DNA from: Bdellovibrionales bacterium RIFCSPHIGHO2_01_FULL_40_29
Lineage (GTDB): Bacteria > Bdellovibrionota > Bdellovibrionia > Bdellovibrionales > Bdellovibrionaceae
Assembly (NCBI GenBank): GCA_001771815.1
Contig: MEPU01000009.1
Span: forward strand, 1-64,000
Direction of reading: 5' to 3'
Length of the DNA stretch: 64,000 nt
Numbering within the stretch: the first letter of the stretch is position 1; each line of letters opens with the position of its first letter. The translations under genes and the position numbers were made by a program. The notes under the pieces are model-generated. The model ran no database searches. It had not been told where the DNA came from and was given only the letters and a program-made list of their open reading frames with translations. This document shows positions 1 through 64,000 of the stretch, one piece after another.

Positions 1-18
1 TCTCAGTTGATAGTGGAA
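1..18 (+). repeat. IS left terminal inverted repeat (partial)
   Basis: This segment pairs with 1327-1344 in inverted orientation with 14 of 18 identities; the core shared by both ends is GTGGAA. The outermost roughly six bases are expected to lie before the window start. Confidence 0.6.
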
Positions 19-109
19 TGCAAAGTGTCATGAATGGATAAAGGGATCCAATCAAATTCAAGAACTTCTTAGAATTTTAGTTACGAAGCTGAAATTTAAA
101 AAGGAGTAT

Positions 110-1303
110 TTGATGGATCCCAACTGGCAATCTAACAATCGATTAATCGTTTTACCAGAGCTAAATATTTTAACACACGGCCAAAGCAATAAGTTTAGAT
201 ATAATTACCAATGTGAAAAAGTTTCTGAGTTTGAAGTTTGTCCAAAATGTGCCACAAAATCCTATTCCGTTCATGACCGAAGATGGATCAATGTGAAAGA
301 TCAACCTGTTCGCGGAATGGGTGTAAAGCTACAAATTTTAAAACGTAGGTTCAGATGTCCCAATTGCAAAAAAGTCTTCACTGAACCGCTTTCTGGCGTC
401 CGCAAAGGTTTTAAAACAACAGAACGCTTTAGGCGCGGCGTAAGATGGGCTTGTGATAATTTTAAAAACTTAAAACGTGTTCAACTGGCCTATGCTTGTT
501 CCGCGGGTTTGATATATAAAGTCTTTTATGAACAGCTTGAATTAAAACAGCGTGAAAAAATGAACGATCCTTGGGGTACAACCCTAGGCGTTGATGAACA
601 TACCTGGAAAAAACGCCGTGGAAAAATCAGACAAACTGAATTTGCATCTTTAATAGTTGATTATGATCGCGGACGCATTGCTGAAGTTGTAAAAGGAAAA
701 ACTGTTCATGATCTAAAATCACAATTAGATTATATACCAGGACGTGAACGCGTTCGTGATGTGACAATCGACATGTGTGATCCCTTTAAAAAATTTGTTC
801 GTGAATTTTTTCCCAACGCAAAATTAACAGCAGATAAGTTCCATGTTCTTCGACTAGCAAATCCTATGATAAATCGCGCCAGAACTGAAATTACGGGTGA
901 TCAAAGATCAAATCCCGTTCGCGTTCTACTACAACGAAATCGTCATCGATTAAAATATTTTGAAACTAAAGCCTTAGATCAATGGCTTGATCATTATCCC
1001 AAAATGAAAGAAATTTATTGGTACAAAGAAGCGCTATATAAATTTTATCGCACCAAAGGTTTTGAAAAAGCATCGCGGGCCCTCATAAATTTAACAGATC
1101 AAATGGCATTATCTAGTTTAGATGAAATAAAAAAACTCAGAAAAACTTTAATGAAATGGCGTGTGGAAATATTAAATTATTTTAAAACAGGATTGACCAA
1201 TGCAAGAACTGAAGGTTACAACAGGCTCGCAAAGGGCGAACAATACTCAGCTTTTGGAGTTCGCAACTTTACTAACTACAGACTTCGGATGCTAAATGTA
1301 TAG
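110..1303 (+). CDS. ISL3-family transposase
   Basis: This DDE transposase moves the surrounding IS. Of its 397 residues, the N-terminal part has a zinc-binding CPKC...CPNC arrangement followed by a helix-turn-helix-like stretch. The catalytic core shows the first Asp in LGVDEHTW, the second in the TADKFHVLR region and the Glu in ARTEGYNRLAKG near the C-terminus, the usual ISL3 order. The length is normal and the frame is intact, so it could be active. A Shine-Dalgarno AAGGAG lies just before the ATG at 110 (AAAAAGGAGTATTTG). The stop overlaps the altered 3' end of the convergent four-helix-bundle gene. Family assignment is from motifs, not from a search. Confidence 0.92.
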   Translation: MMDPNWQSNNRLIVLPELNILTHGQSNKFRYNYQCEKVSEFEVCPKCATKSYSVHDRRWINVKDQPVRGMGVKLQILKRRFRCPNCKKVFTEPLSGVRKGFKTTERFRRGVRWACDNFKNLKRVQLAYACSAGLIYKVFYEQLELKQREKMNDPWGTTLGVDEHTWKKRRGKIRQTEFASLIVDYDRGRIAEVVKGKTVHDLKSQLDYIPGRERVRDVTIDMCDPFKKFVREFFPNAKLTADKFHVLRLANPMINRARTEITGDQRSNPVRVLLQRNRHRLKYFETKALDQWLDHYPKMKEIYWYKEALYKFYRTKGFEKASRALINLTDQMALSSLDEIKKLRKTLMKWRVEILNYFKTGLTNARTEGYNRLAKGEQYSAFGVRNFTNYRLRMLNV

Positions 1304-1618
1304 AATGTCTTGGATTTTAGATACACTTCCACCATCGAGTGAGTAGAACCCCAAGTGGTCTGCGCGCTCAATTAGTTTTTCATTGCTAACTTTTGCGAGC
1401 TGAAAAATTGTTTCACATTCTTTCAGCGAAGCATAAGCAGTCTGATAGTAGCGCTTCTTATCTTTTTCCGAAGGCTTTGCATTTCCTTCTGATAAGTTAA
1501 GCGCAATGGAAGATGATGCTCTAGTCAGTTGATCCTTTAGATTTCCTTTCAACTTTAAATCTTCTGTCATTTCGTAAAATTGAATTGCTAAATCTAGGGT
1601 TCTGAATTTTTTTTGCAT
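1292..1618 (-). CDS. Four-helix-bundle (23S rRNA IVP-like) protein, C-terminus cut by IS
   Basis: The protein resembles the S23/four-helix-bundle family: LDLAIQFYEMTE, LKDQLTRASSSIALNLSEG and the SLKECETIFQLA helix. I start it at the ATG at 1618, which has AGGAG five bases upstream; an upstream in-frame ATG at 1645 lacks one. Family resemblance runs to ADHLG (codon near 1350), where relatives continue with a short final helix. Here about 18 unrelated residues follow, read from the inverted repeat and the end of the transposase gene. I infer that the IS inserted into the last part of the gene and supplied a new stop. The molecular role of the family is not well defined. Confidence 0.75.
   Translation of the reverse strand: MQKKFRTLDLAIQFYEMTEDLKLKGNLKDQLTRASSSIALNLSEGNAKPSEKDKKRYYQTAYASLKECETIFQLAKVSNEKLIERADHLGFYSLDGGSVSKIQDILYI
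1327..1350 (-). repeat. IS right terminal inverted repeat
   Basis: This is the inverted partner of bases 1-18. Read on the minus strand it begins GGTTCT and contains GATGGTGGAA. It lies 23 bases downstream of the transposase stop and marks the probable right boundary of the element. Confidence 0.6.
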
Positions 1619-1687
1619 AATTGCTCCTGAGTGCATTGTATGCAAACTGATAGCTACAACTATTTATGATTTTAATTATACGGCCCT

Positions 1688-1738
1688 CTGTATTCGGTAC
1701 AGTATTCGGAATGCAGTTAACAGTATTCTGAATACTGT
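1688..1738. repeat. Short repeats and palindrome upstream of the truncated gene
   Basis: The unit ACAGTATTC occurs at 1699-1707 and 1720-1728, with a related CTGTATTCGG at 1688-1697. The second copy forms a perfect inverted repeat with GAATACTGT (1730-1738) around one base. It lies between the four-helix-bundle gene and the tRNA. It could be an operator for the minus-strand gene or a hairpin; nothing in the sequence decides. Confidence 0.4.
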
Positions 1739-1741
1739 GGT

Positions 1742-1762
1742 CATTTTCGCCTAGCGAAAATG
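1742..1762 (-). terminator. Hairpin at the 3' end of the tRNA
   Basis: A perfect 9-bp stem with a 3-base loop, CATTTTCGC-TAG-GCGAAAATG on the minus strand, starts inside the encoded CCA of the tRNA. It has no following U-tract, so it may act in processing as much as in termination. Confidence 0.4.
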
Positions 1763-1837
1763 GTAGGGGCGCAGGGACTCGAACCCCGGATCCATCGGTT
1801 ATGAGCCGATTGCTTTAACCAACTAAGCTACACCCCC
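1761..1837 (-). tRNA. tRNA with CAU anticodon (Met, or Ile2)
   Basis: The 77 bases, including encoded CCA, fold as a full cloverleaf: acceptor GGGGGTG with CGCCCCT (G-U at 1-72), D-stem GCTT/AAGC, anticodon stem ATCGG/CCGAT with loop CTCATAA, and T-arm with TTCGAGT. The anticodon is CAU. An initiator tRNA would show three G-C pairs at the base of the anticodon stem; only GG/CC is present, so elongator Met or lysidine-modified Ile2 is more likely. Sequence alone does not settle which. Confidence 0.9.
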
Positions 1838-1872
1838 TCGGATGCAATTGGTGGTATTAAGCTAGCAAAAAC

Positions 1873-1901
1873 AAAAAAGGAGATCAACTGATCTCCTTTT
1901 T
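1873..1901 (-). terminator. Bidirectional terminator after rpoD
   Basis: GGAGATC (1879-1885) and GATCTCC (1890-1896) form a 7-bp stem with a 4-base loop, flanked by A-tracts and T-tracts on the two sides. On the minus strand it lies directly downstream of rpoD and ends in TTTTTTG. Confidence 0.85.
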
Positions 1902-1928
1902 AACTGCGTTAAATTTGTTTTATGCGAA

Positions 1929-3746
1929 CTATCCGTCAACAAACGTTTTTAGCTTATTCGAACGACTTGGGTGACGAAGCTTTCTGAGGGCTTTCGCTTC
2001 GATCTGACGAATACGCTCACGTGTCACGTTAAAATCCTGACCCACTTCTTCCAAAGTATGATCTGATTCTTCACCAATACCAAAACGCATGCGCAGAACC
2101 TTTTCCTCGCGCGGAGTCAGTGTTGATAACACCCGACGCGTTTGCTCGGCTAAGTTCAGATTCACAATAGCTTCTGCTGGATTGATAACTTTTTTATCTT
2201 CGATAAAATCGCCCAGATGAGAATCTTCTTCTTCACCCACTGGCGTTTCTAAGCTGATTGGTTCTTTTGCAATTTTCAAAACTTTGCGAACTTTATCAAC
2301 TGGCATGTCCATTTTTGCTGCGATTTCTTCCGGAGTGGCCTCGCGACCTAACTCTTGAATTAATAAACGCTGCGTACGAACCAGCTTGTTGATCGTTTCG
2401 ATCATATGAACAGGAATACGAATTGTACGGGCCTGATCCGCAATGGCACGTGTGATCGCTTGGCGAATCCACCATGTCGCGTAAGTTGAAAACTTGTAAC
2501 CTCGACGGTATTCAAATTTATCAACGGCCTTCATCAAACCAATATTACCCTCTTGAATCAGATCCAAGAATTGTAAACCACGGTTTGTATACTTCTTTGC
2601 AATAGAAACAACGAGACGCAAATTAGCCTCGACCAATTCAGATTTTGCTAAGTCAGCTTCGCGCTCACCCTTCCAAATTGCTGTATAGGTTTCTTGCACC
2701 CATTTGAAATTCATTTCCGTATCAACATGCAATCGCTTTAAACGAACTTCAGCTTCTTGAGCCTGAAGCGCATACGAACGGAATCGACCAAATGATAATC
2801 CCGTATCCCGAGTCATCTTTGCTAATTCTTTTTCGTTTGTTTCAATCAACTTCATACGCTCAGATAATGAAGTCACATCTTTTGAAAATGTTTTTTCAAT
2901 TCCGTCTTTGATACGACGACGTAATGTTCCCATGCGGTTCACCAAGTTTTTAAACTTGATCACCACACGGTTGATTGTCTTACGATTGAAATTGATGGAT
3001 TCAAAATTCGCCATCAATTTTTCATTGATAACTTTAACTTCTTCCATTGTTTTGATGCGAAGATTCTGATTTAAATTTTCATCACGCAATTGAGTAAAAT
3101 GCTTTTCAGTCGCACCTTGGTATTCAGTAACAATACCAATCAATTGGTGAATTTTTTCGATATACTCTTTTTCGTCATACTGCGTGTCTTCATCTTCAAG
3201 ACCGCGGAAGATTGCTTTTACTTTAATACGACCCTGATCAAGTCGTTTACCCAAATTGATAATTTCAAATGTTCCCAGCGGAGACAACAACATCGAACGA
3301 ACGATTTCGCGCTCCCCTTTTTCAATACGACGAGCAATCTCAACTTCACCCTCACGAGTCAGAAGAGATACCGATCCCATTTTACGTAAGTACAAACGAA
3401 CTGGATCACTGCCCTTAGCGTCTTCGGCAGCCTTTGGTTCATCCTCGTCCTCTTCCTCTTCATCTTTAGCTTCAGATAAAAATTCTTCTTTTTCTTCAGC
3501 CTTAGCCGCTTCAGAATGCTCTGTGATCACCACGCCATTGGCTTCAAGAGATTGCATAAATGCATCCAACACAACAACTGAGTTGATTTCTTGCGGCAGG
3601 CTTTCGTTGATCTCTTCGATCGTGACTCGGCCTTTTTCTTTTGAAAGCTTAACTAATTTTTGAATTTCTTCATTGGCTAAAGCCTCTTGTTCAGGAATTG
3701 AAAGCGCTTTCAATTCTTCTTTTCCGCTTTGATTCTTACCAGCCAT
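1929..3746 (-). CDS. rpoD: RNA polymerase primary sigma factor (sigma-70)
   Basis: Vegetative sigma factor directing RNA polymerase to housekeeping promoters. Region 1.1 comes first, then an acidic E/D-rich linker. Region 1.2 begins [11 protein letters not shown]. After a long non-conserved region comes region 2 ([20 protein letters not shown], then the [12 protein letters not shown] core), region 3, and region 4 with the [19 protein letters not shown] helix-turn-helix. About 605 residues is normal for a proteobacterial RpoD. I prefer the ATG at 3746, preceded by GGTGG; an in-frame GTG six codons upstream (3764) is an alternative. It is the last gene of the rpsU-yqeY-dnaG-rpoD block, 50 bp after dnaG. 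Confidence 0.97.
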
Positions 3747-3796
3747 ATCACCACCGTATTTCACGAATTACATATTACGTATTTAATTTCTCAAAT

Positions 3797-5626
3797 TTAC
3801 TTTTCGTTTTTATTCAGAGATAAACGATTGCGCTGGAGATCTTCGATCTCTTTCAACTTTTCAGGATCAACATTTTGTTTCAATGCCATTCCTAATTTCT
3901 TCGCTTGCTCTTTTAAAAACGTTTGCTGAATGCGTTTGAAACAATCACTTAGCATTTTATTTTCTTTTTCTTCATCAAACTCTGAAGTTGATGACATAGA
4001 GCTTGAAAATAAAAGTTCTGGCTTGTCCAAATTCTCGATCAGCAGACTGAGTAACTTATCAAATTTGTTTGGGTCTTGTCTATAAACTTGCTCAGCTTTT
4101 TCGAGTATGGATTTCACGCCTAAATGATTGATTTGGCTTAAGATTTGCTGATTCAACATCACTTCAAAATTGGCACGGCTCTTGAGTGCAAGTTGAAGCA
4201 ATAGTATTTCTGCAGAAGAAGCCCCTGTAATCGAAAATAACGGCTTCTTAGGAGCTTCTGCCGCTGGTTTTGGCTGGTTAGACGTCACTTGGGCTGGCGT
4301 GATCTCGCGATAATTTTGCCGACCCTGGGTGGAAGTCAGTGCTGATCGGACCCAATCCAAGCCCACGTTCATGCGTGCAGCAATCTCTTGCGCATATAGA
4401 CTTTTCAGTCTTGGATCAGGAATAACATCAAAAACTGGCCTCGCTTGGTCCATAACCTTTACCTTTTGCGAGGCCTCACCACGATAGTCGACCATCCACA
4501 TTTGTAAAACGACATTAAAAAGCTCCGGCGCCGAGTGAATCTTTTTTTGCAAAGCCTCAACTCCAAACTGAGTGACAAATTCATCAGGATCTTTTGCCTC
4601 GGTCAAAATTAGACCTCGGGGATACAATCCCGCCGCCAACAGCAATGGCAAACTTCTTTCAGCTGCTCGTTGCCCAGCTTCGTCACTATCAAACAAGACA
4701 ACCACATTGTTCGTCATTCGTTTGATGAGTTTTGCATGCTCTGGGGTTAATGCTGTCCCCATTGTTGCGGCCACATTTCGTATTCCAGCCTGAAACAGCG
4801 AAACCAAATCCATATAACCTTCGACAACAACGACAAGATCTTCGGGTCGAATATAACGAGCCGTATGGGCTAATCCATAAAGAACTTTGGATTTGTTAAA
4901 CACCAAAGTCTCTGGGGAATTTAAATACTTAGGTTCCCCTTGGTCATGAATCCGGCCGCCAAAAGCCAATACTTCGCCCGAAGGTGATAAAATCGGAAAC
5001 ATCAAGCGGTCACGAAAAATATCGTACGAACCGTTTCCCTCTTTCCGAGGCTTCGTCAGTCGAGCCTCATCTGCAAGGCTTGCTGAAATATTCTTTTTGT
5101 CCAAGTGATTGGCCAACATATCCCATTCTGACGGAGCATAACCAATATGAAATTCCTCAATTGTTTCAATACTGAGTTTTCGCTTTTGAACATATGTTTT
5201 GATCGGATGAGTGGATGAGGCGCGCTTTAACGTTTCACGATAAAAATCATCGGCAATTTTATTAGCACGAAGCATTTGCTTTTTCTTATCTTGAGCCACG
5301 GCATACTGATCATTATCATCGCGCTGGGTTTCCGGAAGTGGTATCGAGGCTCTTTCAGCCAAATACTCGATAGCCTCGGGGAAACTCATGCCATTGTAAT
5401 CTTTTAAAAAAGAAAAAATATTTCCGCTCTTTTTACAACCAAAGCAGTGATAAACTTGTTTTGATTCAGACACAGAAAAACTAGCGGTTTTTTCTGCGTG
5501 ATCCGGGAATGGACAACGCCCCATGTATCCACCACCACTTTGTTTTAATTGAGTGTATTGCGAAATAATGTCGACAACATTATTGGCCTCTGACACTCGA
5601 TCAACAAATTCGGGTGGATAACGCAA
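3797..5626 (-). CDS. dnaG: DNA primase
   Basis: Synthesises RNA primers at the replication fork. The N-terminal zinc ribbon is visible at residues 38-64: C38, H43, C61 and C64. The spacing is CPFPDH rather than the common CPFH, a variant I believe occurs in other deltaproteobacterial-type primases. The Toprim catalytic core follows, with VVVEGYMD and VLFDSDEAGQ. The C-terminal third is the variable helicase-binding region. The start is TTG at 5626 with a strong GGAGG four bases upstream. It lies between yqeY and rpoD, as in classical macromolecular-synthesis operons. Confidence 0.96.
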   Translation of the reverse strand: MRYPPEFVDRVSEANNVVDIISQYTQLKQSGGGYMGRCPFPDHAEKTASFSVSESKQVYHCFGCKKSGNIFSFLKDYNGMSFPEAIEYLAERASIPLPETQRDDNDQYAVAQDKKKQMLRANKIADDFYRETLKRASSTHPIKTYVQKRKLSIETIEEFHIGYAPSEWDMLANHLDKKNISASLADEARLTKPRKEGNGSYDIFRDRLMFPILSPSGEVLAFGGRIHDQGEPKYLNSPETLVFNKSKVLYGLAHTARYIRPEDLVVVVEGYMDLVSLFQAGIRNVAATMGTALTPEHAKLIKRMTNNVVVLFDSDEAGQRAAERSLPLLLAAGLYPRGLILTEAKDPDEFVTQFGVEALQKKIHSAPELFNVVLQMWMVDYRGEASQKVKVMDQARPVFDVIPDPRLKSLYAQEIAARMNVGLDWVRSALTSTQGRQNYREITPAQVTSNQPKPAAEAPKKPLFSITGASSAEILLLQLALKSRANFEVMLNQQILSQINHLGVKSILEKAEQVYRQDPNKFDKLLSLLIENLDKPELLFSSSMSSTSEFDEEKENKMLSDCFKRIQQTFLKEQAKKLGMALKQNVDPEKLKEIEDLQRNRLSLNKNEK

Positions 5627-5659
5627 AAAGCCTCCGCAATGACTGAAATTTTTTAATGA

Positions 5660-6106
5660 TTAATTCAATTTTGATTTAATAGCTTCACTCAGAAGCTTGC
5701 CGTCTGCAGAACCTGCCGACCGAGCCATGGCTTCCTTCATAACTGCTCCCATGTCCTTGATGGTCGTAGCTCCGGTGGCGGCAATGACTTCAGCAACCAT
5801 TTTCTCGATTTGCTCTTTGGTCATTTGTGAAGGCATATAAGCTTCTAAAACTTTTAATTCTGCGGCTTCCTGATCAACTAAATCAGTGCGCCCTGCAGAT
5901 GCAAATTGCTCAATAGATTCTTTACGCTGCTTAACTAATTTTTTAATCACTTGCATGATATCATCAGCCGTAATTGGATTCGGGCGTGAATCGATTTCTT
6001 TATTTTTAATAGCTGAGTTTAAAAAACGAAGTGTGTTTAATTTAACTGTGTCCTTAGACACCATAGCCGACTTGATGTCGGCTAATATTTTTTCACGTAT
6101 TTCCAT
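5660..6106 (-). CDS. yqeY: GatB/YqeY domain protein
   Basis: A 148-residue YqeY-like protein, related to the tail domain of the GatB amidotransferase subunit. Family features are the N-terminal DIKSAMVSKDTVKLNTLRFLNSAIKNKEID stretch (given here in parts: KLNTLRFL, IKNKEID), VIKKLVKQRKESIEQF and the C-terminal GKLLSEAIKSKL. The start ATG at 6106 has AAGGAT upstream. It is 33 bp before dnaG and 57 bp after rpsU. The family is thought to interact with tRNA or translation factors, but its role is not established. Confidence 0.92.
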   Translation of the reverse strand: MEIREKILADIKSAMVSKDTVKLNTLRFLNSAIKNKEIDSRPNPITADDIMQVIKKLVKQRKESIEQFASAGRTDLVDQEAAELKVLEAYMPSQMTKEQIEKMVAEVIAATGATTIKDMGAVMKEAMARSAGSADGKLLSEAIKSKLN

Positions 6107-6163
6107 GAATAAATCCTTATAGTGTTCTTTATATAAAATATAAAGAAAGCAGAATGGAAGAAA

Positions 6164-6373
6164 TTAATCTCCCCAGCTGCGACGAACTTTTTTGTTTGCA
6201 CGTTTGCGAGCGGCTATCGATTTCTTTTTGCCAGATACGCTTGGTTTTTCAAAATGTTCACGTTTTTTAACTTCAGAAAGAATACCCGCTTTCTCGCAAG
6301 ATTTTTTGAACTTACGAAATGCGCCTTCGAAACTTTCTCCATCACGAACTTTAACTAATGCCACAGTAATCAC
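6164..6373 (-). CDS. rpsU: 30S ribosomal protein bS21
   Basis: A small basic ribosomal protein that helps mRNA base-pair with 16S rRNA. Family signature: [20 protein letters not shown], then [10 protein letters not shown] and a Lys/Arg-rich tail. The start is uncertain: GTG at 6373 is only three bases from GGAAGG, while GTG at 6364 gives [11 protein letters not shown], closer to the usual N-terminus. It is the first gene of the minus-strand block. A TATACA-like element at 6416-6421 (minus strand) may be its -10, with no clear -35. Confidence 0.96.
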
Positions 6374-6414
6374 CGACCTTCCGAGGTGGACTTTAGAGTG
6401 AAAATCAATTAAGC

Positions 6415-6942
6415 ATGTATAGCAAAGGACCTTTTATAAAACACCCGAAAACACCTATGGACAGACCAAATAACATTGCGCATCAACAAGATCTAGACTT
6501 TATGAGCCAGGCTCTAGACCTGGCTTTGCGGAGTGAAGCCATCGGGGAAGTCCCCATTGGGGCCCTTATTGTTGATGAAAATGGCCAGATTCTGTCGATG
6601 GCAACAAATCTACGCGAGAAGAACACCACAGTTATCGGACATGCTGAAATTATAGCGCTTCATCGCGCCTGCAAAAAAAGAAAAAGCTGGAGACTCACGG
6701 GTTGCACACTTTATGTGACCCTTGAACCCTGCTTCATGTGTGCCGGTGCTTTAGTGCAATCGCGAATCGCTCGGGTGGTATTTGGAGCCTATGACCCAAA
6801 GGGTGGCGCATTAGGAAGCTTGTCGAATTTATCATGCGATGCTCGGTTAAATCATAATTTTACTGTCACAAGCGGAGTTCGCTCAGAAGAGTGTGGAAAA
6901 ATTTTAAAAGATTTTTTTAAGAAAAAAAGAAAAACCAAATAG
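6415..6942 (+). CDS. tadA: tRNA-specific adenosine deaminase
   Basis: Deaminates A34 to inosine in tRNA-Arg(ACG). The zinc site is complete: HAE (catalytic Glu in GHAEIIALH) and PCFMCAGAL. The substrate-loop region [12 protein letters not shown] follows, as in TadA. Length is 175 residues from the ATG at 6415; the ATG at 6457 would remove a non-conserved 14-residue leader and clear the overlap with the probable rpsU promoter. No strong ribosome site marks either. It is divergent from rpsU. Confidence 0.93.
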
Positions 6943-6974
6943 ACTTACAATTCGCATCTTGGCTTAATAAATAC

Positions 6975-7015
6975 CTGCTCAACTTTTGGCGCGGCGCCCT
7001 GCAAAAAGTGAGCAG
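6975..7015. terminator. Inverted repeat between convergent genes
   Basis: CTGCTCA (6975-6981) pairs with TGAGCAG (7009-7015), then CTTTT with AAAAG after a one-base bulge, and the GC-rich loop GGCGCGGCGCC can pair internally. It sits between the ends of tadA and the minus-strand response regulator, so a shared terminator is likely. There is no long U-tract. Confidence 0.5.
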
Positions 7016-7022
7016 TAACCTT

Positions 7023-7691
7023 TTATTTAACGTCTAGGCGGTAACCAAAGCTGGGGACTGCTGTTATCACTCCGACAAAACCTTCGAGCTTCTTTTTAAG
7101 ATAATTGATTTGAGAATCTACATTTCGCGGAGTCACGTCAAAATGACCCCAAACTTCGGTCATAAACTGATTTCGCGAAACCAAATTATTCTTATTTTCG
7201 ATAAGTAGTTTTAAAATTTCAAATTGCTTTGGAGTCAGGGTTACCTCTTTGGTTTCCACGTAGACTTGACGAGAATGTAAATTCATTTTCAAGTTTGCCG
7301 CAAGCAGTTCAGAATTTTGCTCTTTGCTATAATCGCTAAGACGTTTTTTCACACGCAGCAAAAGCTCTTTGGGATGAAAAGGTTTTGCTAAAAAATCGTC
7401 TCCGCCAGATTCTAAAGTTTCAATTCTTTCATCTGAAGTGACCGCGCCTGAAACGAAAATAATCGGCGTATTCTTGATTTCTGGAGTTTCTTTTATGATT
7501 TTACAAAGTTCAACACCGGTGACATAGGGCATTTTAAAATCCATTAATATCAGATCGGGATTGAATGTTTTTACAAAGTCTAAAGCTTTTTCGGCTTGGC
7601 AAATATACCGACACTCAAAATGCGGACTTAAAATTTCCGCCATCAGTTGGCAACTTTCTTCAAAATCATCGATTATGGCGATTTTCTGCAT
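7023..7691 (-). CDS. OmpR/PhoB-type response regulator
   Basis: A 222-residue transcription regulator: receiver domain at 1-120 with acidic pair D8/D9, phospho-acceptor D51 in LILMDFKMP and the K of FLAKPF; winged-helix DNA-binding domain at about 130-220 (LTPKQFEILKLLI, NVDSQINYLKKKL). The ribosome site AAAGGA overlaps the stop of the upstream SUI1-type gene, so the two are probably translationally coupled. No cognate kinase is adjacent, and its target genes are unknown. Confidence 0.93.
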   Translation of the reverse strand: MQKIAIIDDFEESCQLMAEILSPHFECRYICQAEKALDFVKTFNPDLILMDFKMPYVTGVELCKIIKETPEIKNTPIIFVSGAVTSDERIETLESGGDDFLAKPFHPKELLLRVKKRLSDYSKEQNSELLAANLKMNLHSRQVYVETKEVTLTPKQFEILKLLIENKNNLVSRNQFMTEVWGHFDVTPRNVDSQINYLKKKLEGFVGVITAVPSFGYRLDVK

Positions 7692-7693
7692 TT

Positions 7694-8074
7694 CTACATT
7701 CCTTTGTACTTAATTTGTTTTAAATCCAAAATTTTTTTAATGGCATCACGCTTATCACCCTGAATTTCAATCTGTGCAACACCAGACTCTACTTTATAGG
7801 ACCCACCAACACCACATTTTATTTTTAACTCTTTTGTTAGTTCTTTAACAAAAGTTTCATGATTGGGAAGCTGATCCAAAATCGTTACTGTTTTTCCGCC
7901 TCGGCCATTTTTTTCTAGACGAAAAACAACGGTAAATTTTTTTGTATCCACCAACTGACGACTTTGAGCTGCTAATTTGTCTTTCTCGGCTTGACCAGAA
8001 ATGATGGCCTGATCTTTAGGGTCTGTCGAATACACCAGAATACGATCTTTTGAGCTATTTGACTGTGAAGACAC
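7694..8074 (-). CDS. SUI1/eIF1-family translation factor (YciH-like)
   Basis: The C-terminal half has the SUI1 fold signature: VVFRLEKNGRGGKTVTILDQL, split here as RGGKTVT, then LKIKCGVGGSYK and EIQGDKRDAIKKIL. Bacterial YciH proteins can influence start-site fidelity in vitro; their cellular role is unsettled. The start is GTG at 8074 with AAAGGA upstream; the first 40 residues are poorly conserved. It is 30 bp downstream of spoVR and 2 bp upstream of the response regulator, so it likely shares the stress-operon transcript. Confidence 0.9.
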   Translation of the reverse strand: MSSQSNSSKDRILVYSTDPKDQAIISGQAEKDKLAAQSRQLVDTKKFTVVFRLEKNGRGGKTVTILDQLPNHETFVKELTKELKIKCGVGGSYKVESGVAQIEIQGDKRDAIKKILDLKQIKYKGM

Positions 8075-8104
8075 CCGCGTATTCCTTTCTAAGAAAGAAC
8101 TGTC

Positions 8105-9649
8105 CTACGGAGTGTTGGTCGTTGCGCTTGCCGCTACGCTCCCCAGCCCGTCACCACCGGCTAATTTTTCATTCTGCAGACTGTGCTTTGTATAATCACT
8201 TCCGTCGAATCTGAAAAGCTGCGGTTCGTTATCCATTATAGTAACCAAGTTTACTGGACGTTTCCAAAGTAAAAACAGATTTTTCATCGTGGCGTCCATG
8301 TAATTCGGTTGAAGGTCTAGACCCTCATGCACGTGCTGAAGCAATAGTTCTCCACGGTTCTCAAAGTTGGCATCCTCAATCTTAATAATCGGTTGTCCAA
8401 AATTAGCCAGCTGGAACAACAACTGGGCTTTGATAGCTTTAAAATCCTTCGTGTCCACTTCGAAGCGGTTTGTCTCCTTATTCAATTTATAAACAAACAT
8501 TTTGTTTTGAACACAAAAATCTTCCGTTAAAAATTCATCAATAAAATTAACATCGTTATATACTTTTCGAATTTCAAAAATCTTATCCCGACCTAATCCG
8601 GTTTTCTTATCCCAGTTTTTTCGTTCACGCACATCGTCACAATCTTCCCACTCTCGACCAAAACGTCCCTTATTCCATCGCTCCTCAATATCGCGAAAAA
8701 GCTCAATACCGACTTTATAGGGATTGTATCCACCCATTTGCATGAATGTTGTTCCCGAGTGATGATCTGCGAAATCAATGATTTCAGAATCATTCAGAAT
8801 ATGCCGAGTCATCATGTGCGAATGCCAATACGAAGCCCAACCCTCATTTAATGTTTTTGTCATTCCCTGGGGCGCAAAGTAATAGGATTCATCCCGAACA
8901 ATAGTTAGAATATCCTGTTGCCAATCCTCAAGTGGTGCATAGTGAATTAAAAAAGATAACACATCTCGAACTGGCTCGTTCGGAAACCGCAAACCCTGTT
9001 GCTGCTTCTCGTGTTGCTTCTTTTTTTCTTGCTCAACATAAGATGGCGGATTGATGTAATCTTTCATATAGCTTTTATCAACCCTAAAAAGGTATTGTTC
9101 ATTTGCTGGCATTGGTTTCGTATCTATAAATTTCGGTGGACCATTCAAAATACTGTGACGATCAATTAAATTTTCCAAACTCAAACAAGAATCAATAAAT
9201 CTTTCGACCGTGTCGTACCCATGACGATCAATATAAGTCCGAATTCTTGTCGCATGATTTGCCATTTGATCCATCATTTTACGATTGGTTTTTGAAAACC
9301 AAATATTATTCTTAAAAAAATCACAATGACCGTAAACGTGGGCCATTACTAATTTTTGATCCATCATTGAATTGCCTTCCATCAGGTAGGCGTAACAAGG
9401 ATTTGTATTGATAACCATTTCATAAATTTTTGAAAGTCCGTATTCGTATGATTTCGAAAGTTGCTCGTACTCCATACCGAATTTCCAATGTGGATATCTT
9501 ACTGGAAAACCCCCATAAGAGGCAATTTGGCTAATTTGATCATAATTGATCAACTCGAAAACAGTTTCAAAGAAATCCAGTCCACAGTTTTTAGCAATCT
9601 GGCAAATTTTCTTTCTCTCTATTTCAAGTTCTGAAGTTAAATTAGCCAT
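8105..9649 (-). CDS. spoVR: SpoVR family protein
   Basis: A 514-residue SpoVR/YcgB-type protein. Recognisable segments are FPVRYPHWKFGMEYEQLSKSY (seen as RYPHWKFG and YEQLSKSYEYG), NPCYAYLMEGN, VMAHVYGHCDFF, NEGWASYWHSHMM and NPYKVGIELFRDIEERW. The His/Glu-rich pattern suggests a metal site, but the reaction is unknown. In Bacillus it affects the spore cortex; in enterobacteria ycgB belongs to the stationary-phase regulon with yeaG/yeaH. The start is 3 bp from the yhbH stop. Confidence 0.95.
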   Translation of the reverse strand: MANLTSELEIERKKICQIAKNCGLDFFETVFELINYDQISQIASYGGFPVRYPHWKFGMEYEQLSKSYEYGLSKIYEMVINTNPCYAYLMEGNSMMDQKLVMAHVYGHCDFFKNNIWFSKTNRKMMDQMANHATRIRTYIDRHGYDTVERFIDSCLSLENLIDRHSILNGPPKFIDTKPMPANEQYLFRVDKSYMKDYINPPSYVEQEKKKQHEKQQQGLRFPNEPVRDVLSFLIHYAPLEDWQQDILTIVRDESYYFAPQGMTKTLNEGWASYWHSHMMTRHILNDSEIIDFADHHSGTTFMQMGGYNPYKVGIELFRDIEERWNKGRFGREWEDCDDVRERKNWDKKTGLGRDKIFEIRKVYNDVNFIDEFLTEDFCVQNKMFVYKLNKETNRFEVDTKDFKAIKAQLLFQLANFGQPIIKIEDANFENRGELLLQHVHEGLDLQPNYMDATMKNLFLLWKRPVNLVTIMDNEPQLFRFDGSDYTKHSLQNEKLAGGDGLGSVAASATTNTP

Positions 9650-9651
9650 TA

Positions 9652-10749
9652 CTATTTTCCTTTACCTAGAAAATCTTTGATTGAATCCAAAATTTTATCG
9701 CGATTTTCGATTTGACTGAGTGTCACACGCTCGTCTGATGGGAACTCTTTTTGTAAATCTTTTAAAAATTGACCACTGCCATATTTGCTTTCAACCTGTC
9801 CATATGAAAAGACGTTCACATTTGGCAAAAAGAATTCTTTTAATAAATTTACACAAATTCGCGTGTCTTCACCACTCCAATTATCGCCATCACTAAAATG
9901 AAATGGATACACATTCCATTCGCTAAACGGATAATCTTGCTGAATAATTTGCTGACAAAGCTTATAGGCTGAACTGATGAGAGTTCCGCCCGATTCGCTG
10001 GTTTTAAAAAAAGTCTCTTCATCAACTTCTTTTGCGGCTGCATCATGAATGATAAAACGAGTCTCCAATCCCTTGTAGTGTTTCTTCAACCAGGTATTGA
10101 TCCAAAATGACTCCAGACGAACAATTTCTTTTTGCTCATCTCCCATCGAACCAGACACATCCATCATGTATATAACAACCGCCTTGGTGTGGGGCGTTTG
10201 AGTTTTTTTAACGGAACGATACTGATAGTCACGACGAATCGGAATAATAACCGGATCTTCAGGAACATAGGTCCCCGATGAAATATACCGGGTCAGCGCC
10301 TTTTTATAAGTTTGTTTAAACTTACGCAGGCCTTCAGATCCAACAGGAGCAATGCCCGAGTACTTATTCTTCTCGGTCATTAAATTTTTTGAACCCTTAG
10401 GCTGAATATTAGGAAGCTGTAATTTCTCGCCTAAAATGTCAGCCAACTCTTCCATAGAAATTTCGACTTCAAGCATGTGCTCACCAGGATTCTCGCCGGC
10501 TTTCCCCGCGCCTTGTCCTGGTTGTCCAGGACCATCTCCGGGTTCACCATCACCTTGCCCAACCCCTTGCTCGTTTTGCTTTGGACCATATCGAAATGTT
10601 GGTATATCAATTCGGGGAAGCGGAATTTTAACAAGCTCACCCTCGCGACGACCGATCAGTTCTCCGTTTGTCACATACCGTTTAAAGTCCTCTCGAACTT
10701 TACCTTTGATGATCGTTTTGAATCGGTTCTGATCTTCTCTTATTGCCAT
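9652..10749 (-). CDS. yhbH: YeaH/YhbH family (DUF444) protein
   Basis: A 365-residue DUF444 protein of the kind always found with PrkA and SpoVR. Visible are an N-terminal basic segment, a Gly/Pro/Gln-rich linker at about 65-90, and a von Willebrand A-like part with the MIDAS-type motif DVSGSMGDEQK. ESGGTLISSAY and PFHFSDGDNWSGED fit the same domain. The ATG overlaps the prkA stop as TAATG, implying coupling. It probably works with the PrkA kinase in stationary-phase or nutrient stress; the biochemical role is unknown. Confidence 0.95.
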   Translation of the reverse strand: MAIREDQNRFKTIIKGKVREDFKRYVTNGELIGRREGELVKIPLPRIDIPTFRYGPKQNEQGVGQGDGEPGDGPGQPGQGAGKAGENPGEHMLEVEISMEELADILGEKLQLPNIQPKGSKNLMTEKNKYSGIAPVGSEGLRKFKQTYKKALTRYISSGTYVPEDPVIIPIRRDYQYRSVKKTQTPHTKAVVIYMMDVSGSMGDEQKEIVRLESFWINTWLKKHYKGLETRFIIHDAAAKEVDEETFFKTSESGGTLISSAYKLCQQIIQQDYPFSEWNVYPFHFSDGDNWSGEDTRICVNLLKEFFLPNVNVFSYGQVESKYGSGQFLKDLQKEFPSDERVTLSQIENRDKILDSIKDFLGKGK

Positions 10750-12824
10750 TACTTATTCTTTACATCGCCTCGGGCGAAAATGCTGGCTACATAATGCAAC
10801 ACATCTGTAGCTGAAATTTCATCATAACCAAAATCCTTAATTAAACGAGACTTAACGATATCAATTTTTTCTTGAGTATCCTTGTCCGCTACCGAACTGA
10901 CCAATGACGTCAGCTTAATACTATCCTTTTGATCTTCGAATAATTTCAACTCTAAAGCCTTATGCAAGCGCTCGTTCATTTTGTAATTAAACTTTTTCCC
11001 GTCAATTGCCAAAGCCCCAATATAATTCATCACCTCGCGACGAAAATCATCTTTACGAGATTCTGGAATTTCTATTTTTTCTTCAATGGCACGCATTAAA
11101 CGCTCGTCGGGTTCTTCGTCGTAGCCCGTATAAGGATTTCGAACTTTTTCCTTTTGAGTGTAGGCTTTGACATTATCAATATAGTTTCCACAGAGTCGCT
11201 GCAAAGCACCTTCGTCCGCGCTGATAGCACGTTGGACTTCGGATTTAATAATTTCTTCGTACTCCTGTTTCACAACACTCAGCAGTTCTTTGTACTCTTG
11301 TTTGAGCTCTTCATTCGAAATAAGCGAGTGATGCTTCAATCCACTTTCAAGTTCGTTCATAACCATAAATGGATTCACTGAACCTTTATTCATCTGCTGC
11401 GCCATCACAAGTGCATTCGAAAGCTTATCTTGAATATACCGTGGTGAAATACCATCAAGACCTTCACGAGTGGTTTCTTTGCGAAGCTCTTTTACATTGT
11501 CTTCAGTGAAGTTTGCCAATGTCTTTCCATTGTATAGTTTTAACTTCTGAAGCCGCGTTAAATTGGCTTTTTTAGGTTTTTCCAATCGTGTTAAAATAGC
11601 CCACATCGCCGCAACTTCAATTGTATGAGGTGCAATTGATATTCCACGCAACCGCTGGGAATTAAAATCTTTCTTATAAATATTAATTTCTTCTTTAAGT
11701 CTTGTGATATAAGGAATATCAATTTTTACAGTTCGGTCGCGAAGTGCTTCCATAAATTCATTGTCTTGCAATTTGCGATACTCGGGCTCATTCGTGTGCC
11801 CAATAATCACCTCATCAATATGCGTTTGCGCAAACTTCTTAGGTTTTACGCGATGTTCTTGAGAAGCTCCTAAAAGATCATACAAAAAAGCCACATCCAG
11901 TTTTAAAACTTCGACAAATTCAATTAAGCCTCGATTGGCAACATTAAATTCACCATCAAAATTAAAGGCCCGAGGATCAGAATCTGAACCATACTCTGCG
12001 ATCTTGCGGTAATTGATATCACCAGTTAATTCTGTGGAATCTTGATTTTTTTCATCTTTTGGCTGGAATGTGCCTATTCCAACACGATCTGCCTCTGAAA
12101 TAAATAATCGCTTCACTCGGACATGGGACAACACCTTCATCAAATCGCCATTGTAACGCTCCATCAGACCTTTAAAAATAAAACGAGATGGCGGACACAA
12201 TTCTCCGACAATTTTAACGCGGAAATCTCCTTCTTGAGATCGATTAATTTCATCACAAATTTGTTGGCGCATTTCTTCCGGAATCAGTAACAATGGCTCT
12301 TCGTTCATCGGCGACGGGAATACCTTCACATCTTTACCCAACAAATGATCGGTCTTACCTGTTTCGTCCACCCACTCAAATGTAAAAAGCGCTCCCTGAT
12401 CGGTTCTTGAGTAATTTTCTAAACCTTTTTTTAAACGACGACAGATTGTGGATTTTGCCGAACCAACTGGCCCGTGCAACAAGATCACCCGCTTTTCAGT
12501 TCCATACCCAAGAGCCGCAGCTTTCAAAACATTAACCAACTTCATCAGCTGAACATCCAAACCAAAAACGGCGTCTTTCCCGCCATTATCAGCATCATCA
12601 AAAAACTTGTAACGTATGATTTGTTTTTTAAAATCGATATACTCTTCGGTACCCGACTCAACAACCATATCAAACAAGCGCTGATATGCATTTCTTGAAA
12701 TTTTAGGATTGGCCTTAACCAGATCTAAATAGTCCTGAAATGTTCCTGACCAATGAGCAGCAACCGACGGACTATTGCTTTGCCATTTTTCAACAATGTT
12801 CTTGAAGTTAATAGATGACGACAT
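10749..12824 (-). CDS. prkA: Serine protein kinase PrkA (YeaG-like)
   Basis: An AAA-type ATPase followed by a C-terminal kinase-like domain, about 691 residues. The Walker A motif is [16 protein letters not shown] near residue 110, with EFVEVLK and the [11 protein letters not shown] sensor-like segment later. The start ATG at 12824 has an excellent GGAAGGAG upstream; a start ten codons earlier is possible but lacks one. It heads the prkA-yhbH-spoVR operon, usually induced in stationary phase or starvation. The substrate here is not predictable. Confidence 0.95.
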
Positions 12825-12922
12825 CGAGACTCCTTCCACTTGAATGAAAATCAAGTTGAGAATCGGGTGGATCTTAACTGTATATGATTATAAACCCAGG
12901 CAAAAAGGTTAGCGACTATAAA

Positions 12923-13546
12923 CTATTTTATTTGAATTTGCTGGTACTCTTCGGGTTTTTTCAGGACGAAGGTCTCGTTTTGAGTCACCACAAAGGGGCT
13001 TTGATCTTTAAAAACCCAAATCATCTGGAACTGATGGTTTTTAATTTCGATTCGACGCTTAACAGGGTTTTCATAAGTGTACTGGATAGTCACACCTTGC
13101 ATGCCAATACAGTTTAAAGGTTTTTCACTAGCGTTAACTGTGCACTTCAAATCACTTCCTGCAGGGGTACGATCATGAATCGAATTCCATAAAATTCTGG
13201 GGTCAATATTCTGTTTAAAAACGGGATAAAGAGTTCGAGCTGAAAAAGAGCCCTCAACGAACTGTTTTGTTGTGTGCAATGCATACTGTATTTTCAGAGG
13301 CGTCATAACGATTGTTGCAATTGGATATCCAAATAAAGCGGAAACTTCCATCCGAACTGCCTGATTCGGTAAAAGCACGATCTCGATTTTCGCGCTATGA
13401 CTTTCATCTTTTTTGAAATCTTTAATTTGAGCTTTTGTTTCAATCAATACAGGACTGTACCCGGGCAATAATGGCTTTGGAGCCGTGACACAGCCAAGGG
13501 CAAATATTGAAATAGTTAAATGCAAAAGCAGATCTTTTATTGTCAC
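12923..13546 (-). CDS. Lipoprotein, possibly LolB-like fold
   Basis: The N-terminus is a lipoprotein signal ending in the lipobox FALGC. The start is probably GTG at 13546, preceded by AAAAGGACC; an ATG at 13573 would overlap the start of the divergent gene. The mature protein is rich in strands (IEIVLLPNQAVRMEVSALFGYP) and resembles small outer-membrane lipoproteins of LolB/DUF4292 shape, which carry lipids or lipoproteins. That resemblance is structural guesswork, not a recognised motif. It lies downstream of the TPR lipoprotein region and divergent from a small membrane protein. Confidence 0.7.
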   Translation of the reverse strand: MTIKDLLLHLTISIFALGCVTAPKPLLPGYSPVLIETKAQIKDFKKDESHSAKIEIVLLPNQAVRMEVSALFGYPIATIVMTPLKIQYALHTTKQFVEGSFSARTLYPVFKQNIDPRILWNSIHDRTPAGSDLKCTVNASEKPLNCIGMQGVTIQYTYENPVKRRIEIKNHQFQMIWVFKDQSPFVVTQNETFVLKKPEEYQQIQIK

Positions 13547-13586
13547 GGTCCTTTTATTAAAGATACGATACATGCAAAAGGCAACA

Positions 13587-14132
13587 ATGAAGTTACGACA
13601 TCTTATTTTATATTTTGTTTCATGCGTCCTATTGATTCTGGCAGATCTGCCCGGTGGTTCACTTATTGCGATCTTTGCTTGGCTACAGATTTACACTCTT
13701 TGGACACAACCGATGTTTACTCGAACAACTCAAATCTGGGCGACTAAATTATTTTTCCTGTCGATTCCATTTATTTTTTTCTGGGGTAGCATTCATTCTT
13801 TTTTGTTCATTTATCAGAAAGAAAATCTTTGGTCGATGACCCTTGGAGCAGGATTGCTCAGCCTGGTTCTTTGCCTGATTGGATCCATTTACTTTGTCTT
13901 CGTTTTTAAGGTGGGTGAATCTGCAGAATATCAAGCCATCCGCACACTCAGAATGAGCTATAAAGCTATTCAGACAAGTCGTTTTGATTTTTTTAAAATC
14001 AGCTCTATTTTATTTGTTTTTTCACTTATTCCGGCACTTGCCGCCGAATGGAAGATTGTCTTCGCAATAACGGCAACCCACTTATATATCAGTCGCCGAC
14101 AGTTGCCGCAGGTTTTCGCAGCTGACCGTTAA
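13587..14132 (+). CDS. Small multi-spanning membrane protein, function unknown
   Basis: About 181 residues with four or so hydrophobic segments: LILYFVSCVLLILADL, IAIFAWLQIYTLW, LFFLSIPFIFFWGS and LLSLVLCLIGSIYFVFVF, plus a last one near LFVFSLIPALAA. The ATG at 13587 has AAAAGG five bases upstream; the ATG at 13572 is the alternative. I do not recognise the family. Its start region overlaps that of the divergent lipoprotein gene, and its end overlaps the convergent TPR gene by 44 bp. Confidence 0.65.
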   Translation: MKLRHLILYFVSCVLLILADLPGGSLIAIFAWLQIYTLWTQPMFTRTTQIWATKLFFLSIPFIFFWGSIHSFLFIYQKENLWSMTLGAGLLSLVLCLIGSIYFVFVFKVGESAEYQAIRTLRMSYKAIQTSRFDFFKISSILFVFSLIPALAAEWKIVFAITATHLYISRRQLPQVFAADR

Positions 14133-15909
14133 GATCTGTTTCTAGAATAGTTAATTTAGTCTCAATTTCTTTTTTGCGCGAAATATCGTTTTCCAACTCT
14201 GTCGCTTTCAAAAAAAGTAGGCGTGCTTTATCCAATTTTTGCAATTTGATATACGCATCTCCAAGATGTTCCGCAATAACCCCAACAGTGGGTTGAATTT
14301 GATGTGCTTTTTCAAGTATGACAGTGGCCTCTCTGTATTCTCCCTTTTTAAAAAGAATCCATCCTAATGTATCTAAAATAAAACCATCCTCTTTATCTTT
14401 TTTCGCTGCAATTCGAGCTAGCTTTTCGGCCTTCTCAAGCTCTTCATTCAATTCTGCCAATGAGAACGCAATATAATTCATGGTTTGAATATTTTCAGGA
14501 TCCAATTCGAGTGCTTTCTCCATGCTGCCTAGCATTTCACGTTTTTTATTCAACTTATCGTGCAAAGTTCCTTCGTAGAAAAAAGCTTGAGCATTTTTAG
14601 GAAAAGCTTTCTGTGCTTTTTGCGCAATGACAATCGCTTGTTCGATTTCCTTTTTATCTTCATGAAACTGAGCCTGTAAAAAATAAGTTTGAACATTCGT
14701 AATTTTTTCAACCTCTGCTAATATTTTTTGTCCATTCTCTGCATTTCCAAGAATTCGGGACAAGTACGCCGCATGCACCCGAGCCTCTTCAAAATAGCTG
14801 CTGGATTTACCAATTTTCATGTACTCTTGATAAGCCAAATCAAATTGTTTTTTTTCTTCATAGACTGCTGAAAGATAAAAGCGAACTTTTTCGGACTCTG
14901 GAGCGATAGCAAGAATTTCTTCTAATTTTTCGATGGCTAAATCAAAAACTTTTTTATCAATCAAAATTAAAGCCATTTTTAATTTTATTTGCACTTGGTC
15001 TTCAGCATGAGCATCTAAAATTTCTAACTGTTCATAGGCCTTATCATAATCACCCTTTTCAATATAATACTGCGAAAGAACTTCGGCCAATCGAGCCTGT
15101 GGTCCTTTTTTCGCCTGGTGATCTGCGTAGAATTTTATTGAAGCAACCAGCCCTTTTTCTTTTTGGATCGTCTGTCCCAACAGAGAAATCGCTTCAAAAA
15201 AATCAGCTTTCTCGGTTAAGGCTTTCCTTAAATTGATTTGAGCCTCTAGGGAATGTTTTTTTTCATCTTGATCCAGCAAAAGACGTGCGATGTAATAAAA
15301 AGCCAAGTGGCGCGAACTTGAATTTTTATCCTGAGTTACTTTGATGAATTGCTCGATAGCTTTTTTATACATTTTTTGTTCTGAATAAACAGCACCCAAA
15401 TAAAGCATTAGCTCGGAGTCAGTCGGTTCTTTTTTTAACAGACCTTTATAGGTTGCCGCTGCTTTTTCATAATCTTTGGTCGCGCTGTAAAGCCCTGCCA
15501 AAAGCAGATTTAAATCGCGACGATCGGCCGAAATGCTTTTTGCACGCTGTGCCCAGTATAATGAGTCTCGCAACTGACCACGACGAAAGTACTCGATAGA
15601 AAGACGTTGCATCAGAGTTGCGGATTGAGGGTCATAAACTAAAGCTGATTTTAAATCTTCGATGGATTCTACAGCATGACCTTGTTGAGATTGCAAATCT
15701 GCACGAAGAAATAAAAAATCTGCCTCTGCCTGATTATGAATCTCATCAATCACGGGTACTTTTTCATCATACTCTTTTGGCAATTGCAAAGAGGCCGGTG
15801 CTCGATTGTGGTCATTCATTGCGGAGTCATAAAACTGCGAACCACCCGTTGCGCATCCCACAAGCCACAAAAAACTTAGCGTTAAAATCATCTTTGATTG
15901 AGTCATCAT
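14089..15909 (-). CDS. TPR-repeat lipoprotein
   Basis: A long tetratricopeptide protein anchored as a lipoprotein (lipobox LVGC about 20 residues in). TPR units run through most of the chain, for example DYEKAAATYKGLLKKEPTDS, KMYKKAIEQFIKV and KGEYREATVILEKAHQIQPT. The start ATG at 15909 has GGGAG five bases upstream. It probably scaffolds protein complexes at the outer membrane; similar proteins occur in gliding or exopolysaccharide systems, but nothing here points to one. The 3' end overlaps the convergent membrane-protein gene. Confidence 0.88.
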   Translation of the reverse strand: MMTQSKMILTLSFLWLVGCATGGSQFYDSAMNDHNRAPASLQLPKEYDEKVPVIDEIHNQAEADFLFLRADLQSQQGHAVESIEDLKSALVYDPQSATLMQRLSIEYFRRGQLRDSLYWAQRAKSISADRRDLNLLLAGLYSATKDYEKAAATYKGLLKKEPTDSELMLYLGAVYSEQKMYKKAIEQFIKVTQDKNSSSRHLAFYYIARLLLDQDEKKHSLEAQINLRKALTEKADFFEAISLLGQTIQKEKGLVASIKFYADHQAKKGPQARLAEVLSQYYIEKGDYDKAYEQLEILDAHAEDQVQIKLKMALILIDKKVFDLAIEKLEEILAIAPESEKVRFYLSAVYEEKKQFDLAYQEYMKIGKSSSYFEEARVHAAYLSRILGNAENGQKILAEVEKITNVQTYFLQAQFHEDKKEIEQAIVIAQKAQKAFPKNAQAFFYEGTLHDKLNKKREMLGSMEKALELDPENIQTMNYIAFSLAELNEELEKAEKLARIAAKKDKEDGFILDTLGWILFKKGEYREATVILEKAHQIQPTVGVIAEHLGDAYIKLQKLDKARLLFLKATELENDISRKKEIETKLTILETDLNGQLRKPAATVGD

Positions 15910-15933
15910 ACGAGCTCCCATATGGGGTCTCAT

Positions 15934-16294
15934 CGGCTAGAAATGGCCATTTACTCGAGTCCAATTCTGGCCAAAAACACATCATTTTTCTAAAAACTGG
16001 ACTTTTTTTAATGGTTTAGAGCAAATCTACAAAAATATTAATGATTCCAATAACCTAATGAAATAATTGGATTTATTTGAAACAAATGGATCTTCTTTTC
16101 AAGGTTTTCACTTGAGATCCAATACAAGTCAAAGTCAGTTAACCTAGAAATACTTAAGGAGTGTCGACTTACTTGACAAGGGGTGGCGGCAGAGCTACTT
16201 TGCGCAAGAATAAACAGGCGAAATAGCTTCAGTTTTAAGCTCCGTTCTGGTGTTTAAAGCAGAAGAAACTAAGCCTTACATGGAGGCCATTGTG
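15934..16294. other. Intergenic region between the TPR gene and phaR
   Basis: About 360 bases with no supported gene. It holds a promoter for phaR (see 16173-16201) and, nearer the TPR gene, a perfect 12-bp palindrome AAATGGCCATTT around 15941-15952. The minus-strand promoter of the TPR gene must also be here, but I see no clear -35/-10 pair. Confidence 0.5.
16173..16201 (+). promoter_or_regulatory. Sigma-70-type promoter for phaR
   Basis: A perfect -35 TTGACA (16173-16178) is separated by 17 bases from TACTTT (16196-16201), a fair -10. It implies a leader of about 85 bases before the phaR start. Confidence 0.65.
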
Positions 16295-16846
16295 ATGAAT
16301 CAAATGGATAGTTTAAGCATTAAGCCGAGCGCAAAAATAAAAATAATCAAGCGCTACCAAAATCGAAAGCTGTATGACACTCAACAGAGCTGTTATGTGA
16401 CTCTGGATGATATTGCCAAAATGATCCGCTCAAATGAAGAAGTTATGGTTATCGATAATAAGTCTAAAAACGATATCACAGCAGCAACATTGACTCAGAT
16501 TATTTTTGAATCCGAGAAAAAAGCTTCCCAGTACGCTCCACTTTTTACTTTAAGAGAAATCATCCAGAATGCAAACGGCAGCATTTCCAGCTACTTAGCT
16601 AAATTGGGAGCTTTTCCAATTGATTATATGACTAAACAAGCTGCAGTAAATGTAAACATTGACCGTGTTTCTACTGATGATCTTAAGCAGAACTTGGAAA
16701 ATCGTGTTGCTTCAGCTGCTCGGTTGAATACAGATTCAACGTCAAAAGCTGTTGCCGACAAAGCAACTGTTTTACCGGGTGTAAATCAAGAGGACGAAAC
16801 TCCAAATTTACCGCTTCCAAATAATAATCAAAACTTCAATCAGTAA
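16295..16846 (+). CDS. phaR: PHA accumulation regulator (PhaR-type repressor)
   Basis: The N-terminal DNA-binding domain is clear: IKRYQNRKLYDTQQSCYVTL, then DIAKMIRSNEEVMVIDNKS and the SSYLAKLGAF region. PhaR represses phasin and polyhydroxyalkanoate genes and is released by binding to PHA granules. No pha synthase or phasin gene is in this window, so its targets are elsewhere or different. The ATG at 16295 has GGAGG eight bases upstream. The C-terminal part (about 130 onwards) is low in complexity, rich in Asn and Ala, unlike the family's usual tail. Confidence 0.9.
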   Translation: MNQMDSLSIKPSAKIKIIKRYQNRKLYDTQQSCYVTLDDIAKMIRSNEEVMVIDNKSKNDITAATLTQIIFESEKKASQYAPLFTLREIIQNANGSISSYLAKLGAFPIDYMTKQAAVNVNIDRVSTDDLKQNLENRVASAARLNTDSTSKAVADKATVLPGVNQEDETPNLPLPNNNQNFNQ

Positions 16847-16866
16847 TTTAAAAATCTGATTTTGAA

Positions 16867-16902
16867 TAAAAAAAGCTCATGAGAAATCATGAGCTTTTTT
16901 TT
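16867..16902. terminator. Bidirectional rho-independent terminator
   Basis: AGCTCATGA (16874-16882), GAAA loop, TCATGAGCT (16887-16895), with an A-run before and a T-run after. It serves both phaR and the convergent COG3014 gene. Confidence 0.92.
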
Positions 16903-16922
16903 ATTCGCAATCTGAAAAAACC

Positions 16923-18158
16923 CTACTTTAAGCTCCGTACAAGTTGGAACTTCTTTTCACCGGCACGAATAGTGACATTTAAATCAGGTAATTTCTCAGA
17001 ATCATTTAAATAAAGATCCATTCCTGTCAGTCGAATTGTATGCTGACCGGGCTTCAATGGAATTCGAACGATATGAACAGTTTTTGGATAGATTGACCAC
17101 TGCCTTAAATCAGCTCGCTCGGAGCCAACCATAACAACCCAAGCTAAAGCACCCAGAGCATTGTCCCGTTGTCTCAGTTGATCAGCAACCACTTCTTTGG
17201 CGACACGAGCTCCAACTCGTCGAGCAACAAGCGAGTTGTAATCCGCATTTAAAGTAGCAATAGCTGCTTTTTCGACACTATAGACCGCTTCGCTTTGGAA
17301 GCTATTCAAAATATTCTGTTTCTGGTCAAGAACATCAGCGCGCAAAAAATGCGTGTCGCTGTTTACACCCACCAATTGTGGAAATGCTGGAGCATCAAAG
17401 CGAGGTTGTTTTCGAGGACCCCAGCCCTGTAGAAAAACCAAAATCAATTCAGTTTTTTCAAAATTCTTAGCAGCCTTAATCTCTTCGTCCGTGGCATTCA
17501 TTTTTTCAGCAAGCTGTTTGAACTCCTGCTGACGATTTGCTTTTAAACACCCACGCAACATATCCACACCAATTTTACGATACAGAGGATCTAAAAGAAA
17601 AGCTTCTTTATAATCAATGCAAGCATCATCATACTTTTTATCAGCTTCCCAAATAAGCGCTGCCAAGTATTTTGAAAAGGGACTCAATTCAAAATTTTTC
17701 TTCTCTTCTGCTTTATACTTTAAAAATTTTTGATTGATTTTTCGAACTTCAACAAGAGCGCTTTCAAATTGGCCCAGTTGCATAAAGTTCAAAGCCAGAG
17801 AGGCATTTAAAAATAATTTCTCGAAGGTATCACCCTTGTACTGAACCATTTCTTCATTTAAAAGTGTTGCTCCGGCTATTCGCGATACCGAGTGATAATC
17901 GACAGCATCTGCAAGCTTTTCAGCTTTTAAAAAAATAAGATTACTTTTTTTAAAATCACCACAAATTTGCAGAGCTCCTGCATAATCTAAAAGGTGAATC
18001 AACTGATCGCCGTCTTCTTTGAGGCTTAATTCCTCCAGACTGACTAGGGCGGCATCACATTGGCGATTCACCAATAGATCCCGAGCTGGCGCGACCTTGC
18101 TTTGATAAGTTGCGCAGCCCGAAAGAAACAAAAATACAATGGCAGAAATAATTCGCAT
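16923..18158 (-). CDS. COG3014-family lipoprotein
   Basis: A 411-residue lipoprotein with lipobox LSGC near residue 15. It begins with TPR-like helices (DLLVNRQCDAALVSLEEL, KYDDACIDYKEAFLLDP) and continues with a strand-rich C-terminal part starting near ELILVFLQGWGPRK. This layout, and its place 7 bp downstream of an LpoB-like gene, matches the COG3014/LpoB pairs found in many Gram-negatives, thought to act on peptidoglycan synthesis at the outer membrane. The exact target is unknown. Confidence 0.85.
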   Translation of the reverse strand: MRIISAIVFLFLSGCATYQSKVAPARDLLVNRQCDAALVSLEELSLKEDGDQLIHLLDYAGALQICGDFKKSNLIFLKAEKLADAVDYHSVSRIAGATLLNEEMVQYKGDTFEKLFLNASLALNFMQLGQFESALVEVRKINQKFLKYKAEEKKNFELSPFSKYLAALIWEADKKYDDACIDYKEAFLLDPLYRKIGVDMLRGCLKANRQQEFKQLAEKMNATDEEIKAAKNFEKTELILVFLQGWGPRKQPRFDAPAFPQLVGVNSDTHFLRADVLDQKQNILNSFQSEAVYSVEKAAIATLNADYNSLVARRVGARVAKEVVADQLRQRDNALGALAWVVMVGSERADLRQWSIYPKTVHIVRIPLKPGQHTIRLTGMDLYLNDSEKLPDLNVTIRAGEKKFQLVRSLK

Positions 18159-18165
18159 TTAGGCT

Positions 18166-18762
18166 TTAGAGACCAATCGATTTCTTCTTAAATGTCTTTC
18201 GAATTTGTTTGTGATTTGTCCAAGTGATAACGCTGGTTTTCAAGTTTGTTAAATTCAATGTGATTTTATAAAATACAGACTTATCTTTACCGACTTCTTG
18301 GACGATCGCATCCAATCGGCCATTAATAATAAAGTCCGCGCCAATTTGGCCACCCGGAGTTTTTTTAGTTTCTGCAGAAACTGTTCCTGTATTCTGATAA
18401 TCATACTCATCAGAAATATCTTGGCGGGCTTCTTTGTCAATAAAAGCCACTTTACCTGAATTTGTTAATTCAACTCGAACCATATCCATAATACTTTGAG
18501 TATCGATATGCTCTGAAGTTTTATTTTGCAAATTCGTAACGATAACGATTGGTAATTTTTTAGCATTCGAGATGGAGGGATGTTGAACCAATGAATCCAC
18601 CATTGCTTTAACCACAACCTGCATATCGGTTTCGGACCATTGATCATTCAATAAATTTTCTTTTGTTACATCATCATACTGACCCTTTACAAAAGCTTTC
18701 GGTCCACAAGCTGATAAACCAAAAATAGAAACCACGACTGTCGTTAAAAGCACCTTTTTCAT
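18166..18762 (-). CDS. LpoB-like penicillin-binding-protein activator
   Basis: A 198-residue lipoprotein (lipobox LSAC). The mature domain matches the LpoB group: LPIVIVTNLQNKTSEHIDTQ, RVELTNSGKVAFIDKEARQD, and GADFIINGRLDAIVQ. In E. coli LpoB spans the periplasm and stimulates PBP1b; here the disordered linker is short, so the partner may differ. It is the first gene of a pair with the COG3014 lipoprotein. The start ATG follows an AAGGAGAAC stretch. Confidence 0.88.
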   Translation of the reverse strand: MKKVLLTTVVVSIFGLSACGPKAFVKGQYDDVTKENLLNDQWSETDMQVVVKAMVDSLVQHPSISNAKKLPIVIVTNLQNKTSEHIDTQSIMDMVRVELTNSGKVAFIDKEARQDISDEYDYQNTGTVSAETKKTPGGQIGADFIINGRLDAIVQEVGKDKSVFYKITLNLTNLKTSVITWTNHKQIRKTFKKKSIGL

Positions 18763-18801
18763 AAGTTCTCCTTAATGAGGATTATCTTAACATTTAAATG
18801 A

Positions 18802-19290
18802 TTGGTTTCAAGCTCAGATCGAAATTCGAAAACAGATCCGGATCAGGACCATCTTCTCAGATATGATATTCAATGGACAGCCCAGCATATTGCTGAGGTG
18901 CAAGAGATGTCACAAATTCACAACAGTCATTCCGCCTTCAATCTCCTAAAATCAAAATTCAATCCGACGGCCGAAGAGTTTTGGCTTTTAACGCTCAACT
19001 CCGTCCTGGAACTGACTCAAACTATTTTGATTTCCAAAGGCACATTAAACCATTGTCCAGTTCATCCACGAGATCTATTTCGTGAGTGCATAAAAGCAAA
19101 TGCTTTTACCTTTATTATTGCTCACAATCACCCCAGCTTGGATGTCACTCCATCTCCAGAGGATACAAAACTAACGCAACGATTATTTAGAATCTCTAAA
19201 ATTTTAGAAATACCCATGGCCGATCACATTATTTTTACCGACAAAAATTACTTCAGCTTACGAGAGAACAACTCAATCAGCTGGAAATAA
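18802..19290 (+). CDS. RadC-like JAMM/MPN protein lacking the HhH domain
   Basis: The C-terminal MPN domain has the complete metalloprotease-type motif HNHPS-x8-D (H, H and D all present in HNHPSLDVTPSPED), preceded by ILISKGTLNHCPVHPRDLFRE, the usual RadC segment. The second Gly of the canonical HNHPSGD is Leu. The N-terminal helix-hairpin-helix half typical of full RadC is absent; only about 50 unrelated residues precede. The start is TTG at 18802 with no good ribosome site, so the beginning is uncertain. RadC's biochemical role is itself unresolved. Confidence 0.85.
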   Translation: MVSSSDRNSKTDPDQDHLLRYDIQWTAQHIAEVQEMSQIHNSHSAFNLLKSKFNPTAEEFWLLTLNSVLELTQTILISKGTLNHCPVHPRDLFRECIKANAFTFIIAHNHPSLDVTPSPEDTKLTQRLFRISKILEIPMADHIIFTDKNYFSLRENNSISWK

Positions 19291-19812
19291 ATCAACAGAA
19301 TCTTCGTTTTGACTTGGTTTTCGAATCGGCGTCACACTGATCACTTTGTTATCAGGTGATAACACAACATGAAACCCACTATTACGGGCATTTTCAATAA
19401 ACTGTCGCGCATATTCTGCCTTATCCATTTCTTCTAAGTGCTGATCCAGTTGCTGTTGATACAACTCAGATTGAATGCTCTCTGCAGGTGTGGCACTGAC
19501 TTTATCTTTCCAAATTTGCTGTTCTCGAGGAATATCTTCGGGACGAATTTTCGGCTCATCGCGCTTGATCTCCAAAGGCTTATTCAATTGGGTTTGCAGC
19601 GCGCGCTTATACGCCATCTCATCCCGCAACGCCTGTGCAGAAGTCTGTTTAATAAATTTATTAACAACTTGATCAACATCGACTGTCCTGGACTCAACAA
19701 CTGCTGTTGGCTTTCGTGATTTTAATTCAAAGAAATAAATCCCTGCGTAGACAACCAACACAGCGAAAATAACTAAATTTAAATACTCACTGATTTTCTT
19801 TAACACAGTCAC
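19273..19812 (-). CDS. Single-pass membrane protein, unknown
   Basis: 179 residues: an N-terminal transmembrane segment (LVIFAVLVVYAGIYFF, about 13-28) followed by a long, charged, probably helical periplasmic part, ending in a strand-rich NSGFHVVLSPDNKVISVTPIR. I do not recognise it. Start codon GTG at 19812 or 19806, both without a strong ribosome site. It follows the mreB/sigma-like/kinase genes by 69 bp on the same strand, so it may belong to the same transcript. Its 3' end overlaps the RadC-like gene by 18 bp. Confidence 0.65.
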   Translation of the reverse strand: MTVLKKISEYLNLVIFAVLVVYAGIYFFELKSRKPTAVVESRTVDVDQVVNKFIKQTSAQALRDEMAYKRALQTQLNKPLEIKRDEPKIRPEDIPREQQIWKDKVSATPAESIQSELYQQQLDQHLEEMDKAEYARQFIENARNSGFHVVLSPDNKVISVTPIRKPSQNEDSVDLFPAD

Positions 19813-19881
19813 AGTATCGGCTGTTCACAGTGTTATTTTGAGTGTCTTTTGTCATTTTCATCTCATTCTGAGACAAACGGC

Positions 19882-21822
19882 CTACTTTTTCAGGGGATGA
19901 ACTGGAATTATCAATGTAAACTCAGTACCAATGCCTTTTTGTGAACGAACTTGTATTTCACCACCATGATTCTGAATAATTCCATAGGATATGCTCAGAC
20001 CCAGCCCCGTTCCCTGACCAATGCCTTTTGTTGTAAAGAATGGTTCAAAAATTTTTTCTAAAACTTCACTATCCATTCCTGCTCCACTATCTTGAATCGA
20101 AATTTGTACCCGACCAGATCGATCATTCGACGCTTTAATTGGCAAAGTGGATATCCAAATCTGACCTGTTCCATTGATTGCCTGAACAGCATTCGATAAA
20201 ATATTCATTAGAACCTGATTGATCTGCGAAGCAAAACATAAAACTTTAGGAATAGGCTCATACTGTTTAGTAATCTGAATTCGATTCTTAATTTCACCTT
20301 GCAGCAATTCCAAAGTTGTATCCAGCGATTCGCGCAAATCAATTTCTTTAAGCTGTGCTTCTTCAAGACGAGAAAAATTTCTAAGCCCTAGCACAATATC
20401 TTTTGTTCGTTGAGCACCCTCTTGACAGGATTTAATCAAGCGAGGCAAGTCCGTTTTTATAAACTCATAGTCGAGACGTTTTTTTAGTTGTTGAATTTCG
20501 CTTGGATTTTTTTCTGCTTCTTCAATGAGGGTGAAGAGTTTTTCTGTGTATTCTCGGAGATATGTTGTGTTGCTATAAATAAATCCGATCGGATTGTTCA
20601 ACTCATGAGCCACTCCGGCAACCAATTGTCCTAGGCTGGTCATTTTAGCAGAATGAACGAGTTTTGTTTGAGCTTCTTTTAACTCGCTGTTTGATAATTC
20701 AAGTTCTTTGAATTTTTTCTTCAAATCATTTCGCGTTTGGAAAATTTTCAGACTCATCTCATTAAAAGCAACAGTCAGCTGGCCAATTTCTGTATTATTT
20801 TTAACTGGCAATTGAACAAGGCTTTCTGTTTTCTCAAAGGATTTTAAACTTTGAATAAGCTCATGAATGGGTTTTAAAAACCAATCTGCGCTGACAAGAA
20901 TCGTGACGATCAAAAAAAGTATAACAACCGAAATCACAGTCAAGAATGCGATGTTAACATTTTTAAGAACTGCCTGCGCTTCTTTTTTTGTTGTCCCTAA
21001 CGCGACATAAAAATTGGAACGATCCCATGTGATTGGATAGAGAACAAATCCATACGGTTGAACAGGTGTAGACACTTCAAAGAATCGTTCAGATTCGGTC
21101 GCCTTAAGAATAGAATTGATATAATCTTTTGGAATCGATTTAAATTCTTTTTGTGTGGCAGCAATAACCTGACCCGTATCACGTACTAAAAAAGCTTCCA
21201 ATTTCAGACGATTTTTGACTTTCATTAAAAAAGGGTCTTTTAGATCTAACGTTTGTTCAACGTAACCAACAACTTTACCGCTATTTGAAACAATCTTTGA
21301 AAAAAGAATAAGTGATACTTTTTTGCCTTCTGGATAATCAGCCAACCCCAGATTGGGTTTTTCTTTCAGGTGATTCAGGTATTTTTCATTTAACAAAATT
21401 TTTCCGACTTGAGTGAACGAGCGAATAACATTTTTATAATCCTTAAAGACCGACGAAACAAGTCTTCCATCACGATCATAAAATGACAACGACGTGGCGA
21501 TACCTTTTTCAATCCAAGCCATCGACATCTCTCGTATAGCTGTGCTATCGGACACCGAAAGATTATAGATTAAATGTGGATTGCGAACGTAACCATCACG
21601 ACTCAACATAAACTGAGTGAAATAATCAGAAATCATCACTTCAATTTCACGACCATTGCCACTAAGGCGCTGAGCCAGTTCGTTATTGATTGCTTTTTCA
21701 AATTTAAGCAAGGAGTACCAGGCAACAAAGGCCAGAGGAATAATCGAAAATAGAAAAAACCAGATAACTAGAATAGATCTCAGGGATCGAAACGGCTTCG
21801 CCTTGCCCTTTGAATCAGTCAC
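19882..21822 (-). CDS. Membrane sensor histidine kinase
   Basis: An N-terminal membrane segment (about 20-40), a periplasmic Cache-like sensor domain of about 240 residues, a second membrane segment near 295-317, then HAMP, a coiled coil, and a HisKA domain with phospho-acceptor His in AHELNNPIGF (about 411, counting from a TTG at 21837). The ATPase domain shows N, DSGAGM, FFTTKGIGQGTGLGLSIS. I prefer the GTG start at 21822, which overlaps the stop of the upstream gene. It has no adjacent response regulator. It sits directly after the sigma-like membrane fusion, suggesting a shared pathway. Confidence 0.9.
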   Translation of the reverse strand: MTDSKGKAKPFRSLRSILVIWFFLFSIIPLAFVAWYSLLKFEKAINNELAQRLSGNGREIEVMISDYFTQFMLSRDGYVRNPHLIYNLSVSDSTAIREMSMAWIEKGIATSLSFYDRDGRLVSSVFKDYKNVIRSFTQVGKILLNEKYLNHLKEKPNLGLADYPEGKKVSLILFSKIVSNSGKVVGYVEQTLDLKDPFLMKVKNRLKLEAFLVRDTGQVIAATQKEFKSIPKDYINSILKATESERFFEVSTPVQPYGFVLYPITWDRSNFYVALGTTKKEAQAVLKNVNIAFLTVISVVILFLIVTILVSADWFLKPIHELIQSLKSFEKTESLVQLPVKNNTEIGQLTVAFNEMSLKIFQTRNDLKKKFKELELSNSELKEAQTKLVHSAKMTSLGQLVAGVAHELNNPIGFIYSNTTYLREYTEKLFTLIEEAEKNPSEIQQLKKRLDYEFIKTDLPRLIKSCQEGAQRTKDIVLGLRNFSRLEEAQLKEIDLRESLDTTLELLQGEIKNRIQITKQYEPIPKVLCFASQINQVLMNILSNAVQAINGTGQIWISTLPIKASNDRSGRVQISIQDSGAGMDSEVLEKIFEPFFTTKGIGQGTGLGLSISYGIIQNHGGEIQVRSQKGIGTEFTLIIPVHPLKK

Positions 21823-23131
21823 CTTCTTTAACCTCAAGAATCATTCGCTTGAAGCCATTCGGCATAATTCGCGGATGATTTTCAAATTGAATACTGAGCG
21901 GCCCAAACTTGGATAAGAAGTTTTTAACTTCATCCACATTTTCAGTCGGTATAGTCACATGATAATAAGATACTTTTGTCGATTTTCTCCAACCCAGTTC
22001 GACTTCTCCGGCTTTTTTCCCACCCAAAGAAACAATCTTCTCGGTTATTCGACCAGTCACAGTATCAATATCAGAAACAGCAATCGACGCCCGATAAAGC
22101 CCACCATGACGTTCCATTTTTTCAGGGCTGACAACAGCTAAACTTTTTGTTGGTTTTTGTGTACTCACAGACGACGGCAATTCCGCCTTTGGTTTTTCTT
22201 TCGTCGCACCAACCGGCATTTCATTGAGATTTATTGCTGGAGTGCCATTTTCTTCAATAGTCATGGTATTTTCAACAAGGTGCGGCTGGCTATTAACCTC
22301 TATCATCTTGATGGAGTTGTCGCCCCACTTTAAAGGTGACCTAGAAAAGGATATGGGCCGAACCGTTACAAAAATCAAAACCAGAATTGATGCCGCTGTT
22401 AAAGAATACATTATTTTTTTATTTTGTAAAAATGGAGCCACTAAAATAGAAACCACCGCATCTTGACGAGGCATCTCACTGACAAATTGAAAAGGCTCGG
22501 TTGGCTTCAAATCCATTTGAAGCAATCCACGCAGTTCATCGATTATTTTCAAGTATCTTTTCTGAAGTTGCACGAGCTGCGGATAAAGAGCCAAACCTTC
22601 CTGTACAGAATCATGGTCTTTCTTGGACAAAATATTCAAACAATACTCGACTAAATTTTCATTTGTAAAAAAGTAAGAAACTTTTTTGTCGACCACTTTT
22701 CGAAATTTAAACTCAACTTGTGGCTCAGGATTTTTAACATCTGCTTGAGCCACATTCTTAAATGCTTGGTTTATCAGAAATCGCACTCTCTCTGTTGAGA
22801 TTCTAAGTAATTTTGCAATTTCATCAATCGTGAGTTCAAAAATAATTAACCCAATAATAACAAGTAAGTGTTGCTTCAATGATTTTTGATAAAACTGATC
22901 CCAATTGTCTAAGCTGTAGTTTTCAAAGCTACCAAAGGGTTGGCCTGAACGAACAGCCCGCGTTTTAAGAAATAGACTTTCTAATTTTAAGAAAACATTT
23001 TCTGCATAGTCATCGGTATTTTTTCGAGGCACTTCCGACAAAGTGATATGATAAATATCAGAGGCTTGTGATGAATTTGGATACAGCAAATGTGTTGCTA
23101 TCCAAAGTCGCTGGTCAGTTATTTTTATCAT
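21815..23131 (-). CDS. Sigma-like HTH / anti-sigma-like / membrane / DUF4349-like fusion
   Basis: 438 residues with an unusual order. The first 125 look like the end of an ECF sigma factor: a helix-turn-helix at about 98-122 (LTIDEIAKLLRISTERVRFLI). A helical part at about 155-205 resembles an anti-sigma N-terminus but lacks zinc ligands. One transmembrane segment lies at about 240-258. The last 100 residues are periplasmic and resemble DUF4349 (GLYRASIAVSDIDTVTGRI, VSYYHVTIPTENVDEVKNFL). I infer a membrane-tethered regulator. It starts 9 bp after mreB with no visible ribosome site and overlaps the kinase gene, so coupling is likely. Sigma activity is not shown. Confidence 0.72.
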   Translation of the reverse strand: MIKITDQRLWIATHLLYPNSSQASDIYHITLSEVPRKNTDDYAENVFLKLESLFLKTRAVRSGQPFGSFENYSLDNWDQFYQKSLKQHLLVIIGLIIFELTIDEIAKLLRISTERVRFLINQAFKNVAQADVKNPEPQVEFKFRKVVDKKVSYFFTNENLVEYCLNILSKKDHDSVQEGLALYPQLVQLQKRYLKIIDELRGLLQMDLKPTEPFQFVSEMPRQDAVVSILVAPFLQNKKIMYSLTAASILVLIFVTVRPISFSRSPLKWGDNSIKMIEVNSQPHLVENTMTIEENGTPAINLNEMPVGATKEKPKAELPSSVSTQKPTKSLAVVSPEKMERHGGLYRASIAVSDIDTVTGRITEKIVSLGGKKAGEVELGWRKSTKVSYYHVTIPTENVDEVKNFLSKFGPLSIQFENHPRIMPNGFKRMILEVKEGD

Positions 23132-23140
23132 TTAAATATA

Positions 23141-24187
<1,047 letters not shown>

Positions 24188-24275
24188 CTAAAATACTAGA
24201 GAATTATGAATTACCTCGTCAATGCAGATATTTAACGCAAGCTGACAATAATCAGCTTGCGAAAATTTATAAGAG

Positions 24276-25367
24276 CTATCTTGGTGAGCAGGTGACATCA
24301 ACATTATTTCCATAATCGCTGATCACTAACTGAACTTTTTCCTTCAAGTAACCAGAGGCCTGCACAGTCACATCACCAGCAACACCCGTCGCAGTGATTT
24401 GGACTCGATCATTTTGGATAGTCATCATCAATTGACTAGCCAATTCTACGTCGTCTCCAACAAGATCCATGTTGTACGGCAATGAGAGATCAATATCTTC
24501 CTTATAAAATCCTAAATTTGAAGTCCCTTTACACACATACTTAGAAACTGGTCTTGCAGAAGCAATTCGTTTAAATTCTCCTAGACCTTTACAAGCAACT
24601 TTATATCTCATTGTTGTCACTCCATCGTCGCTATCGGCTTCCAAACGCACGATCTGACCCGCAAATCCGGACTTCTTCATTTCAATTTCTTTATTTAATC
24701 CTCGATTCGAAAGAGTAATCGTGTCTGCAGTGCCCTTGAGACTTGCAGGAGTAAATGTCATTTTTGTGTCACCAAAATGTCCAATATCAAAAATATGCGA
24801 AAAAATACTTCGCAATGAAATTGTCGATTTTGTGCGCGAATCTACGATCGCAGATGCCGTAATTGCGCCCGTACCACGATGTGTTTGAATCCATTTTCCT
24901 TGTTTTACACGAGATGCTTCGAATTCACATTGAACCTCGCGAAAGTTTGGATCCAGCGGTTGCTGAGTAATTGGGTTCAGCGGTTGACCTGGTAATACAT
25001 TTTGACCGACACCCTGACAGCGCTGCTGTAAAACAGCATTCATTCCCTGTTGGCCACATCTTTCAAAAGAGTTCAATGCAGCACGAACGTTCTGACACAT
25101 TGTTGTTATATCTGTAAACTGAATCGGCGTTGAAGCACATTGCTGGTTATTCCATCCGATTGAAAAGCAGGTCATGGAATTGGCAGTGATATCGCAATAA
25201 TTATTCTGATCAACACCATTAAAGCTTTGGGCATTCACCCGACCTTGTGGAACTCCCACTGGATTTGCGATGACTTCTTTCTTGCCACCATCGCCTCCGC
25301 CACCATCACATGCTGACAGCACCAACATCATTGCAGTAATAACAACTTGAGATAATTTTGTTTTCAT
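24276..25367 (-). CDS. Lipoprotein, unknown (Gly-rich start)
   Basis: 363 residues with a lipoprotein signal (lipobox LSAC) followed by DGGGGDGG, a flexible linker of the kind common on outer-membrane lipoproteins. The N-terminal half is Cys-rich (YCDITANSMTC, QQCASTP, ERCGQQG, QRCQG), which suggests disulfides; the C-terminal half looks strand-rich. Not recognised. The ATG has GAGGAG six bases upstream, so it is well expressed. It is monocistronic by spacing and divergent from a membrane-protein gene. Confidence 0.75.
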   Translation of the reverse strand: MKTKLSQVVITAMMLVLSACDGGGGDGGKKEVIANPVGVPQGRVNAQSFNGVDQNNYCDITANSMTCFSIGWNNQQCASTPIQFTDITTMCQNVRAALNSFERCGQQGMNAVLQQRCQGVGQNVLPGQPLNPITQQPLDPNFREVQCEFEASRVKQGKWIQTHRGTGAITASAIVDSRTKSTISLRSIFSHIFDIGHFGDTKMTFTPASLKGTADTITLSNRGLNKEIEMKKSGFAGQIVRLEADSDDGVTTMRYKVACKGLGEFKRIASARPVSKYVCKGTSNLGFYKEDIDLSLPYNMDLVGDDVELASQLMMTIQNDRVQITATGVAGDVTVQASGYLKEKVQLVISDYGNNVDVTCSPR

Positions 25368-25430
25368 AGCGCACTCCTCGGGTAACGAAATAAAATACTC
25401 CGATCAGTGTTACAGCAGAAATAGAGCCAA

Positions 25431-26231
25431 GTGATTTTAAAACCATATTCTTTTGTATTGGATTTGAAGCATTTCAAAGTGTCGAAGTTTTTTACACCGT
25501 TCAAAATTTGTTTCAAAATAGGACTATTTGCTCTTCTTTTGCTTTTGGAGACAAATTTATTTAACATCACCTCACTTCACTCCGACAAGTTACCCGTGGA
25601 CGCAATATACATATTACTTGGATATATTTTTAATCTGACCTTACTTGGCGCTGCTGCGCATTTTTGTTTTAAGTTCTTACAATTGAGAAAAAAATCCGGA
25701 CAAAAGAATCAAATTTTGAACTTAAATGCCAAGCTCTCGATGATACGAATGTCTTTAAAAGCAAAAATTAAAACAAAATCCTATAGATATCGAGCACTTT
25801 TCAAAACAACTGTGACCTCTGGCGATCCTGTCGATATCGCTCTGAATGATTTGATCAATCTGAATCTAGATACCGGTGAAGATTTTCAACGTTATTTTGA
25901 TCTTTCAAAACGCATAAATTCACTGCTTATCGCCGAGCGCGCTTCTGAAAGTCCTGAATCAAAAAAAGAGAATCAAAAAGATGATTCCCATATTGGTAAA
26001 GAAGATTTCATGGGTACCGACTTCAAAAATGAAATCTCCATACTGAGACATATAAAAGAAATGGTTGAGATCTCAAGCCATCTAAATAAAAGAATTGAAG
26101 CCTACAATCAGGCAAATGTAAAAAACCCCATTCCCCAAGTCAATATTCTGACTTTTCATTCATTGATTGAGGTTAATCGTGTTTTCAGGAATGAAACCGA
26201 TGAAAATTCAAAACTGATTCACGCTGCCTAA
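25431..26231 (+). CDS. Membrane protein with two N-terminal spans, unknown
   Basis: 266 residues from a GTG at 25431; the true start may be later. Two membrane segments (IGLFALLLLLETNLF, YILLGYIFNLTLLGAAAHF) are followed by a charged helical domain. The C-terminus, EAYNQANVKNPIPQVNILTF, faintly recalls LemA proteins (YN...P...), but the rest does not, so I do not assign it. The stop touches the stop of the convergent DUF2147 gene. Confidence 0.6.
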   Translation: MILKPYSFVLDLKHFKVSKFFTPFKICFKIGLFALLLLLETNLFNITSLHSDKLPVDAIYILLGYIFNLTLLGAAAHFCFKFLQLRKKSGQKNQILNLNAKLSMIRMSLKAKIKTKSYRYRALFKTTVTSGDPVDIALNDLINLNLDTGEDFQRYFDLSKRINSLLIAERASESPESKKENQKDDSHIGKEDFMGTDFKNEISILRHIKEMVEISSHLNKRIEAYNQANVKNPIPQVNILTFHSLIEVNRVFRNETDENSKLIHAA

Positions 26232-26660
26232 TTAAGGAGTCGTTCGAGTCCATTCTTCTGTTCGACCGAGAAGTGAAAAACCGACATACCCACGCAATTT
26301 CATTTTGTTTTCATCAACAAGCTTGATCCAGCCGCTGTATGTTTTTCCGGATTTGGCATCATAAACAGTTCCATCAACCCATTTGTTTTCATTTTTATGC
26401 TTCACAAATCCCTTTAAAAAAACAAGATTCAGCAATGGGCGCGACTGTAACGATTCGTCAGGGTTTTTATCATCACGCACTGCCACACCAGCTTTATCGT
26501 TCGGTTCTTTCAGCCACACAAGTTTACCTTCTAACGTTTCGCCGGCCTGATAAATTTCAACTTTTGCAGATTCATCTGCTACCAACCAAATTCCAATAGG
26601 AGATAACGATTGCGCATACGTTACAGATGAGAACATGAATAGCATGAGTGCAAATTTCAT
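26232..26660 (-). CDS. DUF2147 secreted protein
   Basis: 142 residues with a short signal peptide. The mature part shows the DUF2147 pattern: PIGIWLVADESAKVEIYQ, GKLVWLKEPND, the LLNLVFLKGF core and DAKSGKTYSGWIKL. This is a lipocalin-like small periplasmic fold with unknown ligand. It stands alone between two unrelated genes. Confidence 0.85.
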   Translation of the reverse strand: MKFALMLFMFSSVTYAQSLSPIGIWLVADESAKVEIYQAGETLEGKLVWLKEPNDKAGVAVRDDKNPDESLQSRPLLNLVFLKGFVKHKNENKWVDGTVYDAKSGKTYSGWIKLVDENKMKLRGYVGFSLLGRTEEWTRTTP

Positions 26661-26733
26661 AAATAAATCCTGTCTTTAAAAATGATTGTTTCTAATCATT
26701 AAAATACTTTAAAAACTTATGAAGGTCATGACA

Positions 26734-27549
26734 TTAATGAATTTTAGGATTGGTTGTTAGATCAAAAAGACTCATATCGAAGTAAAATGTTTTTCCCTGG
26801 TATTGGTACTTAAAACATCCATCCTTATTCGCACTGATATTAAATCCAGCTCCCCACCAAAAATATCCAGGAACCTCTCCTAAAGTATTGGCGTAATTTT
26901 GATCTTTTGCATAGTACACATTCGCAGTATAGGGCACCTTAATATCACCGATCAGGTTTCGGGTAAAATGTCGCCATTGCAAATAGGGATCACTCACCAA
27001 AGATTTGTCTTTATTGCTCAGCTTAAGTTGTTCGGCTGTATGATAAACTATTTTAACTGTTGGATCTTGAAAAATCTCGCTGTACATTTGTGAAAAATTT
27101 GTGACTGGAAACTTGCTGTATTTTTCTTTATACTTTTTTGTCGGTATCAAATAGTGCGAATGACCCATATCCGGGAAAATAATAGCATCAGCATATTTGT
27201 GTTTTAATGCTTGTTCAATATGAGCTTGTATTGCATGTATGAAACTCATAGAAACAACAACATCGCCCCCATTGTATTCCGTGTACGGAAGCTTTATTCT
27301 TTCTGATTGAGCATCATAGTAGGCTCTTTTGTCTAATCGTTTTTGACCCAAGTAAACTGATTGGAAAGCCTTCATGACATCTGCTAAAGACATATCCCAA
27401 TGAAAATCATTTTCATAAAGAATCTCTTGTTTATCTGTCTGAACGGAGCAACGCTGAGAAATTTCAGCAAGTGTATTGAGGTTACCAGCTAGAGACACTT
27501 GAGACAGTACTGAAGTAGCTACAAAAAATGATAAAACTAATTTTTTCAT
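26734..27549 (-). CDS. Secreted protein, unknown
   Basis: About 271 residues with a signal peptide (KKLVLSFFVATSVLSQVSLA). I chose the ATG at 27549, which gives a classic MKK signal; the ATG at 27561 is possible. The mature part holds several His residues (PDMGHSHYLIP, WRHFTRN) that might bind a metal, and ends in a compact Tyr-rich region. Not recognised; no neighbour suggests a role. Confidence 0.7.
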   Translation of the reverse strand: MKKLVLSFFVATSVLSQVSLAGNLNTLAEISQRCSVQTDKQEILYENDFHWDMSLADVMKAFQSVYLGQKRLDKRAYYDAQSERIKLPYTEYNGGDVVVSMSFIHAIQAHIEQALKHKYADAIIFPDMGHSHYLIPTKKYKEKYSKFPVTNFSQMYSEIFQDPTVKIVYHTAEQLKLSNKDKSLVSDPYLQWRHFTRNLIGDIKVPYTANVYYAKDQNYANTLGEVPGYFWWGAGFNISANKDGCFKYQYQGKTFYFDMSLFDLTTNPKIH

Positions 27550-27660
27550 ATCCACTGCCATTTCAACTTTGATACCAATCCATTGATTACTGTGGGCATT
27601 TTAAAAGTTCAAACTGTCGAGTCCCTTGACAGTTCAGCATTTTTTTAGCTCAATAACCTC

Positions 27661-28143
27661 ATGAAAAAAACACTTGTTATTATCATTCTTTTGATCCCAT
27701 CAATAGCCATCATCATTGGTCAACTTGGATTGCTTTCGGGCCGAGTACCAAAAGACCTCGGTGTTCGTGATGGAAAGTTGAAACCACCTTCTAAAACTCC
27801 GAACAGTGTTTCCAGTCAAGCCCATTTGCACTCGAATTCAGAGTACGACACAGAATATGCTCAAATGAATGCGTTTCCCATGACTGGTTCGGTTGCCGAG
27901 GCAAAAGCTCGTCTCAAGCAGGTGATTTTACAGCAACCAGAATCAAAACTTATTGAAGAGACCGAGGACTATCTACGCTACGAATTCACCACACGTCTGA
28001 TGAAGTATGTGGATGATGTAGAGTTTTACTTTTCAAAGGATGAAAAGAAAATCCACTTTAGATCCGCATCTCGCCTTGGTCGAAAAGACTTTGGGAAAAA
28101 TCGATCCCGTCTTGAACAGATTGATTTGTTATTTAGAAACTAG
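27661..28143 (+). CDS. DUF1499 family protein
   Basis: 160 residues with an N-terminal membrane anchor ([18 protein letters not shown]). The DUF1499 signature follows: [20 protein letters not shown] and, later, [21 protein letters not shown] plus [13 protein letters not shown]. Function unknown. It overlaps the convergent chemoreceptor gene by 15 bp. Confidence 0.88.
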
Positions 28144-29580
28144 CTGCCCCTGTCCTTGAATTGCTTGTGAGAGTTGGGCGACGGCCTGTTGAAGACTGCT
28201 GGAATGCAAATCCAAATCTTCACTGTACGTTCCGAGTTGATCAGATATTTTTAAGTTGGATTTGCATTCTGATTCAACTTCTTGAACTGCGGTGGAAATT
28301 TGCTGAATTTCAGTTGACTGTTTTTCTGAACTGCTTGAAACATCATTGACCAAATCATTCACTTTGTTGACCGATGCAATAATATCTTTGAATACAACGG
28401 CAGCTTTATCTGCTAATCCGGCTCCTTTTTCAGCTGATTCAACATTCTCTTTAATCAAAACATGAATCTCATTAGTTGCGGTTGCAGATCGTTGAGCCAG
28501 ACTACGGACGGCCTCGGCAACGACAGCAAATCCTTTTCCATGTTCACCAGCTCGAGCCGCTTCGACTGCGGCATTCAGCGCCAATAGATTTGTTTGAAAT
28601 GCAATATCGTCAATCAACTGACTAATTTCATTAATTTTGCTGGCACTATTTCTAATTTCACCCATAGCATGGGTTAGGTCGCTGATCTCTTGTCCGCCAC
28701 GCTGTGCAGTTCGAGTGCTTTCTTGGGTGAACTGCAAGGCCACCTTGGCGTGTTCAGTATTCTGAGACGTCATTCCAATAAGATTCCTTACTGATTCGGC
28801 AGTGGCCACAAGTCTTGATGTGATTGTTTTTGAATTTTCTGATAACTCTGATCCAGAGGACATCAAGGTTTGGCTTGTTCCAAAAACTTTCTGACACGAA
28901 TTTTCAAGACTTTTTACAACAACTCGAATTTGTCGATCGACCTGGATCATAATAAAAGTCAAAAGTCCAAAACCGATAATCACACCCAAAGGCAAACCAC
29001 CACTAGCCGAGTAAAATGTTGCGCGCGATGAACGCGATTGAATCGAAAGAGATTTCTCTAAGGACTGGTTCAGTTCAAGCAAAGATTGATCAACAAGACT
29101 GCGAATTTGATTGGCAATACTCATGCTTTTGCTGGACTTGAATCCCTGTACAAATTGTTCTTGAGTGATCAAAGCTCGGGTGAGTTTTTTACGATTTAAC
29201 ATAGTTTCTACCACTGGACCTTCAATCCACTCAGCCTTCAGCTCGCGAATCTTTTTTAAACGCTCCTGCAAAATAGGTTCATTCAGCAACATAGCGTCGA
29301 GATCACGCCCCTGTTGTTCGAATTTGCCCTCGGCCGCATTGAACGGTTCCAAATAGACATCTTCTCCGCTGAGTAAGTAGCCTCGGATTCCAGTTTCCAT
29401 ATCAACCATGATCGTCAGTAAATTAGAAAATCCTTGAATGACCTTTGTATCATTACCAACCTGAGTTTGAGCGGCTTCAGTGCTTTTAAGATTGAAAGCC
29501 ACTATCAAACTGACAGCTAAACACAGTAATGCCCAAATTCCACTTGCTAGAAAAATTTTGTATTTTAAACTCAATTTCAT
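28129..29580 (-). CDS. Methyl-accepting chemotaxis protein with CHASE3-like sensor
   Basis: Chemoreceptor of 483 residues: membrane segment at about 10-30, CHASE3-like periplasmic domain ([20 protein letters not shown]) to about 185, second membrane segment, then the signalling hairpin whose tip, [20 protein letters not shown], is near perfect. The methylation helices flank it. It lacks an obvious HAMP domain between membrane and signalling parts. No che genes are adjacent, so it works with a distant cluster. An inverted repeat lies in its leader (29597-29631). Confidence 0.95.
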
Positions 29581-29596
29581 ATTTACAAATTATGAA

Positions 29597-29631
29597 CATG
29601 GACTGAATAAACTGTCATGGTTTATTCCATG
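29597..29631. promoter_or_regulatory. Inverted repeat in the chemoreceptor leader
   Basis: GAATAAAC (29605-29612) and GTTTATTC (29620-29627), each flanked by CATG, with a four-base bulge on one side. It lies 17-51 bp upstream of the chemoreceptor start and may be an operator or an mRNA hairpin. Confidence 0.35.
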
Positions 29632-29761
29632 AATCACTTTGAGTTGGACTGAGAATTAACAATTTCTAGACCAATTACAAACAGGACTTGTGACTGATTT
29701 AAAAAAGAATTTAACTATTTTTAGATTTAAAAATCCCAATTTTTTAACGAGAGGCTCATTC

Positions 29762-30772
29762 ATGAGAATTGCTCAAATTATTCTTTTTGCTTTATCCATT
29801 TCACATTTTGCGTTTGCTGAAAAACTTGATCTGAAAAGTTTGAAAAAAAACTTTACCCGACCAAAAAGCATCCCTTATTTGGATGACAATAAGTATTCAA
29901 CAGAACGTGAAATCTTAGGGAAAATGCTATTTTTTGATCCACGAGTTTCTGGATCCAACTCCATTTCGTGTGCAACCTGCCATAATCCGTCCTTTGCCTG
30001 GGGTGATGGCTTAGCCAAAGGTGTTGGTCATGGACACAAAGAACTCGTGCGCAAATCCCCGACTATTTTAAACTTAGCGTGGACTGAAAAATTAATGTGG
30101 GATGGTCGCTTTACACATCTTGAAGGCCAAGCACTTGGACCCATCGGCAGCGAAGCCGAAATGAATATGAAAATGGAAGGCGAGGGCAATCTTTCTGATA
30201 AAATTAAAGGAATCGCAGGTTATCGAGTTCTATTTGAAAAAGCCTATCCCAAAGAAGAAATCACAAATGAGCTGATCGGAAAAGCCATCGGTGTTTACGA
30301 GCGAGGCGTGGTTTCAGGCATAGCCCCTTTTGATAAATGGATTAAAGGAAATGAAAAAGCGATCAGTGAAAGCGCGAAACGTGGCTTTGTCTTATTCAAC
30401 ACGAAAGCTTCTTGCGTTGCTTGCCACTCCGGATGGAACTTTACGGATGATAGTTTTCGCGATATTGGAGTCAACGACACCGATCTTGGGCGAGGCAAAT
30501 TTTTAAAAATGACATCTCAGCAACATGCCTTCAAGACCCCCGGTCTACGAAGTATTGCCTTACGCAGCCCCTATATGCACAATGGAAGTGAGAAGACACT
30601 TGATGATGTGATTGATTTTTACGACCGAGGTGGTGATGTGAAGCGGGAAAGCTTAGCTGGAGAGATTAAACCACTCAGCTTAACAGCTTCAGAAAAAATG
30701 GATCTAAAAGAGTTCTTACTGACATTAACTGGTGATGACAAACCCGTCACCTTACCCATTTTACCAAGATAA
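29762..30772 (+). CDS. Di-haem cytochrome c peroxidase
   Basis: A periplasmic CcpA/MauG-family enzyme reducing peroxide with electrons from c-type cytochromes or cupredoxins. A signal peptide ends FAFA. The two haem sites are CATCH (in SCATCHNPSFAWGDG) and CVACH (SCVACHSGW); TPGLRSIALRSPYMHNGS near the C-terminus is typical. The ATG at 29762 has GAGAGG upstream. The next gene, 18 bp on, encodes a cupredoxin, a plausible electron donor. Confidence 0.94.
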   Translation: MRIAQIILFALSISHFAFAEKLDLKSLKKNFTRPKSIPYLDDNKYSTEREILGKMLFFDPRVSGSNSISCATCHNPSFAWGDGLAKGVGHGHKELVRKSPTILNLAWTEKLMWDGRFTHLEGQALGPIGSEAEMNMKMEGEGNLSDKIKGIAGYRVLFEKAYPKEEITNELIGKAIGVYERGVVSGIAPFDKWIKGNEKAISESAKRGFVLFNTKASCVACHSGWNFTDDSFRDIGVNDTDLGRGKFLKMTSQQHAFKTPGLRSIALRSPYMHNGSEKTLDDVIDFYDRGGDVKRESLAGEIKPLSLTASEKMDLKEFLLTLTGDDKPVTLPILPR

Positions 30773-30790
30773 GAAGAGGATAAAGGATAT

Positions 30791-31102
30791 ATGAAATACT
30801 TATTTTATGCGATAGTAATGGCGCTTGTTTCGAATGCCACAGCTGCTGAAGTTATGATTTCACAAAAAGACAAAAAATTCGATAAAGCAGCTATTAAAAT
30901 TAAAAAAGGTGATAAAATTGTATTTAAAAACAATGAAAAAGATATCACACACAATGTGTTTTCATTAGGACCAAAAAATGCATTTGAACTGAAAACCCAG
31001 GCCCCTGGAACAGCCAGTACTGTTGAATTTAAAGAACCAGGTACAACGGATGTTGAATGCGCGATTCATACAAACATGAAATTAAAAGTTACCGTCGAGT
31101 AA
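30791..31102 (+). CDS. Cupredoxin (plastocyanin-like)
   Basis: 103 residues with signal peptide. The copper ligands are all visible: His in DITHNVFS, then the C-x4-H-x-N-M arrangement in VECAIHTNMKLKV. Type-1 copper proteins shuttle electrons in the periplasm. It is co-directional with the peroxidase gene just upstream and likely co-transcribed. Confidence 0.9.
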   Translation: MKYLFYAIVMALVSNATAAEVMISQKDKKFDKAAIKIKKGDKIVFKNNEKDITHNVFSLGPKNAFELKTQAPGTASTVEFKEPGTTDVECAIHTNMKLKVTVE

Positions 31103-31451
31103 TTTTTTTAAGACTCAAAATATATTGAATAACAGCCTCGCGCTCTTTTAACGAAAGAGCGTCTTTCCATGGAGGCATCGCCGATCCCGGAATGCCTTCG
31201 GAAACAGTTTTAAGAACTTCTTTAGGTGTCGCTCCAAAGCGAAAGTCTTCTTCTAGAAAATTTCGAGGTTTTGTACTGGCAATGGCACGTGCCGCAGGAC
31301 CCTTTCCATCTCCGGTGACTCCGTGGCAGGATGTGCAATTGGCCTCATATACTTTTTTGCCTAATCGTAATTCTCGATTTGGCCTCACGGATTGAGCCTG
31401 AACCGAACCAGCAATTAGAATTGCCATTAGAAATTGTGGAATTATTTTCAT
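31089..31451 (-). CDS. Small c-type cytochrome
   Basis: 120 residues, signal peptide, one haem site CTSCH (YEANCTSCHGVTGDGKG) and a distal Met in GSAMPPWKD, as in class I cytochromes. It overlaps the cupredoxin gene end by 14 bp, tail to tail. It may accept or supply electrons in the same route as the peroxidase and cupredoxin. Confidence 0.93.
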   Translation of the reverse strand: MKIIPQFLMAILIAGSVQAQSVRPNRELRLGKKVYEANCTSCHGVTGDGKGPAARAIASTKPRNFLEEDFRFGATPKEVLKTVSEGIPGSAMPPWKDALSLKEREAVIQYILSLKKITRR

Positions 31452-31516
31452 ATCTGTTTTTCGGTTTCACAAGGGGGCTTCTTGACGAGTCTTTGGTCTA
31501 GGTCTATGGTCGCCTC

Positions 31517-32677
31517 ATGTCAAAACTTCAAATAAATTTGCATCGGAATTTGCGCCGAACTGTGCTTCGTGGACATCCTTGGATCTACAAAGATGCCGTT
31601 GTTCCAGTCAAAGCAAAAATAGCACAAATATGCCAAGTGATGGATGGTAAAAACGAGTTTTTAGCTTGGGCTTACTTCGATCCTCACAGCCCCTTGTGTT
31701 TACGAATTTTAAGTTTAGATAAGAAGCCACCGACTTTTGAAACCTATGAAGCTCGTTTTCAAACAGCATTTGAAATTCGAAAATCAGTGATTGATCCCCA
31801 GACAAACAGCTATCGTCTTTTCAATGGCGAAGGTGATCTGTTGCCTGGATTGATATGTGATATTTACAATGATATTGCTGTTTTACAATTCGACGGCCAA
31901 GGCGCAAATGAATTCTGGAATAAACAACAAATTGCTGACTGGATTATCCAAAATGGCATCTGCAAAACGGTTGTTGAAAAATTACGCCGACAAACACAGG
32001 GTGGAATTTTAAAACTTGCCGGTGAAGATTGCGAAAATGAAGTCATTGCCACTGAGCATGGCGTGAAATTCATGGTGAATTTAGAAAAAGGCCAAAAAAC
32101 TGGATTTTTCTTAGATCAACGTGAAAATCGAAATTACATTCAATCTGTGAGTCGGGATAAATCTGTTCTGAATCTTTTTAGTTATTCAGGAGGCTTTTCA
32201 GTCTATGCCGGCTTGGGTGGCGCTCGAAAAGTGGCAAGTCTTGATGTTGCCGAAGGCGCTATAGAATTGGCCGAGCGCAATTGGCAATTGAATGGACTTG
32301 ATCCTGCAAAGCACACAGGACTTTGTGTTGATGTGTTTGAATACTTAAACTCAGCAACCGAAGTTTGGGATCACATCATTGTTGATCCCCCGTCTATGGG
32401 TCACTCGGAAGAGCACAAAGAGCGAGCCAAGGTAAAATACATTGAATTATTTGCAACCGTAGCAAAAAAAGTCCGCGCTGGTGGGCAGCTGTCTGTGAGT
32501 TCTTGTTCGAGCCATATTTCATTTGAGGATTTCTTTGAAATCATTAATGAATCCCTATCTCAGTCGAAGCGTCGGGGACGAATATTACGTGTCTCTGGAC
32601 AAGGCCCGGATCACCCGTTTCCACACAGTTGCCATGAGCTTCGGTATTTAAAGTTTGTTCACTTGATTTTAAATTGA
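31517..32677 (+). CDS. Class I rRNA methyltransferase (RlmI-like, COG1092)
   Basis: 386 residues: a PUA-type RNA-binding start (LRRTVLRGHPWIYKDAV), a linking domain, then a Rossmann methyltransferase with VLNLFSYSGGFSVYAGLGGA for SAM and VDPPSMGHS as the catalytic loop. RlmI makes m5C1962 in 23S rRNA, but the usual catalytic Cys context differs here (SCSSHISFEDF still fits). The specific site is an inference. Good match in length. Confidence 0.88.
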   Translation: MSKLQINLHRNLRRTVLRGHPWIYKDAVVPVKAKIAQICQVMDGKNEFLAWAYFDPHSPLCLRILSLDKKPPTFETYEARFQTAFEIRKSVIDPQTNSYRLFNGEGDLLPGLICDIYNDIAVLQFDGQGANEFWNKQQIADWIIQNGICKTVVEKLRRQTQGGILKLAGEDCENEVIATEHGVKFMVNLEKGQKTGFFLDQRENRNYIQSVSRDKSVLNLFSYSGGFSVYAGLGGARKVASLDVAEGAIELAERNWQLNGLDPAKHTGLCVDVFEYLNSATEVWDHIIVDPPSMGHSEEHKERAKVKYIELFATVAKKVRAGGQLSVSSCSSHISFEDFFEIINESLSQSKRRGRILRVSGQGPDHPFPHSCHELRYLKFVHLILN

Positions 32678-32699
32678 TCTTAGACGATACCTATTTCCT

Positions 32700-34295
32700 A
32701 TGATTAGCACATCCAATGTCAGTTTACGTTTTGGTGGAAAAAAATTATTCGAAGACGTTAACGTCAAGTTTACACCTGGCAATTGCTATGGCCTTATTGG
32801 TGCTAATGGCGCTGGGAAAACCACATTTCTAAAAATCTTAGCAAAAGAAATTGAACCCAATACTGGCGAAGTCATTATTGATCCCAATCTTCGACTTTCA
32901 ACTTTAAAACAAGATCACTATGCATTTGATGAGCACACCGTTTTGCAAACGGTTTTGATGGGCAATCAAAAACTTTATCAAGTCATGGTTGAAAAAGACA
33001 AACTGTACGCGAATCCTGATTTTTCTGAAGCCGATGGTGTTCGCGCCTCTGAACTGGAACAAACTTTTGCTGAGCTGAATGGCTGGGAAGCCGAATCTGA
33101 GGCCAGCACCATGTTGGCAGAACTAGGAATCAACGAGGGCGCTCATCAAAAACTAATGAAGGATCTGGCCGGCGGCGAAAAAGTAAAGGTTTTATTAGCG
33201 CAGGCACTTTTTGGACAGCCTGATATTTTACTACTGGATGAGCCAACGAATCATTTGGATATCTATGCTATTCAGTGGCTGGAAAACTTTCTGTCCAATT
33301 TTCAGAATACCGTTATCGTCATTTCCCATGATCGTCATTTTTTAAACAAAGTCTGCACACATATTGCGGACATTGATTTTTCAAAAGTAACAACTTTTTC
33401 TGGCAATTATGATTTCTGGCGTGAAGCCAGCGAATTAAGCCAACGACTTTTATCTGATCAGAACAAGAAAAGTTCAGACAAAGCCGAAGAATTGAAAAGT
33501 TTTATTCAACGCTTCAGCGCCAATGCATCAAAATCTCGTCAGGCATCTTCACGTCAAAAACAACTGGAAAAATTAGAATTTGCGGATATGCCAAAATCTT
33601 CACGCAAACAGCCGTTCATTGGTTTTGAATCTAAACGGGAATTAGGAAATGATATTCTGACTGTTGAAAATATTTGTAAATCCATTGATGGCGAACAGGT
33701 TCTGAAGAATATCAGTTTTTCGATGCGCAAGAACGACAAGATTGTCCTTGTTGGTCGAAATGATTTAGCAAAAACAGCCCTATTGGATATTTTGGCCGGA
33801 GAATCAACCGCAGATTCCGGAAAATTTAATTGGGGTGGCACAACTGTTCGAAATTATTTTCCAACAGACAATTCAAAATATTTCTCGGGTGATGAAAATT
33901 CCATTGTCGATTGGTTAAGCCAGTATTCAGATGTGAAAGATGAATCTTTCATCCGTGGGTTTTTAGGAAAAATGCTTTTTAGCGGAAACGATGCGCTAAA
34001 AAAACCAAACGTCCTTTCGGGTGGAGAAAAAGTCCGCTGTATGTTTTCAAAGCTGATGCTCTCAGGCGCCAATGTCTTGCTACTAGACGGACCAACAAGC
34101 CATTTGGACTTAGAATCTATCACCGCCGTCAATGAAGGCATTAAACGCTTTAAGGGCTGTGTGATATTCACTTCACATGATCACGAGTTTATACAAACTG
34201 TTGCAAACCGCGTGATTGAGATTGAACAGACAATTACTTATGACAACAGCATCACCTATGATGAGTACCTTGAAATAAAGAAACCTCTGCACTGA
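32700..34295 (+). CDS. ABC-F family ATPase
   Basis: 531 residues with two ATP-binding domains and no membrane part, the ABC-F plan (translation factors acting at the ribosomal E site). First Walker A GANGAGKTTFL and signature LAGGEKVKV with LLLDEPTNHLD. In the second domain the Walker A is degenerate, GRNDLAKTALL, while the signature LSGGEKVRC is intact and Walker B reads LLLDGPTSHLD, with the catalytic Glu replaced by Gly. A YbiT/YkpA-like subtype is my best guess. It starts 22 bp after the methyltransferase gene. Confidence 0.92.
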   Translation: MISTSNVSLRFGGKKLFEDVNVKFTPGNCYGLIGANGAGKTTFLKILAKEIEPNTGEVIIDPNLRLSTLKQDHYAFDEHTVLQTVLMGNQKLYQVMVEKDKLYANPDFSEADGVRASELEQTFAELNGWEAESEASTMLAELGINEGAHQKLMKDLAGGEKVKVLLAQALFGQPDILLLDEPTNHLDIYAIQWLENFLSNFQNTVIVISHDRHFLNKVCTHIADIDFSKVTTFSGNYDFWREASELSQRLLSDQNKKSSDKAEELKSFIQRFSANASKSRQASSRQKQLEKLEFADMPKSSRKQPFIGFESKRELGNDILTVENICKSIDGEQVLKNISFSMRKNDKIVLVGRNDLAKTALLDILAGESTADSGKFNWGGTTVRNYFPTDNSKYFSGDENSIVDWLSQYSDVKDESFIRGFLGKMLFSGNDALKKPNVLSGGEKVRCMFSKLMLSGANVLLLDGPTSHLDLESITAVNEGIKRFKGCVIFTSHDHEFIQTVANRVIEIEQTITYDNSITYDEYLEIKKPLH

Positions 34296-34354
34296 TCTTG
34301 CAACACCAACCATAGAACCTTGCCTTGGGGACAATTTCCCCAAAAGGAGTGTCT

Positions 34355-35182
34355 ATGGCCAGAAGTCTATGGAAAGGCGCGGTCAGCTTTGGTTTACTTA
34401 ATATTCCTATAGAGCTGATGTCGGCCAGTCAGGAAAAACGCCTGAGTTTTCACCTGTTGGACAAACGAGACAACTCACCCATCGGATACAAACAGTACAA
34501 TAAGGTCACAGGGAAAGAACTTGATAAGAAAAATATTATCAAAGGTTATGAATACGAAAAAAATCAGTATGTCTTGCTTGAAGAAAAAGATTTCGTCAAA
34601 GCAAATCCCAAAGCCACACAGACTATTGATATTGAAGACTTTATTGAACTGGAAGATCTTGATTTTTTGCTTTTTGAAAAACCCTATTATTTAGTACCCG
34701 GAAAGAATGGGGAAAAAGGATATGTTCTGCTGCGAAAAGTCTTAGAACAAACAAAAAAAGTGGCTATCGCAAAATTTATTTTGCACAACAGTCAGCATTT
34801 AGCTGCCATTATACCAAAAGGTGATTATCTGATATTAGAAGTACTTCGCTTTGCACATGAAATAAATGAAGTCCACGAAGTCGATTTACTAAACCACGCG
34901 GATCTGAATCGAGTCAAAGTTTCTGCCAAAGAATTAAAATTAGCTCAGGATCTGGTTGCCGGGATGACGGCAGAGTGGAAACCCGAACAATATAAAAATA
35001 CGTATCAAGATGAACTTCTTAAATATATAAAAAATAAAATTAAACGAGGTGATGTCGAGTTTTCAGAAAGAATTGAAAAAGAAGAAGTCACAAATACAAA
35101 TCTTGTGGATTTGATGCCTTTATTGACAAAAAGCTTAGAGACCAAAAAAACAAAACCTCGAAGTCCACGGGTACATGCATGA
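34355..35182 (+). CDS. ku: Ku protein (bacterial non-homologous end joining)
   Basis: Homodimeric ring that binds DNA ends and recruits LigD. The N-terminus MARSLWKGAVSFGLLNIP is the family signature, followed by the core (VTGKELDKKNIIKGYEYEK, YYLVPGKNGEKGYVLLR) and a short basic tail. About 275 residues, average for a single-Ku genome. The ATG at 34355 has AAAGGAG five bases upstream. Its stop overlaps the ligD start as ATGA. Confidence 0.96.
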   Translation: MARSLWKGAVSFGLLNIPIELMSASQEKRLSFHLLDKRDNSPIGYKQYNKVTGKELDKKNIIKGYEYEKNQYVLLEEKDFVKANPKATQTIDIEDFIELEDLDFLLFEKPYYLVPGKNGEKGYVLLRKVLEQTKKVAIAKFILHNSQHLAAIIPKGDYLILEVLRFAHEINEVHEVDLLNHADLNRVKVSAKELKLAQDLVAGMTAEWKPEQYKNTYQDELLKYIKNKIKRGDVEFSERIEKEEVTNTNLVDLMPLLTKSLETKKTKPRSPRVHA

Positions 35183-37389
35183 GTTTAACCGAGTATCACC
35201 ATAAACGAAATTTTCGAAAAACAAAGGAGCCCTCGGCGAAAAAATCATCCACTGGGAATCATATTTTTGTTGTTCAAAAGCATTATGCGTCTCATTTGCA
35301 TTATGATTTTCGCTTGGAACTGGATGGTGTTCTTAAAAGTTGGGCTGTTCCAAAGGGGCCATCGACAGACCCTCATCAAAAGCGCCTGGCCGTTGAAGTC
35401 GAAGATCATCCTGTTAGCTATGCCACATTCGAAGGGACCATTCCCCAGGGGGAATACGGAGCCGGTGAAGTTGAAATTTGGGATCATGGCACTTGGAAAA
35501 CTTCGAAAGATCCTCAGGCACAACTTGCAAAAGGCCATTTAGAATTTGAACTGAAAGGGGCAAAGCTTTCTGGAAAATGGATGCTGATCCGAACAAAGCA
35601 AATTGCTAAAAAAGCCAATTGGCTTCTTATAAAACGGACAGAAATGGCGTCTGTTACAAAAATTCCAAAATTTATTGAACCCCAGTTATGCACCTTAGTT
35701 ACATCGGCGCCGGAAAACTCGGAGTGGATTCATGAGATTAAATTTGATGGCTACCGAACACTAGCGCGTATGGAAAACAAATCCGTTATCTTACAGACTC
35801 GAAATGGTTTAGATTGGACAAAAAAATACCAATCGATTGAAAAAGATTGTCTTAAGTTGAAGGCAAAATCTTATATTATCGATGGCGAGGTTGTTTGGTT
35901 GGATAAAAATGGAGTAACTCATTTCAGTCAGCTTCAGCGCAGTTTGGAAAATAATTCCAGTGATGAGCTGAGATACTATGTGTTTGATTTGCTTTTTTTA
36001 GATGGCAAAGATCTTCGCGAGATGCCGCTTCTGCAGCGCAAGCAACTTCTTAAGAAATTAATCAAAAATTCAAAAACGGCTCATATTCTGTTGAGCGAAT
36101 ATCAAACCGCCTCGGGATCAAAGGTTTTTAAATCAGCGTGTCACTTAGGTCTTGAAGGTATTATTTCTAAACGTTCCGATGCGCCTTATAGCTCGGGACG
36201 AGGCTCCTCGTGGGTTAAAACCAAATGCACGAATGTGCAAGAGTTTGTGATCTGTGGTTATACCGTTCAAGAAAATGGATCCAGCCTAGCCGCACTTATC
36301 CTGGGTGAATATGACATCAATCGAAATCTGCACTATGTGGGACGAGTGGGTACAGGATTTAATCAAAATAATCTTCCTTTACTCATGAAGAAAATCAAAA
36401 AAGCACACTCTAAAAATTCACCATTTACAGAGAAAGTGCCACAGTCTAAAAATATATTCTGGACTAAGCCAATCCTTGTTGCGCAAATTCAGTTTGGTGC
36501 CTGGACAGAAGATCACATCCTGCGACATGCAGCCTTCAAAGGAATGCGCGAAGATAAACCCGCTCATGAAGTTGTGACTCATCCAGAAAAAATAATTTTC
36601 CCTCAACAAAAGATCTCAAAGATGGATCTTGTGAATTATTATCAAAAAATAGAAAAATGGATATTGCCTCATATAAAAAACCGCCCCTTGGCCCTTTTGC
36701 GATGTCCCGATGGACAAGGACAAGCTTGTTTTTTTCAAAAACATCTTGAAAAAAACAAGCTGATGATCACTGTTCAAAATTTGAGTGATCTTTTAAATTT
36801 GGTGCAACTCAATACTCTGGAACTTCATGCTTGGAATTGCCATATGAATTCCATCGATAATCCAGATAAAATTGTTTTTGATCTGGATCCTGACCCGTCA
36901 GTGAATTGGAAACAAGTCAAACAAGCTGCATTTGATTTGAATTCTTTATTGAATAAGTTGAATCTCAAAAGTTTTATTAATGTCAGCGGAAATAAAGGGG
37001 TTCATATTCACGTTCCCATTGATAATCGTTACAGTTGGAGTGATGTTAAAAATTTTGCTAAGAGCGTTTGCGCAAAAATGGTTGAACAAAATCCAACCAC
37101 TCTAACTGTCAATATTCTCAAAAAAAATAGAAAGAATAAAATTTTCTTGGATTACCTCAGAAATGGGCGCGGGGCCACTGCGATAGTCCCTTTTTCTGTT
37201 CGAAATACTCCGCAAGCCTCAATTGCCATGCCGATCAGTTGGACGGATCTGAAAACGTTAAAAGCCCCTAACGAGTTTACTGTTAAAAATTTCTCAAAAA
37301 ACTGGAATCCCAAAAAAGATCCATGGAAAAAGTATTTTTCGATTTCTCAAAGAATAGAGATCTTAGATTCTGTTCGTGATTTGCCCTAG
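35179..37389 (+). CDS. ligD: LigD: end-joining DNA ligase with phosphoesterase and polymerase domains
   Basis: 736 residues. The N-terminal 3'-phosphoesterase (about 28-150) has HYDFRLELDG and FEGTIPQGEYGAGEVEIWD. The ATP-dependent ligase follows, with active-site K188 in EIKFDGYR and an OB-fold part ending near 445. The C-terminal primase-type polymerase (about 475-736) has LALLRCPDGQG and IVFDLDPDPSVNW with its catalytic Asp pair. The order PE-LIG-POL is the Pseudomonas type; mycobacteria use POL-PE-LIG. Translationally coupled to ku. Tail to tail with the next kinase, 2 bp apart. Confidence 0.96.
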   Translation: MSLTEYHHKRNFRKTKEPSAKKSSTGNHIFVVQKHYASHLHYDFRLELDGVLKSWAVPKGPSTDPHQKRLAVEVEDHPVSYATFEGTIPQGEYGAGEVEIWDHGTWKTSKDPQAQLAKGHLEFELKGAKLSGKWMLIRTKQIAKKANWLLIKRTEMASVTKIPKFIEPQLCTLVTSAPENSEWIHEIKFDGYRTLARMENKSVILQTRNGLDWTKKYQSIEKDCLKLKAKSYIIDGEVVWLDKNGVTHFSQLQRSLENNSSDELRYYVFDLLFLDGKDLREMPLLQRKQLLKKLIKNSKTAHILLSEYQTASGSKVFKSACHLGLEGIISKRSDAPYSSGRGSSWVKTKCTNVQEFVICGYTVQENGSSLAALILGEYDINRNLHYVGRVGTGFNQNNLPLLMKKIKKAHSKNSPFTEKVPQSKNIFWTKPILVAQIQFGAWTEDHILRHAAFKGMREDKPAHEVVTHPEKIIFPQQKISKMDLVNYYQKIEKWILPHIKNRPLALLRCPDGQGQACFFQKHLEKNKLMITVQNLSDLLNLVQLNTLELHAWNCHMNSIDNPDKIVFDLDPDPSVNWKQVKQAAFDLNSLLNKLNLKSFINVSGNKGVHIHVPIDNRYSWSDVKNFAKSVCAKMVEQNPTTLTVNILKKNRKNKIFLDYLRNGRGATAIVPFSVRNTPQASIAMPISWTDLKTLKAPNEFTVKNFSKNWNPKKDPWKKYFSISQRIEILDSVRDLP

Positions 37390-37391
37390 CC

Positions 37392-38864
37392 TTAAGAAGC
37401 CTGTGGGATTTCGACAATAAACTCGGTATGACCTGATGAGTTGTTGTAGGACAAAGTTCCTTGATGATTGGCAACGACATTATAGGATATACTTAAACCT
37501 AACCCCGTGCCCTTACCAATGCCTTTCGTGGTATAAAAAGGCAGAAACATTTTTTCAGCAACTTCCGGCGGAATGCCGGGACCACTGTCTTGAACTGAAA
37601 AGCGAATACGACTTCCCTTGGAATCAATGGAAATGCGAATCCATCTATCAGGAAGATTTTCAACGGCATCAATCGAGTTTCGAATCAAATTAACCAAAAC
37701 CAATGAGATCTGCACGGCACGGCATTTTATAAGTCGCTCTTCGTAGGGCTCAACAATTAGTTTTACTTTCGTCTGTTCAAGCTTATACGAACAAAGCGCA
37801 ACGGTTTCATCAATTAAGAATTTTAAGCTGACCTCTTCGATCCCTTCCCTGACGCTGTCTCTGACCAAAAATTTCAAGCTCGAAATAATTTTTCCGATTC
37901 TTTGTACAGTTGCTAAAATTCTGTTTTGTAAACTTTCAACTTTTTTAAGATCAGTGACTTCTTTTGTTTGTTCAGCAAGTAATGAAATAACTGTTAATGG
38001 TGTATTAATTTCATGCGCAATACCACCCGCCATTTCACCCAATGACGAAAGTTTCGCCGCCAGCACCAATTGGTGCTGCTGATCTGCAATAATCTGGGAC
38101 CGTTCCTGAACTTGATACTCAAGATTCAAGTTCAACTCGTTCAAATCTTGAAAATTACGATGAGACGCTTCTAAAAGTCCATTGATAGACTGTTCGAGAC
38201 TGTAAATTTCGTCAGTAAATTTTTCTGATCTCTTCAAACGAAGAGGAGTATAGGATTTAGCTAAATCCATATTTTCAATCAAATGCCTGCGAATAACCGA
38301 GAGATGTCTTGCAAGAATTTGATTCAGAATAATCAATATGGCACTTGATACCAAAAATGTTTTTAAAAACTGCACCAGTAACGTCATGCCTGCTTTTTTC
38401 CAAACGCGCATATAAACTTTGTCTAAGTCTCCCCATAATTTCAGTTCGCCGATTTTTGTTTCGTTTGTAAAAGCCGTTTTTTGACGGACTAAGTCTAGCG
38501 TATAAGACAATGAATTGTTTTCTGAAATCTTCCCATTTTTATAAATTATTTTTCCATGCTCGGAAACTTCAATATACATAATACCAGGAATATTCAATAT
38601 GCCCGCTGTTTGAATTCCTAATAAGTTGTAATCAAAATTCCACAAGGCTGTTTCTAAGCCTTCTTTATAGGTTCGTTCGACTAAACTGAAACTTTTTTGA
38701 ATATCATTGATCTCTTCGCGATAATCAAAGTAGAGCTGAGACAATGTGATGAGAAATGTGACGCAACTGCTGACCACAAGAACTGCCAACAAGATCTGCA
38801 CATTAATAGACTTATAGAACTTTTTGAACAGAAAAAATCCCTTCGGGAATGATTTCACCAACAT
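37392..38864 (-). CDS. Membrane sensor histidine kinase
   Basis: 490 residues: membrane segment near 22-42, a small periplasmic domain (about 45-155), a second segment near 160-182, a HAMP-like and coiled-coil linker, then HisKA with His284 in AHEINTPLTVI and an ATPase domain ending in KGIGKGTGLGLSIS. It resembles the kinase at 19882-21822 in plan. No regulator is adjacent, so the partner is unknown. Upstream 38865-39094 has no clear gene and includes the divergent promoters. Confidence 0.9.
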   Translation of the reverse strand: MLVKSFPKGFFLFKKFYKSINVQILLAVLVVSSCVTFLITLSQLYFDYREEINDIQKSFSLVERTYKEGLETALWNFDYNLLGIQTAGILNIPGIMYIEVSEHGKIIYKNGKISENNSLSYTLDLVRQKTAFTNETKIGELKLWGDLDKVYMRVWKKAGMTLLVQFLKTFLVSSAILIILNQILARHLSVIRRHLIENMDLAKSYTPLRLKRSEKFTDEIYSLEQSINGLLEASHRNFQDLNELNLNLEYQVQERSQIIADQQHQLVLAAKLSSLGEMAGGIAHEINTPLTVISLLAEQTKEVTDLKKVESLQNRILATVQRIGKIISSLKFLVRDSVREGIEEVSLKFLIDETVALCSYKLEQTKVKLIVEPYEERLIKCRAVQISLVLVNLIRNSIDAVENLPDRWIRISIDSKGSRIRFSVQDSGPGIPPEVAEKMFLPFYTTKGIGKGTGLGLSISYNVVANHQGTLSYNNSSGHTEFIVEIPQAS

Positions 38865-39094
38865 TCATCTATCGGAAAAAAGACCCCATATCTAAAGTTT
38901 AAATCACACGACAGTCGTTCCAAACTGAATCACATAGTATTATCTCCATTTTACGCCACTATGGGGATAAAACTGGTGAAATGACGACCTTGGAAAGTTG
39001 CCCTACAAGAAGTAAACCTTGTCAAAAACTGTCTGTTTCGCTATGTACTCTTAACACACAATCGCTTTGTCGATTTTTACCAAACGAGGCCTAT

Positions 39095-39547
39095 ATGAAA
39101 TCAATAACTGAATTTCCACAATCCACTCTGCTAAAAGTTCTAGCTGCAAAATCAGCTCTTACAACTGAAGGTAAAACACCTGAAGAAATTACAACGGCTA
39201 TGGGCGAGTCCTTAAAGATGGAAGGCGACAAGTTAAAATTTGCCATGGCTGCAGCTGATTTAGCCGCTGGTAAAACGGCTGTTCGACGTGTGCTTGTAGC
39301 AAGCATTGCCGACGGTGAAACACCTCCAGCAAAATACCAAAAAGTTGAAGATAATTATTATCTTGTCGAAACTCTTGAACCAATGAAACCAAAAGAAGTT
39401 GCTGCACCTTCAAAATTTGGTCGTGGTGGCCCTCGTAAAGGTGGACAACAAGGTGGTGGCGCAAAATCTTCTCCGTGGGGCGCATCTCCTGAAGAAATTG
39501 CTGCTAAAAAGAAAGCTTCGGCTGCCGCAGCTGCTGCAAAAAAATAA
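39095..39547 (+). CDS. Small protein with basic Gly/Lys/Ala-rich tail
   Basis: 150 residues from the ATG at 39095 (ACGAGG upstream); the frame is open further 5' to 38981 but that part looks non-coding. The first 95 residues are helical (STLLKVLAAKSALTTEG, MAAADLAAGKTAVRRVLVAS). The tail holds GGPRKGGQQGGG and ends in a run of Lys and Ala, resembling histone-H1-like or RNA-binding tails. No family recognised. A strong terminator follows, so it is a single-gene unit, possibly well expressed. Confidence 0.7.
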   Translation: MKSITEFPQSTLLKVLAAKSALTTEGKTPEEITTAMGESLKMEGDKLKFAMAAADLAAGKTAVRRVLVASIADGETPPAKYQKVEDNYYLVETLEPMKPKEVAAPSKFGRGGPRKGGQQGGGAKSSPWGASPEEIAAKKKASAAAAAAKK

Positions 39548-39576
39548 TTCTACTTTTCAGTTTCAAAAAAATCTAA

Positions 39577-39606
39577 ACACCAAGCCTCTTGCTTGGTGTT
39601 TTTTTT
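39577..39606 (+). terminator. Rho-independent terminator
   Basis: ACACCAAGC (39577-39585), loop CTCTT, GCTTGGTGT (39591-39599), then seven T residues. It ends the basic-tail protein gene. Confidence 0.93.
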
Positions 39607-39612
39607 GCCTCA

Positions 39613-40389
39613 CTAAGCGATTTTCATTTGTCCAGAACGTCGATATGTAGTTTCACGCGGATTTAAATTCACTTGTCGAATGAATTTAAGCTGATTTTCC
39701 ACTAAATAATTAAATGTCTGTAAAAGGTTGTCGTGTTTTCGCGATGGCGTATCGAAGCCTTGGCTTAAGCCCAATAATTCTATTGTTTGATGAATGGCCT
39801 CAATCGTTGAGAAACACTTCTCATTCGGCTGCTTTCGCACACGAAAGTTGGATGGAGATTTTGGTATAAAACTAATTCGTGGCAAATTTTGCAAGTTAAG
39901 ACTTTGCCGCACCATTTTTCGTGCCGTTGCCCAAGTGCCATCGATAACAAAAACCTGAAGATTTTTATTTGTAGGGAATAAATTTTTCTTTTGATTTTCG
40001 TCAAAATCAGAAATGTTAATCGAGCTCTTTCCTGGATACAGCATTACTGAGTGGCTCTTTGGATCTGCAAGTAATGCATTGACCTGAGAATCCGAAGTGT
40101 AATCTTTTCCTTTGATAAGAACAGAATTTTGCAAACAGAGATGTGACATCCGACCTGTCGCAATTCGTCGCTTGGCTTCAATGGGATGAATAAGAATAAC
40201 AAACTTAATACGGGGATCAAACGTTTTAATTTGCGCGCAAAAGCAACTAAATCCTGGCTGAGCACATGCTGAACACAGAATTCGATACTTTGGCTGTGCC
40301 TCAAGTCGCAACTGACGATTTAGCAAATACTTTTGAATATTCGTAAGAGCCCCTTTGGTAACTAGCGTCGAGTCGTTGAAAAACCACAC
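39613..40389 (-). CDS. DTW-domain tRNA-uridine aminocarboxypropyltransferase (TapT-like)
   Basis: 258 residues from a GTG at 40389. The family's Cys cluster (CSACAQPGFSCFCAQ) precedes FVILIHPIEAKRRIATGR, and the DTW-type motif is DGTWATARKMV, then RKQPNEKCFSTIEAIHQ. TapT makes acp3U in tRNA from SAM. The start region overlaps the upstream secreted-protein gene by 28 bp and has no good ribosome site, suggesting coupling. Confidence 0.9.
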   Translation of the reverse strand: MWFFNDSTLVTKGALTNIQKYLLNRQLRLEAQPKYRILCSACAQPGFSCFCAQIKTFDPRIKFVILIHPIEAKRRIATGRMSHLCLQNSVLIKGKDYTSDSQVNALLADPKSHSVMLYPGKSSINISDFDENQKKNLFPTNKNLQVFVIDGTWATARKMVRQSLNLQNLPRISFIPKSPSNFRVRKQPNEKCFSTIEAIHQTIELLGLSQGFDTPSRKHDNLLQTFNYLVENQLKFIRQVNLNPRETTYRRSGQMKIA

Positions 40390-40898
40390 TCATCATACTG
40401 ATATTCCATTTGCACATAATAAGTTTTTTGATCGATTAACAATCCCATAAGAATGGTTGTTTGATTGAATACCAGATCACTAAATTTTAGTTGATGCAAA
40501 GATGAACTGAGTGCAAATATTTCGATTGGTTTCCCATCGATACCGTTAATGGTACCGCCTCTATAGCAAGAAAAGGTTGTATCGTCGTGAAGTTCACAGT
40601 TTTCTAAATCAAAGAAAAACTGAGCCTGCTCACCAATGTTAGCTAAAATTTCTGCACGTTCCGTTAAAATTTTTAAATCATTGATTGTCACAAGTCCCGA
40701 ATGAATTGGCATAAACTTAATGCCATTATGATTGATCATATTCACTTTGACTCGGCCATTATCCATATCAGCTATAAATGATGTTGTCGGGAACTGAGTC
40801 ACACAAGCAAATTCCAGACTTTTGGGCTGAAGTGATGCCCATCCCGAAATTGAAACTAATGCGACTGTTAAAAATATAATTCTAGAAAGCGTCTTCAT
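40362..40898 (-). CDS. Secreted protein, unknown
   Basis: 178 residues with a signal peptide (MKTLSRIIFLTVALVSISGWAS). The mature chain has several Cys (FACVTQ, LENCELH, FSCYRGG, DECGFST) that may pair. Not recognised. It lies between the OmpV-like barrel and the DTW gene on the same strand; an ATG overlap at the 3' end suggests coupling with the latter. Confidence 0.7.
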   Translation of the reverse strand: MKTLSRIIFLTVALVSISGWASLQPKSLEFACVTQFPTTSFIADMDNGRVKVNMINHNGIKFMPIHSGLVTINDLKILTERAEILANIGEQAQFFFDLENCELHDDTTFSCYRGGTINGIDGKPIEIFALSSSLHQLKFSDLVFNQTTILMGLLIDQKTYYVQMEYQYDECGFSTTRR

Positions 40899-40933
40899 AA
40901 GATTTCCCCTTTTTTAAAAAATATCACTACTTT

Positions 40934-41782
40934 TTAATGTTTGTCGCGTTGTTTGTTTATAATTCCTTCGGTACTTTGCAGCGGAACAGAATTTCGTTGT
41001 GATTGATGCAATAGATAGGTAATTCCAACCAGATATCCCACTGTCATATTTGATTTATGCAAAGGACTACCTCGATTCACTGAAGCTGAATAATCCGTCA
41101 TCGATGCCCCCGCATACACAGCCGTTCGACCAAACTTGATCGCATGAAAAAATTGAATCTCATGACCAAGAAAACCATTTTTTGCCTCGAAGTAAGGACG
41201 TGATGGTGTGACATACTGATGTGGTACTTGGAAATATGTTTCCAAGTAATCCTTTGTTGCAAAACGAAGAATTGAAGCAATAAATGTGTGATTTCTTTTT
41301 CCAATGAATTCTGAATCCCACTGATACATCAGCTTTGAATCCAGAACACCGCCATTGGTTTTTGTATAACTAAAATCTGTAGAAACAGCCTGAAAAAAAC
41401 CAACACGCAATTCCATATTATCAGAAAACTCTCCGACAACTTGCGGTCCCAAATGAATCATCCACGGAAGATTCGGCATATCTCGACGAGCTTCATTATC
41501 TGAGGCATCAAGCGCAAAAACTCCGCCACCCGAAAACTCAAGTGACCACACATTATTTTTTAGCAAATAAGCTCTTGTCCCCTCGCGATCATCTGCACGA
41601 AGAATTTCGCCGCGATACTGAAAAGTTGGAAAGGGTAATGCCAAAGAGGCATACTGATCTGCAGCAGGATAGTGTTCAAAATGGACATATCCGAAACCAA
41701 CACCAAGCTCCCATAAGGCTTCTGTATTTTCCTGAGCCAAAACATAGTTGCACATAAAAATGAGAATAATCAAATATTTCAT
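40934..41782 (-). CDS. MipA/OmpV-family outer-membrane protein
   Basis: 282 residues with signal peptide ending LAQ. The family start is visible: WELGVGFGYVHFEHYPAADQ (read as GVGFGYVHFEHYPAADQYA), then LPFPTFQYRGEILRADDREG and the GPQVVGEF strand. Likely a beta-barrel. The ATG overlaps the stop of the upstream zinc-ribbon gene by four bases (ATGA). Confidence 0.82.
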   Translation of the reverse strand: MKYLIILIFMCNYVLAQENTEALWELGVGFGYVHFEHYPAADQYASLALPFPTFQYRGEILRADDREGTRAYLLKNNVWSLEFSGGGVFALDASDNEARRDMPNLPWMIHLGPQVVGEFSDNMELRVGFFQAVSTDFSYTKTNGGVLDSKLMYQWDSEFIGKRNHTFIASILRFATKDYLETYFQVPHQYVTPSRPYFEAKNGFLGHEIQFFHAIKFGRTAVYAGASMTDYSASVNRGSPLHKSNMTVGYLVGITYLLHQSQRNSVPLQSTEGIINKQRDKH

Positions 41783-42273
41783 TTTCGCTTGAGCTTATCG
41801 GATCCCAAATCCACCGGAACGGCTGTTCCCTTCCAAATAAGGTGCTGGTAATTTCCCTGCTTTACTTTGGTAAATGTTAAATCCACATCAATCAATGTAT
41901 TAAATCCCTTTTCAACAGCTTGAAAGGCCAGTCGCAAAATCGTTTCATCTTTATCTAGACAATCCACAACTCGAAATGGTTTCTCGGCTCGACTCATCAG
42001 ACGGGTTTCTTTACCTTGATCTTTATAAAAAACGGCAACTTGTCGGGCTTGATTCATCAAGTTTTCATGAATTTCAATGGCTGGTTGAACCTGATTATAA
42101 AAACAGGTGCCGCAGAATGTTGAGGCTTTTAAATCTTGGCGTGTCTGTGCCGCAAATGAAAAAAAATCGTGATCCACAAATTGAGTGCAATTTTTACAAA
42201 TAGATTCATGACAAATGCCGCACTCAAGCGTTGCTTTCGGTTTTTGACAGATGGTGCAAATTGGTTTTTCCAT
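41779..42273 (-). CDS. Zinc-ribbon protein, unknown
   Basis: 164 residues. The N-terminus carries several Cys pairs: CTIC, CGIC, CKNC and CGTC, enough for two zinc ribbons or a B-box-like fold. The C-terminus (DKDETILRLAFQAVEKGFNTLIDVDL) resembles small domains that bind metals or ligands (YbjQ/UPF0145-like by feel only). Function not assigned. It is first in a run of four same-strand genes ending with the DTW enzyme. Confidence 0.7.
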   Translation of the reverse strand: MEKPICTICQKPKATLECGICHESICKNCTQFVDHDFFSFAAQTRQDLKASTFCGTCFYNQVQPAIEIHENLMNQARQVAVFYKDQGKETRLMSRAEKPFRVVDCLDKDETILRLAFQAVEKGFNTLIDVDLTFTKVKQGNYQHLIWKGTAVPVDLGSDKLKRK

Positions 42274-42346
42274 TCACAAAGTATAAGCACGACTGGTCAT
42301 GAATTCAACCATAGCCTTTCGATAGGAGATGCGATAATGTTCCGGC

Positions 42347-43405
42347 ATGATCATTAAAATTGAAAAATTTCATTTTATTCTTCGCCTGGCGCTGGTTTTA
42401 GCCCTAAGCGGGCTTTTTTTACTGATTTTTACGCCGTTTATCGTTCCAATCCTACTGGCAGCATTTGTTGCTTTTGGAAGTGAACCATTCATTCAAAAAA
42501 TTAATTTTCAACAGCATTTTAATTCTAAAAGACGCAATTTTTTTATTCTTGGTCTGTTTATCACTTTGCTTTTGGTTATCTTGGTTCCATTGACTGTTTT
42601 TATACTTCGCATCCTGAAGGGCCTCAGATCATTGTCGGCAGAATCCATGCAGAATTCACAATTTTTTCAATCGCTTGTTAATCTGTGGGAAAAGGGTCAA
42701 ACCCTATTGACTCGTGGAATAGATTCTATCGGCCTTGAGATTGAGATCCTTCCCGGGAAAGACGAAATGATCGCTAAATACACTCCGGTTATTCTGGATA
42801 AAGCCACTTTGTTTTTAGGATCATTACCCGATTTGATCATGGCTTTGATTGTCTTTTTTTGTATGCTTTTTCTTTTTATTCTAAATGCGGCGATGTTGAA
42901 AAAGTTTTTTATAGAAAGCTCCCTCTTGCCAGAATACGAAATCAACTTGATTGCCAAAAAATTACAAGCCAGCTGTTCTATGATTCTTATTTCGACTGTT
43001 ATGATTGGCACTCTTCAAGCTTTTTTAGTTGCTCTTGGATCTTCCATATTTGGTTATCATGAGTTTTTTCTGATCTTTTCAGTAACTTTTTTTCTTTCAT
43101 TCATTCCAGTTGTGGGGGCTGCACCTGTTGCGGTTTTATTGGCCTTGATTTCATTTTTATTGGGAAACTCTGGAGATGGCGTGGGGTTAATTGTGGTGGC
43201 CGGAATTACTGGCAGCATTGATAATATCCTGAAGCCTTTGATTTTTTCACATGCTGAAAAAAGTCTTCACCCTTTGGTTTCACTTTTAGGTATTATTGGT
43301 TCTATTATTGTTTTTGGTTTACCAGGACTGCTATTAGGACCTTTGCTTTTGCAAGTCACAATTCAACTTGTTCCCGCATTGTCTCGACGAATTGTCTCTG
43401 CATAG
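42347..43405 (+). CDS. AI-2E-type transporter (PerM/YdiK-like)
   Basis: 352 residues with about seven to eight membrane segments in the family pattern: a pair at the N-terminus (LALVLALSGLFLLIFTPFIV), a soluble loop, then FSVTFFLSFIPVVGAAPVAVLLAL and SIIVFGLPGLLLGPLLL. Family members export varied substrates, including autoinducer-2 and Na+/H+ exchange in some; the substrate here is open. The start has no strong ribosome site. Confidence 0.9.
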   Translation: MIIKIEKFHFILRLALVLALSGLFLLIFTPFIVPILLAAFVAFGSEPFIQKINFQQHFNSKRRNFFILGLFITLLLVILVPLTVFILRILKGLRSLSAESMQNSQFFQSLVNLWEKGQTLLTRGIDSIGLEIEILPGKDEMIAKYTPVILDKATLFLGSLPDLIMALIVFFCMLFLFILNAAMLKKFFIESSLLPEYEINLIAKKLQASCSMILISTVMIGTLQAFLVALGSSIFGYHEFFLIFSVTFFLSFIPVVGAAPVAVLLALISFLLGNSGDGVGLIVVAGITGSIDNILKPLIFSHAEKSLHPLVSLLGIIGSIIVFGLPGLLLGPLLLQVTIQLVPALSRRIVSA

Positions 43406-43450
43406 TATTTTTTATGAACACCATTTTTGTATTATAAAAAAGGAGATCAC

Positions 43451-44014
43451 ATGAAAAAGAAGTTGTTATTAGGTGTTGGAATCTTACTGAGTTTTAGCCT
43501 GGCCCTCGGGTCCACTAAAGAAATAATGGAAACACCGGTTGAAATAGTTGAAGGTGTTATGAATTCAATTGGATATGATCACCCACTTTGGGATATTTCA
43601 ATCGATACAGAAGACAACGGAGTCAGAATTTATAGTTTTAGAATAGAAATTAAATCCGGTAACGATTATGATAAAATAGATAACCTGAAGCTCAGCTTGG
43701 TTCCTCTGGAGGCGCCTCGCGGAACGACATCTTATGGTGCAGAATTTGAAGTGATTGTTTCTGGCCGTCGCAATGGTGCAACTGAATACAAAAATAAACA
43801 AGCCAATGCGATTTTTCAAAAAGTTTTAGAACAAACAGAGCAAGTGACACTGATTGAGGCGTTAACTCCAAAGTACATATTAGGAACTTATGCTGGTTTT
43901 ATCGCGATAAAAGACCAAGTCGGTCTTCAACAATTACTGACTCAAATTGAAATGATTGTAGAAAAAATTGATAAAGATGGATTAGAAAATGTTATCGGAG
44001 TTCTTCCGCACTAA
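43451..44014 (+). CDS. Periplasmic protein, unknown
   Basis: 187 residues with a signal peptide (KKKLLLGVGILLSFSLALGS). The ATG at 43451 has AAAGGAG upstream; an ATG at 43427 has none. The mature part is mixed alpha/beta (WDISIDTEDNGVRIYSFRI, VIVSGRRNGATEYKNKQ). Not recognised. Same strand and close to the AI-2E-like gene, but a 45-bp gap with its own ribosome site. Confidence 0.72.
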   Translation: MKKKLLLGVGILLSFSLALGSTKEIMETPVEIVEGVMNSIGYDHPLWDISIDTEDNGVRIYSFRIEIKSGNDYDKIDNLKLSLVPLEAPRGTTSYGAEFEVIVSGRRNGATEYKNKQANAIFQKVLEQTEQVTLIEALTPKYILGTYAGFIAIKDQVGLQQLLTQIEMIVEKIDKDGLENVIGVLPH

Positions 44015-44065
44015 ATTTTATGAGGCAAAATGGACCATCCAGGGCCTCATGACAAATTAAAAGAT

Positions 44066-44127
44066 ATCCCCCTCGAAAATCAATCGGTCCCAAGTTTGCT
44101 GAGGCCTCAGTAACAGAAGAGGGGGAT
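44066..44127 (+). promoter_or_regulatory. Leader that can pair with the ribosome site of the BON gene
   Basis: ATCCCCCTC (44066-44074) is exactly complementary to GAGGGGGAT (44119-44127), which contains the ribosome-binding site of the BON-domain gene. Between them is a perfect palindrome CTGAGGCCTCAG (44099-44110), and further upstream ATGAGGC...GCCTCAT near 44020-44050. The pairing could hide the start site; alternative pairings are possible. Confidence 0.5.
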
Positions 44128-44131
44128 TTTC

Positions 44132-44518
44132 ATGCCACCAGAAAATTACGAATTAGATATCGGTCATATGGCTGATTTTCACCAAGAAGCGCGACGTCCT
44201 AATTTTGATGGGGGCATTTCGGGTTCTCTACGTCGATCGATTCCCCGTGGAGAACACTTTGGAAAAGGTCCAATAGGCTATCAACGCTCTGATGAGCGAA
44301 TTTTCGAAGATGTTTGCGAAACATTGCTTTGTCATGGTGGAATTGATGCCCGACATATTGAGGTTAAAGTTGAAAAAGGAGTCGTGCGCTTGACGGGCAC
44401 TGTTGAATCGGAAGCGATGAAACGACTGACCGAAGAAGCACTTGATCAAATTCCCGGAATGCGTGATTTTCAAAATGAACTTTCAGTTGATACCAATCTC
44501 CCGTCTCAAGACAGATAG
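44132..44518 (+). CDS. BON-domain protein
   Basis: 128 residues without a signal peptide. After a disordered first half (the FGKGPIGYQRSDERIFEDVCE linker is of the kind seen before BON domains), the BON domain runs about 58-122: VCETLLCHGGIDARHIEV, VVRLTGTVESEAMKR. BON domains bind membranes or phospholipids; cytoplasmic or surface location is not clear. The unusual ribosome site GAGGGGG may be sequestered. Confidence 0.82.
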   Translation: MPPENYELDIGHMADFHQEARRPNFDGGISGSLRRSIPRGEHFGKGPIGYQRSDERIFEDVCETLLCHGGIDARHIEVKVEKGVVRLTGTVESEAMKRLTEEALDQIPGMRDFQNELSVDTNLPSQDR

Positions 44519-44656
44519 TATTTTTTTGAGGAAATTCGGAATTTTTATTAAGAAGTGGGGCAAATATCAATGGTTATTTCTTGCAGTTCAAATTGATCTT
44601 GTACTAGCGATGGCCTCTGTCTTGCGATGGATAGAACTATCTACTGGGAGGTAGCC

Positions 44657-45922
44657 ATGTCTGGTCTTCAGAAAATTCAGCAAACGATTCAATTTTTATT
44701 CTTTCCTTGCCTTACAACCCTGTTACTGACTGGAGCCAACATTAATGCTGCTGAGCAAACGTCTTGCTATAGATTTCTCATTGATTCAAATGTAACCGAC
44801 AGTGTCGATCACCACCAATCTCGATTTGAAAAGTGGTGCTACCGCCGCAATATGGATAATAATGATATATATATTTATAATGTCGATAATGCAAAAGTGA
44901 ATCCCGAACTGGCGATGCTGGTCGACAAAAATGGAATTTTAACACATGGGTCTCTGGCAGGTGGCCGAGTAACCGTGCATCGCGTGAATGCAAAAGACTT
45001 TAATCCCTACTCGATCCCCCTAAGTGAACCTTCGGATGAGCAACGAATCGCACTGACAGCAAATGAATTTTCAGATTTTGCGGAATCTGCAAATGAAGTG
45101 CTCGACATTTTTAAAATGAGCGACTCCGCACCGGCATCACTTGATATTTATCAGTTGCAACCCTCTGCAACTGCAAATCGATTGCCTTGGCGGGGTTACT
45201 GGTGGCCACGTAAGAATATGCCGATGCTGACTCCTTTGCGTAAGTATGATTCTTATGTTGCTGCTCGCGGTGGCGGCAATCCCGGCGCTGCTGCCTATGA
45301 GCAGGCACATCACGGATACCATGGAGTTTCCTGGAGCGGTCACTGCAATGGTTGGGCTGCCGCAGCCATTATTCGATCTGAACCGCGATCCACTCGACAC
45401 GATCCAATAAGTGGAGTCACATTTTCAGTGGGCGATCAAAAAGGAATGCTTTCCGAACTGGATTACTGTGTCAGCACAGCCTTCTTTGGAAAAAGAAACA
45501 ATGGCGGTGGAAATAATGGAGATATCAGACCAGAACTTTTTCACAAAACTGTTCTTTATTATATAGGAAACTTAAAAAAACCTGTAGTGATGGATTACCG
45601 ACAGGATCCATCTGTGGATAATCATGTTGTTTCCGGATACTCCATGAACATACAGCAAAATGGAGCAAATCGCTTCATCGTAACAGCAACCATGTCATTT
45701 CATCGCTATGATAAAAGCAACACAAGCAGTGTTGGCATTGCCCCTCGTTACACACGGATCTATAAATACAATTTAACGACAAACTCGAGTGGTCAACCCA
45801 TTGGTGGAAGTTGGATCTCATCAAATCCAGATTTTGTATGGGTGCCTCTGAGCCCCGCGCGGTGTAAATCCAACAATCAAAGAATCACCTCAGCATGGAT
45901 CCAACAAATTATAGGAATTTAG
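44657..45922 (+). CDS. Secreted transglutaminase-elicitor-like protein
   Basis: About 421 residues with a signal peptide (TTLLLTGANINAA). The central part has PWRGYWWPRKNMPML followed later by SGHCNGWAAAAIIRSEP, a Cys in a G-x-C-x-x-W-A context, and a His in DPSVDNHVVSGY. This resembles the transglutaminase elicitor family (PF16683; PW-x-YWP, then LCHAWAPA) known from oomycetes and some bacteria. The Cys-His pair could be catalytic. The ATG at 44657 has GGGAGG upstream. Resemblance is by eye. Confidence 0.65.
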   Translation: MSGLQKIQQTIQFLFFPCLTTLLLTGANINAAEQTSCYRFLIDSNVTDSVDHHQSRFEKWCYRRNMDNNDIYIYNVDNAKVNPELAMLVDKNGILTHGSLAGGRVTVHRVNAKDFNPYSIPLSEPSDEQRIALTANEFSDFAESANEVLDIFKMSDSAPASLDIYQLQPSATANRLPWRGYWWPRKNMPMLTPLRKYDSYVAARGGGNPGAAAYEQAHHGYHGVSWSGHCNGWAAAAIIRSEPRSTRHDPISGVTFSVGDQKGMLSELDYCVSTAFFGKRNNGGGNNGDIRPELFHKTVLYYIGNLKKPVVMDYRQDPSVDNHVVSGYSMNIQQNGANRFIVTATMSFHRYDKSNTSSVGIAPRYTRIYKYNLTTNSSGQPIGGSWISSNPDFVWVPLSPARCKSNNQRITSAWIQQIIGI

Positions 45923-45933
45923 CACTTAACTTA

Positions 45934-45969
45934 TTAGATTGGTTTCATCATTCAATGAGACCAATCTAA
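45934..45969. terminator. Long hairpin between convergent genes
   Basis: TTAGATTGGTTTCAT (45934-45948) and ATGAGACCAATCTAA (45955-45969) pair over 15 bp with one T-G and a 6-base loop. No clear U-tract, but the position between convergent gene ends suits termination or mRNA protection. Confidence 0.6.
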
Positions 45970-45985
45970 TACTTTAAATAGATGA

Positions 45986-46333
45986 TTAGTCTTTTAATTT
46001 CTTTTGAATTTTAGAATTCAAATTATCTACTGAGGCTGCAAATTTAGTTTTAAATTTTTTCCAACCCGCAGATCCAGACTCTTTCGCTTCATTCAGTTCA
46101 GATTTCAACTTAGCTTGTGTCTTCTCGAGCTCAACGATGGCCTCCTCTTGAGCAACGCTGCCTTTTTCTTTGGCCTTTGCCTTCAAAGTGACAAGCTCTT
46201 GCTCCACTTTATCAAGACGAACTGACATTTCTTGCTTAAAAGTTTCATAATCCTTCTTTACACCCTCGACGGTCTCAGAAGCTTGTGCCGAAACCCCGAA
46301 AACAAATACCAATACAGATAGCAAATTTTTCAT
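45986..46333 (-). CDS. Secreted coiled-coil protein
   Basis: 115 residues: signal peptide ending QASE, then an almost continuous heptad-rich helix (VEQELVTLKAKAKEKGS, EEAIVELEKTQAKLKSEL) and a basic end (KIQKKLKD). Function unknown; it may be a small periplasmic scaffold. The next 270 bases upstream hold no supported gene until the small lipoprotein. Confidence 0.78.
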   Translation of the reverse strand: MKNLLSVLVFVFGVSAQASETVEGVKKDYETFKQEMSVRLDKVEQELVTLKAKAKEKGSVAQEEAIVELEKTQAKLKSELNEAKESGSAGWKKFKTKFAASVDNLNSKIQKKLKD

Positions 46334-46605
46334 AACTCATCCTTTCGCTTTTTTTAAAGTCTATAAGCAATAATGGAAGCTGGGCAAAGTCTTTTTTATG
46401 AGTCTTTTGAGTCAAATGAAATTCTATTTAGCATCGTTTCAATCAGAGAAGGAGTTAAAATTTCTTGATCAAATTTATTTGAAACTCAATCGCCCTTTAA
46501 CAGCATCTTTAAAACTTTTTCCTCGAAAAATATATTTTTTTTGAAATCATTTAAGCATCAACTAAAGCCATTAAGTTCAATTGTCTTCATCCGAATAGTA
46601 TAGTG
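46334..46605. other. Gene-poor intergenic region
   Basis: About 270 AT-rich bases between the coiled-coil gene and the small lipoprotein. The only short reading frame (an ATG near 46372, about 31 codons) has no ribosome site. Divergent promoters must lie here, but I could not pick a convincing pair. Confidence 0.4.
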
Positions 46606-46767
46606 ATGAATAATAGATCCCACTCGAAATTTCTATTTCTGATGACAATGCTACTTTCAGTTTTTTTATTCATTGCTTGCGCGAAACCACCGCTTGAAGA
46701 AATAGAATCTTCTGAAGAAATTAGCTATGGAGATCTGCCCTCACAAATTTCAACGGATGTCTTCTAG
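46606..46767 (+). CDS. Small lipoprotein (53 aa)
   Basis: A 53-codon frame from ATG 46606 to TAG 46767. The peptide has a basic start, a hydrophobic core (FLFLMTMLLSVFLFIAC) ending in a lipobox FIAC, and a short acidic mature part (KPPLEEIESSEE). The next gene starts one base after its stop, so the two are likely cotranslated. Small secreted lipoproteins like this are easily missed by length cut-offs. No ribosome site is obvious upstream. Confidence 0.65.
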   Translation: MNNRSHSKFLFLMTMLLSVFLFIACAKPPLEEIESSEEISYGDLPSQISTDVF

Positions 46768-46768
46768 T

Positions 46769-47983
46769 ATGAACTCACTTCAGCACCTGATCATTTCAAC
46801 AGTTCTATTTTTAGCAACAAGCCTAACCTCGATAACCCTCCAAATACCAAAAGGTATAAGTCCTTATGCCTTCCAAGATGTTCATCAGTTGTTTTCGCTT
46901 CTGCAAAGTGGTGAGCTGCCCATTACAAAATGGATTCGCATGGTCAACCCAGGCGTCAATACCCTGGAGGCCAATGAGGGATCTATCGATTTATCATGCG
47001 AACAAATCCCCCAAGCTGCCAGAGATCGCTGTGCGAATGCCTGGATCGACTATCGACACGGAGCACTTAATTTTTTCAATGGAACACTTTGTCGATTAAA
47101 TAATGAAACAACGGCTGGCGTTGAAAATGTTCTTTGTCATTTTAGAAAATCACTCGGTGTCAAAGTAGATTTGAACTCGCTTCCCTTAACAGCTCAAAAA
47201 GTTTTTGGACCTGTCACAGTGCATGTTACTGTGACGTTTCCCACCGAGAATTGGGCCCTTGACCAAGGTTATCAAGCCAAAGGCAGCGTCACAGTAAATG
47301 GCTCCCTCTATATGGTTCTTTACTGGGGTGGACAGAACAACCGCTCAAAAGGTTTCATGATCGAAGGTTTTGTTGATCAAGGACTTGCCGGAAGTAGAGC
47401 CGCTTACACGCAATGGGATCTTACAGATCCCACCAACCAAGTGGTTAAACTTTTTCATGCGGATTTTTCGTCCAGCGGTCGCTACCTGACAAATCCATTA
47501 AAAAGTGCAACCTCATATCGCGGTGATGCCGCCATCTATGGAGCCGTCAATTTCAATGCAGAAACATCTGAAGTTACAACACAAGTCGTCCTTATCGAAC
47601 AGCAACGAAATGGCTCGAATGAATTTGGCTGTTTCCGCATGTTTGCTGCTGGAAAAAAGAATGGTCGAATGGTCATCGCCAAAACTGAGAATGCTTTAAA
47701 AAATCTCGGGCAATCGGTCTTTTCCGGTGATCAGGATTTTCACAATATGGACGGCATTGTCCTGACGGATTCAACAAAGACCGCTCCATATGAAGGTCAA
47801 ATTTTAAACTCGGCTATTTCTATCGGAACAGTATTGCACCAGAGTCTTGATTCCAACCCATTTCATATATCCTGTTCTGATTTAAACCAATTGGGGGATT
47901 CAAACCCAGAACAGCTTTTTTCATCAGCACGCCCAAGTCTGGTTGATTTTAATAAATCAGTGATAGATGTCTTTTCAAATTAG
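46769..47983 (+). CDS. Secreted or membrane-associated protein, unknown
   Basis: About 404 residues from the ATG at 46769, one base after the small lipoprotein's stop; in-frame ATGs at 46757 and 46727 would overlap it. An N-terminal hydrophobic stretch (LIISTVLFLATSLTSI) is probably a signal. The body looks strand-rich with FGPVTVHVTVTFPTENWA and YMVLYWGGQNNRSKG, and a few Cys (LSCEQIP, DRCANAW, LCRLNNE). Not recognised. Its stop overlaps the convergent barrel gene by four bases. Confidence 0.7.
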   Translation: MNSLQHLIISTVLFLATSLTSITLQIPKGISPYAFQDVHQLFSLLQSGELPITKWIRMVNPGVNTLEANEGSIDLSCEQIPQAARDRCANAWIDYRHGALNFFNGTLCRLNNETTAGVENVLCHFRKSLGVKVDLNSLPLTAQKVFGPVTVHVTVTFPTENWALDQGYQAKGSVTVNGSLYMVLYWGGQNNRSKGFMIEGFVDQGLAGSRAAYTQWDLTDPTNQVVKLFHADFSSSGRYLTNPLKSATSYRGDAAIYGAVNFNAETSEVTTQVVLIEQQRNGSNEFGCFRMFAAGKKNGRMVIAKTENALKNLGQSVFSGDQDFHNMDGIVLTDSTKTAPYEGQILNSAISIGTVLHQSLDSNPFHISCSDLNQLGDSNPEQLFSSARPSLVDFNKSVIDVFSN

Positions 47984-48927
47984 AAATTAAGACTCACACC
48001 GAGGGCAATCCCGGCAATACCTTTGAATGAGCTATCCTGCGAAAAATCCAAATGGGGCACCACTTGATAATCAAGAATTTTCTTATAGAGCAGATGATTC
48101 CACGAAACAGAAAAACTGTATCCATGCAGATGATATGCCGGTCGACTATTTGAAAAAGTAAATACACTGTACGCAAAAAAAGAATTCTTTGTGATTGATT
48201 GCACTAGTGATGTTCCGATTGTTGTCGAAAACAAGTTTCTTTTTTCTTCATATTCACCCTCGTTAATGAGGTTCAATGTGTACGTATCATTTAAAAAAAA
48301 CGAAAGATTCATACCTAAAAACACCCCGGTTCCCTTGTCAGGATTTGCAAAAAATTCGATCTTGGGATTAACCTCATAGGTGGTCATATCTGACGTGCTT
48401 GAAAAACTTAATGAATGAGATACCTTAAGAGGATCTTGCAAATCAATCCGAGGTTGAAATGAAGTTTTCACAGCTCCTAAGTTTCGGAATAATCCTAATG
48501 CTGCCCCAAAATTTTGCTCGCGCACAAGAGGTTGGGCATAACGCTTCCGTGAGCCACGTTCCTCATTTTGATCATATGTGGTGAACTTTAATTGAAAATA
48601 ATCTTCAACGTTGGGCAATTTAAGATTGATATTCAGATGGGTTACATTTTCAACAGTCTGCCCTTCAGAAGAACTACTGATATTTTCAACACGAATACTG
48701 GTTTCGTTCTTTCGTTGATACTTTTTATAAACTATAAAATTATCAATATTTTCAGCAATACCATCGATATACTCGGAAATAGCGATATTCGAAGAAATAA
48801 ACTTCTCTTCGAATTTTTTAAAAAAAGATTTTTCTTTAACTTCTTCAGCAAAGGCAAGTTGTCCATTTAAAAAAAAGCAGACTAACACCAGATAGCAAAA
48901 AGATTTTGGTTGAACTCTATTGAACAT
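47980..48927 (-). CDS. Outer-membrane barrel-like protein, unknown
   Basis: About 315 residues: signal peptide ending LAFA, a helical start (FFKKFEEKFISSNIAI), then alternating strands with aromatic ends (YFQLKFTTYDQNEERG, NFGAALGLFRNLGAVK, FAYSVFTFSNSRP) and a C-terminal Phe (GVSLNF), typical of BAM substrates. Probably a 12-strand or smaller barrel. TTG at 48930 or ATG at 48927; I use the ATG. Confidence 0.75.
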   Translation of the reverse strand: MFNRVQPKSFCYLVLVCFFLNGQLAFAEEVKEKSFFKKFEEKFISSNIAISEYIDGIAENIDNFIVYKKYQRKNETSIRVENISSSSEGQTVENVTHLNINLKLPNVEDYFQLKFTTYDQNEERGSRKRYAQPLVREQNFGAALGLFRNLGAVKTSFQPRIDLQDPLKVSHSLSFSSTSDMTTYEVNPKIEFFANPDKGTGVFLGMNLSFFLNDTYTLNLINEGEYEEKRNLFSTTIGTSLVQSITKNSFFAYSVFTFSNSRPAYHLHGYSFSVSWNHLLYKKILDYQVVPHLDFSQDSSFKGIAGIALGVSLNF

Positions 48928-48945
48928 CAATCCTAATCTCTTTCT

Positions 48946-49572
48946 ATGTTATCCATATTAAAATTGTTTCTTTTGAACTCACTACTGATATCTTCAGCTT
49001 TAGCTTATACTCCGCAAGAAGGTAATGTCACGGCGACTTTGGGTCCTTTTCTTTATAAAACAAATTTTGAATCCACGGATACCGGAGCAAATTCTCCGAA
49101 CTTGGGTGGTGTCGGATTGATAGCTCTCGGGGACTTAAATGCCACCGGCAGTTTAGAAATAGCCATGTTCAAACTTCATAAACTTTACTTTCGCGAACAA
49201 GCTTCGAACTCGATTGTTGAAGAAAAAGAAATTATCCACATTACTATGGGATACCGCTACTGGATCAACCCGTATTTTTCAACATCCCTTTCATTCTATT
49301 CATCATACTCAATGGGAGATCCTAAAATTATTCACAGCACCTTTGCTGCTGGTGCTGAAATTGATACTTCGGCACGCGACACCACTGAGTATGGTTTTGA
49401 CTGGGCCGTTCAGGGTGATATTTGGAGCAATGATAAAATGGCTGTCATTGCAGAAACGCGTTATTCCCTGTCCGTAACCAGCAAAGAAAAAGAAAAATCT
49501 GATCACTATGGATTGATGTTGGGAATTCGTTATTTAATTCAAGAAAAATTTGGAAAATTGCCAAAAAAGTAA
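48946..49572 (+). CDS. Outer-membrane beta-barrel protein, unknown
   Basis: 208 residues with a signal peptide ending ALAY. Strand pattern with aromatic girdle (IIHITMGYRYWINPYFSTSLSFYS, split: ITMGYRYWINP, STSLSFYSSYS). The C-terminus carries a KFGKLPKK tail after the last strand instead of the usual terminal aromatic. It is divergent from the preceding barrel gene with only 18 bp between starts. Confidence 0.72.
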   Translation: MLSILKLFLLNSLLISSALAYTPQEGNVTATLGPFLYKTNFESTDTGANSPNLGGVGLIALGDLNATGSLEIAMFKLHKLYFREQASNSIVEEKEIIHITMGYRYWINPYFSTSLSFYSSYSMGDPKIIHSTFAAGAEIDTSARDTTEYGFDWAVQGDIWSNDKMAVIAETRYSLSVTSKEKEKSDHYGLMLGIRYLIQEKFGKLPKK

Positions 49573-49576
49573 AAGC

Positions 49577-50374
49577 TTAAGTTCCAAACCGATACGACGC
49601 CATATCGACGCCCATCACATGATCAACAAACTCAGCATGTCCTAAATCCTGACCTGCAGCACCGGCGACAATCATCAAGGGCACCAAATGATCTTCATAC
49701 GGATGTGCTTCGCGAGCAGATGGCGCTAATGCCCAAGATCTTAACTTTTCTGACCTTTGCTGAATATCTTTTTCCGTCACTGTGCTTTCAAGCCAAGCCC
49801 CAAAATTTTTAGAAACTGCAGTAGCACCTGCGGATCCAAAACCACGCATATTGTGATAGCTAAGACCACTGCCAATAATAAGGACTCCCTGACTGCGTAA
49901 TGATTCCAAGGCCCTTCCGGCTTGTAAGTGCTCTTCAGTGTCATAGTTTTGTTTTATGGACATGGATACCACAGGAATATTCGCATTGGGGTACATCATC
50001 ACGAGCGGTACAAATGTGCCATGATCAATTCCATGATTGGGATCTGAATGATTTTCAATACCGGCCTTAGAAAGTAAATTTAAAACGTCATTGGCAATGG
50101 TCGGATGCCCCATGACGGGATATTTGATTTGATAAGTATGACTAGGAAACCCTGTATAATCAAAAATCATTTCCGGAGCCGCTGTCGTTGAAACAGTAAA
50201 TGCAGATTCTTCCCAATGTCCAGAAATTGATAATATTGCTTTTGGCGTTTCAGACAAAGTTTGTGGCAGCTGTTGCAACCACTGAGCCGTCTTTTGAAAT
50301 TGCGTCTTCATTTCCGGAACATACGGCCAAGGGCCCCCACCATGAGAAATAAAAAAAGTTGGTAGCTTTTTCAT
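49577..50374 (-). CDS. Extradiol ring-cleavage dioxygenase family (LigB/DODA-type)
   Basis: 265 residues of the class III extradiol family: FISHGGGPWPYVP at the N-terminus supplies metal-site His, SGHWEE the second, and HGIDHGTFVPLVMM the third, with GSGLSYHNMRGF near the C-terminus. Substrates range from catechols to DOPA; which is used here is unclear. The start overlaps the YchJ gene stop as TAATG, so they are translationally linked. Confidence 0.9.
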   Translation of the reverse strand: MKKLPTFFISHGGGPWPYVPEMKTQFQKTAQWLQQLPQTLSETPKAILSISGHWEESAFTVSTTAAPEMIFDYTGFPSHTYQIKYPVMGHPTIANDVLNLLSKAGIENHSDPNHGIDHGTFVPLVMMYPNANIPVVSMSIKQNYDTEEHLQAGRALESLRSQGVLIIGSGLSYHNMRGFGSAGATAVSKNFGAWLESTVTEKDIQQRSEKLRSWALAPSAREAHPYEDHLVPLMIVAGAAGQDLGHAEFVDHVMGVDMASYRFGT

Positions 50375-50901
50375 TAATCCTCAGTACCACAGCATTTTTT
50401 AAATTTCTTGCCGCTGCCACAATGACATGGATCATTTCGACCAATCTTGGGTTGATCTCGAACAACAGTCTGAGGTTTCGCATGGTGATGATCTTCGCCT
50501 TCTTTATGAGTATGGGCCTCTCCATCAATAAAAAGCCAACGACCATTATCACCTTTACGAAATTGCGAAATCTCGTGGTGGTCCAAACCTTCGCCACCCT
50601 GCTCATAAGTTGCAATGAACTCGACAACTCCTTTTTTATCCTGTGGTCCTCCATCCGAAGTGGATAAAATTTTAAGTCCTTTCCACTTGGCTTGTTGAGC
50701 CCATTGCTGAGTTGTTGCTGGATCAAAATCAGATCGGGATTCTGGCGCCAAAGTTGATCTTAGATATTCGATATTTGCCTGAGTATACGCTGTATACCGA
50801 GAACGCATTAATTTTTCAGCTGTCTCAGGAAAGGCTTTCCCCTTAAGATACGGTTCACAACAGAGTTCAAAAACTTGATTCGATCCACAGGGACAATTCA
50901 T
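50374..50901 (-). CDS. ychJ: YchJ-family protein with two SEC-C motifs
   Basis: 175 residues. An N-terminal SEC-C zinc motif ([19 protein letters not shown]) leads into the family's [16 protein letters not shown], and a second SEC-C motif closes the chain ([17 protein letters not shown]). A His-rich linker ([13 protein letters not shown]) separates them. The family is uncharacterised. First gene of a two-gene unit with the dioxygenase. Confidence 0.92.
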
Positions 50902-51061
50902 GTCTATTCCTTTTTTTTAACCAGATTTAGCAACTATTTCGAAAATCTAAATATTCCAAGATGAAGTATGCCCTATTTATTAAAAAACCTCAATATATCG
51001 AATCAGAAATGCTCAAGGCCCTGGCTCCTGCTAAAGTAAATTCCATGAGAAGGAGTTCCCA

Positions 51062-51499
51062 GTGAGTACCAAAATCATACTGCTCGTTGAAGATAATCCT
51101 GATGATGAAGAATTAACCCTCAGAGCACTCAAGAAAAATAATATTCGCAATGAAATTGTTGTTGCTCGAGATGGGTTAGAAGCTATTGAATACCTCGAAG
51201 GAACTGGCAAGTACGCTGGTCGAGACCCAAAAGCTCTGCCACAAGTCATCCTGCTGGATTTAAAGCTTCCAAAAATGGATGGCTTAGCTGTTCTTCGAAA
51301 AATACGAAGCAATGTAAAAACTAGACTTCTTCCGGTTGTTATTCTGACATCTTCAAAAGAAGAACAAGATCTCATTCAAGGATATGATTTAGGTGCTAAC
51401 AGTTATATTCGAAAACCTGTCGACTTTAACGAATTTACAGAAGCTGTACGCAATTTGGGTCTTTATTGGTTAGTCCTTAACGAAACCCCTCCCAGTTGA
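51062..51499 (+). CDS. CheY-like response regulator (Rcp1 group)
   Basis: 145 residues, a single receiver domain with acidic D11 and neighbours (VEDNPDDEEL), phospho-acceptor D66 in ILLDLKLPKMDG, and the K of YIRKPVDF. The long EYLEGTGKYAGRD insertion is typical of the Rcp1 type that pairs with phytochrome-style kinases. Start GTG at 51062 with AAGGAG six bases upstream. It heads a run of four same-strand genes and is probably the partner of the kinase at 53111. Confidence 0.93.
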   Translation: MSTKIILLVEDNPDDEELTLRALKKNNIRNEIVVARDGLEAIEYLEGTGKYAGRDPKALPQVILLDLKLPKMDGLAVLRKIRSNVKTRLLPVVILTSSKEEQDLIQGYDLGANSYIRKPVDFNEFTEAVRNLGLYWLVLNETPPS

Positions 51500-51516
51500 A
51501 ATAAAGTGAGAATCAT

Positions 51517-52677
51517 ATGCGATGGATTTTATTTTTTATCTTAATTCTGATAACCACCTTGAGCGAAGCTCAAAGACTTTCAAAAAAATCAACTGAAGAG
51601 CGCATCCAAGAGCTGGAAAATCGTATTCAAGAATTATACTCGCGCCAAGTTGAAGGCAGTGGTCGTGTGACGACGTTCTTGAATAATAATTTTTCTCTAG
51701 GGGGTTTTTACGACGGAGCTATCACTTCTGTCTCAGGGCCAGACACCGAAACGCAATTTTCCGCTTCTTCAAATATTTTTGGATTGAATTTCTCAACCGA
51801 TTTTAGTGATAGTTTAGATTTTGTTGCTCAATTCATTACAGGATTAAGTTATCCACTTGTAAATGCTCACAATAATCCATCTTTAACTCCCTCTTCGCGA
51901 CAGTATTTGGGATTTGGAATTGGCTCACTCATCACACAAGCGTATCTCGAATATGAAAACTCGCCGGCATTCAGAATTCAAACAGGTTTAGGTTACATCC
52001 CATTTGGAAAATCCATGCAGCAACGCGAGTTTGTCTTATTTCGGAGACGGGGCGGTCCCCAATTAGCAAATCCAACAGGGTCAACGGCTATTGCGCTGGC
52101 ATTCCCACTTTGGATGGGGTTGCATGCTTCTGGAAGTATTGATCAAAAAAAGTTTCGCTGGGGTTATAATGCTTATACCTTTTCGCCACAATCAAATCCC
52201 AAAACTCTTGGAATGGGAACACGATTATGGATGCGTCCAATAGAAGGCCTTTTTTTAGGAACTTCGCTGCAATCAGGTCAAAACTCAAATAGCACTTATT
52301 GGACTTATGGTTTTGATGTGGACTATTCCATTCGACAATTTGGAATCACCGCAGAGTATGCCCGCAATTTAGATTCAACGGATGACTCCACCCCAGAGTC
52401 TTACTATGTCGAACCCTATTATACATTTACTGGCGGCTCTTGGGTTATTTATGGTGTTATTGATTATCTCAGTCAGCCCAATCTGGTTGAAGGGGCCGGA
52501 ATTGATAATGGATTTCACAAATGGCAGTTCGGAGGTGGCATCAACTGGTTGCCCTTTTCAGCAACACGGCTACGGCTTGGATTTCTTTCACATGATTATA
52601 TAGGGCAATCTGCCACATTGATAACACAAGACCGTGACTATTTAAGTTGGGACCTATCATGCAGCGTTACTTTTTAA
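51517..52677 (+). CDS. Outer-membrane porin-like barrel
   Basis: 386 residues: signal peptide ending SEAQ, a short coiled coil (ERIQELENRIQELYSRQ) of the kind that precedes trimeric or periplasm-spanning porins, then strands with aromatic ends (QAYLEYENSPAFRIQTGLGY) and a terminal Phe (CSVTF). It overlaps the following binding-protein gene by 19 bp, so coupling is likely. A substrate cannot be named. Confidence 0.8.
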   Translation: MRWILFFILILITTLSEAQRLSKKSTEERIQELENRIQELYSRQVEGSGRVTTFLNNNFSLGGFYDGAITSVSGPDTETQFSASSNIFGLNFSTDFSDSLDFVAQFITGLSYPLVNAHNNPSLTPSSRQYLGFGIGSLITQAYLEYENSPAFRIQTGLGYIPFGKSMQQREFVLFRRRGGPQLANPTGSTAIALAFPLWMGLHASGSIDQKKFRWGYNAYTFSPQSNPKTLGMGTRLWMRPIEGLFLGTSLQSGQNSNSTYWTYGFDVDYSIRQFGITAEYARNLDSTDDSTPESYYVEPYYTFTGGSWVIYGVIDYLSQPNLVEGAGIDNGFHKWQFGGGINWLPFSATRLRLGFLSHDYIGQSATLITQDRDYLSWDLSCSVTF

Positions 52678-53093
52678 TCTCAGCTTTTTTTATTCTGTTT
52701 TACTCGTGTTTATCGCTGGCCCGAGCGGATGATATCACTTTCATTGTCAATGAAAACAACCCCGCAACAAGCATCAGTCGAGCCGAACTGGTCGATTATT
52801 TTTTCAAGAAAAAAAGGAAATGGCCCGACGGCACCAGTGTGCGATTTCTGGATCGAAAAAATGATTCCCTGGTACGCAAAGTTTTTTTATCAGAGTACCT
52901 TAATAAATCTTCTGAGGATGTTGAACTTTTCTGGATTGGCCAAAAACTCTATTCTGGCGATAGCGCTCCGCTTAAAGAAAGCTCGGATTCCATGGCGCTT
53001 CAATTTGTTAAATCTTTTAAAGGTGCCATTTCTTTTGTTCCAGAGCAGGCCGCTTTCGACGCCGAGGGGATCAAGATTATACAAGTACGGTAA
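52659..53093 (+). CDS. Short periplasmic phosphate-binding-like protein
   Basis: About 144 residues with a signal peptide (SLARA). The mature part matches the short PBP-like group usually annotated as phosphate ABC transporter substrate-binding protein: SISRAELVDYFFKKKRKWPDG, DSLVRKVFLSEYL, FVKSFKGAISFVP. It is half the size of PstS and has no transporter nearby, so a sensory role with the downstream kinase is more likely. The ATG at 52659 lies inside the barrel gene. Confidence 0.85.
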   Translation: MQRYFLISAFFILFYSCLSLARADDITFIVNENNPATSISRAELVDYFFKKKRKWPDGTSVRFLDRKNDSLVRKVFLSEYLNKSSEDVELFWIGQKLYSGDSAPLKESSDSMALQFVKSFKGAISFVPEQAAFDAEGIKIIQVR

Positions 53094-53098
53094 TTCAT

Positions 53099-53113
53099 AG
53101 GAGTATAAAAATT
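53099..53113 (+). promoter_or_regulatory. Ribosome site pointing to an ATT start
   Basis: AGGAG at 53099-53103 lies seven bases before an in-frame ATT (53111). No ATG, GTG or TTG is in the kinase frame between the previous stop and the TTG at 53156, which would begin inside the first membrane helix. Confidence 0.5.
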
Positions 53114-54943
53114 AAAGAATTTATCCAAACTAAATCTATTGCTCGTCGACTGACTTTGACGATTCTTGCAATTTCAACATTTTTTATAGTTGAACTTGGA
53201 GTTCTATTTGTTACCAGTCAGGATTTTTTAGGTGGTCTTTCTGAATTGCGATCCATTATCAAAGCCGATGAAGCTATTCGAAAAGCAAAACAACTCAGCC
53301 CCTCGCTTCATGATTCGTTGGAACAGATTCGATTGACGCCAGATCGTTCAGATGCCAATACGTTATACTTTGTTGCAGAATCCAAAGCTCTGGAGCAATT
53401 GAAACTGTGTCTGTCTTTTGTTGGACGAAACAGTGATGTCTATCCTCTCATTGAAGAAGCCATTAAGCATCTGGCTCAACTAAAAAAATCCAGTCTCGAA
53501 ATTTTTCTAAGTAATGACAAATCAATTGCCAAACAGCTCGTTGTTGAACAACTCGTTTTGGAATGGAATGAAATCTTAACTAAAAGTCAAATATCTTTGA
53601 CTGAAAAATCAAGTGTTGTCTTTGATCGGCTTTATGCGATTCGACTTCGCCCCCTAATCTCAAGTGTTACTCTGGCGATTGTTTTTTTGATAATGGCGCT
53701 CATTCTGGGTTTGCGTATTTCAGCAAAATTACAACACTCGACCGGAAGTCTTGTGAATGCCATCAATATCATTTCCGGAGGAAACTTAGACTATCGAGCT
53801 CCGCTTCTAGAGCATGATGAAATTGGTCGTTTAACCCACGCCTTTAATGCCATGACTTCAAATCTGCAGGAGACAACTGTTTCAAAACATCATATAGAAA
53901 ATATTATTAATTCTATGTTGGATTGTCTTTTGGTTTTTAGCGAAGACGGAACCATACTTCGAATCAATCCGGCCACAACAGATATTCTTGGATATGACAG
54001 TCACGAATTACTGAATCGCTCCATACAAAGCCTTTTTTCTGAAGACCTCACATCCATCAGTCAGTCTAAAAATATTGAAACAACCTGTTTGAAAAAAGAT
54101 GGCACAAAAACACCTGTCATCCTTTCAGTATCACCTCTTCAAAATTTAGGGGAAGGTCTCAAAACACGCGTCTGCATCATCAAAGATATCAGTGATATTC
54201 GTGCTGCCGAAGAAGATCTGCGGGAAAAAAATATTCTGTTGGCCAACGCGAATCGCGAATTGGAAAGTTTTAGCTATTCCGTATCTCATGATCTTCGAGC
54301 GCCGCTACGAGCCGTTGATGGTTTTAGTCAAGCTCTAGTAGAAGATTACAGCAATACGCTGGATGACGAAGCCAAACGTTACTTAAGTCGAATTCGGATA
54401 GCTATTCAAAAAATGGGCGCATTGATTGATGATATTCTGAAGCTTTCACGTATCAATCGAACTGAAATGAATTTAGAACAAGTTAACCTCGGCGAGTTGG
54501 CACATCTTGTTTATCATGACATCAAAGAGCAGCAAGCCAAAGATAGAACAATCGATTTTATTGTCACGGGTGACCTGACTTGCTATGCAGATTATGCCCT
54601 GGCACGTATAGTTCTTGAAAATTTGATTGGCAACTCCGTCAAGTACACATCGAAACATCCAACAGCTCGCATTGAACTTGGAGCAACCACCATTGATGGC
54701 AAGAAGACATTTTATATCAAAGACGATGGTGCCGGATTTGATATGGCCTATGCACAAAAATTATTTGGAGCCTTTCAGCGACTGCACCGAGACAGTGAAT
54801 TTTCTGGATCAGGAGTTGGTTTAGCGACAGTTCAACGAATTATTCACCGCCATCAAGGCAAAATCTGGGTTGATGCCGCCGTTGAACGAGGAGCAACATT
54901 TTACTTCACATTTGGAATTTCAAAGAATGACTTTACTATTTGA
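53111..54943 (+). CDS. PAS-containing histidine kinase, probable ATT start
   Basis: About 610 residues: a first membrane helix (LTILAISTFFIVELGVLF), a periplasmic helical sensor, a second membrane helix (SSVTLAIVFLIMALILGL), HAMP, a PAS domain (IINSMLDCLLVFSEDGTI), then a phytochrome-type HisKA with SVSHDLRAPLRAVDGF and an ATPase domain ending GSGVGLATVQRI. The acceptor His is 378 counting from the TTG at 53156. The ATT start restores a basic N-terminus (KEFIQTKSIARR) before the first helix. It follows the binding-protein gene by 17 bp. Confidence 0.85.
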   Translation: MKEFIQTKSIARRLTLTILAISTFFIVELGVLFVTSQDFLGGLSELRSIIKADEAIRKAKQLSPSLHDSLEQIRLTPDRSDANTLYFVAESKALEQLKLCLSFVGRNSDVYPLIEEAIKHLAQLKKSSLEIFLSNDKSIAKQLVVEQLVLEWNEILTKSQISLTEKSSVVFDRLYAIRLRPLISSVTLAIVFLIMALILGLRISAKLQHSTGSLVNAINIISGGNLDYRAPLLEHDEIGRLTHAFNAMTSNLQETTVSKHHIENIINSMLDCLLVFSEDGTILRINPATTDILGYDSHELLNRSIQSLFSEDLTSISQSKNIETTCLKKDGTKTPVILSVSPLQNLGEGLKTRVCIIKDISDIRAAEEDLREKNILLANANRELESFSYSVSHDLRAPLRAVDGFSQALVEDYSNTLDDEAKRYLSRIRIAIQKMGALIDDILKLSRINRTEMNLEQVNLGELAHLVYHDIKEQQAKDRTIDFIVTGDLTCYADYALARIVLENLIGNSVKYTSKHPTARIELGATTIDGKKTFYIKDDGAGFDMAYAQKLFGAFQRLHRDSEFSGSGVGLATVQRIIHRHQGKIWVDAAVERGATFYFTFGISKNDFTI

Positions 54944-56929
54944 TAACTCTGCTGTTCTTTTTGATCTTTTATATTTTTCAATAAATGACATAAGCTCTGA
55001 TTTTTTAATTGGTTTAGCTAAAAAATCGCTGAATCCAATTCTGAGACAGCGTTCCCGCTCAGACTGAAATGCATGTGCTGTAAAAGCTAAAATCGGGGTC
55101 TTGTACCCTTGCTGGCGCAATCGAGAAGTTGCATTGTATCCATCGAGTACGGGCATTTGAATATCCATCAATACCAAGTCATGCTTTCCTGCCAAAGCAC
55201 TCGCAACCCCCTCTTGACCATCGGACGCCACGTCAACATGAATACCCTCGATCTCTAAAAATCGTTTCACGAGATATTGATTGTCTTCAGAGTCCTCAAC
55301 TAATAAAACACTAAAATCTGTTCCATCTGTTTTTGAGGATGCTGTCGTGGCTTTACTGACCAATGGCTCTGCCTGAAAAAGCGTTTCAAATCGAGTGATT
55401 CGTGGCACGTTTTGAATTGGACCTGTATCAATACGAATACCAAATGTACTGCCTTGACCAGGAATGCTCTCTATCAATTGAACATCGCCCCCCAACGCCT
55501 GCGCCAACTTCCGAGCTAACGAAAGTCCCAAACCAGTGCCTCCAAACTTTCTTGTCATGGAATTATCAATTTGTGTGAATGGTTTGAATAAGTTTTCTCT
55601 TTCATCTTCAGAAACTCCAACACCCCGATCACGAATTCTAAATTCAAGCTGAGGTTTTTCATGGGATTCATCCAACCTCACAGTTAAAGTGATCGGTCCT
55701 TTCGCACTGAACTTGATCGCATTTCCTAATATATTTAATAGTATATGTCTTAGTTTTTCTATGTCCGAAGTAATGAATTCGGGAATACTTCCCTCAATTT
55801 GAAGAGTCATTTCAATTTTTTTCTCATGTGCCAATGGGCTGAGCATTGATTTTATCTGCGCAATAACTTTGGGAACTGAAAATGAACTGATCTGGACACT
55901 CATTTTTCCTGATTCTACTTTGGATAGATCTAAGACCTCGTCAATGACACTTTTAAGGTGTTCACTGTTTCGAAGAATTTTTTCAGCCCATTGATTTTTT
56001 TCCTCAGTTGTCTGTTCAGCTGTCAAAAGCAATTCAGATAATCCCATTATGGCGTTAAGTGGAGTTCGAATTTCATGACTCATATTTGCTAGAAATTGGC
56101 TTTTTGCTTCATTGGCAGCGTCTGCTTGCTTTTTTGCTGCTTTTAATTCCTCTTCGTATTTTTTTCGATCCGTGATATTGGTAATCAAAATGACGAATCC
56201 CTTAACGCCACTATCTTTCTCAACATCTGGCACAACACTGATACTTGCAAAAATATCTTGAACAGCATGAGGCAATCGGCTCTCAAAATTAAATTGTCCC
56301 CCAGTCAATAGCGTTGGCATTTTGCTTTCAATGATTTTAGCTACTGATTCACCTAAGATTTCTTGGATATGATGGCCTGTTATATCTTTGCCAAACCATT
56401 CTTCATTGACCTTATTACAAAAAATGAATTTTAACTGTCGGGAAATATAAGCCAGTGATGCCGGCAATACGGCTGTGATAACTTGCAGTTGTTTTTCATT
56501 CTGACGAAGTCGATCTTCAGCAACAATCTTTTCAAATTTTGAGCGTGTTAAATCCAATGCGATCTTAATAGCTGAAGGCAGACGAATAATTTTTTCTTTT
56601 AAAATATAATCAATTGCGCCCTTTTTAAGACACTCCACCGCCATTTCATCTGTCAAAGTGCCCGTAACAATGATGACCGGAATATTCAAATTTTTAACTT
56701 TTAAAATTTCAAGTGCAGCCAATGCACCAAACTGGGGCATTGAAAAATCACACAAAATTAAATCTGGCTTGAACTCTTCGAGTTTTTTAATGAACTCAAC
56801 TTTATTGTCGGTCACTTCTACAGCACATAAAATGTCAGATTTTGACAGTTCACGCTTGATCAAGAGCTGATCCATCTCATTGTCTTCAACGATCAGAATA
56901 TGTAGCTCTGAGTTTTCTTGAATAGGCAT
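54920..56929 (-). CDS. Hybrid histidine kinase (REC-PAS-HisKA-ATPase-REC)
   Basis: About 669 residues, no membrane segment. Counting from the ATG at 56986, receiver 1 at 28-145 has D80 in LILCDFSMP, a PAS domain runs about 165-280, HisKA has His304 in NMSHEIRTPLNAI, the ATPase part ends in GGTGLGLSLARKL, and a final receiver (about 565-680) has VLMDIQMPVLDG and AKPIKK. I start at 56929 (AGGTG upstream). It is convergent with the PAS kinase, overlapping by 24 bp; co-function with it is only suggested by position. Confidence 0.92.
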   Translation of the reverse strand: MPIQENSELHILIVEDNEMDQLLIKRELSKSDILCAVEVTDNKVEFIKKLEEFKPDLILCDFSMPQFGALAALEILKVKNLNIPVIIVTGTLTDEMAVECLKKGAIDYILKEKIIRLPSAIKIALDLTRSKFEKIVAEDRLRQNEKQLQVITAVLPASLAYISRQLKFIFCNKVNEEWFGKDITGHHIQEILGESVAKIIESKMPTLLTGGQFNFESRLPHAVQDIFASISVVPDVEKDSGVKGFVILITNITDRKKYEEELKAAKKQADAANEAKSQFLANMSHEIRTPLNAIMGLSELLLTAEQTTEEKNQWAEKILRNSEHLKSVIDEVLDLSKVESGKMSVQISSFSVPKVIAQIKSMLSPLAHEKKIEMTLQIEGSIPEFITSDIEKLRHILLNILGNAIKFSAKGPITLTVRLDESHEKPQLEFRIRDRGVGVSEDERENLFKPFTQIDNSMTRKFGGTGLGLSLARKLAQALGGDVQLIESIPGQGSTFGIRIDTGPIQNVPRITRFETLFQAEPLVSKATTASSKTDGTDFSVLLVEDSEDNQYLVKRFLEIEGIHVDVASDGQEGVASALAGKHDLVLMDIQMPVLDGYNATSRLRQQGYKTPILAFTAHAFQSERERCLRIGFSDFLAKPIKKSELMSFIEKYKRSKRTAELSNSKVIL

Positions 56930-57108
56930 ACACCTAGCAATATAGTGGAAACTTTCTGAACGTGATAGAATAGACGCAGCTAGCACCTTCAGTGTCGAGA
57001 AAAATCAACAAAATGATTTTTTGTAAACGAACTGTTTCTTTCTGAGACACTCAAGTGGCTTGATTTGATAACACTTCAAAAATTTCACGCTTTTTTAAAA
57101 AAATTGTT

Positions 57109-58281
57109 ATGCTTAAAAGTATGAATAAACTGCACGTACTTCTGAAAATATTCGTAGCTGGTATCTTTTTATTTCAATCCGGTTGCTTAACTGAAGCTGG
57201 AACAGGAACTGAAAGTGGCAGCACTGTCGTCACCGAACCTAACGAGTCTCCGACTGTGGATCCGACTCGAACGATCTGTGATCCATTTTTAACCAACTCG
57301 CCACAAGCCCGAGATCGAGGTCTTGTTGGAAGTCTGCTTTATCTGACAGATGATCAACCTCGTTACTCCAATATCACTGACTATATGAATAATGCTGTTG
57401 TTGCTGATGCGACCATTTACTTGGACCGATTATTTGTTCCAACGCGCCCTTTTGATCGCGGCTTTTACATGCAATCCGGTGATTTAGTCACAAGCATTAA
57501 TGGCGATACTCTTTACGAATATTTCGGATTGCGCATGAGTGGACAACTTCAATTGACTGCAAATGAAGAACCTGGTGCTTATCAACTGGCTCTCTTAGCG
57601 GATGATGGGGCTCTACTGAAAATTCCTGATGGATTAGGTGGCCAAAAAATTATTGTTAATAATGATGGCACTCATCCAACAAAATTTATGTGTGCCACAG
57701 AACCCGTTTATATGACTCGAGATGCAAAATTACCAATGACTCTTGAGTATTACCAGGGGCCTCGCTTTCATATTGCGATGGTGGCTATGTGGCGCCCTTG
57801 GCCGGCGAATGAAGTCGATGTCAATGATCCACTCTGCGGCCAACAAGGTAACAGTTTATTTTTTGACTCCACCCAAGATCCCGTGACGTCTCAATCTGCT
57901 TTTTATGATTTACTCGAAAGAAATTGGAAAGTCCTTGAAAATGAAAATTACTTTTTTCCAGAACAATCCGAAAACCCTTGTGTTCCAGCAGAAGAACCAC
58001 TGGCTATTACCAATTTTAATTTTGAAGCCCTTGGTCGAGATCAGGTCACATTAACTTGGACTACAAATATTGCGGCAACCAGTCAGGGTGAATACAAAGA
58101 CACTGCGCTGGCCAGCAATCCTTATGTTCAAACTGCAGAAGACGGTACTTTAGTCCAGGTCCATCGTTTAACAATAACCGGCCTGGTGCCGCTGACCCGA
58201 TATGCCATCAGAGCTATCTCTAGAACACCTGGTGGCCAAATGGCTGTTAGCGATGAAAAGATCGTAAGAACGGCACGTTAA
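57109..58281 (+). CDS. Lipoprotein with PA14-like and FN3-like parts
   Basis: 390 residues: lipoprotein signal with lipobox QSGC, a linker, then a region with GAYQLALLADDGALLKI and LEYYQGPRFHIAMVAMWRPW that resembles PA14 carbohydrate-binding domains. A C-terminal FN3-like domain follows (AITNFNFEALGRDQVTLTWTT, TRYAIRAISRTPGG). It probably binds glycans at the surface. It lies 90 bp before the two-kinase operon on the same strand and may supply its signal. Confidence 0.75.
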   Translation: MLKSMNKLHVLLKIFVAGIFLFQSGCLTEAGTGTESGSTVVTEPNESPTVDPTRTICDPFLTNSPQARDRGLVGSLLYLTDDQPRYSNITDYMNNAVVADATIYLDRLFVPTRPFDRGFYMQSGDLVTSINGDTLYEYFGLRMSGQLQLTANEEPGAYQLALLADDGALLKIPDGLGGQKIIVNNDGTHPTKFMCATEPVYMTRDAKLPMTLEYYQGPRFHIAMVAMWRPWPANEVDVNDPLCGQQGNSLFFDSTQDPVTSQSAFYDLLERNWKVLENENYFFPEQSENPCVPAEEPLAITNFNFEALGRDQVTLTWTTNIAATSQGEYKDTALASNPYVQTAEDGTLVQVHRLTITGLVPLTRYAIRAISRTPGGQMAVSDEKIVRTAR

Positions 58282-58370
58282 AAAAGCCAGATCTTGAATA
58301 ATTTCAACACTTTCCCCTCAGGTTCGCCTCCTTGACTGACGATAAGTAAGAGTCAATCAATGAGGTTTAA

Positions 58371-60461
58371 ATGAAGGGGTTTTTTTCTATCCGAGCCAAA
58401 TTTTTGGGAGTCATGAGCGCGTTGCTTGTGGCCTGTTTGGTTGTTTACCTGTTGATTGCTGTTGAAGTGTTTAAAACAGATAAAACAGAATTGGTTTTTG
58501 ATCTTAATCGCAGCATGGTATCCAATCTTTCTACAGAGCTCGAAACCGAGTTCGACGGGGTCTCCGACAAGTTACGCCTTTTTGCTTTGCTATCCAATAA
58601 CCCAGCCGCTCAATTTGAATCCGAAAATGTTTTTGGAGAAAACTCGTCTGTTGTCTATGCTTCGCTTTATCGCCAAGATCAAAATAAGTCTGTCAAAAAT
58701 TATATCGATAAAAAATACTTAGAAACTTATGGTCTTGATACAAATTTTTTCGAATCAACTCTGCTTTCGAATCGTCCGGTCCCCTTTTCTGAAATCTTAA
58801 AGAATGGGGAACATTTTTGGAATGCTTCTATTGATGGAGGAACACCACTGATTGGTTTTGGCCGCAACGTCATCATCGAAGATCAAAATGGTATTCCTTC
58901 AGATCATCTGGCTGTCATCAGCTATATTAAATTAGATAAAATATTAAAAGTTTTAAGCTTCGTCAAACTGAGTGAAATATCTATTGTCGATGGAAATGGA
59001 ACCGTACTTATTCACCCTGACTACAATGTGATGAAAGCAACGAAGACATTACAGCACAGTCCACTTTTTTCTGCGGCCCTAAACTCAAAAGTCAATATCA
59101 GCGTGGCTTCGCTTAAAGATGATTCCGGAGAATTCCTAGGCGCTTACGCCAAGGCCTATCAAGGTCAAATATTTGTACTGGCGCGAGCTTCAAAAAATCA
59201 AGCCTTCTCGGCGGTCTATGAGCTGGTCTCTCGATCCATATCTTTTGCACTTATTGTTATCACACTTTCGCTATTCTTTGCCTTCTTACTTTCGCGTTCT
59301 TTGACGAGACCTATTTCAATACTTGTTGATGGTATGGAAAAAGTTTCTGGTGGAGATTTATCCACACAAATCAATGTCACATCAAAAGATGAAACTCAGA
59401 TACTGGCCTCGTCATTTAATAAAATGATCCAAGATCTCAAACAATCCCGCGATGAATTGCAAGAAATCAATCGCGAGTTAGATAAAAAAGTCAAAGAACG
59501 AACACTTCAATTAGAAATACAAAATCAAGCTGTAAAAGAGGCTCAGGAAGCGCTTTTAAAAACAACTCGGCTGGCCTCTGCAGGTGAAATTGCAGGCCGC
59601 GCAGCACATGAGGTTTTGAATCCATTAACTGGAATTCTAACTCGCCTCAGTGCCATTGAAAAGAAAGTGCAAAACCAAATTGCACCGCAGATTAATCTTA
59701 TGAAAGATATTTTTCAAAGTTGGAAAGACGATCATCATTCGGGAGGTTTCCCAGCCCTGTTACAAGCCTGGCAACAGTCATCACAGGTTGATTCAACCCA
59801 AACCCTTTGGGATGAAGATATGAAAAATTTAAATTATGTTCAGCAAAGTTTTGAAGATCTTATGAAAACAATGGAAGTTGATACACAATTTTTACAACAG
59901 GAAAGTCGCCGCATCAGTAAAATAATCGGCGGAATGCGCACATTAAGTCGACTTAACTCTGATGTTCAAACTTATTCAGTTAAAAAATTACTTACGGATT
60001 GTAAAAATATTATGGCCGATCTTTTTATAGAGCAACATATTCAGATACGTGAAGATTATCAAGTAGACATTGATGACGTTGAAATTGACCGTGATGAGTT
60101 TATTCAAGCCGTAACAAATCTTATGCGCAACTCACTTCAAGCCATGCCGGTCTCTCATCCAGGTTCCTATTTTTTGAAACTTTCTACTCAATTAATTGAT
60201 GGGCACATTCATGTTGTCATCTCAGACAATGGATCAGGAATTTCCAATGAACATCAAAAATTATTATTTGAAAAGCAATTCACTACAAAATCAGCAGACG
60301 AGGGCACTGGCTTAGGTTTAGGAATCAGCAGACGATTTATTCGTGCCCATGGTGGAGATATTGAATTTGTTAGCTCTGAGCCATTTTCTCAAACAGTATT
60401 TCGAATTATTTTACCCTTAAAATCCATTAACAGTACGTCTCTTACAGAAGGTGCCGCATGA
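58371..60461 (+). CDS. Membrane sensor histidine kinase with inserted helical loop
   Basis: 696 residues: first membrane helix at about 10-32, a periplasmic Cache-like domain (NVIIEDQNGIPSDHLAVISYI) to about 280, second helix near 285-308, HAMP, coiled coil, then His413 in AAHEVLNPLTGIL. Between the H-box and the rest of the dimerisation domain lies an extra stretch of about 70 residues (KDIFQSWKDDHHSGGFPALL) before the ATPase domain (GTGLGLGISRRF). GAGG precedes the ATG. Its stop overlaps the next gene by four bases. Confidence 0.9.
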   Translation: MKGFFSIRAKFLGVMSALLVACLVVYLLIAVEVFKTDKTELVFDLNRSMVSNLSTELETEFDGVSDKLRLFALLSNNPAAQFESENVFGENSSVVYASLYRQDQNKSVKNYIDKKYLETYGLDTNFFESTLLSNRPVPFSEILKNGEHFWNASIDGGTPLIGFGRNVIIEDQNGIPSDHLAVISYIKLDKILKVLSFVKLSEISIVDGNGTVLIHPDYNVMKATKTLQHSPLFSAALNSKVNISVASLKDDSGEFLGAYAKAYQGQIFVLARASKNQAFSAVYELVSRSISFALIVITLSLFFAFLLSRSLTRPISILVDGMEKVSGGDLSTQINVTSKDETQILASSFNKMIQDLKQSRDELQEINRELDKKVKERTLQLEIQNQAVKEAQEALLKTTRLASAGEIAGRAAHEVLNPLTGILTRLSAIEKKVQNQIAPQINLMKDIFQSWKDDHHSGGFPALLQAWQQSSQVDSTQTLWDEDMKNLNYVQQSFEDLMKTMEVDTQFLQQESRRISKIIGGMRTLSRLNSDVQTYSVKKLLTDCKNIMADLFIEQHIQIREDYQVDIDDVEIDRDEFIQAVTNLMRNSLQAMPVSHPGSYFLKLSTQLIDGHIHVVISDNGSGISNEHQKLLFEKQFTTKSADEGTGLGLGISRRFIRAHGGDIEFVSSEPFSQTVFRIILPLKSINSTSLTEGAA

Positions 60462-61783
60462 GTTCAGTCGCAAAAAAAATAACACCGACTTCTTTTGCAG
60501 AAGCCGTTTCCAACCGGATCAATGGTCACTACAACTGGCGAGTACTTATCGTCGAAGACGAGCCCGCAATTGCTGAAGGGATACAGAACATTATTGCGCC
60601 ACCGACCAGTGTTATCCCTATTCATCGATCCAGTCGACAACGCCCTAATCCAGCGAACGGAAATTCATCTCCATCAGCTCAGAAAGATCAATTTGAAGTC
60701 GTCTGGGCAAAAAATCCAACAGAAGCCTTAAAATTCGTGCAAGATTCTATTGCGCAAAACAAACCCTTTGCGATGGGATTTTTTGACGTTCTCTTAGGGA
60801 GCTCCATTGATGGTATAGAATTGGTTCGCCAAATTCATCAGATTGATCCCCGTATGTATGCTGTATTTGTTACGGCTTATCATGACCGCACTGTTGATTC
60901 TATAAATCAAATACTCGGTCCTGATAAAGCGGATCGATGGGATTACATGAATAAACCTTTTACTGATGGATCTATCTTACAGAAGGCTCGTAATGCCGTT
61001 TCAATGTGGAATTTAAAAGAGCAAAAAAAACACCAAGAAGAACAATTAGCGGAAGCTGCCAACTTATTGCTTCAAGGTGAAAGAGCAAACACTGTCGCGG
61101 CTGTTGGCCGAAGTGTGGCCCACGAATTTGGTAACTTGCTGATGCATATTATTGGACATGCAGAAATTGCACTGATCAAATCCGATGTTACAACCATGCA
61201 ACAATCTTTGGCGACAATTTTAAAAGCCGGAGATACCGCCGCATCTGTTTTAAAAAAGTTTAAAAAAATGCACAATTCAGATCAAAGTATCGAGTTTACT
61301 GAAATCAGCATCAATCAGAGTATTGATGAAGCCGTCGATTTAATGGGTCACGAATTCAAAAAAAGGATGATTCAAGTGACCCGTCCCATTTTTCACAAGT
61401 GTGTCCTTGAAGCCAATCACCATTCTTTAGTTCAAGTTTTTATGAATTTATTTATCAATGCCTCGCATGCCATGCCTCATGGTGGCCAGATTGACATTTC
61501 TGTAACTCGGATCATGCATGGTGAACTTCCAAATTCAGGAATGGTTGAAATTCGAATTCGGGATCATGGTCCTGGTATCCCCGAAGAAATACTACCCTTG
61601 GTTTTAGATGCTTTTTTCACAACTAAGGGACAACAAGGAACAGGTTTGGGTCTTGGTATATGTAAAGAAATAATTCAATCAGAACATCAAGGTGAATTCC
61701 ATATCGGTAATCACCCTTCAAAGGGTTTAGAAATTGTGATTCGCCTTCCTGAAAAGCAAGAGGTATCCGATGAAAGAAGTTAG
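60458..61783 (+). CDS. Receiver-histidine kinase, soluble
   Basis: 441 residues: receiver first, with acidic VEDEPAIAEG, a Pro/Ser-rich insertion at about 48-78, D110 in FFDVLLGSS and K in YMNKPF; then a linker coil and HisKA with His222 in VAHEFGNLLMHII, and an ATPase domain (DHGPGIPEE, QGTGLGLGICK). Soluble kinases with an N-terminal receiver usually take phosphate from another kinase; the upstream membrane kinase is the obvious source. Coupled by ATGA. Confidence 0.93.
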   Translation: MSSVAKKITPTSFAEAVSNRINGHYNWRVLIVEDEPAIAEGIQNIIAPPTSVIPIHRSSRQRPNPANGNSSPSAQKDQFEVVWAKNPTEALKFVQDSIAQNKPFAMGFFDVLLGSSIDGIELVRQIHQIDPRMYAVFVTAYHDRTVDSINQILGPDKADRWDYMNKPFTDGSILQKARNAVSMWNLKEQKKHQEEQLAEAANLLLQGERANTVAAVGRSVAHEFGNLLMHIIGHAEIALIKSDVTTMQQSLATILKAGDTAASVLKKFKKMHNSDQSIEFTEISINQSIDEAVDLMGHEFKKRMIQVTRPIFHKCVLEANHHSLVQVFMNLFINASHAMPHGGQIDISVTRIMHGELPNSGMVEIRIRDHGPGIPEEILPLVLDAFFTTKGQQGTGLGLGICKEIIQSEHQGEFHIGNHPSKGLEIVIRLPEKQEVSDERS

Positions 61784-62195
61784 TATGGATCGCATGGTTA
61801 TTCTTATTGTTGATGACGACAATGAAATTCGATCAATCATGAAAGATTATCTGACCATTTTTGGTTTTAGAAGTTTTATTGAAGCCAAAGATGGCGCTGA
61901 GGCTTATCGCTTTATTCTTGATTCTGTTCAGCGCATTGATCTTATTATTTCAGACTGGGAAATGCCTCGTACTGATGGATTGACCTTACTTCGAGCTGTT
62001 CGCAAACATCCAGCTCGACATAGCACACCATTTATTATGGTGACGAGTCAGCAATCTCAGGAAAAATTAAAGATTACACATGCAAAACGTCATGCTGTTG
62101 ATTGCTACATTATCAAACCGTTCCGCGCTGAAGTTTTAAAAGAAAAAGTGATGCAAGCATTAAAATTATATGAGGATTCATCAAAAGTATCATGA
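61770..62195 (+). CDS. Single-domain response regulator
   Basis: 141 residues, a receiver with VDDDNEIRS, D62 in IISDWEMPRTDGL and K in YIIKPFRAE. No output domain. It overlaps the kinase stop by 14 bp (ATG at 61770, alternative at 61785) and the next gene by four bases. It may carry phosphate onward in a relay or act on a protein partner. Confidence 0.92.
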   Translation: MKEVSMDRMVILIVDDDNEIRSIMKDYLTIFGFRSFIEAKDGAEAYRFILDSVQRIDLIISDWEMPRTDGLTLLRAVRKHPARHSTPFIMVTSQQSQEKLKITHAKRHAVDCYIIKPFRAEVLKEKVMQALKLYEDSSKVS

Positions 62196-63772
62196 ATTTC
62201 TGCTGCAGATCATTTCTTTTTTTAACTTGGATCACTTTCAGCTTAAATCTATTTGCTGATACAATTATTGAAGAATTCACGACACTAACTTACCAAGGCG
62301 CTGGTTCCACAGCTGTTTGGAATACCGTTCTTGGAAAAGTTCATCCCACTCTGCTTATAAATAATTTCGAAGACCCTCCATCGCTTCCCGATTCGAAACC
62401 AGCCCTTGTTGGTGATGGACATGATGGGGCTTTTAATATTTCAACGTATTCCAATTTTGGTACTGTTGCTGGCAATGTCATTACCATCGATGCGTCCCTA
62501 TTTCCCGTTTTGAATTTGACCCATTTTCATTTGGCGAGTGGTTATACATTGACGAGTATTAATGGCCCACTCGTTATTTTTAGTTTATCTGATGTTATCA
62601 TTGATGGAACAATTCTTTGCGATGGATTAAATGGTGAAGATGCTATTGGTACTATCGGTGGTGCCGGGGGACTGGGGCGCTGCGATGGAAATACCGGCGG
62701 TGCTGGTGGAAATTCGACGTCATCAGGAAGCACGGGTCTTCCGTCGACAGGATTAGTCAGTGGTGGTGGTGGCGGAAACTATGTTTCTATTGCCCCCGGA
62801 GCTGGCGGCGGGGGCGCTGGAAGTTTTTATGGAAGCGATGGAAATGCCGGTCAAAATTCAACACCCTCAACTAACTTAGCTGGTGCTGGCGGAAATGGAA
62901 ATCTCGGTGGCGATGCTGATTTTTCATCATTAAGTGGTAGCCCAGGCGGTGGTGGCGGCTCAGGATCCGATACCGAAGGCGGTGGTGGCGGTGGTGGTGG
63001 CGGTGGAACCGTTGTGATTCATGCCGTTGGTGATGTCACCATTTCAGCAACTGGAAATATTTTAGCCCGAGGTGGTAATGGTGGAAATGCAAACACCGGC
63101 GGCGGCGGTGGTGGTGGCGGCGGTGGCTCTGTGCAAATATTTTCCCCGGGGCAATTGGTTTTAGTTCCCGCTGCCGTGGTGATCGATGTCAGTGGGGGCG
63201 CTGGAGCCATTCCCACGTTGGGTAACGCCGGAGATGGTGGGGCTGGCACTAATGGACGAACATGGTTGCTACCCTTTGTATTCACCGGGCCAGGCACCGA
63301 AAGTCACGTGACTCTTCTGGCTAATGAAGGCGTTGTCGAATACTCGCAAGTGGCTGAATCAATTGTCTCAAAAAGCTATGACACAGGATCAACTTTAGCA
63401 AAATTTAATTCCATTTCAGCTTTTCCAACGGCAACGGGTATCACATTTGAAGTGGCTGGAAGCAATGATGATTTCAGTACCGATGATACAGGCTGGATTT
63501 CCGCATCTCAGTTCTCGCAACTGGATGGAAAACGTTTTGTTAAATTCAAGGCTACACTGAATAATACCAGCGCCACTTCACCATTAGAAATGGATAGTGT
63601 TATTATTAACTACGATTCTGGTCTAAAGGAAGAATTTACTTTTAAAGGGTGTGGAACTGTAAAAACAAATTCAACAGGTGGCGGAAATCTGCTCTCAATT
63701 TGGTTTATTTTAGTAATGACTTTGTTACCGCTTTTACTGACAAAAAAATTAAAAATGATCAAATCCCAATAG
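62192..63772 (+). CDS. Glycine-rich exported protein with C-terminal membrane anchor
   Basis: 526 residues: signal peptide (FLTWITFSLNLFAD), a strand-rich start, then a long Gly-rich region (about 155-315) with repeated GGGGG runs between short strand-like pieces (VTISATGNILARGGNGG), as in filamentous or adhesin-like surface proteins. The C-terminus has GGGNLLSIWFILVMTLLPLLL followed by KKLKMIK, the layout of sorting anchors. It is translationally coupled to the receiver gene, so it is a likely output of the operon. Confidence 0.8.
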   Translation: MNFCCRSFLFLTWITFSLNLFADTIIEEFTTLTYQGAGSTAVWNTVLGKVHPTLLINNFEDPPSLPDSKPALVGDGHDGAFNISTYSNFGTVAGNVITIDASLFPVLNLTHFHLASGYTLTSINGPLVIFSLSDVIIDGTILCDGLNGEDAIGTIGGAGGLGRCDGNTGGAGGNSTSSGSTGLPSTGLVSGGGGGNYVSIAPGAGGGGAGSFYGSDGNAGQNSTPSTNLAGAGGNGNLGGDADFSSLSGSPGGGGGSGSDTEGGGGGGGGGGTVVIHAVGDVTISATGNILARGGNGGNANTGGGGGGGGGGSVQIFSPGQLVLVPAAVVIDVSGGAGAIPTLGNAGDGGAGTNGRTWLLPFVFTGPGTESHVTLLANEGVVEYSQVAESIVSKSYDTGSTLAKFNSISAFPTATGITFEVAGSNDDFSTDDTGWISASQFSQLDGKRFVKFKATLNNTSATSPLEMDSVIINYDSGLKEEFTFKGCGTVKTNSTGGGNLLSIWFILVMTLLPLLLTKKLKMIKSQ

Positions 63773-64000
63773 AAAATGAAAGTTTCCTTGGCTGCCCTGT
63801 CCGGTTTGAAACTTTTGATATAAAAACTCTCCAGAAATTCCCAAATAAGGTTTAAAACCGAAATCATGATTTGAAAAATAAAATTTGTTTCTAAAATCCA
63901 TGACCACTTCTTGTGTTTGGTCACCAAAAAATGCTCCCATAGAAAATGTAAACTGCTGAGTGCGATACAAAGAGTCTTTGACATAAGTGTAGCGAGGCCC
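63749..64000 (-). CDS. Outer-membrane barrel protein, C-terminal part (runs off window)
   Basis: The last 83 residues of a protein whose start lies beyond 64000. Strands with aromatic ends (QQFTFSMGAFFGD, NKFYFSNHDFGFKPYLGIS) and a terminal FHFLLGFDHF give a typical barrel end signal. It overlaps the glycine-rich gene end by 24 bp. An overlapping frame on the same strand is an artefact. Confidence 0.78.
   Translation of the reverse strand, partial: GPRYTYVKDSLYRTQQFTFSMGAFFGDQTQEVVMDFRNKFYFSNHDFGFKPYLGISGEFLYQKFQTGQGSQGNFHFLLGFDHF

Follow-up and report, generated by a model that had tools for sequence, protein, structure and literature searches.

A conserved locus of Bdellovibrionota joining a putative two-kinase relay to exported proteins with a probable role in envelope sensing

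Why should two histidine kinases and a lone receiver be encoded in overlapping genes together with a large exported protein? The question is raised by the first 64,000 nucleotides of contig MEPU01000009.1 from Bdellovibrionales bacterium RIFCSPHIGHO2_01_FULL_40_29, referred to here as the window. An earlier note, made from the sequence of this DNA alone, had read the genes as a two-kinase relay operon ending in a surface protein, perhaps for contact sensing or adhesion. We followed the genes through related genomes and argue that the locus probably serves the sensing of the cell envelope.

Layout and distribution of the locus

The five open reading frames of the earlier note and their overlaps of 4, 14 and 4 bp were recovered at the same positions, all on the forward strand. 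LP, a 390-aa PA14/FN3-like lipoprotein (57109-58281), does lie just upstream of the kinases, and a gap of 89 bp separates its end from the start of the membrane histidine kinase HK1 (58371-60461). HK1 shares 4 bp (60458-60461) with RRHK, a soluble Rec-controlled histidine kinase (60458-61783), which in turn shares 14 bp (61770-61783) with RR, a lone CheY-like receiver (61770-62195). RR and the gene of the exported glycine-rich protein GLY (62192-63772) overlap by 4 bp (62192-62195). On the reverse strand the window edge cuts a sixth gene, FEC, of which the last 252 bases alone, the C-terminal end, are visible (63749-64000); the whole gene occupies positions 63749-66016 of the contig, encodes 755 amino acids and in the source genome overlaps GLY tail to tail by 24 bp.

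Independent promoters before position 62192 had been named as evidence against a single unit; no sigma-70-like promoter was found on the forward strand from 58371 to 62192, and shuffled sequence gave more such matches than this stretch. Next to LP, at 53156-56986 of the window, are two convergent genes that overlap each other, one for a PAS histidine kinase and one for a hybrid kinase; homologues of these kinases (39% and 57-58% identity) stand on the FEC side of the locus in genomes G013 and G004.

Among 60 genomes of the order, GLY is present in 16 and RRHK in 15, each of which has GLY as well (hypergeometric 3e-13, a figure that ignores phylogeny). HK1 and RRHK overlap by 4 bp in 20/20 distinct order-level loci in which both genes are complete. 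Taken together, co-occurrence and constant overlap place the arrangement far beyond chance. The locus occurs in 17 of the 60 related genomes, counting those in which it is split over contig ends, and its order-level gene order, LP-HK1-RRHK-RR-GLY, is constant. A second gene order is found in other classes of the phylum, where FEC and GLY are joined in an operon, from which HK1-RRHK-RR diverge, and LP adjoins FEC/GLY; in the order, LP adjoins HK1. Linkage is thus kept across families and classes in two gene orders, and its conservation among relatives upholds the proposal that the genes form one unit. GLY, too, is a constant member; its gene follows RR in the order and shares an operon with FEC in the other classes. 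Since GLY stays with FEC through the change of gene order, we argue that the two work together. The reading of the earlier note is borne out in part: a conserved signalling unit with an exported member is well supported, whereas a part in contact sensing or adhesion is speculative.

The well-supported groups of the HK1, RRHK, FEC and GLY trees agree. The five loci of the window's genus form one cluster in the trees of RRHK, FEC and GLY, and so do four of the five in the tree of HK1, a gene that the fifth contig lacks. Loci L022 and L023 are close to each other in all four trees. Outside the order, L062 has FEC divergent from the HK1-RRHK pair, and L063, the locus of a Myxococcota kinase, has an HK1-RRHK pair with a divergent RRHK. 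The full set is not kept together in every genome, as G015 illustrates: its GLY homologue (L029:8609-10177) has a subtilase gene as neighbour and is separated from LP-HK1-RRHK-RR (L167, where HK1 and RRHK overlap by 1 bp), and FEC was not found there. Two genomes of another family have a split paralogue, with separate FecR-FN3 and barrel genes, next to the locus (L179:13359-18001 and L180:13079-18001); its partner receptor in L179 is a HAMP-cyclase.

Distribution speaks against one part of the earlier note, the expected conservation across predatory bacteria. All 12 loci of a scan of named genomes belong to Bdellovibrionales or Pseudobdellovibrionaceae MAGs, and in the phylum scan RRHK was patchy, occurring in 42 of 291 genomes, other classes included. 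The RRHK profile matched none of the listed genomes of genus g6 in that scan, which are complete genomes of 3.0-4.0 Mb and probably represent Bdellovibrio sensu stricto. The system is hence not a general predation system, and predator-specific contact sensing was dropped as a general claim. Anti-phage defence was likewise set aside, there being no PADLOC match.

The candidate phosphorelay

HK1 was recognized from its open reading frame, from Pfam matches to HAMP, HisKA (weak) and HATPase_c, and from a conserved HE[VI]LNP box. Its layout comprises an N-terminal membrane helix, a dCache-like sensor, a further membrane helix, HAMP, DHp and HATPase_c. The sensor gives weak dCache matches, with a weak dCache_1 match in L062. 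Where the second-helix motif was found, the DHp region measures about 105 residues from the phospho-acceptor His to that motif. In HK1-type kinases, and also in the kinases of L062 and L063, the two DHp helices are set apart by an insertion several dozen residues long.

RRHK has the architecture REC-DHp-HATPase (Pfam Response_reg and HATPase_c) and is without HPt. Its receiver residues D34, T139 and K166 are invariant, as are H222-E-F-G-N, N334, D369, G371/G373 and G396/G398 of the kinase. RR, identified by Pfam and alignment, matches Response_reg alone and carries an SDWEMP box; its best NCBIfam match is CheY, below the cut-off, and in other classes it is replaced by REC-TPR or REC-REC-TPR. 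The conserved H, D, N and G residues make the two-kinase relay of the earlier note plausible, while phosphotransfer itself is a prediction from sequence.

What RR acts upon can be narrowed down. It has neither a DNA-binding nor an enzymatic output domain, TPR regions accompany it elsewhere, and REC-GGDEF genes flank FEC in several loci. Therefore, an output through protein contacts or c-di-GMP is more likely than direct control of transcription.

The nearest studied relay is the Lvr system of Leptospira, in which a separate kinase acts on a Rec-DHp-CA kinase that phosphorylates a further receiver (PMC5863495, PMC13269768). There, phosphorylation of REC frees the kinase for this second transfer (PMC13269768), and LvrC is a REC-anti-sigma protein (PMC5863495, PMC13269768). 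The architecture of the putative relay agrees with that of LvrA-LvrB (PMC13269768): RRHK is a soluble REC-DHp-CA kinase with its active residues kept, and the separate kinase gene, HK1, lies directly upstream. Unlike in Lvr, RR is a lone REC (REC-TPR in other classes) without an anti-sigma (Bergerat) domain, HK1 is a membrane kinase of the dCache-HAMP type, and the locus also encodes envelope proteins. By analogy, phosphate would pass from HK1 to the REC of RRHK, whereupon the phosphorylated REC would free the RRHK kinase to phosphorylate RR, which may then work by protein contacts and not by binding DNA.

The exported proteins LP and GLY

LP is defined by its open reading frame, its homologues and two Pfam matches below the cut-off, PA14 with 17.6 bits and fn3 with 18.7 bits. 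Its lipobox Cys26 and the PA14-like core are invariant in seven homologues.

GLY, delimited by open reading frame, alignment and structure model, begins with a hydrophobic signal followed by glycine-rich repeats. In the model (mean pLDDT 69), the N-terminal part has strands, the glycine-rich loops are of low confidence, and the C-terminal part holds a beta domain and a predicted membrane helix (residues 499-525). Ahead of the helix stands an invariant Cys487, and the chain ends in basic residues. Searches of GLY gave no Pfam match, no NCBIfam match up to E 1, TIGR03901 included (HMMER filters can miss short tails), and no significant PDB match to the fold. Viral structure matches, to glycine-rich, collagen-like proteins, had low TM-scores and were discarded as uninformative.

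With its Cys motif, membrane helix and basic end, the tail of GLY is like that of MYXO-CTERM proteins (PMC11980579), but we rejected this assignment, as no PF02517 match to a CPBP-family myxosortase was found in the source genome. Such matches are patchy in relatives. Tails of the GLY type also end a matrixin-type protease and precede the PilZ domain of a subtilase. The former is a 256-aa metalloprotease (L133:862-1629). The latter, on the minus strand of contig C4 of the source genome (229.7-229.9 kb, L134), has a GCG motif, membrane helix and Arg, followed by a PilZ domain (48.6 bits), so that the end of its tail is cytoplasmic; it is possibly a surface protease under c-di-GMP control. It is related to the Bdellovibrio bacteriovorus Subt-PilZ protein NP_969350 (listed in PMC2605481). 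Unlike GLY, the subtilase-PilZ protein is a protease with a cytoplasmic PilZ domain and is encoded outside the locus. In G037 the neighbour of a tail-bearing subtilase gene (L173:3187-5816), divergent and about 200 bp away, matches the CPBP family, and the two may be client and sorting enzyme. Borne by several unrelated exported proteins of the order, the Cys-TM tail may be a general sorting signal.

GLY might be a sensor, a ligand or an output. As an output it could, perhaps with FEC, stand at the end of the pathway and not at its beginning, the relay controlling how a surface adhesin or matrix protein is assembled or exposed, in line with the adhesion role suggested in the earlier note. GLY is indeed exported, its gene is closely coupled to RR in the order, and it shares its Cys-TM-basic tail with the matrixin-type protease and subtilase-PilZ; moreover, c-di-GMP, to which the REC-GGDEF neighbours point, often controls adhesion. 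Still, we consider this explanation unlikely. In other classes GLY is operonic with FEC and divergent from the kinases, which means that it follows FEC, not RR; neither Pfam nor the PDB fold search recognised an adhesin domain in it, and RR has neither a DNA-binding nor an enzymatic output. We favour instead a placement of LP, GLY and FEC on the extracytoplasmic side of the system, with GLY held by its tail, from where they may keep the periplasmic dCache-like sensor of HK1 informed of the state of envelope or surface.

FEC, its paralogues and the proposed mechanism

FEC homologues in most loci have 700-950 residues and overlap GLY at the 3' end by 4-54 bp in most order-level loci. The source-genome protein matches Pfam FecR with 27.9 bits, above the cut-off of 24; a PDB profile search with FEC gave no matches. 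In a structure model of the L052 homologue, a membrane helix (residues 7-28) is followed by a beta-sandwich, FN3-like domains and a linker helix (397-405), beyond which lie one more FN3-like domain, a disordered segment and, at the C-terminal end, nine long strands in antiparallel arrangement. Residues 76-261 superimpose on the cell-surface-signalling domain of PupR (Z 15.2, 2.3 A over 127 residues). The C-terminal strands are predicted to form an outer-membrane barrel, in a region modelled at moderate confidence (pLDDT about 50-80).

Between two FN3-like domains of FEC, an otherwise variable linker contains a short hydrophobic stretch rich in Trp and Phe, followed by A/S/V-x-A. In the source genome this site is A420-H-A422, outside the window. 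Position -1 is Ala in 22/22 close homologues, and position -3 is A in 18, S in two and V in two of them. A further 13 FEC proteins of the phylum scan have an intact linker, and 12 of them carry the site, among these L181, L183, L184, L187 and L189; it is weak in some, such as L182, and absent from L185. The stretch preceding it, short and Trp-rich, does not resemble a usual signal peptide.

The paralogous loci L177 and L178 throw light on this segment. There FEC is represented by two genes, which in L178 overlap by 4 bp. The first stops at the start of the linker; the second opens with a signal peptide of the ordinary kind and continues into FN3 domains and a barrel-like end; in L178 its beginning reads MKMMKMIFIILILFTTHAQA, then REVELSW. 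In profile coordinates the junction falls at the internal site of FEC, and hence descent of the linker segment from a signal peptide is likely. We propose that FEC probably carries an internal signal peptide that signal peptidase I could cut, parting the inner-membrane FecR half from the barrel half.

The same signature might be read as a relic of gene fusion, FEC being an uncleaved tether between the two membranes, a structural or mechanical link monitored by HK1. An N-terminal anchor of the uncleaved type and a modelled C-terminal barrel in one chain would suit a tether, and the separate gene that begins at the A-x-A stretch in the split paralogues would suit a fusion. We nonetheless doubt it, because the (-3,-1) residues are fixed though the remaining linker varies, a constraint needless in a relic.

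In the paralogous loci the FecR-FN3 gene adjoins a receptor with an HK1-type sensor and HAMP (sensor profile E 1e-7 to 4e-18). As its output the receptor has a class III cyclase in three of these loci (L177, L178 and L179) and a SpoIIE phosphatase in another, L175. Together with L062, these loci reveal a recurring pair of a FecR-FN3 protein and a dCache-HAMP receptor whose output changes. Tentatively, and with somewhat less than even confidence, we hypothesize a general module in which dCache-HAMP receptors with a relay, a cyclase or SpoIIE as output are controlled by a FecR/PupR-type inner-membrane protein and an outer-membrane barrel, the two arising from a single polyprotein through cleavage by signal peptidase I at an internal signal peptide or, in the paralogues, from separate genes.

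The arrangement recalls the Fec and Pup systems (PupB-PupR, FecA-FecR), in which an inner-membrane protein that crosses the membrane once and bears a FecR/PupR-type domain in the periplasm has an outer-membrane barrel as partner (PMC7186176). FEC likewise has such a domain behind one membrane helix. In contrast to these systems, FEC lacks an anti-sigma domain, and a cytoplasmic domain would have no space in the modelled protein, whose helix begins at residue 7. No ECF sigma factor gene was found among the recurring genes of the loci, all of which are accounted for. Nor does the locus contain a large TonB-dependent receptor with an STN domain, the modelled C-terminal strand region of FEC having only about 160 residues, not enough for a receptor of 22 strands. 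This small barrel belongs to the same chain as the FecR-like domain, whose partner is a histidine kinase.

On balance, we see an even chance that the six components form a trans-envelope system in which FEC, GLY and LP report the state of envelope or surface to HK1, and thence through RRHK to RR. FEC would contribute an inner-membrane FecR/PupR-like domain tied via FN3-like domains to an outer-membrane barrel. That the regulatory and the structural genes are separate and only by accident close in a compact genome is highly improbable: the region is signalling-rich, with further kinases at 53156-56986, but the genes occur together and stay linked in different families and classes under two gene orders, which contradicts it.

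The locus is conserved in a phylum of mostly uncultured bacteria and is undescribed in the literature that we searched. If the trans-envelope reading is true, cell-surface signalling would here feed a phosphorelay instead of a sigma factor. The internal signal peptide of FEC, together with its inner-membrane anchor, would then be a case of bacterial polyprotein processing by signal peptidase. The occurrence of FecR-FN3 proteins as partners of receptors with three different outputs suggests that they are a reusable input module.
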